DNA of 64,000 nt from an uncultured Chloroflexota bacterium (GTDB lineage: Bacteria > Chloroflexota > Dehalococcoidia > Lucifugimonadales > UBA826): contig CAJWPE010000001.1 of assembly GCA_913045625.1 (NCBI GenBank), forward strand, positions 84,068 to 148,067. The letters are read 5' to 3'. Made by a program: the position numbers and the translations under genes. The first letter of the stretch is position 1. Every line of letters starts with the position of its first letter. Shown here piece by piece: positions 1 to 64,000 of this stretch. The notes under the pieces were generated by a model that had not been told where the DNA came from, searched no databases, and saw only the letters and a list, made by a program, of their open reading frames with translations.

Positions 1-135
1 GATAGAAATCGACTTAAGTTATCTTCTAATTTTAGAATGTCTATGATGTATAAAACTTATGATCGTATGGATGATTCCAAAAAGCAGAAAATTCGAGATG
101 ATACTAAAACGTTTTTGAACAGTATTGATAATTAA
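1..135 (+). CDS. C-terminal end of a truncated CDS, product unknown
   Basis: Open frame from base 1 (DRNRLKLSSNFRMSMMYKTYDRMDDSKKQKIRDDTKTFLNSIDN*) ending in TAA at 133-135; convergent with the next gene. Confidence 0.45.
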   Translation, partial: DRNRLKLSSNFRMSMMYKTYDRMDDSKKQKIRDDTKTFLNSIDN

Positions 136-887
136 ATTTGGTGAGTTAATGTGACTCCACCATCGACAATGATAATCTGACCTTTTATCATTTCTGCTTC
201 TTTAGAACATAAAAAAGTTACAACATTTGCCAAATCTTCTGCAGTCATTTTCCTGTTTCCAAAATTATGTTGACCTGCCTTGACCATGTTTTTTTCATTT
301 GGAAAAGATTTAAATGCGTCGGTTTCAATAAATCCACCAGAAACAGCATTTACGTTAATTCCTTTACCGGATAGTTCTACTGCTAGGTATCTGGTTAATG
401 CTTCTAAAGCAGCTTTTGAAGTACCTACGGAAAAATAATACGGTAAAACTTTTCTGGATCCTTCAGACGTAATATTTATTATCGAGCTACCTGCCGGCAT
501 GATTTCTGATGCTTTAATAGCACACAACCATGGTGCTTTAGCATTAATATTCATTGTCCAGTCCCAGTGTTTGGGCTCAAGGTCTGTAGAATTTTTTTGA
601 ACTCCTGAAGCAGCATTATTAATTAATATGTCTATCGAATCAAACTCATTTTTTATTTCTGAGAAAAGGAAATTTATTTTTTCTTCCTCTCCTAAATGAG
701 CTTTAATTTTTTTACATTTAACTCCTAAGGATGTAATTTCATCAAATGTATCTGAGGCTGCTTGATGATTTCTAAGGTAGTTGAAAACTATATTTGCCCC
801 TTGGTCGGCAAATTTTAAGGCAATTGCCTTACCAATACCCCTAGATCCCCCAGTAATTAATACAGTTTTATTTTCAAACTTTTTCAT
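132..887 (-). CDS. SDR-family oxidoreductase, possibly FabL-type enoyl-ACP reductase
   Basis: TGGSRGIGKAIA Rossmann motif, Y-x-x-x-K region (YYFSVGTSKAALEALTRYLAVEL), directly downstream of fabG in a FAS-like operon. Confidence 0.75.
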   Translation of the reverse strand: MKKFENKTVLITGGSRGIGKAIALKFADQGANIVFNYLRNHQAASDTFDEITSLGVKCKKIKAHLGEEEKINFLFSEIKNEFDSIDILINNAASGVQKNSTDLEPKHWDWTMNINAKAPWLCAIKASEIMPAGSSIINITSEGSRKVLPYYFSVGTSKAALEALTRYLAVELSGKGINVNAVSGGFIETDAFKSFPNEKNMVKAGQHNFGNRKMTAEDLANVVTFLCSKEAEMIKGQIIIVDGGVTLTHQI

Positions 888-892
888 AAGAA

Positions 893-1645
893 TTAAATTG
901 CCATTCCACCATCAATGCTGATAGTTTGTCCGGTAATATATTTTGCATTGTTACTTGCAAGATATCCAACCATGTTGGAGATATCATCAACTTCTCCAAA
1001 TTTCTGCATTGGAATCCAGTTCATAATTGCATCTTTTTGTTTGTCAGATAAGACTTCAACAGTTTCAGTATTAATATATCCTGGTGTTATTGTATTTACT
1101 GTAATGTTTCTAGTTGCAACTTCTTTTGCTAGTGCAAAAGTGAATCCATTGATTGCAGCTTTAGACGCACTGTAATTTGTTTGCCCAACGTTTCCTCGTA
1201 ATCCAACTACAGAACCTATATTAATAATTCTGCCCCATCTGGATTTAAACATTAATTTGATAGCAGCTCTTGAGCAATAAAATGTTCCATTTAAGTTAGT
1301 GTCAATTACCTTGGACCATGCTTCATCTGACATTCTGAGTAGTAATCCATCCTGAATGATTCCGGCGTTATTAATCAAAATATCGATTTTTTCAAACTTT
1401 TTAATGATTTCTGAGATCATTGAATCAACTTCATCTAACTTACCTACATTGGCTTGAACTGCAAAAGCATCTACTCCCAAAGATTGTACTTCTTTAACTG
1501 TATCCAGTGCTTCATTTTCAGAGGAAAAATAATTCACTGCTATATTTGCACCCATAGAAGCAAGCTTTAATGCTGAAGCTTTGCCAATTCCTTTACTAGC
1601 TCCAGTAACTAAAGCAGTTTTACCTTTTAATTCTAATTCAGACAA
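893..1645 (-). CDS. fabG: 3-oxoacyl-ACP reductase FabG
   Basis: TGASKGIGKA, NNAG, YSASKAAINGFT and ITGQTISIDGGM motifs; adjacent to plsX. Confidence 0.9.
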   Translation of the reverse strand: MSELELKGKTALVTGASKGIGKASALKLASMGANIAVNYFSSENEALDTVKEVQSLGVDAFAVQANVGKLDEVDSMISEIIKKFEKIDILINNAGIIQDGLLLRMSDEAWSKVIDTNLNGTFYCSRAAIKLMFKSRWGRIINIGSVVGLRGNVGQTNYSASKAAINGFTFALAKEVATRNITVNTITPGYINTETVEVLSDKQKDAIMNWIPMQKFGEVDDISNMVGYLASNNAKYITGQTISIDGGMAI

Positions 1646-1660
1646 ATTTTCTCCTAAATG

Positions 1661-2689
1661 TTAATTTGTAATTGTAGACATAATTTTAGGGGTCTCTTCA
1701 TTCATTTTTTCTATTAATTTTGTGTTAATACACATGAGGGCTATATCTACCGCTTTATTAATTGTTTCAGCGGATGAACTTCCGTGTCCAATAATGCTTA
1801 CTCCGTTTACTCCAAACACAGGACCTCCACCTTTTGAATCTACCACATTATTGCGTTTGTTGAATTCATTTAATAAATTTTCAAGATCTTGATTGTTCAT
1901 ATGATTTGAAAGGGTTTCTTTTAGCTGTTTAGCAAATCCACGACCAAAGCCTTCAACTAGCTTTAAAATTACATTTCCTACAAACCCGTCACACACCACC
2001 ACATCAGCTTTTCCAGTGAGTAGGTCGTTACCTTCAACGTTTCCAATAAAATTAAGTCCGCTTTGATGGAATAATTTTGTTGTTTCTTTAACAAGATTAT
2101 TTCCTTTTCCTTCTTCAGACCCAACACTTAATAAGGCAATTTTGGGATATTGGATGTCTAATAATAATTGACTGAAAATTGAACCTAAGACTCCAAACCC
2201 TACCAAATTTGATGGTTTGCAATCTATATTAGAACCTAGATCTAAAATTACTTGGTTGGGGGCAGACCCTATGATTGGTCCTCCAATTGCTGGTCGTTCA
2301 ATTCCTTCTATTGTTCCTAAAATAACTACAGATGCAGCCATAGTAGCTCCACTAGAACCCATGGAAATAATTGCGTCAGCCGCTCCTGTTTTGACTAAAT
2401 TAGTAGCTACTAATATGGAGGATTTAGGTTTTTGCCGTAACGCTAATGCAGGAGATTCATTATCGTTGATAATTCCTTGTGATGGGACAATTGTTATTGC
2501 TAAATCACCTACTTCGTGTTTATTGAGTTCATTTTTTAGTATCTCTTCATCACCAACTAAATAAATTTCAGCTACACCTCTTTTTGCTGCTAAAATTGCT
2601 CCTTTTACTGGCATTTGGGGAGCAAAATCGCCACCCATCCCATCGATTGCAATCTTCGGTTTAATGATTGTGTTCAATTTATTCTCCAT
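1661..2689 (-). CDS. plsX: Phosphate acyltransferase PlsX
   Basis: IAIDGMGGDFAP N-terminus and GVNGVSIIGHGSS C-terminal motif. Confidence 0.95.
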   Translation of the reverse strand: MENKLNTIIKPKIAIDGMGGDFAPQMPVKGAILAAKRGVAEIYLVGDEEILKNELNKHEVGDLAITIVPSQGIINDNESPALALRQKPKSSILVATNLVKTGAADAIISMGSSGATMAASVVILGTIEGIERPAIGGPIIGSAPNQVILDLGSNIDCKPSNLVGFGVLGSIFSQLLLDIQYPKIALLSVGSEEGKGNNLVKETTKLFHQSGLNFIGNVEGNDLLTGKADVVVCDGFVGNVILKLVEGFGRGFAKQLKETLSNHMNNQDLENLLNEFNKRNNVVDSKGGGPVFGVNGVSIIGHGSSSAETINKAVDIALMCINTKLIEKMNEETPKIMSTITN

Positions 2690-3086
2690 ATTTGATTGTT
2701 ACAGTTGTTTCACCAGAAATGGCTATTTCACCGAGGTGATTTTTAACTGTGACAGTACAGTTGATTAGTTTACCTTCCGTAACCTCTTCAGTTTTTTTGA
2801 TTGTTCCTTCGGTGATGATTGTGTCATTGGGGAAAATTGGTAATTTAAATTTTATTTTCATATTACCGTTTCTAGACCAACTTTCTCCAAAATTTTTATA
2901 CATTAATTCAGAAATTGAAGAAGCAATCATCATACCGTGAGCAATATTATTTTTAAACTGAGATTTAATCCCAAATTCTTTATTTATATGGATAGGATTA
3001 AAATCACCTGACGCTTCTGCATATTTTTTAATTAAATCAAATGAGATGATTTTTTGTATAGCTATAAGTTCATTTTTTTCAGGCAT
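2679..3086 (-). CDS. MaoC-like dehydratase (HadB-like)
   Basis: YAEASGDFNPIHINKEF...NIAHGMMIAS hot-dog/MaoC hydratase motif. Confidence 0.82.
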   Translation of the reverse strand: MPEKNELIAIQKIISFDLIKKYAEASGDFNPIHINKEFGIKSQFKNNIAHGMMIASSISELMYKNFGESWSRNGNMKIKFKLPIFPNDTIITEGTIKKTEEVTEGKLINCTVTVKNHLGEIAISGETTVTIKYGE

Positions 3087-3474
3087 TATTTTTCTCTACT
3101 GGGATCATGATAGTACTTTTTCCGGTCATGATTAGTTTTTGGTCTGTAGAAATTGTTTCTAGTTTGATGCTTAGAAATCTCCACTCACCCCTTACGTTAT
3201 TTGAAATAATGGTAGCTAAACATTCGATAAGTTCAGATTTTTCTATGGATGAAAAATAATTAAATTCTTGGCTTACATGTACTGTTCCACCTGGAATCTT
3301 TAAATCATTAAGAACACCTCTGATACTGAGAGCAGAAATGGCCATGGGAGGAACACTATTTTTATAGTTAGAGTTGTCTTTTACAGATTCAGTATATTTG
3401 TTAATGAAATCTTCTGAAAATTCATATTGATTTTTAGAAATTATACTTTCAGGCTGAAGTTGGGAATAGTCCAA
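3079..3474 (-). CDS. MaoC N-terminal/FAS1-dehydratase-like hot-dog protein (HadA-like)
   Basis: Length and hot-dog-like pattern (VPPMAISAL...VSQEFNYFSSIEKSELIECLATI); overlaps the downstream MaoC gene by 8 nt. Confidence 0.68.
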   Translation of the reverse strand: MDYSQLQPESIISKNQYEFSEDFINKYTESVKDNSNYKNSVPPMAISALSIRGVLNDLKIPGGTVHVSQEFNYFSSIEKSELIECLATIISNNVRGEWRFLSIKLETISTDQKLIMTGKSTIMIPVEKNNA

Positions 3475-3498
3475 TTTAATTTTCTCGAATATATTATT

Positions 3499-3543
3499 GT
3501 ATATTGATTATAGTATGTAGAAACATACCTTCAATCAATATAC
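3499..3543. repeat. Long interrupted palindrome in the divergent hadA-like/serS intergenic region
   Basis: GTATATTGATT (3499-3509) perfectly complementary to AATCAATATAC (3533-3543), with a nested GTATGT/ACATAC stem and AGAA loop (3513-3528). Confidence 0.8.
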
Positions 3544-3588
3544 TTGATTGTATTACAATCCATTGAACACATTTATAGGAATTATTTT

Positions 3589-4845
3589 TTGATAGATATA
3601 GAAATTATTCGAAATAATCCAGAAATTTTAGAATTCTCTGGTAAATCAAGAGAGCAGTCTTTCCCTACAGAACAATTGGTAAATTTAGATAAAACTAAAA
3701 GATCAAAAATTGTATCTGTAGATTCGCTACGAGCTAAAAGAAATACTGTTTCAAAACAATTAAGCACGGTTAAAGAAAAGCCGATAGAGCTGATCGAAGA
3801 AATGAGAGAAGTTGGGACTCAAATTAAAATTTTAGAAGAAGAGATTAAAAATATTTCTGAAAATTTATCTGAAATTTTATTGAATATACCAAATATTCCA
3901 CATCATTCAGTACCCGTTGGTAGTGATGAAGAGGCAAACACAGTGATCAGAACTATAGGAGATCCTCCAGATTTTTCATTTACACCTAGACCACACTGGG
4001 ATATAGCTTCAGATTTAGGTATTTTAGATTTAGAAAGTGGAGTGAAATTATCACAATCTAGATTTTATGTTTTAAAAGGGAAGGGTGCGACTCTTCAACG
4101 GGGTTTAATTAATTGGATGTTAAACACTCATATTTCACAAAATAATTATGAAGAAATTTTTCTACCATACTTAGTAAATAGAGAGACTGTGCTTGGGTCA
4201 AGTCACCTACCTCACTTTGAAGAGAATATGTACCATGATCTTGAAGATGATCTTTTTATGGTTCCTACTGCTGAAGCACCAATTACAGGACTTTACAGGG
4301 ATTCAATTTTATCTATTGATGATTTACCAAAGAGATTTGTAGCACATACACCCTGTTGGAGAAGAGAAAAATTTTCTGCAGGAAAAGATACTCGTGGAAT
4401 TAAGAGAGTTCATCAATTCGATAAAGTAGAAATGTATAAATTTGTTAAACCTGAAGATTCTTTTACTGAATTAGAACTGCTGGTTTCAGATGCTGAAAAA
4501 ATTGCTATTAACCTAAACATTTCTCATAGAGTTTTAGAATTATGTACAGGTGATTTAGGATTTGCTGCAGCTAAAAGCTATGATATTGAGTTATGGAGTC
4601 CAGGATCTAATGAATGGTTAGAGGTTTCTTCTTGTTCCAATTGTACAGATTTTCAATCAAGAAGATCTGCTATTAGATATAGAAATGATGAGGGAAAAAT
4701 CAACCTAGTCCATACTTTAAATGGATCAGGTTTAGCTATTCCAAGAGTATTGATAGCTATATTAGAAAACTATCAACAATCTGATGGATCGGTTATTATC
4801 CCTGAAGTTTTAGTTCCATATACTGGATTTGATGTAATTAAATGA
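3589..4845 (+). CDS. serS: Seryl-tRNA synthetase
   Basis: Class II motifs including FEENMYHDLEDDLFMVPTAEAP and WRREKFSAGKDTRGIKRVHQFDKVE. A TTG start at 3589 with AGGA at 3577-3580 fits better than the track start at 3544. Confidence 0.93.
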   Translation: MIDIEIIRNNPEILEFSGKSREQSFPTEQLVNLDKTKRSKIVSVDSLRAKRNTVSKQLSTVKEKPIELIEEMREVGTQIKILEEEIKNISENLSEILLNIPNIPHHSVPVGSDEEANTVIRTIGDPPDFSFTPRPHWDIASDLGILDLESGVKLSQSRFYVLKGKGATLQRGLINWMLNTHISQNNYEEIFLPYLVNRETVLGSSHLPHFEENMYHDLEDDLFMVPTAEAPITGLYRDSILSIDDLPKRFVAHTPCWRREKFSAGKDTRGIKRVHQFDKVEMYKFVKPEDSFTELELLVSDAEKIAINLNISHRVLELCTGDLGFAAAKSYDIELWSPGSNEWLEVSSCSNCTDFQSRRSAIRYRNDEGKINLVHTLNGSGLAIPRVLIAILENYQQSDGSVIIPEVLVPYTGFDVIK

Positions 4846-4857
4846 TAGGAGATTAAT

Positions 4858-5232
4858 ATGCATGTTGTGGGGAAAAATGAAATAGAACCGGATGACGCTT
4901 CCAATGCACCTTTATTTTATGGGGGTAAAGTGACTCGTCAACCTTTAGTTGGTGATCCTGAAACTGAACAATATAGTTTTGCTTGGGTTAAATTTTATGA
5001 CGGAGCTAAAAATTATTTTCATACACATACTAGTGATCAAATTTTGTTTGCTACTCATGGAAAAGGAATTGTTGCTAATGAGGAAGTTGAAGTAGAAATG
5101 AACGAAGGAGATACGGCGTTTATTCCCGCAGGAGAAAAACATTGGCATGGTGCGTCTGATGGAGAAGATTTTTTCCACATTTCACTTACTAGACCAGATA
5201 GTGTTACTGAAAATTTAGGACCTCAAAAATAA
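4858..5232 (+). CDS. Cupin-domain protein
   Basis: Metal-binding cupin motif HTHTSDQILFATHGKGIV and PAGEKHWHGA. Confidence 0.85.
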   Translation: MHVVGKNEIEPDDASNAPLFYGGKVTRQPLVGDPETEQYSFAWVKFYDGAKNYFHTHTSDQILFATHGKGIVANEEVEVEMNEGDTAFIPAGEKHWHGASDGEDFFHISLTRPDSVTENLGPQK

Positions 5233-5241
5233 GGAGATTAA

Positions 5242-6222
5242 ATGTTTGCGGCTCGAATTACTGCACCTAAAAAATTTGAAATTGAAGACATCGAGATCCC
5301 TCAAATTAACGATGGTCAATGTCTGATTAAGTTAGAGAATTGGTCAGTTTGTGGAAGTGATATTAGACATGGTTATGGGCCAGTTTTTTCAGAAGAAAAT
5401 TATCCTATGAAACACGGTGGAAATTGTCATGAATGTGCAGGCACAATAGTAGAAAGTAAATCTAATAAATTTAAAGTTGGTCAACGAGTTATTGTTCTTC
5501 CAAGTGCTGATAGCCATGGTGGTCTGGTTGAATATTATCCGGGTGATGAAGGGAAAATGGCGTTAGTTCCTGATCACGGTGAATTAAGTGAATGGATTTT
5601 ATGCCAACCTTCAGGAACGGTTTTATATGCTTGTCAACAGATGGGCACTATTTTAGGTAAAGACGTTGTGATTTTTGGACAAGGAAGCATCGGTTTATCT
5701 TTCACTGCAATTGTTGCGAGAGCTGGCGCTAGACGAGTTATAGTAGTGGATCCATTGGATTATAGACTTGAATGGGGCAAAAATTTTGGCGCAACCCACA
5801 CAATTAATCCTGATCAAGTAGATTTAGATGAGGCTTTATCTGAAATTACTGACGGGAAGTTGGCAGATATTTCTGTTGAAGCTGCTGGCTTTCCGGATTC
5901 CTTAAATGCATCTATTAGAAGTGCAACTAAAGATGGGAAGGTCATAGTTTTTGGAATACAACATGATGGCCCTGATGGAAGATGGACTCAAATAGATACC
6001 CAATATTTTTTAAAAAATACTCCAATTATTATTCCTACTCAAGCATCTCGAAGTGGTGACCCTATCGGTCATATAGAACGAATGATTGAATTGAAAGAAA
6101 GAGGTTGGTGGGATCCCGGAGAAATGAAAACTCATGAAATGAAGTTTTCAGATGTTAATGCTGCCTATGACCAGTATGAACAATACCAAGATGAAGTGAT
6201 AAAAGTTGTAATGAGCATTTAA
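5242..6222 (+). CDS. Zinc-dependent medium-chain alcohol/polyol dehydrogenase
   Basis: WSVCGSDIRHG, GGNCHECAG catalytic region, GQGSIGLSFTAIVARAGA nucleotide-binding site. Confidence 0.87.
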   Translation: MFAARITAPKKFEIEDIEIPQINDGQCLIKLENWSVCGSDIRHGYGPVFSEENYPMKHGGNCHECAGTIVESKSNKFKVGQRVIVLPSADSHGGLVEYYPGDEGKMALVPDHGELSEWILCQPSGTVLYACQQMGTILGKDVVIFGQGSIGLSFTAIVARAGARRVIVVDPLDYRLEWGKNFGATHTINPDQVDLDEALSEITDGKLADISVEAAGFPDSLNASIRSATKDGKVIVFGIQHDGPDGRWTQIDTQYFLKNTPIIIPTQASRSGDPIGHIERMIELKERGWWDPGEMKTHEMKFSDVNAAYDQYEQYQDEVIKVVMSI

Positions 6223-6237
6223 TAGGAAGATAGAAAT

Positions 6238-7167
6238 ATGAGATATAGAAAATTAGGTAATACTGGATTAGATGTTTCGGTAATAGGATTAGGTGCTAAT
6301 AACTTTGGAGGAAGATTAGACTTTGATCAAACTAAAATAGTTTTAGATCAAGTGATAGGCGAAGGTATTAATTTAATTGATACTTCTAACAGTTACGGTA
6401 ATACTTTGTCAGAAGAGTACATAGGTAGAGCTTTAGAAAATCGTAGGGAATCGGTAGTTTTGGCTACTAAAGTCTCTACTAGAATGGCAGAAGGGCCTAA
6501 TCAAGCTGGAAATTCTAGAAAACATATTATGGACCAGGTAGAAAAAAGTTTGTCGCGATTAAGAACAGACTACATAGATTTATATCAAATTCACTGGTGG
6601 GACCCTTATACTCCTGTAGAAGAAACCTTAAGAGCATTAAATGACTTAACTACGCAGGGAAAAATTCGTTACTTTGGTTGTTCTAATTTTGATGCGTGGC
6701 AAGTATGTGAGTCTGTGTGGACATCATTATCATTGGGAATTAATAGTTTTGTAAGTGTTCAGCCGCATTACAGCATGTTAGAGCGCTCAGTTGAAAAAGA
6801 ATTAATTCCGTTTTGTGAAAAGTATGATTTAGGTATTCTTCCGTATTTCCCACTAGCTAATGGATTTTTAACTGGTAAATATAAAAGAGACCAAGCAATT
6901 CCTGATGGGACTAGGTTGCAATCTGCTGATCGTTTTGAAGTAATGTCAGAGAAGAATTTTGATATTTTGGATAAATTAACTGAATTTAGTTCTGAAAGAG
7001 GTAAATCAGTACTCGACCTAGCTTTTGCGTGGCTTCTGTGGAATAAAAATATTAGTTCAGTAATTGCTGGTGCTACTAAACCTGAACAAGTTACTTCAAA
7101 TGCTTCAACAAGTGATTGGGATTTGAGCGATGAAGAATTTGAGCAAGTCACTGCAATATTAGATTAA
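6238..7167 (+). CDS. Aldo/keto reductase
   Basis: LGNTGLDVSVIGLGANNFGG, DTSNSYGNTLSEEYIGRAL, YIDLYQIHWWDP, GCSNFDAWQV. Confidence 0.92.
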   Translation: MRYRKLGNTGLDVSVIGLGANNFGGRLDFDQTKIVLDQVIGEGINLIDTSNSYGNTLSEEYIGRALENRRESVVLATKVSTRMAEGPNQAGNSRKHIMDQVEKSLSRLRTDYIDLYQIHWWDPYTPVEETLRALNDLTTQGKIRYFGCSNFDAWQVCESVWTSLSLGINSFVSVQPHYSMLERSVEKELIPFCEKYDLGILPYFPLANGFLTGKYKRDQAIPDGTRLQSADRFEVMSEKNFDILDKLTEFSSERGKSVLDLAFAWLLWNKNISSVIAGATKPEQVTSNASTSDWDLSDEEFEQVTAILD

Positions 7168-8123
7168 CTTAGTGCTGCTCCAGTGGCTCCTACGTATATA
7201 GAGTAGACTGACCTGCTTGCTGTAATGAATAATCGGTTTTTCTTTATTCCTCCAAATGTGAGGTTTGAAGGTTTTTCTGGAAGATATATTCTTCCAATGA
7301 GTGAACCTTTTGAATTGTAAACAGATATAGAGTTTGTTCCATTTTGAGCTGAGCACCAAAGATTGCCGTCAGTATCACATCTGATTCCGTCTGTTCCATC
7401 ACTTTTAGTATCTATAAATATTTCACCTTCATAAATAGATTTTCCATCATCAGACAATTTATATTCGTAAGTTACTCTAGGATTTACAGATCCTGAATCT
7501 GCTATATACAGTTTTTTAAAATCAGGAGAAAAACAAAGCCCATTTGGTTTTAAAATTATGTCTGTATCCATTCTAGAAATTTCTAATGTGTTTGAGTCAA
7601 CTCTATATACTCCTGGAGAAATTTCGGATTCAGATTTATCGCCTTCGTAATTACCAAGAATTCCGTAGTCTGGATCAGTAAACCAAACAGATCCATCTGA
7701 GTGAACAGTCAAATCATTTGGAGAATTTAGTTTTGAAGTTTGATATTTGTCAGCTAGAACAGTGATAGAACCATCATATTCAGTTCGTGTAACTCGCCTA
7801 GAAAGATGTTCGCAGGTAATTAGTCTGCCTTGTAAATCTCGTGCATTTCCGTTTGCGTTATTCGACGGGGATCTAAATGTAGTGAATGTATCGTTGTCCT
7901 CTTCCCATTTAATGATTCTATTGTTAGGAATATCACTAAATAATAGATATCTCCCATCTCCAAACCACGCTGGGCCCTCAGCCCATCTACTTCCTGTAAA
8001 AATTCTTTCCAGATAACCATTGCCTATAACGTATTTTTTAAATTCATCAGATATCACTTCTATAGCTGGGTCCGGATAAACCACATTATCTTTTTCCCAA
8101 TTTCTGTTTAATTTTCTATCCAT
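7164..8123 (-). CDS. SMP-30/gluconolactonase-family protein
   Basis: RWAEGPAWFGDGRYLLFSDIPNNRI...NSPNDLTVHSDGSVWFTDPDYG...KPNGLCFSPD motif series. Confidence 0.92.
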   Translation of the reverse strand: MDRKLNRNWEKDNVVYPDPAIEVISDEFKKYVIGNGYLERIFTGSRWAEGPAWFGDGRYLLFSDIPNNRIIKWEEDNDTFTTFRSPSNNANGNARDLQGRLITCEHLSRRVTRTEYDGSITVLADKYQTSKLNSPNDLTVHSDGSVWFTDPDYGILGNYEGDKSESEISPGVYRVDSNTLEISRMDTDIILKPNGLCFSPDFKKLYIADSGSVNPRVTYEYKLSDDGKSIYEGEIFIDTKSDGTDGIRCDTDGNLWCSAQNGTNSISVYNSKGSLIGRIYLPEKPSNLTFGGIKKNRLFITASRSVYSIYVGATGAALS

Positions 8124-8136
8124 AATTCACCTATTT

Positions 8137-8523
8137 TTAATCTTTATTTTGTTTAAATGAGTTTACTTGTCTTCTTTTTTCTCTTACGAATTCTAAAATA
8201 GTATTTATGCCTTCTGGTGGAGCTCCCATTTTAATTGCAGCAATTTTGTCTTCTTCAGACTTTTTATCGTCGCCTATAGCTAAATATGCAACAGATCTGT
8301 TTCCTAAAGCATCAGAATTTTCCGGGTTAATTTTTAAGGCTTTAGAAAAACTAATGATTGCTTGATCAAATCCTCCCAAAGTTAAAAATGCTGTTCCTAA
8401 ATTGTACTGAATTTCAAAATTATCAGGATCTTCCCATGCAGCTTTTTCGAATTCTTCTATTGCTTCTTCATGAAGTCCAAGTTTTGCTTTGTTTAACCCC
8501 GATTTAAAATGTTCAGAAGTCAT
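8137..8523 (-). CDS. TPR-repeat protein
   Basis: Consecutive TPR units (HEEAIEEFEKAAWEDPDNFEIQYNLGTAFLTLGGFDQAIISFSKALKINPEN). Confidence 0.88.
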   Translation of the reverse strand: MTSEHFKSGLNKAKLGLHEEAIEEFEKAAWEDPDNFEIQYNLGTAFLTLGGFDQAIISFSKALKINPENSDALGNRSVAYLAIGDDKKSEEDKIAAIKMGAPPEGINTILEFVREKRRQVNSFKQNKD

Positions 8524-8603
8524 GACTTTAATTAATACCTATTTTTAATATTAAATTCATTTTCATGTTTTCCCTTTTGAATAAAATAATTTTCAGACAT
8601 TTT

Positions 8604-8632
8604 CAGACAATTAATATATTCAGGACTATAAT
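8604..8632 (+). promoter_or_regulatory. Candidate sigma70-type promoter for the MFS gene at 8662
   Basis: CAGACA (8604-8609), 17-nt spacer, TATAAT (8627-8632); the upstream element is part of a tandem TTTCAGACA repeat (8591-8599, 8601-8609). Confidence 0.5.
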
Positions 8633-8661
8633 ATAGCTTAAATATTTTAAATGGATTAACT

Positions 8662-9930
8662 ATGTTTCCTCAAATAAAAATACAAAAATTTTATTATGGT
8701 TGGTTAGTTTTAGCCGTAGGGTTTTTTGTAATTATGTGTGGAATGGGAGTCAGGTCAAGTTTTGGTGTTTTTATAACACCTATTGAAGAAGATCTAAATT
8801 GGAATAGAAATACTATTACTAGAGTATTATCTTTGGGGATTTTTGTTGGTGCTTTATCATTTGTTGTAGTTGGATATCTTAATGACAAGTTTGGTGGCAG
8901 ATTAATTGTAATAGGCTGTTTATCTGTACTTGGTTTAGCCACTTTTTTTACTGGTAGGATTAATTCTATTCCTTCATTTGTATTTATTTATGCATTGATA
9001 GGTAGTTTTGCCACTAGTGGCGTAGGGTTTGTGGTAATTCATAGTATTTTATCTAAATGGTTTTCAAGGAGAAGACCTCTTGCAATCAGCATTTCTGTGG
9101 CTGGAGGCTCTCTTGGACCAACATTATTTGCTCCATTTTCAGCATTTTTAATTCAAACTTATGAATGGAGAATAGCTCTTTATATATTAGGACTATTTAT
9201 TTTATTTATTGGTGTTCCTTTAGTAATTGTTTTTTTGAGGTCACAAAATTCTAAGAATTTACCTGATTTTGAAAAAATTGATGATTCTAAAAATTCAGGT
9301 AAAGAAATATCTGGGATTTTATTTACAAACAAATGGACTGATGCTATGAAGTCATTCCCTTTTTGGCAGATTTCATTGGCTTATTTGGTCTGTGGTATAA
9401 CTACTAACATTCTTTCAGTGCACTTTGTTCCATTTGCTGAAGATCAAGGGATTCCTAAACTTACAGCTGCATCTATTTTTGGATTGATGATGGGTTTAAA
9501 TTCTATAGGAGTTCTATTAGCTGGTTTTACCGCTATGAAAATCAACCAAAAATTTGTTTTGGGCACAGCTTATACTTTAAGAGGAATAGCTTATCTGATG
9601 TTGTTGGGAGTTGGCGGTGAAAGTGGTCTGATAATGTTTGCTATATTGGCAGGAATGTCTTGGTTGCCTACGGTTTCAATGACATCTTTGTTGTTAGCAG
9701 ACATTTATGGGTTGAAAAATTTAGGCACAATAAATGGAATGTCAAATATGTATCACCAGATTGGTGGTGCTTTATGTGTCTTTTTGACGGGAGAAATACA
9801 ACAAATCACAGGGTCTTATCAAATTCCCTTTGTTGTAGCTGGTTTTACATTGATTTTTGCAAGCATAATCTCATTTAGCATTAGAGAAAAAACATACTCT
9901 TATAAATATAATCCTGTGTTAGCATCCTAA
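8662..9930 (+). CDS. MFS transporter (monocarboxylate/oxalate-formate-like)
   Basis: FYYGWLVLAVGFFVIMCGMGVRSSFGVF N-terminus, about 12 hydrophobic segments. Confidence 0.85.
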   Translation: MFPQIKIQKFYYGWLVLAVGFFVIMCGMGVRSSFGVFITPIEEDLNWNRNTITRVLSLGIFVGALSFVVVGYLNDKFGGRLIVIGCLSVLGLATFFTGRINSIPSFVFIYALIGSFATSGVGFVVIHSILSKWFSRRRPLAISISVAGGSLGPTLFAPFSAFLIQTYEWRIALYILGLFILFIGVPLVIVFLRSQNSKNLPDFEKIDDSKNSGKEISGILFTNKWTDAMKSFPFWQISLAYLVCGITTNILSVHFVPFAEDQGIPKLTAASIFGLMMGLNSIGVLLAGFTAMKINQKFVLGTAYTLRGIAYLMLLGVGGESGLIMFAILAGMSWLPTVSMTSLLLADIYGLKNLGTINGMSNMYHQIGGALCVFLTGEIQQITGSYQIPFVVAGFTLIFASIISFSIREKTYSYKYNPVLAS

Positions 9931-9958
9931 ATTATTTAATGATTTAAGGAACTCAGAT

Positions 9959-11770
9959 ATGAATAAAGATAAGAATATTCCCGTTGGTTTTTCGTTAGAG
10001 CAAGGTGATCTTAATAGACCCTCTACAGGTAGGCCAGTCATATATGCTAATAATGGAATTATATCTAGTGGGCATTATTTAACCTCAATGGCAGGCATGA
10101 AAATGTTGCTTTCTGGTGGAAATGCTTTTGATGCCTTGGTTTCATCAACAATTGCAGCCGCTGTAATAGAGCCTATTGCTTCTTATTCATTAGGGGCCGA
10201 GTCTGTATATATGATTTATGATGCCAAAAATGATGAAATTCTTTCTTTATCTGGACAAGGAACATTGTCTTTACAGGCTACTCCTAGTTTTTTTAAAGAT
10301 AAGGGTTTAGAAAATATTCCCACAGGCCCAGGCAAAGATGCGCCACTTTCATTTACAGTTCCAGGTGTAGTTAAATCATCTTTATCTCTTCTTATGCAAT
10401 ATGGAACTAAATCTGTTGAAGAAGTATTTGCTCCAGCAATTGAGTATGCAGATAAAGGTATTCCAAATTATGAATACATGATTGAAAGATTGAATTCTGG
10501 TGATTCCATTAAACAATTTGAACTTTTTCCTCCTGGTGGGAAAGAAATTTTTTTTGACAATGATGAATTACCTAAACCTGGGACATTGTTAGTTCAAAAA
10601 GCTCTAGGAAAAGTATTGAAAATGATGGTTGATGCAGAAAATAATGCTATTGGCCATAGAAACGACAGAATTCTAGCTGCTAGTAAATGTTTCTATGAAG
10701 ATGAACTTGCAGATTTAATTTCAAATGAATCTAAATCTGTGGGTGGAATTCTACAAAAAGAAGATTTGGAAAGTTATTCTGAGAAATATGAAACTCCTAT
10801 AGAGATTTCATTTATGGGACATAAAATTCATAGTCATTCAACATGGACTCAAGGGCCTGTTTTATTACAGGCATTAAATATCTTGGAAAATTTTGATCTG
10901 AAATCTATGGGTCACAATTCTTCAGAATACATTCATACAGTTGTTGAAGCTTTAAAATTAGCTTTAGCTGATAGAGAGGCTTTTTACGGTGATCCTGATT
11001 TTTCTACCATTCCAATTGATGGATTAATTTCAAAGGAATATGCAAAAGATCGTTCTATGATGATTTCACAAGACAAAGCTTCACCAGGTTTACCAAATTA
11101 TGGGAATCCATGGGCATTTTCAAAATTTGAGGGCAAAATTTCCCCTCAACCTTTTTATGACAAGAGTCTTGAATCTGATAATCAACATGAAGCAGGGACT
11201 ACTCATATTTCTGTAATTGATAGAGATGGAAATATGGCCTGTTCTACTCCCAGTGGCGGAGCATTTAACAAGTCAGTTTTCTTTTCAGAACTCGGCTTTG
11301 CATTAAGCACTAGAAGTGAAATGACTAATTTGGTTGATGGCCATCCAAATGTTGCTGAACCAGGTAAGAGACCTAGAACGAGCATAATTAACTATATTAT
11401 TTCAAAGGATAATGTTCCTATTATGACTGTTGGTTGTCCTGGAGGTGATGCTCAAACTCAAGGGAATTTGCAGATGATTTTGAATACTTTGTTATGGGAT
11501 ATGAATCCTCAAGAAGCTTCTGAAGCACCAAGGTTTTCATCTGATAGTGCCCCGAATTCTTTTTATCCACACACATACTTACCCGGGAATCTTTCTATGG
11601 AGGATGGCTTTAGTGATGATGTTAAAGATGAATTAAGAAATTTAGGACATAAGATCACTTATGCTGCTACATGTGGTATGGGGGCAACAGTGGTGAAAAG
11701 AGACCCTGATTCAGGTGTTTTGTCAGCCGGGGCCGATCCTAGAAGAGCTTGTTACGCTATAGGGTATTAA
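9959..11770 (+). CDS. Gamma-glutamyltranspeptidase-family protein
   Basis: GGNAFDALVSSTIAAAVIEP, EAGTTHISVIDRDGNMACSTPSGG with the nucleophile-type Thr, PGKRPRTSI. Confidence 0.92.
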   Translation: MNKDKNIPVGFSLEQGDLNRPSTGRPVIYANNGIISSGHYLTSMAGMKMLLSGGNAFDALVSSTIAAAVIEPIASYSLGAESVYMIYDAKNDEILSLSGQGTLSLQATPSFFKDKGLENIPTGPGKDAPLSFTVPGVVKSSLSLLMQYGTKSVEEVFAPAIEYADKGIPNYEYMIERLNSGDSIKQFELFPPGGKEIFFDNDELPKPGTLLVQKALGKVLKMMVDAENNAIGHRNDRILAASKCFYEDELADLISNESKSVGGILQKEDLESYSEKYETPIEISFMGHKIHSHSTWTQGPVLLQALNILENFDLKSMGHNSSEYIHTVVEALKLALADREAFYGDPDFSTIPIDGLISKEYAKDRSMMISQDKASPGLPNYGNPWAFSKFEGKISPQPFYDKSLESDNQHEAGTTHISVIDRDGNMACSTPSGGAFNKSVFFSELGFALSTRSEMTNLVDGHPNVAEPGKRPRTSIINYIISKDNVPIMTVGCPGGDAQTQGNLQMILNTLLWDMNPQEASEAPRFSSDSAPNSFYPHTYLPGNLSMEDGFSDDVKDELRNLGHKITYAATCGMGATVVKRDPDSGVLSAGADPRRACYAIGY

Positions 11771-11776
11771 TGTTTT

Positions 11777-12895
11777 ATGTCAGAATCTAGTTATAAAAGA
11801 ATTGTTGTGAAAGCAGGAACAAGCCTGTTGACTGATGGAGGAGATTTTTTAGATTCTAATATTATTCATAGTTTAGTTTCTCAAATTTCAGAATTACAAT
11901 CATTGGGATATCAGATGGTTTATGTTTCTTCAGGTGCTGTAGCTGCAGGAAAAAATGTTTTGAAATCTTTTTCAATTGATTCAAAAGATTCTGAAAAACA
12001 AGTTCTAGCTGCTATAGGTCAAGGTAACTTAATTCACATATACGAAAAATTATTTCTTGACTTCTCTGTTCCTACAGCGCAAGCATTACTTTCAAATAGA
12101 GATGTAGAAGATCGTCTAGGGTATTTGAATATTAGAAATACATTATTATCATTGATTGATCATGGTGTAGTTCCAATAGTTAATGAAAATGATGTTGTTG
12201 CAATTGATGAATTGTCTGGGGAAGTTTTTGGTGATAATGATCATCTTTCAGCCTTAGTTGCTAATATGCTTGATGCAGATTTGTTAATCATATTAGGTAG
12301 AGTTGACGGTATGTATGATAAAGATCCCAATATTTTTGCTGATGCTAAATTAATTTCGTTTGTAGATTCTTCTGATCAAACCTTGGAGTCTTATGCTGGC
12401 CCTTCATCAGATTTGATGGGTAGAGGTGGAATGATTACAAAATTTGGGGCAGCAAAATTAGCTACTAGTTCAGGAGTAGATGTTGTGATTGCGAGTGGAT
12501 TGGTAGATTCAGTCATTAAAAAATTGTCTCAGGGTGAAAGAATCGGATCTTTTTTCCCGTCTTCTGTTTCACATTTAGAAAGTAAAAAACGGTGGATGTT
12601 GAGTAATTTTGTTAAAGAAGCAAAAATTTTTATAGATGACGGGGCTTTAAAAGCCTTAAAAAATAAAGGCAGTTTACTTCCTGTGGGTTTATTAGATGTA
12701 AGAGGTGACTTTACTAGAGGAGAGGTGATTTCGATTACTGATTCTAATGGTGATTTAATTGGAATGGGAATTACAAATTATGATTCACAAGATATTAAAA
12801 AAATCATTAAGGTAAAATCAGAAAATATAGAGAAGGTATTGGGGTATCATTTTGGAAATGAAGTAGTTCACAGAAACAATATGGTATTGATGTAA
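11777..12895 (+). CDS. proB: Glutamate 5-kinase
   Basis: RIVVKAGTSLLTD, VSSGAVAAG, FGDNDHLSALVANMLDADLLIIL, C-terminal PUA-like region; overlaps proA start as TAATG. Confidence 0.95.
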   Translation: MSESSYKRIVVKAGTSLLTDGGDFLDSNIIHSLVSQISELQSLGYQMVYVSSGAVAAGKNVLKSFSIDSKDSEKQVLAAIGQGNLIHIYEKLFLDFSVPTAQALLSNRDVEDRLGYLNIRNTLLSLIDHGVVPIVNENDVVAIDELSGEVFGDNDHLSALVANMLDADLLIILGRVDGMYDKDPNIFADAKLISFVDSSDQTLESYAGPSSDLMGRGGMITKFGAAKLATSSGVDVVIASGLVDSVIKKLSQGERIGSFFPSSVSHLESKKRWMLSNFVKEAKIFIDDGALKALKNKGSLLPVGLLDVRGDFTRGEVISITDSNGDLIGMGITNYDSQDIKKIIKVKSENIEKVLGYHFGNEVVHRNNMVLM

Positions 12896-14157
12896 TGACA
12901 GATTTAAAAATTTTAGGTAAGAATGCAAGATTAGCTTCTAAAGCTATATCTAACTTGTCAGCAGAAAAAACAAATGTATTGATTCAAAATATTGCTCATG
13001 AATTAGTTAACAGTTCCGATAAAATAATTGACCAAAACCAGTTAGATATTGATATAGCTAAATCTAAAGGTATGACATCTGCCTTGATAGATCGATTGGT
13101 TCTGAACGAAGAAAGAATAATGCAGATTTCGAATGATGCTTTATCAGTAAGTAAACTCGATGATGTTGTGGGTGAAATTATTGATCATCGAGTTATGGAT
13201 AATGGATTGGATGTAAGTCGAATTCGTGTTCCATTGGGTGTGATTGGGGTGATTTATGAAAGTCGTCCCAATGTCACTATTGATATTGCTTGTTTATGTA
13301 TTAAATCTGGAAATGCTGTAATTTTACGTGGTGGAAGTGAATCAATTAATTCAAATCGGATTCTTACTCAGATCATTCAAAAAGTTTTGTCAGATATGGA
13401 TTTACCAACTGAGACTGTTCAATTAGTGCAAAGCACTGAAAGGTCTTTGATTAATCAAATGCTTCGTCTTGATGAATATATCGACTTGATGATTCCTAGA
13501 GGAGGTCAAGAGTTAGTGAACATGGTAGCTAACAATGCCTCTATGCCATCTATTACTGGTGGAGTTGGAGTTTGTCATACTTTCATAGATGAAAGTGCTG
13601 ATTGGGATGATGCTATCGAAATAGTTAATAATGCTAAAGTACAAAGGCCATATGTTTGTAATGCTATGGATACAGTTTTAATTCATTCTAAAATTGCTTC
13701 TGATTTGTTACCAAAAATTGTTAATCGTCTATCTCAATCAAATGTTGAATTTAGATGTGATTCGCGATCATTAGAAATATTAAAAAATGTTGAAGATGTT
13801 CAAGTTGTTTTAGCTTCTGATCAGGATTGGGATACAGAATTTTTAGATTTAATAGCAGGTGTTCGGATTGTAGATTCTCTTGATATGGCTTTAGAACATA
13901 TTGAATCTCATGGAACTGGTCATTCTGAAGCAATAATTACGAAAAATTCAGATTCAATTTCTAGATTTAGAAACGAAGTTGATGCTAGTGCAGTAATGAT
14001 TAATTCTTCAACTAGATTCAATGACGGTGGCCAATTGGGTTTAGGCGCAGAAGTAGCTATCAGTACAAATAAAATACATGCGAGAGGTCCAATGGGTTTG
14101 AGAGAATTAATGTCATATAAATGGATTGTTCAAGGTGATGGGCAAATTAGAAATTAG
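12895..14157 (+). CDS. proA: Gamma-glutamyl phosphate reductase
   Basis: VPLGVIGVIYESRPNVTIDIACLCIKSGNAVILRGGSE; follows proB. Confidence 0.96.
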   Translation: MTDLKILGKNARLASKAISNLSAEKTNVLIQNIAHELVNSSDKIIDQNQLDIDIAKSKGMTSALIDRLVLNEERIMQISNDALSVSKLDDVVGEIIDHRVMDNGLDVSRIRVPLGVIGVIYESRPNVTIDIACLCIKSGNAVILRGGSESINSNRILTQIIQKVLSDMDLPTETVQLVQSTERSLINQMLRLDEYIDLMIPRGGQELVNMVANNASMPSITGGVGVCHTFIDESADWDDAIEIVNNAKVQRPYVCNAMDTVLIHSKIASDLLPKIVNRLSQSNVEFRCDSRSLEILKNVEDVQVVLASDQDWDTEFLDLIAGVRIVDSLDMALEHIESHGTGHSEAIITKNSDSISRFRNEVDASAVMINSSTRFNDGGQLGLGAEVAISTNKIHARGPMGLRELMSYKWIVQGDGQIRN

Positions 14158-14171
14158 TAGTTGAGGTTGAC

Positions 14172-15122
14172 GTGATAGAAGAAACAGATTTTTTTTCAGA
14201 TGAGATGCAACGTGAAAATGATAACTTTGTAGAAGCAAAAATTCTTCAGGCCGCTGATTTCCCTGATTTGCATGAAATTTCTCATATTCAAACTCGTTCT
14301 GAGATGGAATCAGGCATAGGAAAGTATATTGCACCATTGTTATTAGATGACGCTGTTGAGAAAAATATTTCTACCCCTAATGGTGATGTTCCTGTTAGGA
14401 TGTTTTTACCTCAAGGCCAAATAGATGGGATTTACTTGCATTTTCATGGAGGAGGATGGGTGATCGGGACGGCCCATATGCAAGATCAAAAATTAAAAGA
14501 CATTTCAGATGAATGTAATGCCGTTGTGATTAGTGTTGAATACAGGTTGGCACCTGAGTATATATACCCTGCAGCACAAGATGACTGTGAAGATGTTGCA
14601 TTGTGGGTAATTAACAATTGTGAAAATGAATTTGGAACAAAAAAAATTGTTGTGGGTGGAGAATCAGCTGGTGCGCATTTATCTGCATCGACTTTAATTA
14701 GGCTTAGAGATAAGCATCAATTTACAGGATTCAAAGGTGCAAATCTCGTATATGGCGTGTATGACTTAACAATGACTCCAAGTGCGAAGTTATGGGGGCA
14801 TGAAAAAGGTTTGTTAAATACTCCTGGTATGGAATGGTTTATAGATCATTATCTTCCAGAAATGGACAGAACGGATCCAGATATCTCTCCTTTATACTCA
14901 GATTTAAGTGATATGCCAAATGCTTTGTTTACTGTTGGTACAAGAGATTTGTTATTGGACGATACATTGTTTATGCATTCTAGATGGGAATTTTCAGGTA
15001 ATGAGGCTAGTTTGAATGTATATGCCGGTGCAACTCATGGTTTTGATTCAGCACCAACTCAATTAGCAATCAATGTTCAGAAAAGAATTAGAAATTTTAT
15101 TGTTCAGTGTTTTTCGAATTAA
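14172..15122 (+). CDS. Alpha/beta hydrolase (HSL-type esterase)
   Basis: LHFHGGGWVIGTAHMQD oxyanion-hole motif, VVGGESAGAHLSA nucleophile elbow, ATHGFD catalytic His; GTG start. Confidence 0.92.
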   Translation: MIEETDFFSDEMQRENDNFVEAKILQAADFPDLHEISHIQTRSEMESGIGKYIAPLLLDDAVEKNISTPNGDVPVRMFLPQGQIDGIYLHFHGGGWVIGTAHMQDQKLKDISDECNAVVISVEYRLAPEYIYPAAQDDCEDVALWVINNCENEFGTKKIVVGGESAGAHLSASTLIRLRDKHQFTGFKGANLVYGVYDLTMTPSAKLWGHEKGLLNTPGMEWFIDHYLPEMDRTDPDISPLYSDLSDMPNALFTVGTRDLLLDDTLFMHSRWEFSGNEASLNVYAGATHGFDSAPTQLAINVQKRIRNFIVQCFSN

Positions 15123-16365
15123 CTACTGTAAAAAATCCAATTGCTACCAAATATCCAATTGCTGAACCCCAAAATATCGGTTGATAACTTTTAGTAAAAC
15201 TTATGATATAAGCGCCCAAAGTAGGACCTAATCCAACTGCGGTGGTTCTTGAAGGGCCTGTTAATCCTGCTACGCTTCCGTATGATTTTCTGTTGAAGAC
15301 AGTCCCATACATCATGCTTCCCAGTACAAGAATTGAACCTGTAATGGTTGTCCAAATGATTGATAAGATGAATCCATATGATTCTATATTTAATTGACTT
15401 ATTAGAATTGTGGGAATTATAGCTAAAGATAAAATTAGAGCAGCTATTCTTTTAGTTGAAAATTTATCTGTCAAATAACCCCAGATTGGGACTGAAATTC
15501 CACCTAGTAAATTTCCCACAGTAAGAGCTATAGCTGCTCTTTGTTGGGATAAGCCACCATCTGTTAAAAAAGGAACAATTTGGAATAACAGCATAGTTGT
15601 AGACACTCCAGCTATAAATTCACCTAAAAGTATGAACCAAAACGATCTGATTTGTAGAATTTGCTTAAAAGTTAAAATTTTTTCATTTTGATTGTTAAGT
15701 TTTTTTGATTCTGAAATTTCTTTATCTCCATCAGGAAATTGACCTATATCTTCTGGCTTGTGTCTTATAATCATAAAAATAGGAATACATAATGGAATTG
15801 TCATAAATCCCAAAGATCTATAAGCGAATCGCCAAGAGTATTTAGTTGCAAGATTTGTAATGATTTGTAGGTTAATAGATTCTCCAAAAATTCTATTAAA
15901 AGTTGTGATTCCCATGGCTAAATTTCGTTGGCGAGAGAAAAAATTAACAGCAATTGTTCTTGGAATTAAATTCTGTAAACTTGGACCAGCTATAGCTCTA
16001 ATGATTATGTAGATTATAAAAAATCCCCATATTGTTTTGACGTTTGAAAGATAGATCGAACCGATTCCAACAATTAAGGCAGCAAGAGGCATAATGAGTC
16101 TGGGCCCAAATTTGTCTATCATTCTGCCTATAGAAATTGCCACTACTCCTGATGACCAAGTGCCTAATGTTGCTGCTAAAGCTATAGTTTTTCTATCCCA
16201 ATTCATGTCCTCGACAATAAAGTCTTGTATTCCACCAAAAACTGTTTGAGCAATTCCTGTAGCAACGAATGCTCCTAATCCTGCTATGAACAAAGCTAAC
16301 CAACCGTAATAAAAAGGAGGGTTTGGATGCCAGTTATAAAATGATTTCAAATTTTTCATCAGCAT
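15097..16365 (-). CDS. MFS transporter
   Basis: PPFYYGWLALFIAGLGAFVATGIAQTVFGG, multiple transmembrane segments. Confidence 0.85.
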   Translation of the reverse strand: MLMKNLKSFYNWHPNPPFYYGWLALFIAGLGAFVATGIAQTVFGGIQDFIVEDMNWDRKTIALAATLGTWSSGVVAISIGRMIDKFGPRLIMPLAALIVGIGSIYLSNVKTIWGFFIIYIIIRAIAGPSLQNLIPRTIAVNFFSRQRNLAMGITTFNRIFGESINLQIITNLATKYSWRFAYRSLGFMTIPLCIPIFMIIRHKPEDIGQFPDGDKEISESKKLNNQNEKILTFKQILQIRSFWFILLGEFIAGVSTTMLLFQIVPFLTDGGLSQQRAAIALTVGNLLGGISVPIWGYLTDKFSTKRIAALILSLAIIPTILISQLNIESYGFILSIIWTTITGSILVLGSMMYGTVFNRKSYGSVAGLTGPSRTTAVGLGPTLGAYIISFTKSYQPIFWGSAIGYLVAIGFFTVVNSKNTEQ

Positions 16366-16425
16366 ATTCTAATACTTCTTCTATGTTAGTATTGCCTTCA
16401 TTTTAAAAGTGAGGAGACGATAAAT

Positions 16426-17250
16426 ATGTCGTATGATTTTATTAAATACGAACCAAGTGATGGGATTGCAAGAGTAACTTTAAATCGCCCAGAAAAATTA
16501 AATGCTTTAAGTTTGCAGTTAAGGGCTGAATTGATAGATTGTTTGCATAAAGCTGATGACGATCCTGAGATTAGAGTAATCACTTTAAGGGGTGCAGGTA
16601 GGGCATTTTGTGCAGGATATGATGTTACACCGCCACAGACTGACGAAGAACGAGAAGCCCGAAGCGCTAGTAGAGAAAATATTAGATCTGATATGCATGG
16701 TCTTCAAAAAACCGCAAGAATGATGACCTCTATATTTGATTTAAGTAAACCTGTAATTGCTGGAATTCATGGTCACGTAATTGCGGGAGGTACTGATCTA
16801 GCATTACATTGTGATTTAATTATTGCCGCTGATGACGCTAACATAGGCTTTCCTCCAGTAAGAGCAATGGGAACACCTCCAACTCATATGTGGACATACA
16901 TGGTTGGGCCTCAATTAGCTAAATGGTTTATGTTGACTGGTGAAACAGTTTCAGGAAAACAGGCTGCTGATATGGGACTAGTATTAAAATCTGTACCTGC
17001 CTCTGATTTAGATGATGCGGTTGAAACTCTTGCAACTCAAATTGCAAAAATTCCATGGGAAATGTTAGCTGCTAATAAGAGTATTGTTAACAAAGCTTTG
17101 GATTTAATGGGTAGAAATATGATGCAAGTTATTGCTGCAGAAACTGACGCAGTTTCCCACCAATCTCCTATAGTGAAAGAGTTTAATAGAATTTCTAATG
17201 AACAAGGCTTAAAAGCAGCATTAGAAATGAGAGATGCTCCATTTAGATAA
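16426..17250 (+). CDS. Enoyl-CoA hydratase/isomerase family (crotonase) protein
   Basis: VTLNRPEKLNALS, GAGRAFCAGYDV, HVIAGGTDLALHCDLIIAADDANIGFPPV. Confidence 0.92.
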   Translation: MSYDFIKYEPSDGIARVTLNRPEKLNALSLQLRAELIDCLHKADDDPEIRVITLRGAGRAFCAGYDVTPPQTDEEREARSASRENIRSDMHGLQKTARMMTSIFDLSKPVIAGIHGHVIAGGTDLALHCDLIIAADDANIGFPPVRAMGTPPTHMWTYMVGPQLAKWFMLTGETVSGKQAADMGLVLKSVPASDLDDAVETLATQIAKIPWEMLAANKSIVNKALDLMGRNMMQVIAAETDAVSHQSPIVKEFNRISNEQGLKAALEMRDAPFR

Positions 17251-18703
17251 ATCAGTGCAAACATTTAGATACTCAAAATTTAATTTAGAAGAAAATTCAT
17301 TAAATAATTGGCAAGAATTATTTAATGAATTTTCTGAAACTATTTTGGAATCTGGCGATGTAAATGAAGCTTTGACTGGGGTTTTTCAAAATGGCTTAAA
17401 TGCTGACGGAGATCAGCCTGTTCTGGGATTAACAGACATGTTTAATGCCATTAAGGAAAATTTAGAAATCCTAAAAAATTTATTGACATCGGAATTGAAT
17501 TCTATTTCCGAAAAATCACTAGAAGAAAAGCTAGATCAGCTCAATTTTTCAGAAGATACACTCAAATTTTTGTCTGATGCACTAAAAGAATCAATATCTA
17601 AGGATCATATTACTTCTAGCGATATTTCAGAAGATTCTATTGAAAGAATAAAGAGTTATTTAGATAAATTTGTATCAAACCGTAATTTGGAGGATCAACT
17701 CCAAAAAGCTATTGAAGAGAAAAATCTGAACGATATAGACCTTGATTTGGTTGAAGAAATATTGGGTATCGAATTTAGCAAATCTATCGAACAGATTATT
17801 AAAATGGTTAATGGTTTAGAGGAAGCTGGATTTCTACAAAAAAATCGTGACAGATATAAATTAGGAATTCGTGCAGTGAATCAAATAGCTGAAAATGCTA
17901 TGAAAGAAATATTTAAGCAAATGAAAAAAGCTCATTTGGGTGCTCACGATACTTTTGTAAAAGGTGAATGGGGTGACTTAACTGGTCAGACTATTTCATA
18001 TGAAGATACTAATTCTTTTGAAATTAATTTACAGAAATCATTATTTAATGCTGTTTTGAGAAACGGTGATTCAATTCCGCTGAAGTTAAAAAAAGATGAT
18101 TTTGAAGTTGATGAACATGAACATCTAACCCAATCTGCTACTGTAGTAATGCTTGATCAAAGTAGGTCTATGGGGATGTTTGGAACATATACATCAGCTA
18201 AAAAGGTTGCTTTAGCTTTATATTGGTTGATCAAAACTAAATTTCCTAAAGATAAAATTCATGTTGTTGGATTTTCTGATTACGGAATGATTATAGAAGG
18301 TAAAGATTTACCAGAATCTACATGGAATCATTGGGTGGCAGGAACAAACATGCATCATGGATTTACTTTAGCTAGGCAAATTTTATCTAAAGAAAAAGTA
18401 GCTAATAAACAAATTTTGATGATTACAGATGGTGAGCCGACAGTTCACATGGAAAATGGTAGAGCATTTTTTGCATATCCCCCATCGCCCAGCACTTTGG
18501 ACGAGACGTTGAAAGAAGTAAAACGTTGCACTAGAGAAGGAATATTAATAAATACATTTATGTTAGAAATGAATCATTTCTTGATTGAATTTCTTACTCA
18601 AATGACAAAAATTAATAAAGGTAGAACCTTCTATACTGAACCTGATCATTTAGGAAGATATGTGTTAGTTGATTTTTTGAAAACTCGAGCTCGGAAAGTT
18701 TAA
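17234..18703 (+). CDS. VWA-domain protein
   Basis: C-terminal VWA with MIDAS DxSxS (VVMLDQSRSMG), G-T-N-M-H and ITDGEPT; long helical N-terminal region. Start codon uncertain (overlaps the previous gene by 17 nt). Confidence 0.82.
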   Translation: MLHLDKSVQTFRYSKFNLEENSLNNWQELFNEFSETILESGDVNEALTGVFQNGLNADGDQPVLGLTDMFNAIKENLEILKNLLTSELNSISEKSLEEKLDQLNFSEDTLKFLSDALKESISKDHITSSDISEDSIERIKSYLDKFVSNRNLEDQLQKAIEEKNLNDIDLDLVEEILGIEFSKSIEQIIKMVNGLEEAGFLQKNRDRYKLGIRAVNQIAENAMKEIFKQMKKAHLGAHDTFVKGEWGDLTGQTISYEDTNSFEINLQKSLFNAVLRNGDSIPLKLKKDDFEVDEHEHLTQSATVVMLDQSRSMGMFGTYTSAKKVALALYWLIKTKFPKDKIHVVGFSDYGMIIEGKDLPESTWNHWVAGTNMHHGFTLARQILSKEKVANKQILMITDGEPTVHMENGRAFFAYPPSPSTLDETLKEVKRCTREGILINTFMLEMNHFLIEFLTQMTKINKGRTFYTEPDHLGRYVLVDFLKTRARKV

Positions 18704-18738
18704 TCAGAAAATTTACTTATGGGTTTTAATAGTGTTTC

Positions 18739-18781
18739 ACGGTAATAATTGTTATAGAGCTATTGGCATTGCCGTTTTTTT
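18739..18781 (+). terminator. Intrinsic terminator after the VWA gene
   Basis: ACGGTAAT (18739-18746) pairs with ATTGCCGT (18768-18775, one G-T wobble), followed by a T run to 18781. Confidence 0.65.
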
Positions 18782-18809
18782 GATTCTTGGCTAGAATATC
18801 GCCTACAAT
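18780..18809 (+). promoter_or_regulatory. Candidate promoter for the DUF1800-DUF1501-NHL operon
   Basis: TTGATT (18780-18785), 18-nt spacer, TACAAT (18804-18809), upstream of GGAGG and the ATG at 18854. Confidence 0.4.
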
Positions 18810-18853
18810 AGTATGAATATAAATGCACATATCGATGTATTTTGGAGGTATTA

Positions 18854-20257
18854 ATGAGCTCAAACGATTTGAAACTTAAAGCACATCTTTTAAGGAGAGC
18901 AGGATTTGGAGCTTCTCCTGAAGAATTAGATCAAGTAGCTGACAAAAGTTATGAAGATTTATTAGAGGATTTATTGCATCCTAATAGATTTGAAGAAATC
19001 GATATGGATTATATAAAAAGATATAACCCTGAGCTTAGGTATCCTGATACACATCCTTTACATGCAGGATTTTGGATGTGGAGGATGATCAATACTAAAA
19101 AACCTTTAGAAGAAAAGATTGCTCTTTTTTGGCATCATATTTTTGCTACGGCTTGGTATAAGGGTGAACATACTCCATCTCAAATAGAGCAAATAGAAAC
19201 ATTTAGACGAAATGGGTTATCTAACATTAAGCAGATCTTAAATGATTTAGCCAAAGATCCAGCCATGAATTATTGGTTAGATAATTGTGAAAATCATTCA
19301 GATCAGCCTAATGAAAATTGGGGACGTGAGCTTTTAGAATTATTCTCAATGGGTGTTGGAAATTATTCAGAAGAAGATATAAAGCAGGCATCACGAGCGT
19401 TTACTGGGTGGACTTTTGAACAACCGTTGCCTCTTTATCCTTATGGTAACTATGAAACGAAATTTGTTTTTGATGAATCAGACCATGATTTTGGAGAAAA
19501 AACATTTTTAGGACGAACTGGTGCTTTTAACGGAGAAGACATTATAGACATTATTTGTGAAGAAAGAGCTACAGCTTTATTTATTTGTAGACATTTATAT
19601 AATTTCTTTGTCGAAGATGAGCCACAAATCCCAGCTTGGAACATTGAACCTCCACGAAATCCTGAAGCTATTGATCAGATGATTGATGTATTAATGAGTA
19701 ATGACGGAGAAATGGTTCCGTTATTGCGATTTGTATTTAACTCTGACTTTTTTAAGGATTCTATGTATAAAAAAGTCAAAAACCCATGTGAGTTAATTGC
19801 GGGTACATTAAAACTGACTGGCACTTACGGAGTTATACCTAAACAAGGTGAAGAGGTTGGTAAATTATATGGAATAGGCTCAGTAATGGGTCAAGCATTA
19901 ATGAATCCTCCCACTGTTGAAGGATGGCATACAGGGCATGAATGGATTGACGGTGGAACTTTGAATGAAAGGGTCAATTTTGCTGTAAATCAATTTAATG
20001 ACTTATCTGTTCCCGGTTTATCCGATATTATTTCCAGATTAGGAGATAAAGTGAAATCTTCAGATTTGCTAGATAAATGTTTGGAGATTATTGGTCCATT
20101 TGAATTAGGTAAACAAGCATATGATGCATTGAATGAATATGCAGACGCTGTTGGAGATTTAGATCTAAGCAGTGACGTATTAAGAGAAGAGAATATGGAG
20201 AACATTGCTCGAATGGTTCAATTGATACTTTCAACTCGGGAATATCAATTCGCATAG
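18854..20257 (+). CDS. DUF1800-family protein (copy 1)
   Basis: LLRRAGFGASPEELD, FWHHIFAT, NENWGRELLELFSMGVGNYSEEDIKQASRAFTGWT, HDFGEKTFLG. The ATG at 18854 with GGAGG SD is preferred over the track start at 18842. Confidence 0.9.
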   Translation: MSSNDLKLKAHLLRRAGFGASPEELDQVADKSYEDLLEDLLHPNRFEEIDMDYIKRYNPELRYPDTHPLHAGFWMWRMINTKKPLEEKIALFWHHIFATAWYKGEHTPSQIEQIETFRRNGLSNIKQILNDLAKDPAMNYWLDNCENHSDQPNENWGRELLELFSMGVGNYSEEDIKQASRAFTGWTFEQPLPLYPYGNYETKFVFDESDHDFGEKTFLGRTGAFNGEDIIDIICEERATALFICRHLYNFFVEDEPQIPAWNIEPPRNPEAIDQMIDVLMSNDGEMVPLLRFVFNSDFFKDSMYKKVKNPCELIAGTLKLTGTYGVIPKQGEEVGKLYGIGSVMGQALMNPPTVEGWHTGHEWIDGGTLNERVNFAVNQFNDLSVPGLSDIISRLGDKVKSSDLLDKCLEIIGPFELGKQAYDALNEYADAVGDLDLSSDVLREENMENIARMVQLILSTREYQFA

Positions 20258-20275
20258 CATAAAAGGGGAATAGAA

Positions 20276-21418
20276 ATGACAACAGTAACTAAAAAAGATC
20301 CAGTATTTGTAGTTGTTCAATTATCAGGTGGTAATGATTTTATGAACACTTTGGTTCCTTATAGCAATCATAGGTATTATGACAACAGAAAGTTTTTAAA
20401 TATTGCCCCTGAGGATGTATTACCTCTAGACAACACTCTTGGATGGCATCCTGAAATGGCTCCATTCAAAGAATTGTATGACAGAGGAATGGTTGCAGTT
20501 GTCCAAGGAATTGGATATCCAGATTCGAACAGAAGTCATTTTAGGGGCATGGATATTATGCATACTTGTACTCCTCATGAAATTTCAACTGTTGGTTGGT
20601 TGGGTTCTGTACTTGAGCAATTGGATCCGGGAAAAGAAAATCCACTTACTGGTGTTAATTTTGGTGTTGGACTTCCTAGAGCAATGTCAAAAGCTGGGAT
20701 TCCAGTTACTAGTGTTTCTAATTTGGATGAGTATGGATTGATGAGTGGTTTGGCTGCTGAAGATCAACGAGACAAAGCTTTGAAAATATTTAAAGATATG
20801 TATGCACAAGCTATAGGCTCAGGTCCTGTGATGGATTACTTGTCACGAACAGGAAGTGACGTAATCAGTGGTGCAGATTTGATAAAAGTAGCTCCTGAAA
20901 AATATGAATCAACTGTTGAATATGGGGATAGCCAAATAGCAAAATCATTGAGAGATGTAGCTAGAGTTCATACAGCAGATTTAGGTACTCGAGTTTTTTA
21001 TACTCAACAAGGTGGATATGATACTCATGCTAACCAATTGCCTACTCAGCCTGGATTATTTAGAGACCTTTCAAGGGCTGTAAATGACTTTTTTGCTGAT
21101 TTAGAAGAACATGATGCAGATGATAATGTTGTAATGTTAATTTTTTCAGAGTTTGGTCGACGAATTTCTGATAACGGTTCTGGAACAGATCATGGTTCTG
21201 GTGGAGGAGCATATTTAGTTGGAAAGCCTGTTGTAGGTGGATTATATTCTGAATATCCTTCTCTTGAACCAGATAAATGGGCAAAAGGTGAAGACCTAGA
21301 GCATTCTATCGATTTCAGGGGAATTTACGGAACAGTCTTAGAGCAATGGTTAGGATTAGAAGCCTCTCCAATCGTATATGGAAATTTCGAACAAATTCAT
21401 CCTTTTAAAAATAGTTAA
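20276..21418 (+). CDS. DUF1501-family protein
   Basis: VVVQLSGGNDFMNTLVPY, GIGYPDSNRSHFRGMDIMHT, FSEFGRRISDNGSGTDHGSGGGAYLVG; directly after DUF1800. Confidence 0.9.
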   Translation: MTTVTKKDPVFVVVQLSGGNDFMNTLVPYSNHRYYDNRKFLNIAPEDVLPLDNTLGWHPEMAPFKELYDRGMVAVVQGIGYPDSNRSHFRGMDIMHTCTPHEISTVGWLGSVLEQLDPGKENPLTGVNFGVGLPRAMSKAGIPVTSVSNLDEYGLMSGLAAEDQRDKALKIFKDMYAQAIGSGPVMDYLSRTGSDVISGADLIKVAPEKYESTVEYGDSQIAKSLRDVARVHTADLGTRVFYTQQGGYDTHANQLPTQPGLFRDLSRAVNDFFADLEEHDADDNVVMLIFSEFGRRISDNGSGTDHGSGGGAYLVGKPVVGGLYSEYPSLEPDKWAKGEDLEHSIDFRGIYGTVLEQWLGLEASPIVYGNFEQIHPFKNS

Positions 21419-21428
21419 GGAGTTTTTT

Positions 21429-22436
21429 ATGACTACCACTTCAATTCCATATGATTTATTAAGATCAGGGTTTCCTTATTACATGACACTTGGACAACGT
21501 AGAGTAACTACTGCTCCTGTGGATATTGGTTTTGGTAAAGAAAACATTTATGTTCTTACTAAAGGTGGATTAGGTACTCAAATAAGAGTTTTAAATTGGG
21601 AAGATGAAAACTTAGGTGTTCGTGGTGGTACAGATTTATTTCAATGGCCTGCTGGATTACTAGTGGATGAAGAAGAAAATTTATATGTTTCTGATGAAGC
21701 CAAAGATTGTTTAGTAATTATGAACAAAGATGGTGAGCATATTGAAACTTGGGGAGAATCAGGGTCTGAAGAAGGTCAATTGAATCGACCTTCTAGTTTG
21801 GCATTTGATTTAGAGGGGAATATTTTTATTTCTGACACCATGAACCATAGGGTTCAGAAATTTACTAGAGATGGGAAATTTTTACTATCCATCGGAGAAC
21901 ATGGTATTGGCGATGGGCAATTTGATATGCCATGGGGTATTAGTGTGGATCAACTTGGAAATTTGTACGTGGCTGATTGGAGAAATGATCGAATACAAAA
22001 ATTTGACCAAGAAGGTAATTTCATAATTTCTTTAGGAAGTTCAGGATCTGAAAAAGGTCAATTTAAAAGACCAACGTCTGTCACTGTGGACAATCACGGA
22101 GATATTTATGTCAGTGATGCCGAGAATGATCGAGTGCAGTTATTTAATAAAGATTTGAAATATATTCAAAGCTTCCACGGTAATGCTACTTTGTCACCAT
22201 CTGGACAACAATATATTTTGGCTAATGCCGTTACATTGAGATTGAGATCAATGGCTGATTTTGAAAAAACTCAGAGATTAGATGCTCCGATGATGGTAAA
22301 AGTAGATGATGAGTTCAGGCTTTTCATTTTAGATTATGGAAATCATCGAATACAGATTTATAAAAAAGATGCTGTTGAGTTATCTAAGGAGCAAATTGCA
22401 CCTGAAATGCGAAATCCCATTTTATTTACTACTTAA
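21429..22436 (+). CDS. NHL-repeat beta-propeller protein (copy 1)
   Basis: Repeated NHL units (NRPSSLAFDLEGNIFISDTMNHRVQKFTRDG, MPWGISVDQLGNLYVADWRNDRIQKFDQEG). The ATG at 21429 follows AAGGAG; the track start at 21378 lies inside DUF1501. Confidence 0.9.
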   Translation: MTTTSIPYDLLRSGFPYYMTLGQRRVTTAPVDIGFGKENIYVLTKGGLGTQIRVLNWEDENLGVRGGTDLFQWPAGLLVDEEENLYVSDEAKDCLVIMNKDGEHIETWGESGSEEGQLNRPSSLAFDLEGNIFISDTMNHRVQKFTRDGKFLLSIGEHGIGDGQFDMPWGISVDQLGNLYVADWRNDRIQKFDQEGNFIISLGSSGSEKGQFKRPTSVTVDNHGDIYVSDAENDRVQLFNKDLKYIQSFHGNATLSPSGQQYILANAVTLRLRSMADFEKTQRLDAPMMVKVDDEFRLFILDYGNHRIQIYKKDAVELSKEQIAPEMRNPILFTT

Positions 22437-22789
22437 TTAAAAGTGGATTTGTCTATTCTTTTAGATCGAATAAATTCAGCATAATCTAATACAGAGTTGA
22501 GTTCGTCATCTGTAAGATCGTTCAATTTTTCTAGCCTGTGTAAGTTATAACTGTTTTTAGAGTCAATATAGTTCGCTAGTACAGCTAATTTGGCATAGGG
22601 TAATTCAAGAAGAGAAGAGATTTTGTGTAAGGTTTCAACGGTGGGTTGAATGTTGCCACTTTCTAAATGTGTGGCGTAACTGTTGCTCATTCCTAGAAGT
22701 CCAGATAGTTTTCTTTGAGATAATCCTAGATCTTTACGTGCTGAAGAAACTAAGTTTGCTAAATCAGAATAAGGTTTATTTTCATTCAT
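22433..22789 (-). CDS. XRE-family helix-turn-helix regulator
   Basis: LVSSARKDLGLSQRKLSGLLGMSNSYATHLESGNIQPTVETLHKISSLLELP. Confidence 0.9.
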   Translation of the reverse strand: MNENKPYSDLANLVSSARKDLGLSQRKLSGLLGMSNSYATHLESGNIQPTVETLHKISSLLELPYAKLAVLANYIDSKNSYNLHRLEKLNDLTDDELNSVLDYAEFIRSKRIDKSTFN

Positions 22790-22819
22790 TTGAGTGTAAG
22801 TGCTAAATAGTATTATTCG

Positions 22820-25132
22820 TTAGCCTACCACATTTCTAGATCTGAAATCTTCAATTTGCATTTCCGAATAGCCTAATTCTTGTAAAACTTCATTTGTATG
22901 TTCACCGTGAGCAGGTGCTGGAAGATCTAATTTGCCTGGAGTTCTAGAGAACTGGAATGGAAGTCCCTGTAATTTGATACGACCTATATTAAACGAATCT
23001 ACTTCTGTCGAAATACCAATAGCATGTGCTTGTGGATCGTCATGTAAAGTTCGGATGATTTTATTTGGCGCACACATGATTTCTGATTGTTGTAATAGTT
23101 TGATCCATGAGTCCACAGTAGCAGTTTTAAATTTTTCTTCTAGGATTTGATTAATTTTGCTGTCATTGGCATATCTTAAATTAGAATCTTTGAATTCTAT
23201 TAAATTTGGAAGATTTAATACATTAGATAATTTTTCCCAATCAATATCTTTCCTACAGGAAAGAAATATCCAGCCATCGCTAGTTTCATATAGCCTATAG
23301 TCACAAGATTGTCCTAAGGTTCCTAAGCGTTTTTGTTCTTCTTTGTTTGGATATGAGAAATATTCTGCTGCTTGATAAGCAAATGAGGAATTGACTAGAG
23401 AAATTTCTAAGTTTTGGCCTACTCCATGAACTTCTCTGTAGTATAGTGCTGCTACAATCCCATAAGCCGAGAGAATCGCTGAAGAATAATCTGATGCCGC
23501 AATTCTTAGGAATACAGGAGGTCCATCTCCTCCTTGGTTTCTCATCAACCCACTTTGAGCTTGAATTAGTGGATCAAATGCTGGGTAGTTACTGTATGGA
23601 CCTGATAATCCATATCCGTTTACGGTGGAGTAAATTATTTTGGGATTAATTTTTGTTAGGCTTTCGTAATCAACACCTAACTTTTTTGCAATTCCACCCC
23701 TGTAATTTTCCGTAACCACATCCGCCTCTTCTAATAATTGGTGGAAAATTTTCATTCCTTCAGGAGTTTTAAGATTAAATATTGCACCTCGTTTTCCTTG
23801 GTTCCATCCTTGAAATGCGGCGCTATTTTGCCTGAATCCATCACCAGCAAAAGATTCAACTTTTAATACTTCTGCACCAAGGTCAGAAAGCATTGTAGTT
23901 CCATAAGCTCCTGCTATATATCCAGTGAGATCTAGAACTTTTATTCCATCTAGAGGGTGAGAAAGCTTAATGTTTTTCCCAGTTTTATTGATAGGTTTTA
24001 ATTGATTTAAAATTTGGTTGTGCTCTCCAAATAAAGGTGCAGCACCTTGTGGTTCTGCAGGTGATTTATACATTTTTATTGGAGGGGCAGGCTGAATAGT
24101 TTTTCCTAATTTTGGATCTTCAATTTCTAGCAAATTTTGATTGTAAATTACTTGTGGATGCGATTTGTACCATTCTCTTGTTTCAGCAGGGCCACATGGA
24201 ATATCGTTTTCTCTTAAGTGGTTGACCCAATGTTCTCTAGTATTAGATGCAAAAATAGGTTCTAAGATATTTGAAAGATCGTCCCAGCGTTCTAATGCTA
24301 TCCCCCATGGTGCATTTGCAAATCTTTCATCGTCTATTAATTCATACAACTCTAAAGCTATACAAAGTTTGTTCCAAAAAACATTATTTCCGCATGCCAT
24401 GAATAACCAAGAGTCACTACATTCATAGAGTCTGTATATGGGTAATCCTTTGGCTGGGCGGGAATTCCTTGGAGGAGTAGTGATGTCGTCACCTATGATA
24501 AAGCTTGTGGCTTGCATAGCTCCTGATCCAGCGTACATCGGGACTTCTACTTTTTGTCCTTTACCGCTAGATTCTCTTTCTAATAGTGCAGCTGATATTG
24601 CTAATGATGCTGTAAATGCTGTTCCATAATCTACAAATGGAACTTGTACATAAATGGGGGAACCTACTTCCCCTCCTTGTCCTTCGTGAATACCTGTGTA
24701 AGTTCCTACAGTTCCATCATCTCCTGGAATATTGGCCATTGGGCCTGAATCTCCATAAGGAGGGATAGAGCAATATATTAGATAGGGATTTTCCTTTTTA
24801 ATTTGATCGTAGTCTAATTTTAAATTTTTTGCGTTGTCAATTAGGCGAGTGGAAATTAGCACATCAGCAGATTTTATTAAATCGTGTAGTTCATTTCTTT
24901 TGGATTGATCAGTTACATCAAGTGAGATACTTTTTTTACCTCTGTTGAAAAATCTATCATTTGGATCTGTAGTATTTTCTTCAGATTCAATTTTTATTAC
25001 TTCTGCGCCCATATCGCATAGAAGTAAAGCTGTATAGCTGCCAACAGTGTTTTGGCTTAAATCTAATATTCTGATGCCTGAGAATGGACTAGTCACTATA
25101 TGCTCCGATTGTATAAGGTCGGATTCTACCAC
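22820..25132 (-). CDS. Tandem-domain CaiB/BaiF class III CoA-transferase
   Basis: Two class III units in one 770-aa ORF: GIRILDLSQNTVGSYTALLLCDMGAEVIKIE and GIKVLDLTGYIAGAYGTTMLSDLGAEVLKVE. Confidence 0.92.
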   Translation of the reverse strand: MVESDLIQSEHIVTSPFSGIRILDLSQNTVGSYTALLLCDMGAEVIKIESEENTTDPNDRFFNRGKKSISLDVTDQSKRNELHDLIKSADVLISTRLIDNAKNLKLDYDQIKKENPYLIYCSIPPYGDSGPMANIPGDDGTVGTYTGIHEGQGGEVGSPIYVQVPFVDYGTAFTASLAISAALLERESSGKGQKVEVPMYAGSGAMQATSFIIGDDITTPPRNSRPAKGLPIYRLYECSDSWLFMACGNNVFWNKLCIALELYELIDDERFANAPWGIALERWDDLSNILEPIFASNTREHWVNHLRENDIPCGPAETREWYKSHPQVIYNQNLLEIEDPKLGKTIQPAPPIKMYKSPAEPQGAAPLFGEHNQILNQLKPINKTGKNIKLSHPLDGIKVLDLTGYIAGAYGTTMLSDLGAEVLKVESFAGDGFRQNSAAFQGWNQGKRGAIFNLKTPEGMKIFHQLLEEADVVTENYRGGIAKKLGVDYESLTKINPKIIYSTVNGYGLSGPYSNYPAFDPLIQAQSGLMRNQGGDGPPVFLRIAASDYSSAILSAYGIVAALYYREVHGVGQNLEISLVNSSFAYQAAEYFSYPNKEEQKRLGTLGQSCDYRLYETSDGWIFLSCRKDIDWEKLSNVLNLPNLIEFKDSNLRYANDSKINQILEEKFKTATVDSWIKLLQQSEIMCAPNKIIRTLHDDPQAHAIGISTEVDSFNIGRIKLQGLPFQFSRTPGKLDLPAPAHGEHTNEVLQELGYSEMQIEDFRSRNVVG

Positions 25133-25173
25133 TTTATTTGTAGCATGTTTTGTTGTTATATGCAGAATTAACC

Positions 25174-25219
25174 TAGTCTAGCCAAAACTGACATTTATAT
25201 ATTAGCTTTGGCTAGACTA
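25174..25219. repeat. Perfect 13-bp inverted repeat upstream of the CoA-transferase gene
   Basis: TAGTCTAGCCAAA (25174-25186) and its exact complement TTTGGCTAGACTA (25207-25219), 20-nt spacer. Confidence 0.85.
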
Positions 25220-25251
25220 TTGGGACACGTTTTTAGCGTCGGAATAATTTA

Positions 25252-25878
25252 TTATTCAGGTTGATTCTCTTTTTGTATTGTAGTTAATATACCGACTATT
25301 AATGTCGTTAGAAACATTCCCATCCAGCCTACAATTGCTAAGATCTCAACGTTAAGCATCATATCGATGAAAGCACATAACGATGTGATAATAAATAGTG
25401 CTCCAATAATTCCTTTATACTTTTTTAGCATAATTAGTGATATTCCTAAAATAAATGTTCCGATTATTAGCAACATTCCGCCCATTTCGAACATAGTAGA
25501 AGAAGCTATTATTGTTGCTCCAACATCATTTCCAAATTTTTCAGCTGCATCTATTGCTGATAGCCATGAGCCCATAAATACGACCCATATCGGTACAACA
25601 AGTAGAAGTAATAACCCACTTATTTCTGCCAATTGATTGCTTACGGTATTATCACCTTTTAATGACTTTGCTAGAAAATAAAGTCCAGTGAACATAAGTA
25701 TGACTCCAAAAATCTGAAGGATTGAACCAATTGTAACTAGATCTTTGTCAGCTAATATTCCCACAATAGCCTGGGATGGTGGAATACTTTCTGTGTCTGG
25801 AACCAAACCTGAAATCCAAACACCCATAGTTAGAATTGGACCCAATATCAACATAATACCTATAACTTTTGAATTCAT
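25252..25878 (-). CDS. Multi-pass membrane protein, function unknown
   Basis: 208-aa ORF with several hydrophobic segments; AGGAGG upstream of the start. Confidence 0.7.
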   Translation of the reverse strand: MNSKVIGIMLILGPILTMGVWISGLVPDTESIPPSQAIVGILADKDLVTIGSILQIFGVILMFTGLYFLAKSLKGDNTVSNQLAEISGLLLLLVVPIWVVFMGSWLSAIDAAEKFGNDVGATIIASSTMFEMGGMLLIIGTFILGISLIMLKKYKGIIGALFIITSLCAFIDMMLNVEILAIVGWMGMFLTTLIVGILTTIQKENQPE

Positions 25879-26016
25879 TATTAACCTCCTTAATATTGTC
25901 TATATCATTTCATAATGACATCGGCGTATCTATATATTTTTAGTGATGTTTTTTAATGATTGATAGTGGGATTTATTTTGTTTTAAAGAGTTGAGTTTCA
26001 GGTTAGTTATATAAGA

Positions 26017-26430
26017 TCATCGTGTTCTGAGACCTGACCATAGAGCGAAAGGTATGCTCCAAACTAGACCACCTAATAACCCCAACATAGAAAATTGCCA
26101 GAATGGTTCTGAACCAGACGAACCAAATACTGCGCCTAAAGTGGGGATTAACAAAGTTAGGTACGTTATAGGCAACAGAATAATAAATTTCACTTTAGTT
26201 GTTATGAAAAAAGCTACTGTAACAAGAACCGGAACACTCAAGGCGACACCCAATTCCCATAAATCTAAATTTGAGTCTTTCGTTAGTATGTTATTAACAA
26301 AAATGAAAACAGAACTGGTTATACAGCCTGCAAAGCTTCCAAGTAGTAAGATTTTAATTACTTTCCACCCATTCATGAGTTCATAATACCAATACTGAAT
26401 CAAAATAGTTTTTTCTAAATACTGTTTCAA
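26017..26430 (-). CDS. Small membrane protein, function unknown
   Basis: 137-aa ORF with four hydrophobic segments. Confidence 0.5.
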   Translation of the reverse strand: MKQYLEKTILIQYWYYELMNGWKVIKILLLGSFAGCITSSVFIFVNNILTKDSNLDLWELGVALSVPVLVTVAFFITTKVKFIILLPITYLTLLIPTLGAVFGSSGSEPFWQFSMLGLLGGLVWSIPFALWSGLRTR

Positions 26431-26517
26431 ACGTTTAAATAAGTCTAATTTTCAGTACACTTAACACATTGTTTTTAAATTATTAGACTCATTAACTGGT
26501 GTAATTGGAGGAATATT

Positions 26518-27153
26518 ATGTACATTATCGATATTTCGACCTTAAAAAAAGAAGGTGAATTTGGATCTAAAGAATGGGGTGAGGCCTGCGCTGCTGCAGC
26601 TGTAAAAATTCTTAAGGCCGCTGACTTGCCTGTTGATTTTGAATGGGCCTTCACTGAACGCTATACCTATCCCCCAGATCGATTAATGAAAAATGGGCGC
26701 ACACAATGTGGTTACTACATCATGGTTAAGAATGGTGAAATAACTGGTGGTGACGGAGAACCAGAGGCAGCGCTTGCGATTCCTGGCTTTCACATACGTG
26801 CACGCTGGGCTGCATTGTGTAACCAGTCTGGTGCTTTTTATGGTGCTGAAGGGAAATTAAAGCGCGCTGAAGGTGAAGCTTTAATGCGTGAGGCAATTGA
26901 GAAATATCTTGGGAATGAAGACCCATACGGTGAAATGCAGCCTTCAGAATTGTATTTTCCTGAAACTGTACGTGGCCCATTGATGGCAGGGTCAGAGGAA
27001 GGTAATGGACTTCACAATATCGCTGCGTCTATGCAGATACCATCTCCAGAGTTTGCTGATTTTCCAGTGACTGAGATGCTGGTTCCAATTTTTAATGAGA
27101 TGAGTGAAGATCAAAAGAAGTCATTTATCAACCTGCTTGGCATCGATATCTAA
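26518..27153 (+). CDS. Conserved-looking protein of unknown function
   Basis: 211-aa ORF with GGAGG SD and higher GC than its neighbours; no family recognised. Confidence 0.7.
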   Translation: MYIIDISTLKKEGEFGSKEWGEACAAAAVKILKAADLPVDFEWAFTERYTYPPDRLMKNGRTQCGYYIMVKNGEITGGDGEPEAALAIPGFHIRARWAALCNQSGAFYGAEGKLKRAEGEALMREAIEKYLGNEDPYGEMQPSELYFPETVRGPLMAGSEEGNGLHNIAASMQIPSPEFADFPVTEMLVPIFNEMSEDQKKSFINLLGIDI

Positions 27154-27249
27154 TCTAACAAATCTTGATGATTGGATCGCTTAAAAGATAAGGGGTAGTA
27201 TTATTCTATAATTGAGATTTAGCGGCTGCTTATCATAAAGGAGATTTAA

Positions 27250-27351
27250 ATGGCTAAAGGTCAAAATGCTAAAAAAGAAGAAAGAAAACCAAAAAAACGT
27301 AAGGAGAAAAAGCCTTATGGTGGGAAAGTCTTGGATTCAAAAAAATCCTAA
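27250..27351 (+). CDS. 33-aa highly basic small protein
   Basis: MAKGQNAKKEERKPKKRKEKKPYGGKVLDSKKS* with AAAGGAG SD 7-8 nt upstream; below the track cutoff. Confidence 0.55.
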   Translation: MAKGQNAKKEERKPKKRKEKKPYGGKVLDSKKS

Positions 27352-27718
27352 AGACTTTAGGTTCGTTTCCCAGTTGCCATATTTATTCTCGGCAAACAAA
27401 GCCAATTGCTCACAGTTATAGCTATCTATGTCAAAGTAATAATTAGGTTATTTAATTAGTTGTTTAAGAAACTCTAATCGGAATTATCACAACTGGGAAT
27501 GTATCGAACGAGTCGCTAAAAGAGTCCGCATCCAGATCTAAGTCAGATTGTAAACGGGAGAAGACCTTGGAATGCAGAAATTAAAGTTAGCTATGAGGAG
27601 CTTTCTGCAACCACTTCTCAAAATAGAGGGAGTCTTCCATTTTTACCCCATCAATGAATAGTGCCGACAAAATAGCATATACAGGAACGAAAACCTGTAT
27701 AATACCCACTCATCATGT

Positions 27719-27794
27719 GGGGCTGTAGCTCATTTGGGAGAGCGCTTCAATGGCATTGAAGAGGTAGAGAGTTCGATTCTCTCCAGCTCCACCA
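27719..27794 (+). tRNA. tRNA-Ala (anticodon GGC), CCA encoded
   Basis: GGGGCTG/CAGCTCC acceptor stem, CTTCA-ATGGCAT-TGAAG anticodon arm, GAGAG-TTCGATT-CTCTC T-arm, followed by ACCA. Confidence 0.97.
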
Positions 27795-27900
27795 CCATCA
27801 TTATTAGGCACAATTTTCTTATTACTAATGCTTCTGATATATTACGGCCATCTGAAACTATGCGATTTAAATACGATCAAATTAATTCAATCAGGTTGAA

Positions 27901-29319
27901 ATGATGGTAGTCTCTGATAAACAAGAATATGAATTGAGAGCTCACCTACTAAGAAGAGCGGGGTTTGGTTGTAGTAAGAAAGAACTACAACACTATATGC
28001 GAAATTCATATGAAGATACCGTCGAATATCTTCTCAAACCCAATTTTAATGACTGGATGGGTGATCATCTAGTAAGAAGGTTTGACCCAGAAGCTTCAGG
28101 AATGATTAATGCCCCAGGAGCATCTCGCAACTGGTTATACAGGATGATCAGCACTGCTAATCCGTTAACAGAAAAAATTCCGTTGCTATGGCATAGCATT
28201 TTCGCTACAGGAGTTCCAAAAGTAATTAATGGAAGGGTCTTGTTTGATCAGATAAATATGCTCCGAAAATATGGGACAGGTAGACTTGATGATCTTCTGC
28301 TACAACTCTCAAAAGATCCTGCAATGATTATTTGGTTAGATAATCAAGAAAACCATAAAGATGCAATGAATGAAAATTGGGGGCGTGAGCTGCTTGAACT
28401 ATTTTCAATGGGAGTGGGAAATTACACCGAAGAAGATGTAAAGGAGTGTGCTAGAGCATTTACAGGATGGACTATAGGAAATACTGAATACATGATGGTC
28501 AGGGCTAAAAGAGATTCAGACTGGCCTTATGGAAGAATCGCCTACCATTTTCAATATCGAGAGGATGATCATGACACATCAGAAAGAACTTTTTTGGGGC
28601 AAACAGGAAATTTTAACGGTGAGGACATAATCCGAATAATATGTGAACAGGAAAGTACTGCTAAATTCATTTCAAGACACTTATATCATTTTTTTGTAGC
28701 AGATGAATTGCCTGTTCCTTCATGGGGAACTGTTGAACCAAGAGATCCTGAAGCCATTGATCAACTTGTAAAAGCATATTTTGATTCAAATCACAACATA
28801 ACTGATATGTTGAGAATCCTGTTTAACTCAGACTTTTTTAAATCAAGGGATATACGATATCAAAAAGTAAAAGGCCCGGCAGAATTCGCATCAACAGTTA
28901 TAAAGCTTAGTGGTCAATTTGAAATACCTGACAGAGAAATGATTCCTAAATATCAACAGATCGTATGGATGGGTCAAGAGTTAAGCAATCCATCAAGTGT
29001 AGAAGGATGGCATGAAGGTAAAGAATGGGTTGATACTGGAACTTTAGTAGAAAGAATTAACTTTGCTTCTGAGCAACTCGGAGATTATCAAAAACCTGGA
29101 ATCCAGAAAATAGTTGACACATTAATGCTGGAAAATACTGATTTGATTTCTGAAGAGGAAATAATTGAACAATGCCTTGAGCATCTTGGTTATCTAGAGA
29201 TTTCAAATGAAACGCGAGATGTTTTAGTCGAATATGCGAAAGAAATTGATAATCCAGTTAAGAAAATTACTGGGATAATTCGCCTAATAACAACCTCCAA
29301 GGAATTTCAATTGGCCTAA
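27901..29319 (+). CDS. DUF1800-family protein (copy 2)
   Basis: LLRRAGFGCSKKEL, NENWGRELLELFSMGVGNYTEEDVKECARAFTGWT, VEGWHEGKEWVDTGTLVERINFA; clear paralog of 18854-20257. Confidence 0.9.
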   Translation: MMVVSDKQEYELRAHLLRRAGFGCSKKELQHYMRNSYEDTVEYLLKPNFNDWMGDHLVRRFDPEASGMINAPGASRNWLYRMISTANPLTEKIPLLWHSIFATGVPKVINGRVLFDQINMLRKYGTGRLDDLLLQLSKDPAMIIWLDNQENHKDAMNENWGRELLELFSMGVGNYTEEDVKECARAFTGWTIGNTEYMMVRAKRDSDWPYGRIAYHFQYREDDHDTSERTFLGQTGNFNGEDIIRIICEQESTAKFISRHLYHFFVADELPVPSWGTVEPRDPEAIDQLVKAYFDSNHNITDMLRILFNSDFFKSRDIRYQKVKGPAEFASTVIKLSGQFEIPDREMIPKYQQIVWMGQELSNPSSVEGWHEGKEWVDTGTLVERINFASEQLGDYQKPGIQKIVDTLMLENTDLISEEEIIEQCLEHLGYLEISNETRDVLVEYAKEIDNPVKKITGIIRLITTSKEFQLA

Positions 29320-29357
29320 TCGACGGATTTAATAATGACTCTATTAAGTGAATATAA

Positions 29358-30353
29358 ATGATCGAATACATGCTCACTTTAGGAATTGTAGCCATGGAAG
29401 GCAGAGGGTTTGAATATCCAACCGATAGTGTAATGGCTCCTAACGGTCGCATATATGTCCCAAATAAGTCTAGAAACTTTGGAGAGCGAGGAGTTAGAGT
29501 AACTGCACTCAGTTTAGAAAGTGAATTTTATGGAACATTTGCAACTTACGGTACTTCTGAAGGAAAACTACAATCGCCTTCATCTATTGCTGCTACAGAA
29601 GATGGAAAATTACTGGTCTGTGATGATTATACTCACACAATAAACTTATTTGACTTAGATGGTTCATTTTTGACTAGCTGGGGAAGTCATGGAGTAGGAA
29701 TAAAAGAGATTAATGGCCCTTCAGGAATAGCTATAGATCGAGACAATAACGTTTACATATCAGACACCAGAAATCATCGAATTCAGAAATTTAATATTGA
29801 AGGTGTTCATCTAGACACTTTTGGTAAACAAGGTCAATCTAGGGGCGAGTTCGAGCTACCATGGGGAATATCAATGACACCAAACAATACTTTATGCATT
29901 GCAGACTGGGGCAATAACCGTATACAAGAATTAACCTTAGAAGGTGAAGTTTTATCGGTCATAGACAATGAATCCAACCCCAGTTATGAACTGAAATATC
30001 CTTCAAGTGCTGTTATAGATGATGATAGGACAATTTATATAGCAGACTGGGGGAATGAAAGAGTCAAAATTATTAATCATAAGGGAGTTATGGTTCAAAA
30101 TTTGAGAGGAGAGGCTACTGTTTCTAAGTGGGCAGGAGAATTTTTGAGCAATAATGCTGAAGAAAATGATGCTCGTCTTTCTGCAAACATGGAAATAGAC
30201 TTAGATTTTCTTGATGATAATGATCCTCATAGTGAATCGGCTCATATTGAAAAGTACTTCTGGTCTCCAGTTTCAATTAAACTAGATGACGAAAATCGAG
30301 TCTATATTACTGAAGCCAATCGCCACCGCATACAGGTATACCAACAAGCATAG
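29358..30353 (+). CDS. NHL-repeat beta-propeller protein (copy 2)
   Basis: GPSGIAIDRDNNVYISDTRNHRIQKFNIEG, LPWGISMTPNNTLCIADWGNNRIQELTLEG; paralog of 21429-22436. Confidence 0.9.
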   Translation: MIEYMLTLGIVAMEGRGFEYPTDSVMAPNGRIYVPNKSRNFGERGVRVTALSLESEFYGTFATYGTSEGKLQSPSSIAATEDGKLLVCDDYTHTINLFDLDGSFLTSWGSHGVGIKEINGPSGIAIDRDNNVYISDTRNHRIQKFNIEGVHLDTFGKQGQSRGEFELPWGISMTPNNTLCIADWGNNRIQELTLEGEVLSVIDNESNPSYELKYPSSAVIDDDRTIYIADWGNERVKIINHKGVMVQNLRGEATVSKWAGEFLSNNAEENDARLSANMEIDLDFLDDNDPHSESAHIEKYFWSPVSIKLDDENRVYITEANRHRIQVYQQA

Positions 30354-30548
30354 TTTTGTTTCGGAATACTATTCAATCGAATAAAGAATATTTATCCGAT
30401 TTATTGAAAAAGTCTTCTAATTATTTGATCTAAATTGATTCTTTTTCAATTCTTCTAATCTTGAATCATAAATTTCTTGAGGACTATTTATAATTTAATC
30501 ATTTTTTCTGATTATAAAGTATCTCTTTGACTGCAGATCTTATTTCTT

Positions 30549-30797
30549 CTAATTCATCATTTTTTTAGATCGAGCGCTTATAGGTATACCCTTATTAATT
30601 TTGTTAGACCACCCCATACCGATGTGCATAGGAAATGAAGTCATAAACACAGTAACGAGAAACCACCCTCCTTCGTCATACCAGTCCGATAACCAAGGCA
30701 TTCCTGTCTCATGTAAGAATATAAACACCCCACAGAGTGCACATAATATTCCATGGAGTACTAAATATTTATTTAATATTTTGTACTGTTTTTTCAT
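30549..30797 (-). CDS. Small membrane protein, function unknown
   Basis: 82-aa ORF with two hydrophobic segments; start overlaps the 3' end of the upstream enolase-superfamily gene by 29 nt. Confidence 0.5.
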   Translation of the reverse strand: MKKQYKILNKYLVLHGILCALCGVFIFLHETGMPWLSDWYDEGGWFLVTVFMTSFPMHIGMGWSNKINKGIPISARSKKMMN

Positions 30798-31896
30798 TTA
30801 AATAATTCCAATCTAATTCGTAACCTATTCCGGGTAATTTGGTGGCTTTTATAGAACCTTCATTATTTACTGTTATGTCATCTTTTAATCCAAATTGATG
30901 TGCTTCTGTCGGCATCCAATATTCGTAAAAATCACAATTTTTTACAGAATATATGACATGTAAGTTGGCTATGTTCAGTATTGAATTCCCTGCCGTTCCG
31001 ATTTCGCAGTTATATCCAAAAGCTTCAGCTGCTGAGCATAATTTTTTTAGACCAGTTATGCCTAACTTTGATGCTGAACCTCTTATGAGTCTATTTGACT
31101 TAGTTCTAATGGCATTGGCCCCCCAAAAAAATTGGTTGTCTGATTGGTCACTCATGCATAGGGGTGTTTTTAATCTTTTGGATAATTCTGATATTGCATC
31201 TATGTCATTGTGAGAAACAGGATCTTCATACCAGTAGAAATTATTATCATCTAAGGCTTGTCCTATGTCATATGCTTTTCTATAGTCATATCCACAATTT
31301 GGGTCAAACATTAGTTTTATGTCTGGACCAACACTTTTCCTAACTTCATTAACCATTTCTATAGTATTTTTAGTATCCATTACTCCAGGGTGAATTTTGT
31401 AAGCTTTAAATCCGCTATTTATGATTTCTGCCGCTTCTTTTACATAACCTTTGTAATCAATATGTCTTGGTGGGTATGTTGCGTATGCATCAATGGAATC
31501 ACGTTGTGATCCCAGTAGCTCATATATAGGCATATTGGCTGCTTTTCCTGCTATGTCCCACAAAGCTACATCTACTGCTGCCCAAGCTCCTATTTTCAAA
31601 CCCTTTCGTGAAGATAGTATTTGTACCCTACTCCATAGAAATTCTCTTTTTGATACATCCATTCCTAGTAATTCAGGTTTTAAAGTTTTGATTATGGAGC
31701 TGTAAAGACCAGATCCTCCGTTACGAAATTCTCCTATAAAACAATTACCTTCTATTCCGTTATCTGTAATTATTCTTAGAACTCCCTGATCAACTTTTCC
31801 AGCAAATCTCCCTAGATCTGAATCTAATCCAGTATCAGGTGTTTCACGTTCAATTACATCGATACTAACTTCAGCTATTTTCATTTTTTTAAGCAT
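30769..31896 (-). CDS. Mandelate racemase/muconate lactonizing enzyme (enolase superfamily)
   Basis: AAVDVALWDIAGKAANMPIYELLG, FKAYKIHPG, LMFDPNCGYDYRKA, FYWYEDP. Confidence 0.9.
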   Translation of the reverse strand: MLKKMKIAEVSIDVIERETPDTGLDSDLGRFAGKVDQGVLRIITDNGIEGNCFIGEFRNGGSGLYSSIIKTLKPELLGMDVSKREFLWSRVQILSSRKGLKIGAWAAVDVALWDIAGKAANMPIYELLGSQRDSIDAYATYPPRHIDYKGYVKEAAEIINSGFKAYKIHPGVMDTKNTIEMVNEVRKSVGPDIKLMFDPNCGYDYRKAYDIGQALDDNNFYWYEDPVSHNDIDAISELSKRLKTPLCMSDQSDNQFFWGANAIRTKSNRLIRGSASKLGITGLKKLCSAAEAFGYNCEIGTAGNSILNIANLHVIYSVKNCDFYEYWMPTEAHQFGLKDDITVNNEGSIKATKLPGIGYELDWNYLNEKTVQNIK

Positions 31897-32022
31897 CCTT
31901 TCATAATGGATTTGATTATAAGGATTTTTTGATAATCATGATAATTTTTGTTTATAGTGTGTTTTTATATAGTTGCGTTTAATGTTTTTAATGTTGCTTA
32001 AATAGTATTTTATATAATTATT

Positions 32023-32604
32023 TTAGCTTTTAGTGTTGCTTATATTTTGAGTTGAAGGTTGCTCGAAATAAGTGTTAGATGGCTTCCAAATTTGCTCCAT
32101 TATTGAATTCATGTCCTCGTCTTCGTGGTCAAAAGTGATTAAATTTGAGTCTCTGTTAAATATAATTTTGTATTTTTCAGTTTGGGCACATTTGATTGCT
32201 AATCTGGGAAGTTCCATGGATACAGAATCCCAGTCTGTTTTCATGTAGCTCAATCTCCACATCCATTTAGCTTCTCTTCCAGTAGGTAGTTTATTGAAAC
32301 TAACAGGGGGTGCGTCCAAAATTTTCATGATTCTTGTTGAATCTTGCCAAGGGATTTCGTATAAGCTGAGTTTGTGAAGTCTGAAAGCCTTATCTTGCTC
32401 TATTATGTCTCTGGGGATCTGTTTAAATTCTTTTACCCAATTGGCAACAGTGCTTATTGTTACAACAGATCCACCGCTTCTTAACGTTCTGCCCCAATGA
32501 CTTTCAATGCTTTTGTGTATGTTGTCTGTATGCGCGGAGTTTCGCGCATACAATTCGTAAGCGTGTAGCTTTTGTCCGTATGCGATATGTCCTCTTTTTG
32601 GCAT
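32023..32604 (-). CDS. Protein of unknown function with putative N-terminal HTH
   Basis: 193-aa ORF; AYGQKLHAYELYARNSAHTDNIHKSIESHWG...TISTVANWVKEF looks like an HTH resembling terminase-small-subunit-type domains. Confidence 0.6.
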   Translation of the reverse strand: MPKRGHIAYGQKLHAYELYARNSAHTDNIHKSIESHWGRTLRSGGSVVTISTVANWVKEFKQIPRDIIEQDKAFRLHKLSLYEIPWQDSTRIMKILDAPPVSFNKLPTGREAKWMWRLSYMKTDWDSVSMELPRLAIKCAQTEKYKIIFNRDSNLITFDHEDEDMNSIMEQIWKPSNTYFEQPSTQNISNTKS

Positions 32605-32673
32605 GCGTATTACTCCAAATTAATAAAGAAGAATAGCACAAAACAGAACATATGTACTAATATTTAATTGGCT

Positions 32674-33753
32674 TTATTCCTTTAATTTATTGACCATTTT
32701 CATGTCTAATTCAACTCCAAGACCTGGTCCGTTTGGAACTTCTAATAATCCGTTTTTAATCTTTAAAGGTTCTTTTAAAATCGGATATTCATCTCTTATA
32801 GAAATGTTCTCAATATTGTATTCCTGTGCATAAGGAACAATCGATGATGAGGCTACAAAATGCGCATGAGCTACCGTGCTAATTGTTGGTTGAGTATTGT
32901 GACATGTAATTGGTATGCCAAATGACTCAGCTAAATTTGCTATCTTTATAAATGTAGTAAAACCTGGAGTTTTAACAATATCTGGTTGAATGATGTCTAC
33001 TTTACCCTTGATTATTAAATCTCTGTATTCGTAAAGACTGTATATCATTTCACCTGAAGCTATAGGAATAGTTAAAGCATCTGCTACTTCTGATAAGCCT
33101 TGCAAGTCATAGTGAGGTCTTGGTTCTTCAAAATGAAAGACGTTTAGTTCTTCTAGTTGCTTTCCAATTTCTATGCTTTTATGTACAGAATAAGCACCAT
33201 TTACATCAACCAATATGTCTACATTGTCTCCAACAGCTTTCCGTACTTCTGTTACTGTTTTTATTGTTTGATCTGCAGGGTCATCAATTTTGCCTGGTAC
33301 AGCGCTATGTAATTTGTATGCACTGTAACCTTGTTCGACTAACGATACGGCACGTTTTGCTTCTTCTAACGGCGTCATATCTCGTTTCATTGAACTAGCA
33401 TAAACTGGTACCTGGTCTTTGATTTTTCCTCCTAGTAAAGCATGTATCGGTAAATTTAATGCTTTGCCTTTAATGTCCCAAAGTGCGATATCAAGACCTG
33501 CAATTCCTATCCAGATTGCACCCCCGATTTCAAGAGCGTTACCTGCTTTTGCCATATCTTTAAATCGATTTTCTGTATCTAAAGGGTTTTTCCCAATGAG
33601 AGATGGAGCTAAAAGTGTTTCAATTACTGTTTTTGTAACACTTGGTTGTCGTCTAAAACATTCTCCAATTCCAGTTATTCCTTCATCTGTATGAACTAAG
33701 ACAAAAGGGAAAGATTTATCTAATACTAAATACTCTATAGATGTAATTTTCAT
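32674..33753 (-). CDS. Mandelate racemase/muconate lactonizing enzyme (enolase superfamily), second gene
   Basis: AGLDIALWDIKGKALNLPIHALLGGK, YSAYKLHSA, ILVDVNGAYSVHKS, FHFEEPRPHYD. The ATG at 33753 with GGAGA SD is preferred over the track start at 33795. Confidence 0.9.
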   Translation of the reverse strand: MKITSIEYLVLDKSFPFVLVHTDEGITGIGECFRRQPSVTKTVIETLLAPSLIGKNPLDTENRFKDMAKAGNALEIGGAIWIGIAGLDIALWDIKGKALNLPIHALLGGKIKDQVPVYASSMKRDMTPLEEAKRAVSLVEQGYSAYKLHSAVPGKIDDPADQTIKTVTEVRKAVGDNVDILVDVNGAYSVHKSIEIGKQLEELNVFHFEEPRPHYDLQGLSEVADALTIPIASGEMIYSLYEYRDLIIKGKVDIIQPDIVKTPGFTTFIKIANLAESFGIPITCHNTQPTISTVAHAHFVASSSIVPYAQEYNIENISIRDEYPILKEPLKIKNGLLEVPNGPGLGVELDMKMVNKLKE

Positions 33754-33855
33754 TGAATTTTCTCCAAATTGATTATTTGAACAGTTGGATTTCATTTGTT
33801 GTGAGAGTTATCATATGACTTCCCTAAAATTCTTGGAATCAAGAGAATAAATTTT

Positions 33856-34926
33856 ATGTTAGATAGATTATCTTCTTTAGAAGAAAAATACGAAGAACTG
33901 GATAAGTTATTAGCTGATCCAGAAGTTGTGATGGATTACACCAAAGTTCAGCAATATGCCAAAGAGCAGGCAGCTATGCGTGAGGTTGTTGAATTAGCTA
34001 GAGCATATAGATCTGTAACTGAAGATTTACGAGAAGTAACAGATATGGTTCACAATGAAAATGATCCAGATTTGCTGGCTATGGCTAAAGAAGAACAAGA
34101 GGCTTTACAGACAAAACACGATCAGGTTGAAGCAGACTTGAAACTAGCTCTAGTTCCTTCTGATCCTAATGATGATAAGAATGTAATTATTGAAATACGG
34201 GCTGGGACAGGCGGTGAAGAAGCTGGCCTTTTTGCATCTAATTTGTTTCGAATGTATTCGAGGTTAGCCCAACGTCTTGAATGGAAATTAGAAGTAATTG
34301 ATACGAAACAAACAGGTATTGGCGGTATTAAAGAAGTAACTTTTCAAGTAAATGGTGACCAAGCCTACAGCAAATTAAAACATGAAAGTGGTGTTCATCG
34401 GGTTCAGCGTGTACCGGCTACTGAGTCTAGTGGCCGAATTCATACATCTGCAGCAACAGTTGCTGTTTTACCCGAAGCGGAGGAAGTGGATGTAGAGCTT
34501 GCTTCCGAGGATCTTCAGATAGATGTTTATCATGCTAGTGGTCATGGGGGTCAAAATGTTCAGAAAGTTGCTACTGCAATTCGAATTACTCATATTCCTT
34601 CAGGTTTGGTGACAACTTGTCAGGATGAAAGATCTCAGCATAAAAATAAAGAGAAAGCTTTGGCAGTTCTTAGATCTAGATTATTGGCACAAGAGATAGC
34701 AAAACAACAACAAGAAATTACAGATTCCAGAAGATCAATGGTTGGTTCTGGAGATAGGTCGGAAAGAGTTAGAACCTATAACTTTCCTCAAGGCAGGATT
34801 ACGGATCATAGAATTAATTTGACTAGCTACAACCTAGAACAAGTACTTGATGGCGATTTACTGGAGTTTATTGAGGCATTGGTACAAGAAGAACAGGCCT
34901 ATAAATTAGAAAATTCAGGTTTATGA
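33856..34926 (+). CDS. prfA: Peptide chain release factor 1
   Basis: IEIRAGTGGEEAGLFA and HASGHGGQNVQKVATAIRITH (GGQ). Confidence 0.95.
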   Translation: MLDRLSSLEEKYEELDKLLADPEVVMDYTKVQQYAKEQAAMREVVELARAYRSVTEDLREVTDMVHNENDPDLLAMAKEEQEALQTKHDQVEADLKLALVPSDPNDDKNVIIEIRAGTGGEEAGLFASNLFRMYSRLAQRLEWKLEVIDTKQTGIGGIKEVTFQVNGDQAYSKLKHESGVHRVQRVPATESSGRIHTSAATVAVLPEAEEVDVELASEDLQIDVYHASGHGGQNVQKVATAIRITHIPSGLVTTCQDERSQHKNKEKALAVLRSRLLAQEIAKQQQEITDSRRSMVGSGDRSERVRTYNFPQGRITDHRINLTSYNLEQVLDGDLLEFIEALVQEEQAYKLENSGL

Positions 34927-35762
34927 AAATAAAGGATAATTTAAATATTTCAGGTGAACTGTTAATGAAAAGTGGTTCTCCAGATTCCCGCCTAGAGGCT
35001 GAAATTTTATTAAGACATGTGTTGAAGATTGATAGAGCTACTATGTTTTCTAACTTAGAAAATGTTTTAGACAATAAACAAGAAAATGATATTGCTGAAT
35101 TAGTTCAAAGAAGACTTGCTAACGAACCCCTTTCTTATATCACTGGAACTAGAGAATTTTATTCACTTGATTTTCAAATAACCTCTGATGTTTTAATTCC
35201 TAGGCAGGAAACAGAAACATTGGTTGATGAGGTAATTAAAATATCTAAAGAAAATCCTTTAAAAATAGTTGATGTAGGAACAGGCAGTGGGGCTATAGCA
35301 ATCGCTTTAGCGGTGAATTTACCGCTGGCGAAAATTATTGCTACAGATATTAGTGTTGATGCGTTACATGTGGCTGAAAGTAATACAAAAATGAATGACG
35401 TGTTTAGCAGGATTAATTTTAAACAGGGTAATTTATTAGATGTATTAGATGAGAAGGTAGATGTCATAGTTTCGAATCCACCTTATATTCCTAGTAATCA
35501 AATAGAACACTTACAGCCGGAAGTAAAAAAAGAGCCACATATAGCTTTAGATGGTGGTAGTGATGGCCTTGAATACATTAGACAATTAATTGGGAATTGT
35601 TCAGAGAATTTAAATGATAATGGACATATATTCATAGAAATAGACCCATCTCAATCAGAAGAAGTATTGGAAATTGCAGATACACATTTTCCGGATGCTA
35701 TAACTGCCATAATTAAAGATTTATCTCAGGACAATAGAGTTTTATCTATACATTTAACTTGA
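34923..35762 (+). CDS. prmC: Release factor glutamine methyltransferase
   Basis: DVGTGSGAIAIALA and VSNPPYIP (NPPY); ATGA overlap with prfA. Confidence 0.96.
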   Translation: MKIKDNLNISGELLMKSGSPDSRLEAEILLRHVLKIDRATMFSNLENVLDNKQENDIAELVQRRLANEPLSYITGTREFYSLDFQITSDVLIPRQETETLVDEVIKISKENPLKIVDVGTGSGAIAIALAVNLPLAKIIATDISVDALHVAESNTKMNDVFSRINFKQGNLLDVLDEKVDVIVSNPPYIPSNQIEHLQPEVKKEPHIALDGGSDGLEYIRQLIGNCSENLNDNGHIFIEIDPSQSEEVLEIADTHFPDAITAIIKDLSQDNRVLSIHLT

Positions 35763-35766
35763 AAAG

Positions 35767-36900
35767 TTAAGATAACCCCAATTGATAATGTTTCCCTTCT
35801 GTTTTAATTGATGGAGCTACAATTACTTCAGCTTCATGCATTTCCTGAATGTTTAAAGCTCCAACCATTCCCATACATGCTTTTAAAGCTCCAATAAGGT
35901 TTTGAGTACCGTCTGATACTGATGAAGGACCATAAAATAGTTGTTCTAGGGACCCTTTTGTTCCAACTTCAACCCTAGTTCCTCTAGGTAATGCAGGATG
36001 AGGGCTAGCCATTCCCCAGTTGACCCCTTTTCCAGGTGCTTCAGTAGATTGAGCTAATGGAGTGCCAATCATTACAGCATCAGCTCCAGATGCGATAGCT
36101 TTACATAATTCGCCACCCGTTCTGATGCCACCATCAGTAATAATTGGAACATAACGTCCAGTTTTATGTTGATAGTCATCTCTTGCTTGAGCACAGTCCA
36201 TAGTAGCTGTTACTTGAGGAATGCCAACTCCCGTTACCTCTCGAGTTGTACATGCAGCCCCAGGACCTACTCCTACTAGTACACCGTGTATTCCTGTTTC
36301 CATAATTTCCATAGCCACTTCGTACCCTACACAGTTACCCACCAATATTGGGACATCAACCATTTTTAGTAATTCTGGAAATTGAAGACCTTGCACACTG
36401 TTAGATGAGTGTCTTGCAGTAGTAACAGTAGATTGAACAACTAATATATCTGCACCAGCTTCAACTGCTAGTGGAGATAATTTTTTAGTCGCTGCAGGTG
36501 TAACAGAGACTGCACAAACAGAACCAGTAGCTTTAATTTCTTTAATTCTTTTTTCAATTAAATCTTCTCTTAGTGGAGAGGAGTAAATTTTTTGCATTAC
36601 AGAAGTCACTTCAGATTTAGGAGTCTGAGAAATTTCGTCAATTGCTTCTTGAGGGTTATCGTATCTTGAGTGGACGCCTTCCAAATTCATTACGCTGAGG
36701 GCACCTTGCTTATGCATTGCTCCAGCAAAACTTGGACTAGCAACTGCATCCATAGCAGAGCCCATGATAGGAATATTTATTGAAATTTCACCAACCGTAA
36801 AACTAGTGTCGGTCATTTCAGGGTTGACGGTAATTACACCGGGAGAAATAGCCACTTCATCAAATCCGTACGTTCTTCTTAATTCTCGAAATTTAACCAT
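35767..36900 (-). CDS. GuaB3-type IMP dehydrogenase-family protein
   Basis: GVGPGAACTTREVTGVGIPQ active-site loop, ITDGGIRTGGELCKAIASGADAVMIG; no CBS insert. Start at 36900 fits GGAG SD. Confidence 0.87.
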   Translation of the reverse strand: MVKFRELRRTYGFDEVAISPGVITVNPEMTDTSFTVGEISINIPIMGSAMDAVASPSFAGAMHKQGALSVMNLEGVHSRYDNPQEAIDEISQTPKSEVTSVMQKIYSSPLREDLIEKRIKEIKATGSVCAVSVTPAATKKLSPLAVEAGADILVVQSTVTTARHSSNSVQGLQFPELLKMVDVPILVGNCVGYEVAMEIMETGIHGVLVGVGPGAACTTREVTGVGIPQVTATMDCAQARDDYQHKTGRYVPIITDGGIRTGGELCKAIASGADAVMIGTPLAQSTEAPGKGVNWGMASPHPALPRGTRVEVGTKGSLEQLFYGPSSVSDGTQNLIGALKACMGMVGALNIQEMHEAEVIVAPSIKTEGKHYQLGLS

Positions 36901-37018
36901 TTGTTTTTTCTCCATTAAGAACAATAAAATGATATGCAAAAAGTGATCTTATTGTTACCTCAGTGTGCTGTCAACTTCGGTTGAATCAAGATATAAATTG
37001 ATTAAAGGTTAAAAAATA

Positions 37019-38164
37019 ATGGCTGATATTGAAAATCAAATAAAAGAATTTGCTAAATCAATTGGTTTTGATGAAGTGGCTATTACTGATGCCAGTCCAT
37101 TTTTAAATGATGAGAAAGCTGCTCTTGAACGAATTCGTTCAGGAAAAATGGATGGATTGTCTTGGTATACAGAAGAAAGAGTTAAAAAAATGAATCACCC
37201 AGAAATTCTTTTACCAGGTGCCAAATCGATTATTTCACTTTTGACGAGTTATCTTGGTGATGAGCCTGATTCCACAAATTCTTTGAAAGGAAAAATGGCT
37301 AGATATAGCTGGGGAGATGATTATCATAATGTGATCAAAAAAAGATTGAAAATTTTATGTGAAAAACTACCTGATATATTAAATACAGAGGTGAATACTA
37401 GAACTTTTGTTGATGATGGTCCTATGAATGATAGGGCAGCAGCTAGAAGGTCCGGACTGGGTTGGGTTGGTAAAAATACCAACATTTTGAATGGGAAATA
37501 CGGTTCTTGGTTTTTTTTGTCGCAGGTGATTTTGGATGTTGATTTAACTAATGATTCTCCTTTAAATAAAACTTGTGGAAGTTGTGTTCGTTGTATTGAT
37601 GCGTGTCCTACTGGTGCTATAAATGATTCATATGAAATTGATAATCAAAAATGTATTAGCTATTTAACTATAGAGTTAAAAGGAAACATTCCTGTTGATT
37701 TAAGACCCTTAATGGGTGATTGGGTTTTTGGATGTGATATTTGTCAGGATGTTTGTCCAGTAAATAGAAAAGCTCAAAAAGGAAGTTCGATTGAATTTCG
37801 ACAGAGACCAGGATTTTCAACACCAGATTTAATTCAAATATTAGAAATGGATCAAGCTGAATTTAGTAAAACTTATAAAAATAGTCCTGTTAAGCGTACA
37901 AAATTAATTGGATTAAAAAGAAATGCTTGTGTTGCTCTGGGCAATAATAAAAATCCTGATGCTGTTCAGCCTTTGAATGAAATTTTAATGAATGAAAATA
38001 ATTTGCTTAAATCACATGCAGCTTGGGCTCTTGGACAAATTGGGGGTATTGATGCGGTCAATTATTTAAAGCAAGCTTTAGAAAATGAAAAAGATGAAGA
38101 TGTTTTATTAGAAGTAAATTTGGCTATTGGTTTCTGTGAAGAGAATCAAAATGTGAGTGTATGA
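37019..38164 (+). CDS. queG: Epoxyqueuosine reductase
   Basis: CGSCVRCIDACPTGAI and CDICQDVCPVNRKA 4Fe-4S motifs, GLGWVGKNTNIL; C-terminal HEAT-like repeat. Confidence 0.94.
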   Translation: MADIENQIKEFAKSIGFDEVAITDASPFLNDEKAALERIRSGKMDGLSWYTEERVKKMNHPEILLPGAKSIISLLTSYLGDEPDSTNSLKGKMARYSWGDDYHNVIKKRLKILCEKLPDILNTEVNTRTFVDDGPMNDRAAARRSGLGWVGKNTNILNGKYGSWFFLSQVILDVDLTNDSPLNKTCGSCVRCIDACPTGAINDSYEIDNQKCISYLTIELKGNIPVDLRPLMGDWVFGCDICQDVCPVNRKAQKGSSIEFRQRPGFSTPDLIQILEMDQAEFSKTYKNSPVKRTKLIGLKRNACVALGNNKNPDAVQPLNEILMNENNLLKSHAAWALGQIGGIDAVNYLKQALENEKDEDVLLEVNLAIGFCEENQNVSV

Positions 38165-38919
38165 GTAGAGTATTTTTAGTTAATGTTGGATCAAACGCTA
38201 GCCATAGTTTTTGTAGCCCAATTTTTGATGATAGAACATTTGAATTTATTCCTATTCCGGAAGATAGAGATTTAGATCCATTATTTGGAATTCAGTATAA
38301 ACAATTAAAATCTTTTAATTTTCCTGAAAATGATCTTATGGAATTTATTCCTGAAAGATTTTGGGGTAAAACTATGCACAGTGATCCTGAATTCGACACT
38401 TTTACTTATGGAGATAATTGTGAAGTTAATCCTCGAGCTAGTTCTTTAAAAACTGTTCAAAGAGGTGATTTTTTGTTGTTTTTATCAAGATTACAGTCTT
38501 GGAGAAATAACAAGTTTCAAAACGAATTTGGTTTTTATTTTATAGGGTATTTGCACATTGATCAGATTATAAAATCAGTGAATTCTTCTTTAGATTCTTT
38601 ATTGATGGATAGGTTTGCAATTAATGCACATGTTAGACGTGGAATGTCAGATCAAAATTTATGGGATAAGTTCTGGTTGTTTGGTGGCTCTTCTTGGTCT
38701 AAAAGATTTAATAGAGCTGTTCCAGTTACCAGAGAACTATGTGACCAAGTTTTTTTAACATCACAAGGTTTAAATTGGAATTGGGACGAGAAAAGATCTG
38801 ATTTACAAGTAATTGGTTCTTATACACGAACAGTGAGACCTGTAATTGATCAAAGTGATGACACTCAAAAATGTAGATACAGCACGCTGTGGAGTTGGAT
38901 TAATAAATATTGTGATTAA
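38161..38919 (+). CDS. Putative nucleotide-modification-associated domain 3 (Nmad3)-like protein
   Basis: FLVNVGSNASHSFCSPIFDDRTFEFIPIPED...HSDPEFDTFTYGD...GDFLLFLSRLQ pattern resembles Nmad3 from memory; ATGA overlap with queG. Confidence 0.58.
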   Translation: MSRVFLVNVGSNASHSFCSPIFDDRTFEFIPIPEDRDLDPLFGIQYKQLKSFNFPENDLMEFIPERFWGKTMHSDPEFDTFTYGDNCEVNPRASSLKTVQRGDFLLFLSRLQSWRNNKFQNEFGFYFIGYLHIDQIIKSVNSSLDSLLMDRFAINAHVRRGMSDQNLWDKFWLFGGSSWSKRFNRAVPVTRELCDQVFLTSQGLNWNWDEKRSDLQVIGSYTRTVRPVIDQSDDTQKCRYSTLWSWINKYCD

Positions 38920-38924
38920 TTTGA

Positions 38925-39500
38925 CTAAGTGGCTTGGCATTTATTGCAAACGCTTGAAAGTTCTAATGAATGGGAATCAACGGATACATTGTAAATTGAT
39001 TCAATTTTTTTAATTTCTTTTTCAATAGCTTTTTCAAATATGCTGTCAAGTTCAATATCATTAATGGATCCACATGATTTACAAAAAATATGGTGATGGT
39101 GATCATCCCCAACACCACTTAAACAAATTACTTTGGTGTTTTCAGGGGTTTGGAATTCATCAACTATGTTTTTATCTTTCAGATCATTGATATTTCTATA
39201 AATCGAGGAGACGGCTATTTGTCCGTTTGAAAGCCGAATAATATCTTCAACCGTTAATGGCTTTTTATACATCATCAAAATTATCAGAAGATTAATTCTT
39301 GGTTGAGTGAGGGGTACATTAGAATTTTTTAGAATATTTCTGCATTTTTCATACAATTCTTTTTGAGTTTCAGGAGTATTTTTTACAGATAATTCTGTTG
39401 ATCCGCATATTTTTAGGCATTGCTCGTATATTTTTTTTTCACGATCACTATCAAATGTGAGGTTTTTATCTGAATCGTTTATGTGTGAATCTGTTGACAT
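38925..39500 (-). CDS. Fur-family metalloregulator
   Basis: LTQPRINLLIILMMYKKPLTVEDIIRLSNGQIAVSSIYRNINDLKDKNIVDEF, GDDHHHHIFCKSCG, CNKC. ATG at 39500. Confidence 0.93.
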   Translation of the reverse strand: MSTDSHINDSDKNLTFDSDREKKIYEQCLKICGSTELSVKNTPETQKELYEKCRNILKNSNVPLTQPRINLLIILMMYKKPLTVEDIIRLSNGQIAVSSIYRNINDLKDKNIVDEFQTPENTKVICLSGVGDDHHHHIFCKSCGSINDIELDSIFEKAIEKEIKKIESIYNVSVDSHSLELSSVCNKCQAT

Positions 39501-39520
39501 CAAGCATATAACCTATTATA

Positions 39521-39556
39521 TTTGGGAATGATTCTCATTTGGGAATCAATCTCATT
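39521..39556. promoter_or_regulatory. Tandem Fur/Zur-type operator between the Fur-family gene and the metal-binding protein gene
   Basis: TTTGGGAATGATTCTCATT (39521-39539) and TTTGGGAATCAATCTCATT (39538-39556), 17-nt period, containing AATGA-TTC-TCATT dyad. Confidence 0.75.
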
Positions 39557-39572
39557 GTAAGGATAATTAAAA

Positions 39573-40559
39573 ATGAAATTAAAATATTTTCTAAACTTTA
39601 CCATTCTTTGTATATCAATGTTAATTGTTGCGTGTACAACTGCTGACGATAGTTCAGCTAGCGATTCAAATCAAGTGACTGTGGAAGAATCTAGTAAATA
39701 TTCTGTTATAGCTTCTACGCCCATGATTGGTGAATTTGTAAAACAGGTAGCAAAAGATTCTGTTGATGTGGACATATTAATGCCTTATCAGGTTAATCCT
39801 CATAACTTTGAAGCAACTGCAAAAGATGTAATAAAACTTAACAATGCTGATTTAGTATTTTTTGTAGGCATAAAATATGAATCTGCTGGCTTATTAAAAC
39901 TATTGGAAAATGCTTCTAAATCTGAAGCAGCATTAGTAGAAATAGGATCAAAAGTTGATCCTATTGAATTCAAAGAAGAGGATGATCACGATGATCACGG
40001 TGGTCATGAAGGTCATGAAGGTCATGGCCATGGACTGTATGATCCACATTTTTGGTTTGATCCTACTAAAGTCGAATTAGCAGTTAAAGAGATTGCCGCT
40101 CAATTAATCAATTTAGATCCTGACAATCAAAATGCTTATCAGTCATCATCTGATGCTTATATTTCAGAATTAAGAGCTTTAGATCAGGAACTAAATGATT
40201 TAATTCAATCAGTTCCATCTGATAATCGAAAAATGATAACTACTCACGAAGCTTTGGGTTATTTGGAAGCTCGATACGGTATTGAAATTGTTGGAACTGT
40301 AATCCCTTCTTTTTCTACTGAAGAAGGTGTTGCTCCAAAAGATTTGACAGGAGTGATTGAAAAAATAAAAGAACATGACATGAAGATAATGTTTTTAGAA
40401 TCTGAGTCTCCTTCAAAAGGAGCAGAAGTAGTAGCTCAAGAGACTGGTGTCAGATTAGTTTCAGGTTTATGGGTAGAAACATTAAGGTCTGCTGATGAAT
40501 CTTATGTAGATTTCTTAAGATCAAATGTCAGCATAATTGTGGACAATTTAAAACAATAG
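39573..40559 (+). CDS. Metal ABC transporter substrate-binding lipoprotein (ZnuA/MntA type)
   Basis: MLIVACTT lipobox, PYQVNPHNFE, DPHFWFDPTKVELA, MITTHEALGYL; His-rich loop DDHDDHGGHEGHEGHGHG. Confidence 0.94.
   Translation: MKLKYFLNFTILCISMLIVACTTADDSSASDSNQVTVEESSKYSVIASTPMIGEFVKQVAKDSVDVDILMPYQVNPHNFEATAKDVIKLNNADLVFFVGIKYESAGLLKLLENASKSEAALVEIGSKVDPIEFKEEDDHDDHGGHEGHEGHGHGLYDPHFWFDPTKVELAVKEIAAQLINLDPDNQNAYQSSSDAYISELRALDQELNDLIQSVPSDNRKMITTHEALGYLEARYGIEIVGTVIPSFSTEEGVAPKDLTGVIEKIKEHDMKIMFLESESPSKGAEVVAQETGVRLVSGLWVETLRSADESYVDFLRSNVSIIVDNLKQ
39981..40028 (+). repeat. 9-nt in-frame tandem repeats encoding the His-rich metal loop
   Basis: GATGATCAC x2 (39981-39998) and GGTCATGAA/GGTCATGAA/GGTCATGGC (40002-40028). 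Confidence 0.85.
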
Positions 40560-40589
40560 GTAGTAAAAAAATAGTTAGGAGGTATAGCT

Positions 40590-40766
40590 ATGAGTATTCA
40601 TCAAGAGATTTTAGATGCATTTGAAACATATGTTGCAGAGTCTGGAAATTTTGAGGCAAAGGGAGTTAAAGCTTCCGCAGCTCGAGCACGTAAGGCGCTT
40701 GCAGAAATAGGCAAATTATCTAAGTCGAGACGAGCAGAAATTCAAGAAAAGAAGAACAGCTTGTAA
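40590..40766 (+). CDS. 58-aa histone H1/Hc1-like small basic protein
   Basis: MSIHQEILDAFETYVAESGNFEAKGVKASAARARKALAEIGKLSKSRRAEIQEKKNSL*; AGGAGG SD; Hc1-like ARARKALxEIxKLxxxxRxEIQ pattern. Below the track cutoff. Confidence 0.75.
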   Translation: MSIHQEILDAFETYVAESGNFEAKGVKASAARARKALAEIGKLSKSRRAEIQEKKNSL

Positions 40767-40808
40767 TAAATTTACCCACATAAAGCCAAGCATATTATGT
40801 TTGGGGGG

Positions 40809-40863
40809 CCATCTCATATAACCCCATTTCCTTGCGACATTGGAATAACATTATGTGAGATGG
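40809..40863. repeat. 13-bp stem inverted repeat inside the metal-transport operon
   Basis: CCATCTCATATAA (40809-40821) pairs with TTATGTGAGATGG (40851-40863) with one G-T wobble; no following T tract. Confidence 0.75.
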
Positions 40864-40927
40864 TCTGATTTGCTACTACGATTTTATACGAGTATATTGA
40901 CGATATATTTAAAAGAGGTGTTCACTA

Positions 40928-41290
40928 ATGAAAGTAGCTTATGTTTTAAACACTCCCAATGCGGCTAACTATAAAGTTGGCGACATGATTTTGCCTCAGT
41001 TAGAAGCGGGCAATCACGGAGTAGATGTTTTGGGAATTTTTTTCTTTGACGACAATGCCTTTATGTTGCGTAAGGGAGATCCAAAAGGAGAAAGGTTAGC
41101 TAAAATTGCTAAGGAAAAAGGAATGTTGATTATGATGTGTGATCAATGTGCTATACAAAGAGGCTTAGCAACTGGTGAGGCAGGTGATGCTACACCAAGT
41201 GGTGTTGTGGATGGAGTAGCGGTAGGCTGTTTTCCTGACTTGTATGCAGCGTTAGCTCCTAATCCTCCTGATCAAGTCATTTCTTTGTAA
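40928..41290 (+). CDS. DsrE-like protein
   Basis: MKVAYVLNTPNAANYKVGDMILPQLEAGNHGVDVLGIFFFDDN and CDQCAIQRGL cysteine motif. Confidence 0.7.
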   Translation: MKVAYVLNTPNAANYKVGDMILPQLEAGNHGVDVLGIFFFDDNAFMLRKGDPKGERLAKIAKEKGMLIMMCDQCAIQRGLATGEAGDATPSGVVDGVAVGCFPDLYAALAPNPPDQVISL

Positions 41291-41305
41291 TGAAAATTAT
41301 AAATT

Positions 41306-42091
41306 ATGATCGAAGACACATTAAATAATGCCTGTCCTATAGTATCTGAAGGTTGTTGCGTCGAGTTTGGTAATGAATTAATACTTGATGATGTGACATT
41401 TTCTGTAACAGAAGGGACTTTAGTTGCTGTAGTTGGCCCCAATGGGGGTGGTAAGACTACATTATTTAATGTGATTTCAGGATTGATTCCTCTTACTCAT
41501 GGCTCACTCAAAATAAAAGGCTTATCACCTGAAGAATCTCAAGGTGTAATAGGGTATGTTCCTCAAAATGAAAATGTGAATTGGAATTTTTCTCTAACAG
41601 CTAGGCAAATTGTTACGATGGGTTTAACAAAAAATAATTCTTTTTTACCACTTACATCTAAAAAAGATAAAGCTTTAATTGAAAGTTCTTTAGATAAAGT
41701 TGGATTATTAGACAGGATAGATGATCGTGTTGAAGAAATGTCTGGAGGACAACGCCAACGTGTTTTTATAGCTAAAACTTTGGCACAAGGTGCTGAAGTG
41801 TTGTTGCTTGATGAAGCTTTTAGTGGTGTGGATGTAGGATCTCAAGAAGATTTGATCAACGTGTTAAAAAAACTTAGAGATGATGGTAAAACAATTTTAA
41901 TGGCCACACATGATTTGAATACTCTTTCAGATCGATTTGATGAAGTTTTATGTTTAAACAGGCATTGTTGCGCTTACGGTGATCCGCTAAAAGTGTTTAC
42001 TCCAGATGTATTACAAGAATTGTATGGATCTCATAGAGCAATGTTTGAAAACCATGCTTTAGGCAATCACGGGCATCAAAATGGGGTTTGA
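41306..42091 (+). CDS. Metal ABC transporter ATP-binding protein
   Basis: GPNGGGKTTL Walker A, SGGQRQRVFIAKTLAQ signature, LLLDEAFSGVD Walker B. Confidence 0.95.
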   Translation: MIEDTLNNACPIVSEGCCVEFGNELILDDVTFSVTEGTLVAVVGPNGGGKTTLFNVISGLIPLTHGSLKIKGLSPEESQGVIGYVPQNENVNWNFSLTARQIVTMGLTKNNSFLPLTSKKDKALIESSLDKVGLLDRIDDRVEEMSGGQRQRVFIAKTLAQGAEVLLLDEAFSGVDVGSQEDLINVLKKLRDDGKTILMATHDLNTLSDRFDEVLCLNRHCCAYGDPLKVFTPDVLQELYGSHRAMFENHALGNHGHQNGV

Positions 42092-42908
42092 ATATTTTCT
42101 AGAACCTTTTTCTTATGATTTTATGGTTCGATCTTTAATAGTAGCTATGATGGTTGGAGTGATGTTGCCTTTACTTGGGGCATATGTAATTAATAGAAAT
42201 ATGGAGTTTATGGGGGATGCAATAGCACATGCCAGTTTACCTGGATTAATTATTGGTTTAATTCTGGGAGTTAGTGTTTTTGTAGCTTCGATTCCTTCTT
42301 CCGTTTTAATAGCATTACTTATTGGATATTTGATTAATAAATCAAGTCTTGGTGAAGGGACAGCAATTGGAATTATTTTTTCGTCTATGTTTGCATTGGG
42401 ATTTATTTTATTGTCCATATTTGATCATATTGCTTTGAGTGTTGAAGATGTATTGTTGGGTCAAATTTTAGGGGTATCCGATTTTGATGTGTATATTACT
42501 TTGGTTTTGACTGGAATTGTTATAGTGACTTTGCTTGTTTTTCATAAACAATTTTTGTTTTTAGCTTTTGATCCTGTGGGAGCTAAAGTTTCTGGTTTAA
42601 ATACACAATTATTGAATAATATTTTTTTAATTCTTTTGGCTCTATCAATTATGGGATCTTTGCAATCTGTTGGTATAATCCTGCTGTTAAGTATGTTGAT
42701 TACGCCAGCAGCTGCAGCTAAGATTGTGATGAAAAACTTTTATGCTTTAATGATTGTAGGTAGCTTATTTGGGGTTATATCCTCAGTGAGTGGATTATAT
42801 CTTTCTTATTATTTGGATTTACCGTCAGGGCCATCCATGGCTTTATCTGCTACAAGTATTTTCGTAGTTGTTTGGAGTTTAAGGAAAGGCCTAATGTATG
42901 GAAAATGA
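42081..42908 (+). CDS. Metal ABC transporter permease (ABC-3 family)
   Basis: GAYVINRNMEFMGDAIAHASLPGLIIG, VGIILLLSMLITPAAAA. Confidence 0.95.
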   Translation: MGFEYFLEPFSYDFMVRSLIVAMMVGVMLPLLGAYVINRNMEFMGDAIAHASLPGLIIGLILGVSVFVASIPSSVLIALLIGYLINKSSLGEGTAIGIIFSSMFALGFILLSIFDHIALSVEDVLLGQILGVSDFDVYITLVLTGIVIVTLLVFHKQFLFLAFDPVGAKVSGLNTQLLNNIFLILLALSIMGSLQSVGIILLLSMLITPAAAAKIVMKNFYALMIVGSLFGVISSVSGLYLSYYLDLPSGPSMALSATSIFVVVWSLRKGLMYGK

Positions 42909-44154
42909 ATCTCAAAAAAAACCCTTTTTTTATGGTTGGTGGATTTCTATAGGCGGAGCAGTTGTCATGGCGATGTCTTCAGGAATCAATTTCCATGGTT
43001 TTGGAAATTACTTCATTCCATTGGGAAAAGAATTTGGCTGGAGCCGGACTACAGTATCTGCTATTTTTTCATTTGCAAGACTGGAAGCTGGATTTTTAGG
43101 CCCATTAGAGGGGTTGTTAATCGATCGAATTGGCCCAAGAAAATTAATGTTGATCGGTATTCCATTAATGGGTTTAGGTTATGTTTTACTCAGTAGAGTT
43201 AATGGATTAGTTTCTTTTTTGTTAGTTTTTGTGGGAATTATTTCATTAGGCCAAAGTATGGGCATGGTTGTTCCGACATCTGCAGCAGTAGCCAATTGGT
43301 TTAAAAGAAAAAGAGGTTTTGCTTTTGGAATCATGTGGTCTGGAGTTGGTTTTGGAGGTTTAATTGTTCCGGCATTTGGGTGGTCCATAGACGAATATGG
43401 TTGGCGTAATGCATCCATAATAGTTGGGATTTTAGTCACAATTATTGGAATGCCAATTGCGACTTTGATGCGACATAAGCCTGAACCGTATGGAATGTTA
43501 CCTGATGGGGATATTCCTCAAGATGAAAAAGAATCTGATCCTAATACGATTTTTAAAGAGGATTCTTCAAATGACTTTACCGTGAAAGAAGCATTAGGTA
43601 CTTCAAGTTTTTGGTTTTTGAATATTTCAATTATGGCTAGAACTTTTGTAACAGGAGGAGTTGGATTGCACTTAGTTCCATATTATGTCGGATTAGGAGC
43701 AACTGCTGTTCAAGCTGCTGGTTGGGCGGGATCTGTTGGACTAATGAGTATTCCTGGAAGATTCGGACTAAGTTATTTAGGGGATTATATAAATAGAAGA
43801 TATGTGATGGCCGTGGCCCTGCTTGGTTTGACAGTTTCAATTTATATGTTGGCTGTTGCGGATTCAATTAGTGAGGCGTTTCCAGCTATAGTTTTATATG
43901 CAATTTCCCAAGGTGGTATAGCTGTGATTCCTCAAGCTTTGATTGCTGATTATTTTGGTAGAAAAGCTTTTGCCACTATTGCTGGTTTAAGAAGTGCTAT
44001 TCAGATGATAGGTGTAATTTTCGGTCCTATCATCTCAGGATATGTATATGATCAAACTGGGAATTATAAGTTGGCATTTATTGGCTTAACAGCGTGTGGA
44101 ATTATTTCATTTATTTTGATTTTATTGGCCAAACCACCAGTAAAACGTCACTAG
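42898..44154 (+). CDS. MFS transporter
   Basis: PFFYGWWISIGGAVVMAMSSGINFHGFGNYFIPLGKEFGWSRT, about 12 hydrophobic segments; overlaps the permease gene by 11 nt. Confidence 0.85.
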   Translation: MENESQKKPFFYGWWISIGGAVVMAMSSGINFHGFGNYFIPLGKEFGWSRTTVSAIFSFARLEAGFLGPLEGLLIDRIGPRKLMLIGIPLMGLGYVLLSRVNGLVSFLLVFVGIISLGQSMGMVVPTSAAVANWFKRKRGFAFGIMWSGVGFGGLIVPAFGWSIDEYGWRNASIIVGILVTIIGMPIATLMRHKPEPYGMLPDGDIPQDEKESDPNTIFKEDSSNDFTVKEALGTSSFWFLNISIMARTFVTGGVGLHLVPYYVGLGATAVQAAGWAGSVGLMSIPGRFGLSYLGDYINRRYVMAVALLGLTVSIYMLAVADSISEAFPAIVLYAISQGGIAVIPQALIADYFGRKAFATIAGLRSAIQMIGVIFGPIISGYVYDQTGNYKLAFIGLTACGIISFILILLAKPPVKRH

Positions 44155-44212
44155 TTTTTTATTGTGCTTTTTCATTATGCTATACTCACATAATTAAAAA
44201 TTAAATAAGCAT

Positions 44213-44286
44213 GGGGAGCTGTAATGGCTGAGAGGGCAAGTGCCGACCCATAAGAACCTGATCTGGGTAATTCTAGCGTAGGGAAT
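44213..44286 (+). ncRNA. TPP riboswitch (THI element)
   Basis: GGGGAGC...GGCTGAGAGGG...CCGACCC...GAACCTGATCTGGGTAATTCTAGCGTAGGGA matches the TPP aptamer core. Confidence 0.97.
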
Positions 44287-44289
44287 TTT

Positions 44290-44320
44290 AAACCACTCCC
44301 TTATAGAGTGGTTTTTTTTT
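44290..44320 (+). terminator. Intrinsic terminator forming the riboswitch expression platform
   Basis: AAACCACTC (44290-44298) / GAGTGGTTT (44306-44314) followed by T run. Confidence 0.93.
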
Positions 44321-44343
44321 ACCATTTTTCAAATAAAGGTGCT

Positions 44344-45117
44344 ATGTCTATTACAGTTGAAATTGACATTGAAAAAGTAAATAAAAATATAATTTATCAA
44401 GGAGAAACTTTAGAAGTTCTTCGAGATATTGATTTAAGTATAAAAAAACAAGAAATTGTTTCTATTATCGGGCCCAGCGGGTGCGGTAAAAGTACTTTAT
44501 TGAATCTCATCGCTGGTTTAGATAACCCTGATGTTGGTTCAATTCATTTCCAAGGTTTTAACCAAGAGGATAGATTAGGTTCTGTATCTTATATGCAGCA
44601 AAAAGATTTGTTGTTTCCGTGGCGTACAGTATTAGAAAATATTTCGTTAAGTTTAGAGATTAAAGGAATTTCAAAAAAAGATTCTACAGAGATTTGTAGG
44701 AAATATTTGTCAGAATTTCAATTAGAAAAATTCGAGAAAAATTTGCCGCACACACTCTCTGGGGGAATGAGACAACGAGTTGCTTTTTTGAGAACTTTAT
44801 TAACTGATTCAGAAATTCTATTGCTTGATGAACCATTTGGAGCTTTAGATGCTTTGACGAGAAGAAATCTTTATGTTTGGTTTATGAATCTATTAGAAAA
44901 TAATCCACGCACTGTAATTTTGGTTACTCATGATGTTGAAGAGGCAATTTTTTTATCAGATCGGATTTTTCTTTTGTCTCCCAGGCCAGGTCAGATCGAA
45001 CTTATAGAAGAAGTGAGTTTTGAAAGACCTAGAACTTATGAAATTATTTCTGATCCCAATTTTGTAAATTTGAAATCTAGACTTTTACATCAATTAAGCG
45101 AGATTCGTGATGAATAA
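44344..45117 (+). CDS. ThiZ-like ABC transporter ATPase (thiamine-precursor uptake)
   Basis: IIGPSGCGKSTLLNLIAGL, LSGGMRQRVAFLRTLL, LLLDEPFGALD; downstream of TPP riboswitch. ATG at 44344; the track start at 44308 is inside the terminator. Confidence 0.9.
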   Translation: MSITVEIDIEKVNKNIIYQGETLEVLRDIDLSIKKQEIVSIIGPSGCGKSTLLNLIAGLDNPDVGSIHFQGFNQEDRLGSVSYMQQKDLLFPWRTVLENISLSLEIKGISKKDSTEICRKYLSEFQLEKFEKNLPHTLSGGMRQRVAFLRTLLTDSEILLLDEPFGALDALTRRNLYVWFMNLLENNPRTVILVTHDVEEAIFLSDRIFLLSPRPGQIELIEEVSFERPRTYEIISDPNFVNLKSRLLHQLSEIRDE

Positions 45118-45880
45118 AAATAAATTAATTGATTCAATCCCTTCAATATTAATAGTTGTAGCTATATTTATACTCTGGGAAGTCTTAGTTAACATTCAAA
45201 ACATTCCTGATTGGCTTCTGCCGCCCCCATCAGAAATATTTAAATCATTGTATTTAGATTTTTCAAAATTATTGGGTCATACTTTGGTCACTTTACAAGA
45301 GATATTAATTGGTTTTTTTGTTGCTTTAATTTTTGGATTTGCTATAGCTTCAGCAATTGGTTTATCTAATACAGTTGAAAAATCGTTATATCCATTTTTG
45401 ATTTCATTACAAACTATTCCTATCATAGTTATTGCTCCTATGTTGTTGGTTTGGGTTGGATATGGATTGTTGCCAAAAATTATTGTTGTTGCACTAATAA
45501 GTTTTTTCCCGATTGTGGTTAATACTGCTGATGGAATGAAATCTTTAGATACAGATATGAAAAAACTACTTTTGACTATGGGAGCAAGTAAATGGCAAAT
45601 TTTCAGAAAAATTATGGTCCCTAGTTCTCTCCCATATCTTTTTTCAGGAGTAAGGATTGCTGTATCGTTAAGTGTAATTGGTGCTGTAATTGGGGAATGG
45701 GTGGGGTCTAGCGAAGGATTGGGATATTTGATGATTCGTTCAAAGCCTCAGTTTCTTACTGAGCTGGTTTTTGCATCGATATTTATATTATCTGCGATAG
45801 GAATTGGACTTTTTTTATTAGTAGGTATTTTAGAAAAATTAATAATTCCTTGGTATAGGTTTGAAAATTTTAAGGAATAA
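45107..45880 (+). CDS. ThiX-like ABC transporter permease
   Basis: SsuC/TauC-type permease; LLLTMGASKWQIFRKIMVPSSLPYLFSGVRIAVSLSVIGAVIGEW EAA-loop region. Confidence 0.92.
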   Translation: MMNKNKLIDSIPSILIVVAIFILWEVLVNIQNIPDWLLPPPSEIFKSLYLDFSKLLGHTLVTLQEILIGFFVALIFGFAIASAIGLSNTVEKSLYPFLISLQTIPIIVIAPMLLVWVGYGLLPKIIVVALISFFPIVVNTADGMKSLDTDMKKLLLTMGASKWQIFRKIMVPSSLPYLFSGVRIAVSLSVIGAVIGEWVGSSEGLGYLMIRSKPQFLTELVFASIFILSAIGIGLFLLVGILEKLIIPWYRFENFKE

Positions 45881-45895
45881 ATTTCAGGAGATTTC

Positions 45896-46870
45896 ATGTA
45901 CGTTCAATTTATAAAAATTTTAATGGTTACTGCTATGACATTTGTATTTTTGTCATGTAGTTCTCAAATACAAACAGAAAAAGTCAAATTAGCTTTAGAT
46001 TGGTATCCAAATGCTAATCATTTAGGGCTGTATATTGCTTTGGATGAAGGGTACTTTGATGATGAGAATTTAGATGTAGAAATTTATACGCCATCAGACC
46101 CTTCAACTGTTTTACAGACTGTTGCTGCAGGCTCTGATGAGTTTGGTATGAATTATCAACCTGATGTTTTGATAGCTAGAAATGAAGGTGTTCCTGTTGT
46201 ATCAGTGTTAGGCATGGTTCAACATCCATTAAATTCAATGATGGTTTTAAAATCTTCAGGAATTGATTCTCCAGATGACTTAAAAGGTAAAAAAGTTGGC
46301 TATCCCGGGATTCCTTGGAATGAAGACGCTTTGGCTACAATGTTACAGAGCTCAGGTATTTCAATTGCTGATGTAGAGGTTGTAAATGTCGGATGGGAAT
46401 TAGGCTCTTCTTTAATTTCAAATACTGTTGATGCAATAGTAGGGGCCTATTATACCCATGAGAGTATTGCGCTAGAAAATGAAGGTTATCCAGTGAATGT
46501 TATCAGGATGGAAGATTGGGGCGTTCCTGATTATTATGAACTTGTTTTGGTGACAAGTGAGGATTATTTGTCAGAAAATCCCCAAATTGTTGAAAGATTT
46601 ACTAGAGCAGTAATAAAAGGATACACAAAAGCTATAAATGATCCTCAGGCTGGAGTAGACACTCTTATTAAGTATGTTCCGGAAATTGATGCAGACATAG
46701 ATAGACCAGGAGCCAATTTGTTGAAGACTTTGTGGCAGGATGAGGATGGAAATTTTGGGACACAAAAACTAGAAAAATGGGAAAGTTTTTCAAATTGGAT
46801 GCATGAAAATCAGATTACTGATAATTTGGTAGATCCTTCGAAATCTTTTACTGATCAATATACAAAGTGA
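45896..46870 (+). CDS. ThiY-like HMP/precursor-binding lipoprotein (NMT1/THI5-like)
   Basis: FVFLSCSS lipobox, [35 protein letters not shown]. Confidence 0.92.
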
Positions 46871-46873
46871 TAT

Positions 46874-47686
46874 ATGACAAACAAGTTAAATGTTTTTAAG
46901 GCTATGACTATTGCAGGTTCTGATTCTGGAGCAGGTGCTGGTATACAAGCTGATTTAAAAACTTTTGCTGCACATGGTGTATACGGTACCTCTGTTTTGA
47001 CAGCAATTACTGCTCAAAACACTTTGGGAGTTAACGAAATTGTAGAGCTACCAGTATCTATTATTGAAGGTCAATTTAATGCTGTAATGAATGACATCAA
47101 TACTGATGTCATTAAGATTGGCATGTTGTCTTCAGTGGAAATTATTGAATGTGTAAATAAATGTTTATCTAATTTTCCTGATAAAAAACTAGTATTAGAT
47201 CCAGTAATGGTTGCAAAAGGTGGAGATGCACTTTTGAAGAATGATGCTATTAATTCCCTAATTAGTTTATTAATTCCGAGAAGTTTTATCGTTACTCCTA
47301 ATGCTCCTGAGGCTAGCTCACTAACTAATATAGATGTAATAGATATTGATTCAGCTAAACAGGCAGCATTGAAGTTGTATGAAATGGGAGCTTCAAACGT
47401 TGTGATTAAGGGTGGTCATTTACATCAAGACAATGCTTCAGATATTTTCTTTGACGGTAATGATTTTTATGTTTTTAGCGTTAAACGTGTAGAAACTTTA
47501 AATACTCATGGCACGGGGTGTACTTTTGCATCTGCAATAGCTTCAGGAATTGCAAAGCAAAAGTCTTTGAATGAATCAGTGAAAGATGCAAAAGATTATG
47601 TATTTAATTCTATATTAAATAATTTTCAAATAGGCAAAGGTCATGGTCCGTTAAACCATTTTTACAAATTTTGGAATTTTGACTAA
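46874..47686 (+). CDS. thiD: Hydroxymethylpyrimidine/phosphomethylpyrimidine kinase
   Basis: [53 protein letters not shown]. Confidence 0.95.
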
Positions 47687-47718
47687 CATACGACATCATA
47701 CATTTAAAGGTAATTAAT

Positions 47719-48999
47719 ATGGATTCTGATGAAATAAGTTCCCAAGATTACCGTAAAGGTCGTAATCAATTAGCAGCCGCTGTAATTTTCGGACATGCAA
47801 TTAAACACATTTATTTGTCTGCTACTCCTATTCTTTTAGCAAAATTGAAATTAGAAGTTGGATTAAGCGGCAAGTTATATGGTGTGATTACAGGTGCAAA
47901 TCGCGCAACAAATGGCGCGACTACTATGATTGCTGGATATCTGGGTGAGAGATTTGCAAACAAATCTGGACTCATGTTGTTTGTTTCTTTGTCTTTAATG
48001 GGTATTTCGTATTTTTTGTTAGGTATTGCTCCAAGTTTTTGGTGGATTTTAGGAGCTATGTTGTTGGTAGGGATTGGACCTTCTTTATATCATCCTCCCG
48101 CAATAGCCTCTTTATCTAGAAAATTTCCTGACAAAAGAGGATTTGCGATTTCTTTGCATGGGACTGGAGGATCAGTTGGTCAAATGTTAGGGCCTTTGAT
48201 AGTTGGGCTTTTAACGACTGAAACTTTTAAAGTAGGAACTTTAATTACGGTTACATATCTATTTGCATTTACATGGAGAGAAATTTTCAGAATAGGGATT
48301 ATTCCTGCGTTTGTTTCTGCAATAATTGTTTATTTAATGATGAGAGACATTCCTAGCGGTCAAACCAGTACAGATTCTTTGAAAAAATATTTTAGCGATT
48401 TGGTTTTGTTATTAAAAAACAAATCTATGCTAGGTTTGATTTTTGTCACTGGATTTAGGGCTATGGGTCAAGAGGCTATAGCTGTTTTTCTACCTGTTTA
48501 TTTATTGTCTGGATTAGAAGACGGTGGGTTAGGAAAAGATGAATTGACTGTTGGATTATATTTAGCGGGGTCTCAAGTTGCAGGAATTGGTGCTCAGCCA
48601 TTAATGGGATGGATATCTGATATGTATGGAAGAAAAATTGTATTAATTCCTGCTATGACATTATTGTCTTTATTATATTTTTTATTATATTTTTCAGTTG
48701 ATGGAATACCTCTGATTATTAACGTTTTAGTAATGGGATGTTTCGTTTATTCTCTACATACAATTTTTATTGCTGCAGCTATGGATACTGTAGATGGAAA
48801 ATCTCAATCAACTGTTGTTTCGTTGATTTATGCTGCAACAATTATTGGATTTATTTCACCTTTTATAGCTGGAGCACTATCGGATTATGTGGGGCAACCA
48901 AATGGTTTAAAAATGCCTTTTATATATAGTGGTATTGTAGCTATGATATCTACAATAATTTTAGTTTTCGTGAAATTACCTAAAAAGCGTTATCAATAA
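47719..48999 (+). CDS. MFS transporter
   Basis: Multiple TM segments; GISYFLLGIAPSFWWILGAMLLVGIGPSLYHPPAIASLSRKFPDKRGFAISLHGTGGSVGQMLGP. Confidence 0.87.
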   Translation: MDSDEISSQDYRKGRNQLAAAVIFGHAIKHIYLSATPILLAKLKLEVGLSGKLYGVITGANRATNGATTMIAGYLGERFANKSGLMLFVSLSLMGISYFLLGIAPSFWWILGAMLLVGIGPSLYHPPAIASLSRKFPDKRGFAISLHGTGGSVGQMLGPLIVGLLTTETFKVGTLITVTYLFAFTWREIFRIGIIPAFVSAIIVYLMMRDIPSGQTSTDSLKKYFSDLVLLLKNKSMLGLIFVTGFRAMGQEAIAVFLPVYLLSGLEDGGLGKDELTVGLYLAGSQVAGIGAQPLMGWISDMYGRKIVLIPAMTLLSLLYFLLYFSVDGIPLIINVLVMGCFVYSLHTIFIAAAMDTVDGKSQSTVVSLIYAATIIGFISPFIAGALSDYVGQPNGLKMPFIYSGIVAMISTIILVFVKLPKKRYQ

Positions 49000-49001
49000 A
49001 T

Positions 49002-50186
49002 TTATCTAATGATATATGGTTTAGTTTGAATTTCGGTAGTTACTTCCGGGCCTTCTGGGTAGTAAAAGATATCTATTTCAGATCTAACCCCAAATTCTTT
49101 AGGTAAATAGACTCCAGGTTCTACTGTTACAGCAATTTGAGGTATGAAAGACCTTGTATCATGAGTTTCCCATCCATCTAGATTAACAGCATTGCTATGA
49201 ACTTCTCTTCCTAAGCTATGTCCTAATCTATGACTGAAATATTCTCCATATCCACATGAACTGATGTAATCTCTGGCAATTTTATCTAATTGCCATCCTT
49301 GCAAAATTTCACCATCAGAGTGTGATTTTTTCATCATTTCTACTGCTTGGTCTCTACCTCCAATTACTGCGCTAAAAACTGATTGGTTTTTTTCTGGAAT
49401 TTTGTCTCCAACATATGCTGTCCAAGTAATATCAGCATACATTCCTTGCGATTCTTCCAAACAACCCCAAAGATCTATTAAAATCCAATCACCTTCAAAG
49501 ATTTTATTTGAAGATTCTTTAGTAGGTTCGAAATGTGGATCTGCAGAATGATAGTTTGCTGCAACTACTGGCCCATCAGGTGAATATAAATTGTTGCTTT
49601 TGAACATGTCTCTAATATATTCAGCTATTTCAAATTCGTATGGATTTGAATTAATATTTGATCCTATAAAATCAAAAGCTGATTTAACCGTTGAGGTCAA
49701 TATGTCAGCAGCTTTTAGATGAGAATTTAGATCTTTTTCATCCCATCTTTGTGTGGAAAATTGAACCAAATCTGCTGAAGAAATTACATCTACACCTAAG
49801 CTTTTGATTAACTCTATAGTTCCAGCATCAACTTTTGAAATCCGAGGAAGAGAAACCAATGGAGAGTATTCCATAGCAATTTTTTTGGATGTTTGTAGTA
49901 TTTTTTTGAGTATCCCTATCATCTCATTTCTACTTACCCAAAAATTAGTTTTAAAATCTAATTTCTCAAATCTGTTTTGGTCTACATAGCTACAGATTAT
50001 TTCAGGTGACCCTTCTCGAGGTATCCAAAACCAACATGGCCTAGTTACATGAGGTATGTGTCCTATGGTGTCCCAAAGAATAGGGTTCATTCCACGATAG
50101 TCGTAAAGAAGCCATCCATCGATTTTCTGATCGTTCATCATAGATTGAGATTCTTGAATAGTTTTGGTTAAGCTTGAATTAGTCAT
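49002..50186 (-). CDS. M24-family metallopeptidase (Xaa-Pro aminopeptidase-like)
   Basis: WILIDLWGCLEESQGMYADITWTAYVG, HRLGHSLGREVH, VTVEPGVYLPKEFGVRSEIDI. Confidence 0.87.
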   Translation of the reverse strand: MTNSSLTKTIQESQSMMNDQKIDGWLLYDYRGMNPILWDTIGHIPHVTRPCWFWIPREGSPEIICSYVDQNRFEKLDFKTNFWVSRNEMIGILKKILQTSKKIAMEYSPLVSLPRISKVDAGTIELIKSLGVDVISSADLVQFSTQRWDEKDLNSHLKAADILTSTVKSAFDFIGSNINSNPYEFEIAEYIRDMFKSNNLYSPDGPVVAANYHSADPHFEPTKESSNKIFEGDWILIDLWGCLEESQGMYADITWTAYVGDKIPEKNQSVFSAVIGGRDQAVEMMKKSHSDGEILQGWQLDKIARDYISSCGYGEYFSHRLGHSLGREVHSNAVNLDGWETHDTRSFIPQIAVTVEPGVYLPKEFGVRSEIDIFYYPEGPEVTTEIQTKPYIIR

Positions 50187-51451
50187 TGTAATTTTTTGAA
50201 AAAATTTATTAAGTTTTCTTGAGAAATTTCTTCTTGTTCTCCTGTATTTAAATTTTTTACTTGGTAAGTTTGTTTATTGATTTCATCATCCCCAATTATT
50301 ACTACGTGAGTTGCATTGATTGAAGATGCGTATTTCATTTGACTTTTGATTCCTCTAGAGGGACCTATTATTGCAGAAATTTTTTCTTGTCTAATTGCAG
50401 CAGCAATTTCAATTCCATGATTTTTAGCATTTTCACCCATACAAGCTATTAGAATTTGCAGAGAATTTTCCACAGGAATGTTTACTTCTAACCTTTTTAG
50501 ATTATCTATAATTCTTTCTATTCCCATTGCAAACCCAACTCCTGGAACAGAAGGCCCATCAATTTGTTCAATTAAACCGTCGTATCTTCCGCCTCCTGCT
50601 AATACTTTTGTTCGCCCTTCTAATGGAGGGACAATCTCAAAAACTGTTTTAGAGTAATAGTCCAATCCTCTTACAAGTTTATGATCAGTTTCAAATGGGA
50701 TTTTAATGTTTGAAAGACTGGCTGTGACTTTTTCGTAATGTTCGCTACATTCATTACATAAGAATGAAACAGATTTAGGTGATGATTCAATAAATTCTTC
50801 ACAAGAATTTTGTTTACAGTCTAAAATTCTAAGTGGGTTTGCATTAATTCTTTTATTGCAATCTGGACACATTTTGTCAATTCGTTCTTTGAAATAATTA
50901 ATTAATTCATTCAAATAAATTGGCCTACAATTCATACAACCTATGCTGTTTAAGACCAAAGTTAAGTCGTTTAGACCTAAAGTTGTCATTAAATTCCAAC
51001 AAAGTTCTATGACTTCTACATCTATATAAAATTCAGTTTCTCCAAAAGCTTCTACACCAAATTGATGAAAAGATCTGTATCTGCCTGATTGAGGTCTTTC
51101 GTATCTGAAATTTTCAAACAAATAGAATAATCTAACGGGTTGAGGTTGATTGTGCATTCCGTGTTCTACGTATGCTCTTGCAACCGATGCAGTACCCTCA
51201 GGTCTTAATGTGAGAGAGTCTCCACCTCTGTCAAGAAATGTGTAAGTTTCTTTTTGAAGTATGTCAGAAGATTCGCCCACACTTCTTAGAAATAAACCTG
51301 TGTCTTCAAAAATTGGAGTGTCAATTTTTGAGTATCCAAAACTCGCAGATATTTTTTTAGTAGTGTTTTGAATGTATTCCCAGTATTTTTGTTCTTCAGG
51401 AAGAATATCTACTGTTCCTCTGGGTACTTGAAATCGCATCAGTTTCTCCAA
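50183..51451 (-). CDS. hisS: Histidyl-tRNA synthetase
   Basis: LTLRPEGTASVARAYVEH, FRYERPQSGRYRSFHQFGVEAFG, VRGLDYYSKTVFEI, AGGGRYDGL. Confidence 0.97.
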   Translation of the reverse strand: MEKLMRFQVPRGTVDILPEEQKYWEYIQNTTKKISASFGYSKIDTPIFEDTGLFLRSVGESSDILQKETYTFLDRGGDSLTLRPEGTASVARAYVEHGMHNQPQPVRLFYLFENFRYERPQSGRYRSFHQFGVEAFGETEFYIDVEVIELCWNLMTTLGLNDLTLVLNSIGCMNCRPIYLNELINYFKERIDKMCPDCNKRINANPLRILDCKQNSCEEFIESSPKSVSFLCNECSEHYEKVTASLSNIKIPFETDHKLVRGLDYYSKTVFEIVPPLEGRTKVLAGGGRYDGLIEQIDGPSVPGVGFAMGIERIIDNLKRLEVNIPVENSLQILIACMGENAKNHGIEIAAAIRQEKISAIIGPSRGIKSQMKYASSINATHVVIIGDDEINKQTYQVKNLNTGEQEEISQENLINFFKKLQ

Positions 51452-51541
51452 ATTAATGACTGTTTAGCTTATAACATTGAATATAAAAATGTTGAAATTT
51501 CTCTGTTGAGATATAATCATATGTCAATCCGATAAATATGT

Positions 51542-53755
51542 GTGGGATTTATGGTAAAACAAAAAGATTGCACTATAGATTCAGGTTTATATTCAAAAAT
51601 TGAAGTTTATCTGAAAAATAAAGATATAAAGTTTATCGAAAAAGCTTATAACTTTGCTAAAGACGCTCATGAAGGTCAGTTGCGACTTTCTGGAGAGGAT
51701 TTTTTTGAGCATCCTAAACAGACAGCAATATTTTTAGCTGATCTAAAGTTAGATTCGAGCACGATAGCTGCAGCCTTACTTCATGACGTTGTAGAAGATT
51801 GCGATTGTGATTCTGAGGATATCGAAAGAATTTTTGGTCTTGATGTTAGTAGGTTGGTTGACGGAGTTACAAAATTATCTAGAAATGATGTGATTGGTGA
51901 TAGTGAATTTTTCCCAAATGCAAATTTCTTAGATGATAAACCTGAAGATATTGCTCAAGCCGAAACCCTAAGAAAAATGTTAATGGCTATGGCAGATGAT
52001 GTGAGGGTAGTGTTAATTAAATTGGCAGACCGCCTACATAACATGAGAACTATTTCTTATTTACCGCCAAATCGAAGATTAGCCATGTCTCGAGAAACAA
52101 TAGAAATCTACGCTCCTCTAGCGCATAGATTAGGAATTTGGGAAATTAAGTGGCTGTTAGAAGATTTATCTTTTCAACAAATAAATCCTCAAGAATATAA
52201 AAATATTTCCAAAAGATTAAATTCTAAACGACAAGTTAGAGAATCTTACGTGGAAAAAATAGTTTCTCAAATTGAAAATGAGCTGTCTAACCAGGATATT
52301 TCTTCTGAAGTTTATGGAAGACCTAAACACATTTATAGCATACATAAAAAAATCCAAAAATATTCTGAAATTAATAGAGAAGTAAGTGAAATACATGATT
52401 TATTTGCGGTAAGAATAATTGTTGATGAGATCAAAGATTGTTATGCGGCTCTTGGAGTGATACATACTAAGTACCACCCATTACCAAACCAATTTGATGA
52501 TTACATAGCTAATCCAAAAGATAATTTGTATCAATCATTACATACAGCTGTTTTAGGAGAAAATTCCTTACCTGTTGAGGTACAAATTCGGACTAAGGAC
52601 ATGCATGAGGTCGCTGAATATGGGGTTGCAGCTCATTGGTTGTATAAAGAGGGAGTAGAGTCAGATAAAGCATTTGAGGAGAAAATGACTTGGTTGCGTC
52701 AATTGCTTGATTGGCAGCGAGATGCTAGTGGAGCAGTAGATTTTGTTGAATCTTTTAAAACTGATATTTTTCAGAATCAAATATTTGTTTATACACCGAA
52801 TGAAGATGTTATTGAGTTACCAATAGGAGCAACATCCTTAGATTTTGCATATAGGATTCATACTGATGTTGGGCATGGGTGTGTGGGAGCAAAAGTGAAT
52901 GGCAAGTTAGTATCTTTAAATCATGAATTGAATAATGGAGATACTGTACAGATTATGACTAGCAAGACAATGAAAGGTCCAAGTCATGATTGGATTAATC
53001 CAAGTTTTGGGTATGTGAAAACTGCTTCTGCTAGGACAAAAATAAGGCATTGGTTTAATAGGCAAGAAAGACAAACGAATATTTCTAGAGGAAAAGAATT
53101 ATTTCAAAAATTGGGTCGATTGGATCTTGATGTAGAAGAACAAAAAGTTGCTAAACTATTGCGCTATAAAAATACTGAAGACTTGTTTGTATCATTAGGA
53201 GATGGTTCCTTAACTACAGAGAAAATTTTAAATAGATTGACGATCAGTGAAAAGAAGCCTACAAAATTAAATCATGTTGAAACTCCAAAAACTGGTCCAG
53301 CCTCCGGTATACAAGTTTTGGGTGTAGGGGATCTTTATACGAGTATTGCTAGGTGTTGTAATCCCATTATGGGCGACTCAATTGTAGGATTTATAACTAG
53401 AGGAAGAGGAGTTTCTGTTCACCGTCAAAATTGTTCCAATATTCTTTCAGAAGATGAATCTGAAAGATTAGTTACTGTAACTTGGGGAGAAACAAAAACT
53501 CTTAATCCTGTGCGTATTCAATTAAAATGTGAAGATCGTTTAGGTTTGCTTGGAGATGTAACTTCAATTATTTCAAATGAGAAAATAAATATTGCCAATA
53601 TTAATACAGAAGAGTACGATGATATGGTTTTTATTTCTCTGACTGTTTATACCAGTGGCATCGAGCAGCTTGATAGGCTATATACAAAGTTAGAAGCCGT
53701 GAGTGGAGTGTTGGGTGTAATCCGTCTGAGAAGTATTGAAAATAAGCGAGTATAG
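51542..53755 (+). CDS. RelA/SpoT-family (p)ppGpp synthetase/hydrolase
   Basis: HD domain (AALLHDVVED), synthetase region (FDDYIANPKDNLYQSLHTAV), TGS and ACT domains. Start may be GTG 51542 or ATG 51551. Confidence 0.95.
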   Translation: MGFMVKQKDCTIDSGLYSKIEVYLKNKDIKFIEKAYNFAKDAHEGQLRLSGEDFFEHPKQTAIFLADLKLDSSTIAAALLHDVVEDCDCDSEDIERIFGLDVSRLVDGVTKLSRNDVIGDSEFFPNANFLDDKPEDIAQAETLRKMLMAMADDVRVVLIKLADRLHNMRTISYLPPNRRLAMSRETIEIYAPLAHRLGIWEIKWLLEDLSFQQINPQEYKNISKRLNSKRQVRESYVEKIVSQIENELSNQDISSEVYGRPKHIYSIHKKIQKYSEINREVSEIHDLFAVRIIVDEIKDCYAALGVIHTKYHPLPNQFDDYIANPKDNLYQSLHTAVLGENSLPVEVQIRTKDMHEVAEYGVAAHWLYKEGVESDKAFEEKMTWLRQLLDWQRDASGAVDFVESFKTDIFQNQIFVYTPNEDVIELPIGATSLDFAYRIHTDVGHGCVGAKVNGKLVSLNHELNNGDTVQIMTSKTMKGPSHDWINPSFGYVKTASARTKIRHWFNRQERQTNISRGKELFQKLGRLDLDVEEQKVAKLLRYKNTEDLFVSLGDGSLTTEKILNRLTISEKKPTKLNHVETPKTGPASGIQVLGVGDLYTSIARCCNPIMGDSIVGFITRGRGVSVHRQNCSNILSEDESERLVTVTWGETKTLNPVRIQLKCEDRLGLLGDVTSIISNEKINIANINTEEYDDMVFISLTVYTSGIEQLDRLYTKLEAVSGVLGVIRLRSIENKRV

Positions 53756-53769
53756 GAGATTTATATACT

Positions 53770-54036
53770 GTGCCAAGTGCAAAAGCCCATAGGGTTAGTC
53801 TGAGAAAAAGAGAAAATAAATCGCCTTTAAAGTCAAAGGCTAGAAATCAAATCACTAAGGTTAGAAAGCTAATCAGTGATGGTGAGATTGATCAAGCTAA
53901 AGAAACAGCTAGTCAAGTTTATTCCTCATTGGATAGAGCTGCTCAAAGAGGTGCAATTCACCCTAAAAATGCCGCTCGAAGAAAATCTAGAATTATGAAA
54001 GCCATTCAAGATGTAGTTTCATCTTCAGGGGAGTAA
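53770..54036 (+). CDS. rpsT: 30S ribosomal protein S20
   Basis: MPSAKAHRVSLRKRENKSPLKSKARNQITKV...SSLDRAAQRGAIHPKNAARRKSRIMK. Confidence 0.94.
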   Translation: MPSAKAHRVSLRKRENKSPLKSKARNQITKVRKLISDGEIDQAKETASQVYSSLDRAAQRGAIHPKNAARRKSRIMKAIQDVVSSSGE

Positions 54037-54039
54037 GTT

Positions 54040-54306
54040 TTGTTAAGAATTCGATTAAAAAGAACAGGTTCAAGAAACCAACCTAGTTATAGAATAGTCG
54101 TAGCTGATCAACGTAAACCACGAGATGGTGCTTTTGTTGATCACCTAGGCCACTACAATCCTCGAATGGATCCTCCAGAGGTTGTAATTGATGCTGATAA
54201 AGCTAGAGAATGGATGCGATTAGGAGCTCAACCTACTGATGCAGTTCGTAGGATGATTGAGAAAGCTGAAGTTGTTACAGCTGAGCCCGAAACAGGCTCT
54301 GAGTAA
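54040..54306 (+). CDS. rpsP: 30S ribosomal protein S16
   Basis: LRIRLKRTGSRNQPSYRIVVADQRKPRDGAFVDHLGHYNPR; TTG start. Confidence 0.96.
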   Translation: MLRIRLKRTGSRNQPSYRIVVADQRKPRDGAFVDHLGHYNPRMDPPEVVIDADKAREWMRLGAQPTDAVRRMIEKAEVVTAEPETGSE

Positions 54307-54322
54307 TATATCGAAGGTACTT

Positions 54323-54559
54323 ATGACAGATATGAAAGCTTTGATTGAGTATATAGCCCGGTCTATTGTTTCCCATCCCGATGACGTAATAGTTGAATGT
54401 GATGATTCATCAGATAAATTGTTATTTACTTTACAGGTGAACCCTGAGGATAAAGGAAGAATTATAGGCAGAAAAGGTGTGGTTGCCCAATCAATTCGTT
54501 CCCTATTACGAGTTGCTGCAGTTAAGGAAGGGGTCCACGCAGTTTTAGAAATTGAATAG
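54323..54559 (+). CDS. khpA: KH-domain RNA-binding protein KhpA
   Basis: MTDMKALIEYIARSIVSHPDDVIVE...NPEDKGRIIGRKGVVAQSIRSLLRVAA. ATG at 54323; the track start at 54257 lies in rpsP. Confidence 0.93.
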   Translation: MTDMKALIEYIARSIVSHPDDVIVECDDSSDKLLFTLQVNPEDKGRIIGRKGVVAQSIRSLLRVAAVKEGVHAVLEIE

Positions 54560-54571
54560 TTAGAGTTCTAA

Positions 54572-55090
54572 ATGTCTGTAGATAATGTTCCAGACGGTCA
54601 CATTCTAGTCGGTGTTATCAGTGGAGTAAGAGGATTAAAAGGCGAATTAAAAATCCGTTCTTTCTCTGATGTGGATACACGATTTAATGTTGGAAATATA
54701 TTATTTGTTAATGGACAAAAATATCAGATCCATTCTCTTGCAAATTCATCTAAGGGAATCGTTATTAGACTTGTAGGCATTAATACTCGAGAACAAGCTG
54801 AAAGTTTCATTGGTCAAAAATTAACTATTCAGCATTCAGAATTCACTTTAGATTCGGGAATGTATTTTCACCATCAATTAATAGGAATGATTGTTTACGA
54901 TCTCCAAGATGATTTATTGGGTGAAATTGTGGAAATCATTGAAACTGGATCTACTGATGTATATGTAATTAAGTTAGAAGGTCAATCAGATATCCTAATT
55001 CCTGCTCTTTCTGAGTATATAAAAAATATAGATTCTTTACATTCTAAGATGATAATTAATTTAAATGACAGCCTAAATACTCGCATTTGA
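54572..55090 (+). CDS. rimM: Ribosome maturation factor RimM
   Basis: VGVISGVRGLKGELKIRSFSDVDTRF; located after rpsP-khpA. Confidence 0.93.
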   Translation: MSVDNVPDGHILVGVISGVRGLKGELKIRSFSDVDTRFNVGNILFVNGQKYQIHSLANSSKGIVIRLVGINTREQAESFIGQKLTIQHSEFTLDSGMYFHHQLIGMIVYDLQDDLLGEIVEIIETGSTDVYVIKLEGQSDILIPALSEYIKNIDSLHSKMIINLNDSLNTRI

Positions 55091-55122
55091 TATTTTGCTT
55101 ATATTTTAATTATCAGTAATCG

Positions 55123-55151
55123 TTGACAGTCAATGTGGTCAAGACTATAAT
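55123..55151 (+). promoter_or_regulatory. Consensus sigma70-type promoter for the rpsL operon
   Basis: TTGACA (55123-55128), 17-nt spacer, TATAAT (55146-55151). Confidence 0.88.
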
Positions 55152-55162
55152 TTTTCCTTGTC

Positions 55163-55189
55163 GCCCCTAAAAATGGGGCTTATTTTTTC
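55163..55189 (+). terminator. Terminator-like hairpin in the rpsL leader
   Basis: GCCCC (55163-55167) / GGGGC (55175-55179) followed by TTATTTTTTCT. Confidence 0.6.
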
Positions 55190-55216
55190 TGTCTAAAAAT
55201 TTATTTAAGGAACAAT

Positions 55217-55627
55217 ATGCCTACAGTAAATCAGTTAATAAGAAAGAAGAGAAAAAAGAAATTTAGGAAGAATACTGCTCCTGCCTTAGATCTTTCTTGG
55301 AATACTTTGAAAAACAAAGGTACAAGAGGTGCTGGTTCTCCTCATAAAAGAGGAGTATGTGTGCAAGTTCGTACGCAAACTCCAAAGAAACCAAATTCTG
55401 CATTACGGAAAGTTGCCAGAGTAAGGTTGACGAATGGAATGGAAGTAACTGCTTATATTCCTGGTGAAGGCCATAACTTACAAGAACACTCTTCAGTTTT
55501 AATAAGAGGTGGGAAAGTAAGAGACCTTCCGGGTGTTAGGTATCACGTTGTCAGAGGAGTTTTAGATACAGCTGGTGTGCAAGATAGAAAACGAAGCAGA
55601 AGTAAATATGGAACTAGGAACGAATAA
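55217..55627 (+). CDS. rpsL: 30S ribosomal protein S12
   Basis: [43 protein letters not shown]-like C-terminus. Confidence 0.98.
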
Positions 55628-56097
55628 TGGCTAGACGAAGAAGAGCTGAAGTAAGAAAAATTCTCCCAGATCCACAGCACAACAGTGTGGATTTAGCTAA
55701 GTTTATTAATAACGTTATGTTAGATGGGAAGAAAACTACTGCTCAAAGAATAGTTTATGAAGCCTTAGAAAGAGCTGAAAAAGATAGTGGAAGATCTGGA
55801 TTTGAAGTTTTTGAGCAAGCTATTAAGAATGCAACACCTATGATTGAAGTTAGATCTCGAAGAGTAGGTGGAGCCAACTATCAAGTACCTTCTGAAGTTA
55901 GACCTGAAAGGCGTTTAGCTTTAGCTATGAGATGGATAGTCACTGGTGCAAGAGCTAGAACTGGAAGAGGTATGCCTGAAAAATTATCTGCAGAACTTCT
56001 TGATGCTTCTCGAAATCAAGGAGCAGCAGTTAGACGAAAAGAAGAAGTATTTAGAATGGCAGAAGCAAATAGAGCTTTTGCACACTATCGTTGGTAG
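55627..56097 (+). CDS. rpsG: 30S ribosomal protein S7
   Basis: [39 protein letters not shown]. Confidence 0.98.
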   Translation: MARRRRAEVRKILPDPQHNSVDLAKFINNVMLDGKKTTAQRIVYEALERAEKDSGRSGFEVFEQAIKNATPMIEVRSRRVGGANYQVPSEVRPERRLALAMRWIVTGARARTGRGMPEKLSAELLDASRNQGAAVRRKEEVFRMAEANRAFAHYRW

Positions 56098-56125
56098 ATT
56101 AGTAGAAAATAGGAAAAATAGTTTA

Positions 56126-58180
56126 ATGCCCAAGACGTCACTAAAACAAACAAGAAATATTGGTTTTATTGCTCATATTGATGCAGGAAAAACTACTGTC
56201 TCTGAGAGGGTTTTATATTTTTCTGGAAGAATTCACAAATTAGGTAGTGTTGATGATGGGAATACTGCTACAGATTGGATGGAACAAGAAAAAGAAAGAG
56301 GAATTACTATAGTTTCTGCAGCTACAGCAACTTCATGGAAAGAATGGGATTTAAATATTATTGATACTCCTGGGCACGTAGATTTTACTGCAGAAGTTGA
56401 GAGAAGTTTGCGAGTACTTGATGGAGGTGTAGTTGTTTTTGATTCAGTAGCTGGTGTTCAGCCTCAATCTGAGACAGTTTGGAGACAAGCAACCAAATAT
56501 GGTGTACCTAGAATATGTTTCATAAATAAAATGGACAAAGTAGGTGGTGATTATTACAAAGCTATAGATACTATTATTGATAGATTGAAGGCTAATCCCA
56601 TTCCAATTCAAATTCCAATGGGTAGCGAAGATAAATTTTATGGCGTCATTGATTTAGTAGAAGGCAAATCATTTACCTTCGATTCAGAAGGTACTATGAC
56701 TGAAGGTGGAGTGCCTGATGAGTTTTCCGAAGAATTTGAATTACGCCGTGCCGAAATGATTGAAAAATTTGCTGAACAAGATGATGAAATTTTAGAAAAG
56801 TTTTTGAATGAGGAAGAAATTTCAGTAGAAGCACTACAAAAGTCTATTAGGACTTCTACAATTAACAATAAAGTTGTTCCTGTTTTATGTGGCACAGCTT
56901 TAAAGAATAAATGTGTTCAGCCTTTACTTGATGCTATTGGTGCATATTTGCCCTCCCCTCTTGATGTTCCTGCTGTTGAAGGAACTAAACCGGGAACTGA
57001 TGATTCATTACTGAGAGCTGCTAGTAATGAGGAACCATTTTCGGCACTTGCATTTAAAACTGTTACAGACCCTTATATAGGTAGACTGGTTTATTTTAGA
57101 GTTTATTCAGGATCTGCTAAGTCGGGTTCTAGTGTGTTGAACACTGTAACTGGAGACAGGGAAAGGTTAGGAAGAATTGTTAAAATGCATGCTGATCAAC
57201 GTGAAGATGTTGAAGAAGTATTTGCTGGTGAGATTGCTGCTGCAATTGGATTGAAAGATACTTCCACTGGTGAAACTATTTGTTCAATCGATGACCCTAT
57301 TTTATTAGAAAAAATAGAATTTCCTGATCCTGTAGTATCTGTTTCAGTAGAGCCAAAATCTAGGGTTGATCAAGACAAATTGGGTGAAGCGCTTTCTAAG
57401 CTATCTGACGAAGATCCTACTTTTACCATCAAGTATGACGAAGAAACTGGTCAAACTGTGATGTCTGGTATGGGTGAATTACACTTAGAAATTTTGGTAG
57501 ATCGTATGAAAAGAGAATTCCAAGTTGAGGCTAACGTTGGTAGGCCTAGAGTGGCATTTAGGGAAACAATTAGGAAAAATACTGAGGCTGAAGGAAAATT
57601 TGTTCGTCAGTCTGGTGGTCATGGACAATATGGTCACGTAATCATTGAGATGGAACCTTTGGAAAAAGGTTCTGGGGTTATGTTTGATAATGCAATAAAA
57701 GGTGGGGCTATTCCTACAGAATTTATTTCTTCTGTTGAAGATGGTGTAAGAAAATCATTAACTACTGGACCTAAATCAGGATTCCCTGTAATCGATCTTT
57801 TGGTACGACTGGTAGATGGTAGTTATCATGATGTTGACTCTTCAAAAGTTTCATTTGAAATTGCTGGATCTATGGCTGCAAAGAATGGTGTCACAAAGGC
57901 GGGTCCCTATGTATTGGAACCTGTTATGAACTTAGAAGTGGTTACTCCTGAAAGTTATTTGGGAGATATTATTGGGGATCTTGGGCGACGTAGAGCTGTT
58001 ATGAGTGGCGTTGATGCACAAGGAGATACCCAGGTAGTCAAGGCTACATTGCCTTTGGCAGAAAGTTTTGGTTATGCGGATGACCTTAGATCTTTGACTC
58101 AAGGAAGAGCAGGTTATTCAATGGAATTTGGAGAGTATTTAGAAGCTCCTGATTCTGTAGTTGAGTCTCAATCAGTATAA
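56126..58180 (+). CDS. fusA: Elongation factor G
   Basis: RNIGFIAHIDAGKTTVSERVLYFSG, DTPGHVDFTAEVERSLRVLDG. ATG at 56126; the longer track ORF overlaps rpsG. Confidence 0.98.
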   Translation: MPKTSLKQTRNIGFIAHIDAGKTTVSERVLYFSGRIHKLGSVDDGNTATDWMEQEKERGITIVSAATATSWKEWDLNIIDTPGHVDFTAEVERSLRVLDGGVVVFDSVAGVQPQSETVWRQATKYGVPRICFINKMDKVGGDYYKAIDTIIDRLKANPIPIQIPMGSEDKFYGVIDLVEGKSFTFDSEGTMTEGGVPDEFSEEFELRRAEMIEKFAEQDDEILEKFLNEEEISVEALQKSIRTSTINNKVVPVLCGTALKNKCVQPLLDAIGAYLPSPLDVPAVEGTKPGTDDSLLRAASNEEPFSALAFKTVTDPYIGRLVYFRVYSGSAKSGSSVLNTVTGDRERLGRIVKMHADQREDVEEVFAGEIAAAIGLKDTSTGETICSIDDPILLEKIEFPDPVVSVSVEPKSRVDQDKLGEALSKLSDEDPTFTIKYDEETGQTVMSGMGELHLEILVDRMKREFQVEANVGRPRVAFRETIRKNTEAEGKFVRQSGGHGQYGHVIIEMEPLEKGSGVMFDNAIKGGAIPTEFISSVEDGVRKSLTTGPKSGFPVIDLLVRLVDGSYHDVDSSKVSFEIAGSMAAKNGVTKAGPYVLEPVMNLEVVTPESYLGDIIGDLGRRRAVMSGVDAQGDTQVVKATLPLAESFGYADDLRSLTQGRAGYSMEFGEYLEAPDSVVESQSV

Positions 58181-58194
58181 ATAAAGAGTAAAAA

Positions 58195-58509
58195 ATGGTT
58201 CAAAACGCACAAAAAATTAGAGTAATATTAAAAGCATTTGATCATAGGATTCTTGATCAGTCAGCTGGCCAGATTGTTCAGACAGCCGAACGAACTGGTG
58301 CTAGAGTTGCTGGACCGGTTCCGTTGCCTACTGCTATCAAAAGATTTTGTGTTTTGAGAGCTCCTCACATTGATAAAGATTCTAGAGAGCATTTTGAGAT
58401 TAGGACTCATAATAGGTTGATTGATATACACAGTCCTACTTCGAAAACTATAGATTCGCTTACCAATTTAGATATGCCTGCTGGCGTAGATATTTCAATC
58501 AAGTTATAA
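58195..58509 (+). CDS. rpsJ: 30S ribosomal protein S10
   Basis: [40 protein letters not shown]. Confidence 0.98.
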
Positions 58510-58519
58510 GGGTTTTATT

Positions 58520-59143
58520 GTGTCAGTTAAGGGATTAATAGGAAAAGTAATTGGAGGTACTCAGTACTTCTATGAAGATGGAACTGCTGAGGCAGTTACA
58601 GTGATTCAAGTTGGTCCATGTTTTGTAACTCAAATTAAGAATGATGAGATCGATGGATATCAAAGTGTTCAGTTAGGTTATGAAACTGTTAAAAAAGTTA
58701 ATAAGCCATCTGTGGGGCACTTCAATAAATCAGGTGATTTATTTTTTAGATACTTACGAGAATTTAAAGCGGATGACTACTCAGGCATTTCTTTGGGAGA
58801 CCAATTTGATGTCAGTATTTTTGAGGAAGGCGAGAAAGTCCATGTGACAGGGACTTCTAAAGGTAAGGGTTTTCAAGGTGGAGTGAAACGATATAACTTC
58901 AGAGGTGGTCCTAAAACTCATGGGCAATCTGATAGGCACAGGGCTCCTGGTTCTATCGGTGCAGGTTCTACACCTGGAAGAGTTATTAAAGGAATGAGAA
59001 TGGCGGGTCGAATGGGCGGAGATCAAGTTACTGTTAAAAATCTAAAAGTTGTAAATGTTGATGTTGAAAATAATAGATTGTTAGTTAAAGGTGCAGTACC
59101 GGGTAGGTATGAATCTTTAATATTGATTAAAAAGAGTTCGTAG
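58520..59143 (+). CDS. rplC: 50S ribosomal protein L3
   Basis: VTGTSKGKGFQGGVKRYNFRGGPKTHGQSDRHRAPGSIG. Confidence 0.97.
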   Translation: MSVKGLIGKVIGGTQYFYEDGTAEAVTVIQVGPCFVTQIKNDEIDGYQSVQLGYETVKKVNKPSVGHFNKSGDLFFRYLREFKADDYSGISLGDQFDVSIFEEGEKVHVTGTSKGKGFQGGVKRYNFRGGPKTHGQSDRHRAPGSIGAGSTPGRVIKGMRMAGRMGGDQVTVKNLKVVNVDVENNRLLVKGAVPGRYESLILIKKSS

Positions 59144-59149
59144 GTAGAA

Positions 59150-59908
59150 ATGAAATTACAAGTTACAGATATAAAAGGTATAAGTACTGGAAACATTGAT
59201 GTTCGTGAGGATGTTTTTAGCGTCCCTGCTAAAACTGCTTTGGTTCACCAAGTAGTTGTCGGATATTTATCTAATAAAAGACAGGGAACTGCAAAAACAA
59301 AAACTCGTTCTGAGGTGTCTGGAGGTGGTGCTAAACCTCGTCCACAAAAAGGTTCTGGAAGGTCTAGGCAAGGTTCAATTCGTTCGCCTATTTGGGTAGG
59401 TGGAGGAAGAGCTTTTGGGCCATCTCCAAGAAGTTTTAGAAAAAACACTCCTAAGAAAATGAGACGTTTGGCGATGTTGTCTGTTTTGTCTGACAAGGCT
59501 CGTCAAGGTAATCTTTTGTTGGTAGACAATTTTGATATTCAAAACTCAAAAACCAAGTCAGTGGTTAACTTACTTGGAGCACTTTCTGTTAACGGGTCCT
59601 CTTTGTTAGTAACTGATGGAGTGAATTCTGATTTGGTTAGATCTGCACAGAATATAGATTCTGTAAAAACATTACCCGTACAACTTCTGAATGCTTTAGA
59701 TCTTATGAACAAAAAATGGATAGTTATGAGTGTTGATGCAGTACGGAAAGTTGAAGAGATTTGGGGCGGTGTTTATAAGGGTGAAAATATATTTTCAAAC
59801 ATTGAGTCTACTGATGTAGTGTCAGATTTAGAGGCTGTGGGGAGTGATTCAGTTTCTGAAATGGATGAAATTAGATCCGCAGTAGAGGAGATTATTTCTA
59901 ATGAGTAA
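59150..59908 (+). CDS. rplD: 50S ribosomal protein L4
   Basis: RQGTAKTKTRSEVSGGGAKPRPQKGSGRSRQGSIRSPIWVGGGRAFGP; acidic C-terminal tail. Confidence 0.97.
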   Translation: MKLQVTDIKGISTGNIDVREDVFSVPAKTALVHQVVVGYLSNKRQGTAKTKTRSEVSGGGAKPRPQKGSGRSRQGSIRSPIWVGGGRAFGPSPRSFRKNTPKKMRRLAMLSVLSDKARQGNLLLVDNFDIQNSKTKSVVNLLGALSVNGSSLLVTDGVNSDLVRSAQNIDSVKTLPVQLLNALDLMNKKWIVMSVDAVRKVEEIWGGVYKGENIFSNIESTDVVSDLEAVGSDSVSEMDEIRSAVEEIISNE

Positions 59909-60194
59909 AGGGCATAAATTTACTATTTTGAGAAGACCTCTCGTTACAGAGAAATCTACCTTATTGCAAGAGCAAAATCGTTATTCCTTTGAGGTTTCCC
60001 AGCAAGCTACAAAATTGGAAATTAAAGAAGCTGTTCAAGATGCCTTTAATGTAAAGGTAACGAAAGTGAATACTATGACGGTTCAAGGAAAGAGAAAGAG
60101 ATTTGGGCCTAAATTTTCTCAAAAGAAAACTTGGAAAAAAGCTATAGTAACTGTTTCACAAGGTGATTCAATTACTATTTTTGAGGGAGTGTAG
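59901..60194 (+). CDS. rplW: 50S ribosomal protein L23
   Basis: [48 protein letters not shown]. Confidence 0.97.
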
Positions 60195-60195
60195 T

Positions 60196-61029
60196 ATGCC
60201 ATTAAAAAGCAGAAAACCTTTAACCCCAGGACAAAGAGGGTTAATTTTACAAACTACTGATGATATTACTTCTAGTAAACCAAAAAAATCTCTCCTGAAA
60301 CCAATTAAAAAAACTGGTGGCCGGAACTCACAAGGTAAAGTTACTGTACGACACAGAGGTGGTGGTCATAAAAGAAGGTTTAGGGTAATTGATTTCAAAA
60401 GAGATAATTTTGGGGTTCCAGGAACAGTTCATAGTATTGAGTATGACCCTAATAGATCATCAAGAATTGCTTTGATAAAATTTGCTGATGGTGACTGGAG
60501 ATACATTTTAGCTCCAAATCAACTAAGAGTTGATGACTCAGTTATGTCTGGAGAGGGATCTGATTTTAAGCCTGGTAACGCATTACCGTTAGAAAAGATT
60601 CCATCTGGAACTATAGTTCATAACATTGAATTACAAGTTGGGCGTGGCGGTCAAATTGTTAGAAGTGCAGGAGCCTCTGCGCAAGTTTTAGCAAAAGAGG
60701 GTAAATATACCTTATTACGATTACCATCAGGTGAAATGAGAAATATTTTAAGCACATGCATGGCTACTATTGGTCAGTTAAGTGCAGTTGATACCAAAAA
60801 TGTGAAACTAGGAAAAGCTGGTAGGAAGAGACATTTAGGTAGAAGGCCTGAAGTTAGAGGAGTTGCAATGGCTCCTAATGCCCACCCTCACGGTGGAGGT
60901 GAAGGTCGATCTCCAATTGGTATGCCAGGTCCAAAAACTCCTTGGGGTAAACCTGCTTTGGGATTGAGGACTAGAAAGAAAAATAAACCTTCTAACAAAT
61001 TTATTGTTAGAAGAAGATACAACAAGTAG
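60196..61029 (+). CDS. rplB: 50S ribosomal protein L2
   Basis: [63 protein letters not shown] at 60196. Confidence 0.98.
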
Positions 61030-61038
61030 AGGAAAAAA

Positions 61039-61323
61039 ATGTCTAGATCCATTAAAAAAGGTCCATACGTTCATCCTAAATTGGCTAAGAAAGTTGAAAG
61101 AATAGTCAATTCAAATAGTAGAGAAGTAATCAAGACTTGGTCACGATCTTCAATGATTATGCCCGATATGATTGGTTTAACTATTGCAGTCCATGATGGT
61201 CGCAGACATGTTCCGGTATTTGTTGCAGAAAATATGGTTGGACATAAATTAGGTGAATTTGCACCTACTAGAACATTTAGAGGACATTCTTCTAAATCTG
61301 AAAGAATTTCTAGAGTTGGGTAA
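61039..61323 (+). CDS. rpsS: 30S ribosomal protein S19
   Basis: [48 protein letters not shown]. Confidence 0.98.
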
Positions 61324-61334
61324 AAGGTAGAAAA

Positions 61335-61673
61335 ATGAGTATTAGAGCCTTAAGTAAAAATACAGGTATTTCAGTCAAAAAATTAAAACCTATTGTTAAT
61401 TTAGTTCGTGGTATGAATGTAAATGAAGCATTAGTGCAATTGCAATTTATGCAATCCCCTGCAGCAGAAAAAGTTGCTAAAACTGTTAAATCTGCAGTGT
61501 CTAATGCTGAAAATGAATTGATGGCTCGTTCAGAAGATCTAATTGTTTCTGAAATTTTTGCAAATGAAGGCCCTAGGCTGAAAAGATATAGAGCTGAAGC
61601 AAGAGGAAGAGCAGGAAGGATTCAAAAAAGAAGTAGTCATATAACTGTAGTAGTTGCAGAGGAGAGTGTTTAG
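61335..61673 (+). CDS. rplV: 50S ribosomal protein L22
   Basis: VNLVRGMNVNEALVQLQFM...GPRLKRYRAEARGRAGRIQKRSSHITVVV. Confidence 0.97.
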   Translation: MSIRALSKNTGISVKKLKPIVNLVRGMNVNEALVQLQFMQSPAAEKVAKTVKSAVSNAENELMARSEDLIVSEIFANEGPRLKRYRAEARGRAGRIQKRSSHITVVVAEESV

Positions 61674-62470
61674 TGGGACAAAAAATTCATCCAAACGGAT
61701 TTAGAGTAGGTATCACTCGAGACTGGCATGCTACTTGGTTTGCTCATAAAAAAGAAGAATATGCCTCTTTGGTTCGTGAAGATATTAATATTCGTAAGGT
61801 TATTAGTTCTCTTTACCAAGATGCAGCAATTTCTAAAGTTGATATTCAAAGAGACTCAGAAGAAGTTTCTGTAACTATTCATACTGCACGACCCGGTATA
61901 GTGATAGGTCGAGGTGGCCAAAGAGTTGATGAGTTAAGAAAAACATTAGAAACGCTAACTGGTAACAGACGTGCAAAATTAAACGTTAAAGAAATCAGAG
62001 ATTCTGAGCTTGATGCGTATTTGGTTGCACGTAATGTTGCAGACCAACTTGAAAGAAGAATTGCTTTTAGAAGAGCTATGAGACAAGCAATTACTAGAAC
62101 TATGCAGTCAGGAGCTGAAGGGATCAAGATTTTATGTTCTGGTCGTTTGGCAGGAGCAGATATTGCTAGGGCTGAAAAAGCTATGGAAGGGAGAGTTCCT
62201 CTTCATACTTTGCGAGCTGATATTGATTATGGATTAGCTGAAGCTCAGACTGAATTTGGTGTGATAGGAGTAAAAGTATGGATTTGCCGAGGTGAAATAT
62301 TAAATCCCACTTTAGTTGGAGACACTTCTGTTGAATCGGATATTATTTCTGATGTAGATCAGGAAGATGATTCTGAAGTTCCAGCTATTCAGGTTGTGGT
62401 TACTGCCCAAGACGATAAGCAGAATCTAAATATTAGTGTTGAAGAAACTGAAGATAAGGACACTCAATAA
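61673..62470 (+). CDS. rpsC: 30S ribosomal protein S3
   Basis: [24 protein letters not shown] domain, [18 protein letters not shown] start; acidic C-terminal tail. Confidence 0.98.
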
Positions 62471-62472
62471 AT

Positions 62473-62892
62473 ATGTTGCAACCTAAGAGAACTAAATATA
62501 GAAGTCATCATCGCGGACGTCGTAAGGGCGTAGCTGTTGCAGGTAGTACTTTAAACTTTGGTGAATATGGTTTGAAAACTACTGAGGCTGCTTGGTTGAC
62601 CTCTCGGCAAATAGAAGCTGCTCGTCGTGCTATGACTAGATACGCTAGAAGAGGCGGCAGAATGTGGATCAGAGTTTTCCCTGATAAAAGTGTAACGGCT
62701 AGAGCTGCAGAAACACGAATGGGTAAAGGTAAAGGTGCACCGGATCATTGGGTAGCGGTAGTAAAGCCAGGCAAAGTTTTATTTGAAATGGCTGGAATTC
62801 CAGAGGAAACTGCTAAACACGCATTGACATTAGCTGCTTCAAAGATGCCTATGGCAACTAAGATTGTTGTTAAACCTGGGATAGGATCTTAA
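62473..62892 (+). CDS. rplP: 50S ribosomal protein L16
   Basis: [21 protein letters not shown], RIFPDKSVTxR-like and [23 protein letters not shown]. Confidence 0.98.
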
Positions 62893-62904
62893 AAAGGATA
62901 TTTT

Positions 62905-63108
62905 ATGGCAGAAATAGATGAAATAAGAGCATTGAGTGATAGTGATTTACAGTCAAACCTAGATTCTATTCAAGAAGAATTGATGAATATGAGGTTTAGG
63001 GTAGCAACTATGCAAATGACCAATATAAATGAAATGAAATTAGCAAAGAAACGTATAGCAAAGATAAAAACAGTAATTAGAGAAAGAGAAATAGCAGAGA
63101 GTTATTAA
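62905..63108 (+). CDS. rpmC: 50S ribosomal protein L29
   Basis: Helical 67-aa ORF between rplP and rps[17 protein letters not shown]. Confidence 0.95.
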
Positions 63109-63440
63109 TGAGTCACGATAGGCGAAAAATTAGAACTGGGAAAGTAGTAAGCAATTCAATGGATAAAACCATTGTAGTTTCTGTCGAGTGGAGACAACCC
63201 CATAGAATATATAAAAAAAATGTTCGAAAATGGAGTCGATTTAAGGTACATGACGAAACTAATCAATGTTCATTGGGCGATGTAGTAAGAATTATTGAAA
63301 CAAGGCCATTATCGAAGACCAAAAATTGGAAAGTCCAAGAGATTATTCAAAAAGGTGATTTGGCAGATATTCAACCCCATGAGATTAACGATAATTCTAT
63401 GAGTGAGAATGATTCTAATCAAATGGAAGGTGTTTCATGA
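63108..63440 (+). CDS. rpsQ: 30S ribosomal protein S17
   Basis: [45 protein letters not shown]; extended C-terminus. Confidence 0.96.
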
Positions 63441-63805
63441 TACAACAGTACACACGTTTAAAAGTTGCTGATAATTCTGGAGCCAGAGTTTTGAGTTGTA
63501 TTGGAGTTCCTGGGGGTTCAGGTAGAAAATATGCTTGGTTAGGTGATGTGATTGTTGCTTCAGTAAAAGAAGCTGCTCCATCTGCCGCAGTTAAAAAAGG
63601 CGATGTTGTAAAAGCTGTAGTAGTGCGAACTTCTAAGGCACATCGAAGAAAAGACGGATCACATATTAAGTTTGATGAAAATGCTGCTGTTGTGATTAAT
63701 GATGACAGAATGCCTAGAGGTACAAGAATTTTTGGTCCTGTAGCTAGAGAATTAAGAGACAAAGATTTTATGCGAATTGTTTCTCTTGCTCCTGAGGTGA
63801 TTTAG
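63437..63805 (+). CDS. rplN: 50S ribosomal protein L14
   Basis: [28 protein letters not shown]...[30 protein letters not shown]. Confidence 0.98.
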
Positions 63806-63806
63806 T

Positions 63807-64000
63807 ATGAAACTTAAAAAAAATGACACTGTAATGGTAATGAGAGGGCGAGACAGAGGTAAACAAGGAGTTGTACAAGAATGCTTACCTGAAAAGTCAC
63901 GCGTTATTGTTGAGGGTGTGAATTTAGTTAAAAAACATACAAAGCCTCAAGGTATGAGAGCTGGAGGAATTATTGAAACAGAATTACCTATTCATGTTTC
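63807..64000 (+). CDS. rplX: 50S ribosomal protein L24, truncated by the window edge
   Basis: [49 protein letters not shown], open to base 64000; not in the ORF track. Confidence 0.95.

Follow-up and report, generated by a model that had tools for sequence, protein, structure and literature searches.

A leaderless DUF1800-DUF1501-NHL gene triplet of SAR202 Chloroflexota is a conserved variant of an uncharacterised gene pair

Results

Gene content of the locus

The window, i.e. the whole stretch of 64,000 nt that was analysed, belongs to a 1.4-Mb SAR202 (Chloroflexota) draft genome, 94.6% complete, in which five DUF1800 and four DUF1501 genes were found. Three genes predicted to code for leaderless proteins follow each other on its forward strand: a DUF1800 gene (nt 18854–20257; 467 aa; PF08811, E = 4e-92, 310 bits with a gathering cut-off of 26.1), a DUF1501 gene (nt 20276–21418; 380 aa; PF07394, E = 1e-18, 68 bits with a cut-off of 27) and an NHL propeller gene (nt 21429–22436; 335 aa; PF01436, E = 7e-31, 105 bits). 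Both the genes and the 18- and 10-nt gaps between them, as described in an earlier note on this DNA, are upheld by the open reading frames and the Pfam matches. For the DUF1800 gene, ATG 18854, preceded by a GGAGG, is the most likely start, the ORF listing giving TTG 18842; the DUF1501 gene starts at ATG 20276 and the NHL gene at ATG 21429, the latter behind an AAGGAG. The nearest public relatives of the window DUF1501 are found in SAR202 genomes (98 and 96% identity).

A second unit, overlooked by the earlier note, lies 5.5 kb downstream of the triplet (nt 27901–30353) and consists, again on the forward strand, of a DUF1800 gene (nt 27901–29319; PF08811, E = 2e-91) and an NHL gene (nt 29358–30353; 302 bits with the triplet NHL profile), without any DUF1501. 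It is adjoined by a 211-aa ORF (nt 26518–27153), which has no match in Pfam, NCBIfam or PADLOC and whose counterpart at locus L060 is 96% identical. Beside another triplet of the same genome, a divergent heliorhodopsin gene was observed (L041, nt 2758–3525; PF18761, E = 3e-96).

Upstream of the triplet, on the same strand, an ORF (nt 17234–18703; alternative start GTG 17255) matched Pfam VWA_2 with 27.8 bits, the cut-off being 27. The intact MIDAS that had been ascribed to it can be read in the sequence, with DQSRS as the DxSxS motif, the threonine of a GTN and the aspartate of a TDG. A sub-threshold match to NNH2 (NACHT N-terminal helical) was also observed in this VWA protein. On the other side, an Xre-type HTH gene (nt 22433–22789, reverse strand) is convergent with the triplet, and no evidence for its role in the regulation of the triplet was found. 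The VWA gene adjoins the triplet in 13 loci, all in the bacterial family of the window, and the HTH gene does so in 13 loci, the same or nearly so and again in this family only.

Neither the intrinsic terminator nor the candidate promoter previously proposed between the VWA and DUF1800 genes withstood the analysis. The scan of nt 18700–18850 retrieved no terminator and the folding of the region was no better than that of its shuffles (z = +0.43), while the promoter matches at nt 18769 and 18780 (9 of 12 positions) have no weight, since the region contains fewer such matches than its own shuffles (13 vs. 26). The earlier suggestion that the VWA gene may be an unrelated neighbour has thus lost the terminator as an argument for separation, but it is sustained by the restriction of the adjacency to a single family. 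Because of this restriction we reject the VWA gene as a member of the module, and consider it probably a mere neighbour of the triplet.

Linkage of the NHL gene and gene order

Linkage was evaluated in 12 genomes of the order, including all DUF1800 genes (97), the DUF1501 genes of the clade (64, one fragment excluded) and the strong NHL matches (96), which are separated from the others by a drop in score from 231 to 139 bits. An NHL gene was found in the same unit for 91 of the 97 DUF1800 and 57 of the 64 DUF1501 genes, and 92/96 NHL genes were in turn associated with a DUF1800 or a DUF1501 gene. The NHL gene, counted as part of the module in the earlier note, is therefore conserved in this neighbourhood and is a core member of the module. 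DUF1501 was linked to DUF1800 in 54/64 cases. The prevalent gene order was DUF1800-DUF1501-NHL (33 units), followed by DUF1800-NHL without DUF1501 (25 units, about 30% of the total), DUF1501-DUF1800-NHL (10 units) and DUF1800-NHL-DUF1501 (8 units). No gene fusion among the three families was detected in 545 ORFs.

The search for an additional recurrent operon partner, able to reveal a substrate, did not retrieve any candidate, the commonest neighbour family occurring in 5 of 92 clusters. The flanks of the units are occupied by varied catabolic enzymes and transporters, such as MFS transporters, luciferase-like monooxygenases, aminotransferases, amidohydrolases, SDRs and enolase-superfamily enzymes. 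At one locus (L219; G007 contig 16, nt 29937–34643) a sulfatase gene (PF00884) directly follows a complete triplet on the same strand, and contig 46 of G008 as well as contig 46 of G005 have sulfatases in the vicinity of DUF1501; one adjacent case and a few near ones are too little to claim an association of sulfatases with the triplet. A defence system was likewise discarded, as PADLOC gave only a weak propeller match, of the NHL protein to PD-T4-6 (20 bits).

Leaderless and exported types

In agreement with the earlier note, none of the three proteins shows a leader. This absence is not due to mis-called starts, because the orthologues begin at the same place. A leader was found in none of the 93 DUF1501 orthologues of a first set and, under a simple rule that asks either for a strong hydrophobic run or for RR ahead of a hydrophobic one, in none of the 245 proteins of a second set (DUF1800 0/97, NHL 0/91, DUF1501 0/57).

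That conventional DUF1501 proteins usually carry a Tat signal, as stated in the earlier note, was confirmed on a sample of 25 from Chloroflexota and plasmids, in which the same rule called a Tat leader in 21. A further one (L141, MDRREFLRKS) is Tat-like by eye, thus being the 22nd; of the others, L181 starts with MLNRRQLLG, no clear hydrophobic run being present, a lipobox-like stretch occurs in L169, and L182 has no leader. No NHL gene was present at these 25 loci, in contrast with the two leaderless loci sampled alongside them, both having one. The same contrast holds within a single order, where L183–L185 have a Tat leader and no NHL, and even within a single genome (G124), where L168 is leaderless and accompanied by NHL whereas L169 and L170 are conventional, L170 with a Tat leader. 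In several exported pairs (L146, L170, L175 and L176) the Tat leader was observed on DUF1501 and none on DUF1800, which would fit DUF1800 leaving the cell bound to DUF1501, the two being folded together before export; other exported pairs have leaders on both.

Several residues are invariant in both types, including D21, S87, H88, D249, H251, E292, D305, H306 and D346 in DUF1501 and the N-E-N..R-E..E motif in DUF1800, indicating a core that is retained despite the change in location.

Copy number and distribution

Over 60 related genomes, the presence of DUF1501 agreed with that of DUF1800 in 59 and their copy numbers were correlated (r = 0.92), with totals of 311 DUF1800 and 190 DUF1501 genes and with up to 18 and 13 copies per genome, respectively. 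Co-inheritance over 49 units (r 0.87–0.90) may reflect linkage alone. In one DUF1501 copy (L209; G004 contig 4, nt 276146–277267) one in-frame stop was observed within the profile match, which may mark either a decayed paralogue or a match extending beyond the end of the gene.

A scan of a genome collection, from which 80 loci were kept, comprised by record title 35 loci of Poribacteria, 6 of Latescibacterota, 2 of Entotheonella, 1 of a Proteobacteria bin and the remainder of Chloroflexota. In these loci and the window, NHL was called in 77 and each of the two DUF genes in 75, the uncalled genes being partly explained by contig ends and by failures of ORF calling in GC-rich DNA. Many of these records presumably derive from sponge studies. 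A viral record, of an uncultured Caudovirales phage with a DUF1800 family protein, was also observed (BFVD A0A6J5M749).

The leaderless DUF1501 proteins form a clade with 99/99 support, bar a single Vibrio row on a very long branch, flagged by the program itself as unsure. The DUF1501 proteins of triplets from other phyla are about 60–65% identical, those of Poribacteria being ≈64% identical to the window copy and thus closer to it than the paralogues of its own genome (≈50%); in the tree, the Poribacteria and Latescibacterota copies group beside those of SAR202. Taken together, the identities and the grouping suggest either an old shared orthologue or a transfer between phyla.

Predicted structures and conserved residues

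The structure model of the window DUF1501 (pLDDT 87, pTM 0.88) retrieved 171 matches at E ≤ 0.001 in a fold search of the PDB (best E 8e-8), and the 50 matches listed are sulfatases, phosphonate hydrolases and other proteins of the alkaline-phosphatase superfamily. The superposition on sulfatases is loose (TM 0.35–0.46). The sulfatase-like fold put forward in the earlier note is thereby supported as a predicted fold, and DUF1501 is predicted to adopt the sulfatase/alkaline-phosphatase fold. Seven candidate site residues (D21, S87, D249, H251, D305, H306 and D346) are invariant in every aligned DUF1501, with S87 preceding a helix (aa 88–97) in the model, and this set matches the order of acidic and His residues known for the alkaline-phosphatase superfamily. 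The formylglycine motif of S1 sulfatases (C/S-x-P/A-x-R) is absent from DUF1501, the sequence around S87 being RSHFRGM, and no match to PF00884 and no solved sequence relative in the PDB were found for this protein. Profile comparison of DUF1501 with phosphoglycerate mutases gave no match.

The helical AlphaFold2 model of DUF1800 (pLDDT 88, pTM 0.90) has no fold match in the PDB at E ≤ 0.001 (best E 0.7), and its sequence gave only marginal, chance-like PDB matches (E 0.04–0.05). The viral model library, on the other hand, returned a DUF1800 model at 4.5e-9, indicating that the fold search works and that no solved structure on hand shares this fold. DUF1800 has an invariant polar set of its own (N153, E154, N155, R158, E159 and E162).

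Solved propeller relatives of the NHL protein include TRIM71, PknD and Brat. The protein is acidic (pI ≈4.9), which disfavours an RNA-binding NHL of the Brat/TRIM71 kind. Its best propeller match in NCBIfam was ScyF (NF035926), with 177.6 bits compared with a cut-off of 350 bits.

Discussion

The leaderless, NHL-linked triplet is a well-conserved variant of the known but functionally uncharacterised DUF1800-DUF1501 pair. We place an evenly balanced confidence in our preferred reading, according to which the triplet is derived from the same stock as the exported pair, lacks its leaders, and represents a metallo-hydrolase module of the cytoplasm that has been multiplied into paralogues. This reading is favoured by the linkage to NHL in several gene orders, the correlated copy numbers and co-inheritance, the conservation between phyla, the contrast in leaders, the predicted fold of DUF1501, the residues invariant in both types and the lack of any other recurrent operon partner. 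DUF1501 would be a candidate metal-dependent hydrolase or transferase, as judged from its predicted fold and residues, with S87 as the candidate nucleophile at a helix N-terminus and D21, D249, H251, D305, H306 and D346 as candidate metal ligands. The three proteins would form a complex around DUF1501, a putative assembly that the earlier note had already suggested, with the propeller as scaffold. The intracellular substrate of DUF1501 might be a phospho-, sulfo- or phosphono-ester imported from dissolved organic matter, with DUF1800 as the putative helical partner of the enzyme and the NHL propeller as a possible docking or recognition part, and the paralogues could serve different substrates of the dissolved organic matter. 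The stronger proposal, that these modules constitute an undescribed class of cytoplasmic enzymes (a metal-dependent hydrolase of sulfatase fold, a DUF1800 partner with a fold new to the PDB, and a propeller of NHL type for docking), whose substrate-specialised copies reach 18 per genome in SAR202 and which also occur in Poribacteria, Latescibacterota and Entotheonella, is put forward more tentatively.

Against the preferred reading stand the loose superposition of DUF1501 on sulfatases, its missing formylglycine motif and the negative profile comparison with phosphoglycerate mutases. Moreover, about 30% of the units being DUF1800-NHL without DUF1501, the latter possibly does not belong to the core. 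The main rival explanation accordingly places the working core in DUF1800-NHL, which so often lacks DUF1501, and takes these two proteins for an enzyme or a ligand binder and DUF1501 for an optional accessory. This arrangement is the second commonest and is represented in the window itself by the second unit; DUF1800 outnumbers DUF1501 over the 60 genomes and has its own invariant polar residues. The putative active site of DUF1501 is, however, intact in every aligned copy, and DUF1501, linked to DUF1800 in most cases, could also serve several DUF1800-NHL pairs in trans, so that we regard a DUF1800-NHL core as a possible but rather improbable explanation. NHL proteins are often binding platforms, TRIM71, PknD and Brat being among the solved relatives, and the units lie beside varied metabolic genes; both observations would suit a non-catalytic cytoplasmic sensor or scaffold, in which the sulfatase fold binds a ligand without turnover and the propeller relays the signal. 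With nucleophile-like and ligand-like residues invariant in both types, no regulator or kinase recurring beside the units, and an acidic NHL unlike the RNA-binding ones, we consider such a sensor unlikely.

Two other explanations concern the location of the proteins and the gene upstream. Considering that conventional DUF1501 is exported by Tat (PMC5122149) and that DUF1800 proteins without a leader may in some cases leave the cell together with a Tat-bearing DUF1501, the triplet proteins might be exported without a classical leader and have the function of the exported pair; the orthologues examined showed no leader for DUF1800, DUF1501 or NHL, and neither a transporter nor a Tat gene recurs beside the units, making export very improbable. 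Even less credit can be given to the VWA protein as an activating or metal-inserting (chelatase-like) partner. It has a MIDAS, and most loci of the window's family have its gene immediately upstream in the same orientation, but no triplet of another family or phylum is accompanied by it; it is also missing at L070, and at L061 another ORF intervenes between the two. Moreover, the AAA_lid_2 ATPase, i.e. the chelatase/MoxR-type partner of VWA proteins, was not found in the 94.6%-complete draft, the same search being positive in 11 of 14 control genomes.

Returning to the cytoplasmic hydrolase module as the preferred reading, its two DUF families are widespread, operon-linked, functionally uncharacterised and rarely named: in a literature search thin on subscription journals, which may have missed an earlier description, DUF1501 appeared in 10 papers and DUF1800 in 4, two of them naming both. 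A leaderless, presumably soluble triplet makes the pair testable, as it is multiplied into many paralogues within a marine clade of which strains such as JH545 (PMC10444878) are now in culture. Paralogue expansion in SAR202 is the main theme of two papers (PMC6946804 and PMC10444878), neither of which contains the words DUF or NHL; the triplet is a multi-copy SAR202 family that is absent by these names from both.

Among known systems, the closest is the exported DUF1800-DUF1501 pair, described with a Tat motif beside bacterial chitin synthases (PMC5122149), which shares with the triplet the two Pfam families, the operon linkage and the invariant residues. It differs in having a Tat leader on DUF1501 and no NHL neighbour, whereas the triplet has no leader and nearly always an NHL gene. 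DUF1501 gene clusters have also been described in PVC bacteria, as cited in PMC4452313; they are likewise DUF1501 modules without known function, but several of their proteins have signal peptides, while those of the triplet have none. S1 sulfatases and phosphonate monoester hydrolases share the predicted fold of DUF1501 and a similar Asp/His order, although the identity is about 10% and DUF1501 has neither a PF00884 match nor the formylglycine motif. ScyF of the scytonemin clusters, finally, is the best NCBIfam propeller match of the triplet NHL, far below the cut-off, and is named as a PEP-CTERM protein, whereas the NHL protein of the triplet is leaderless and accompanied by DUF1800 and DUF1501.
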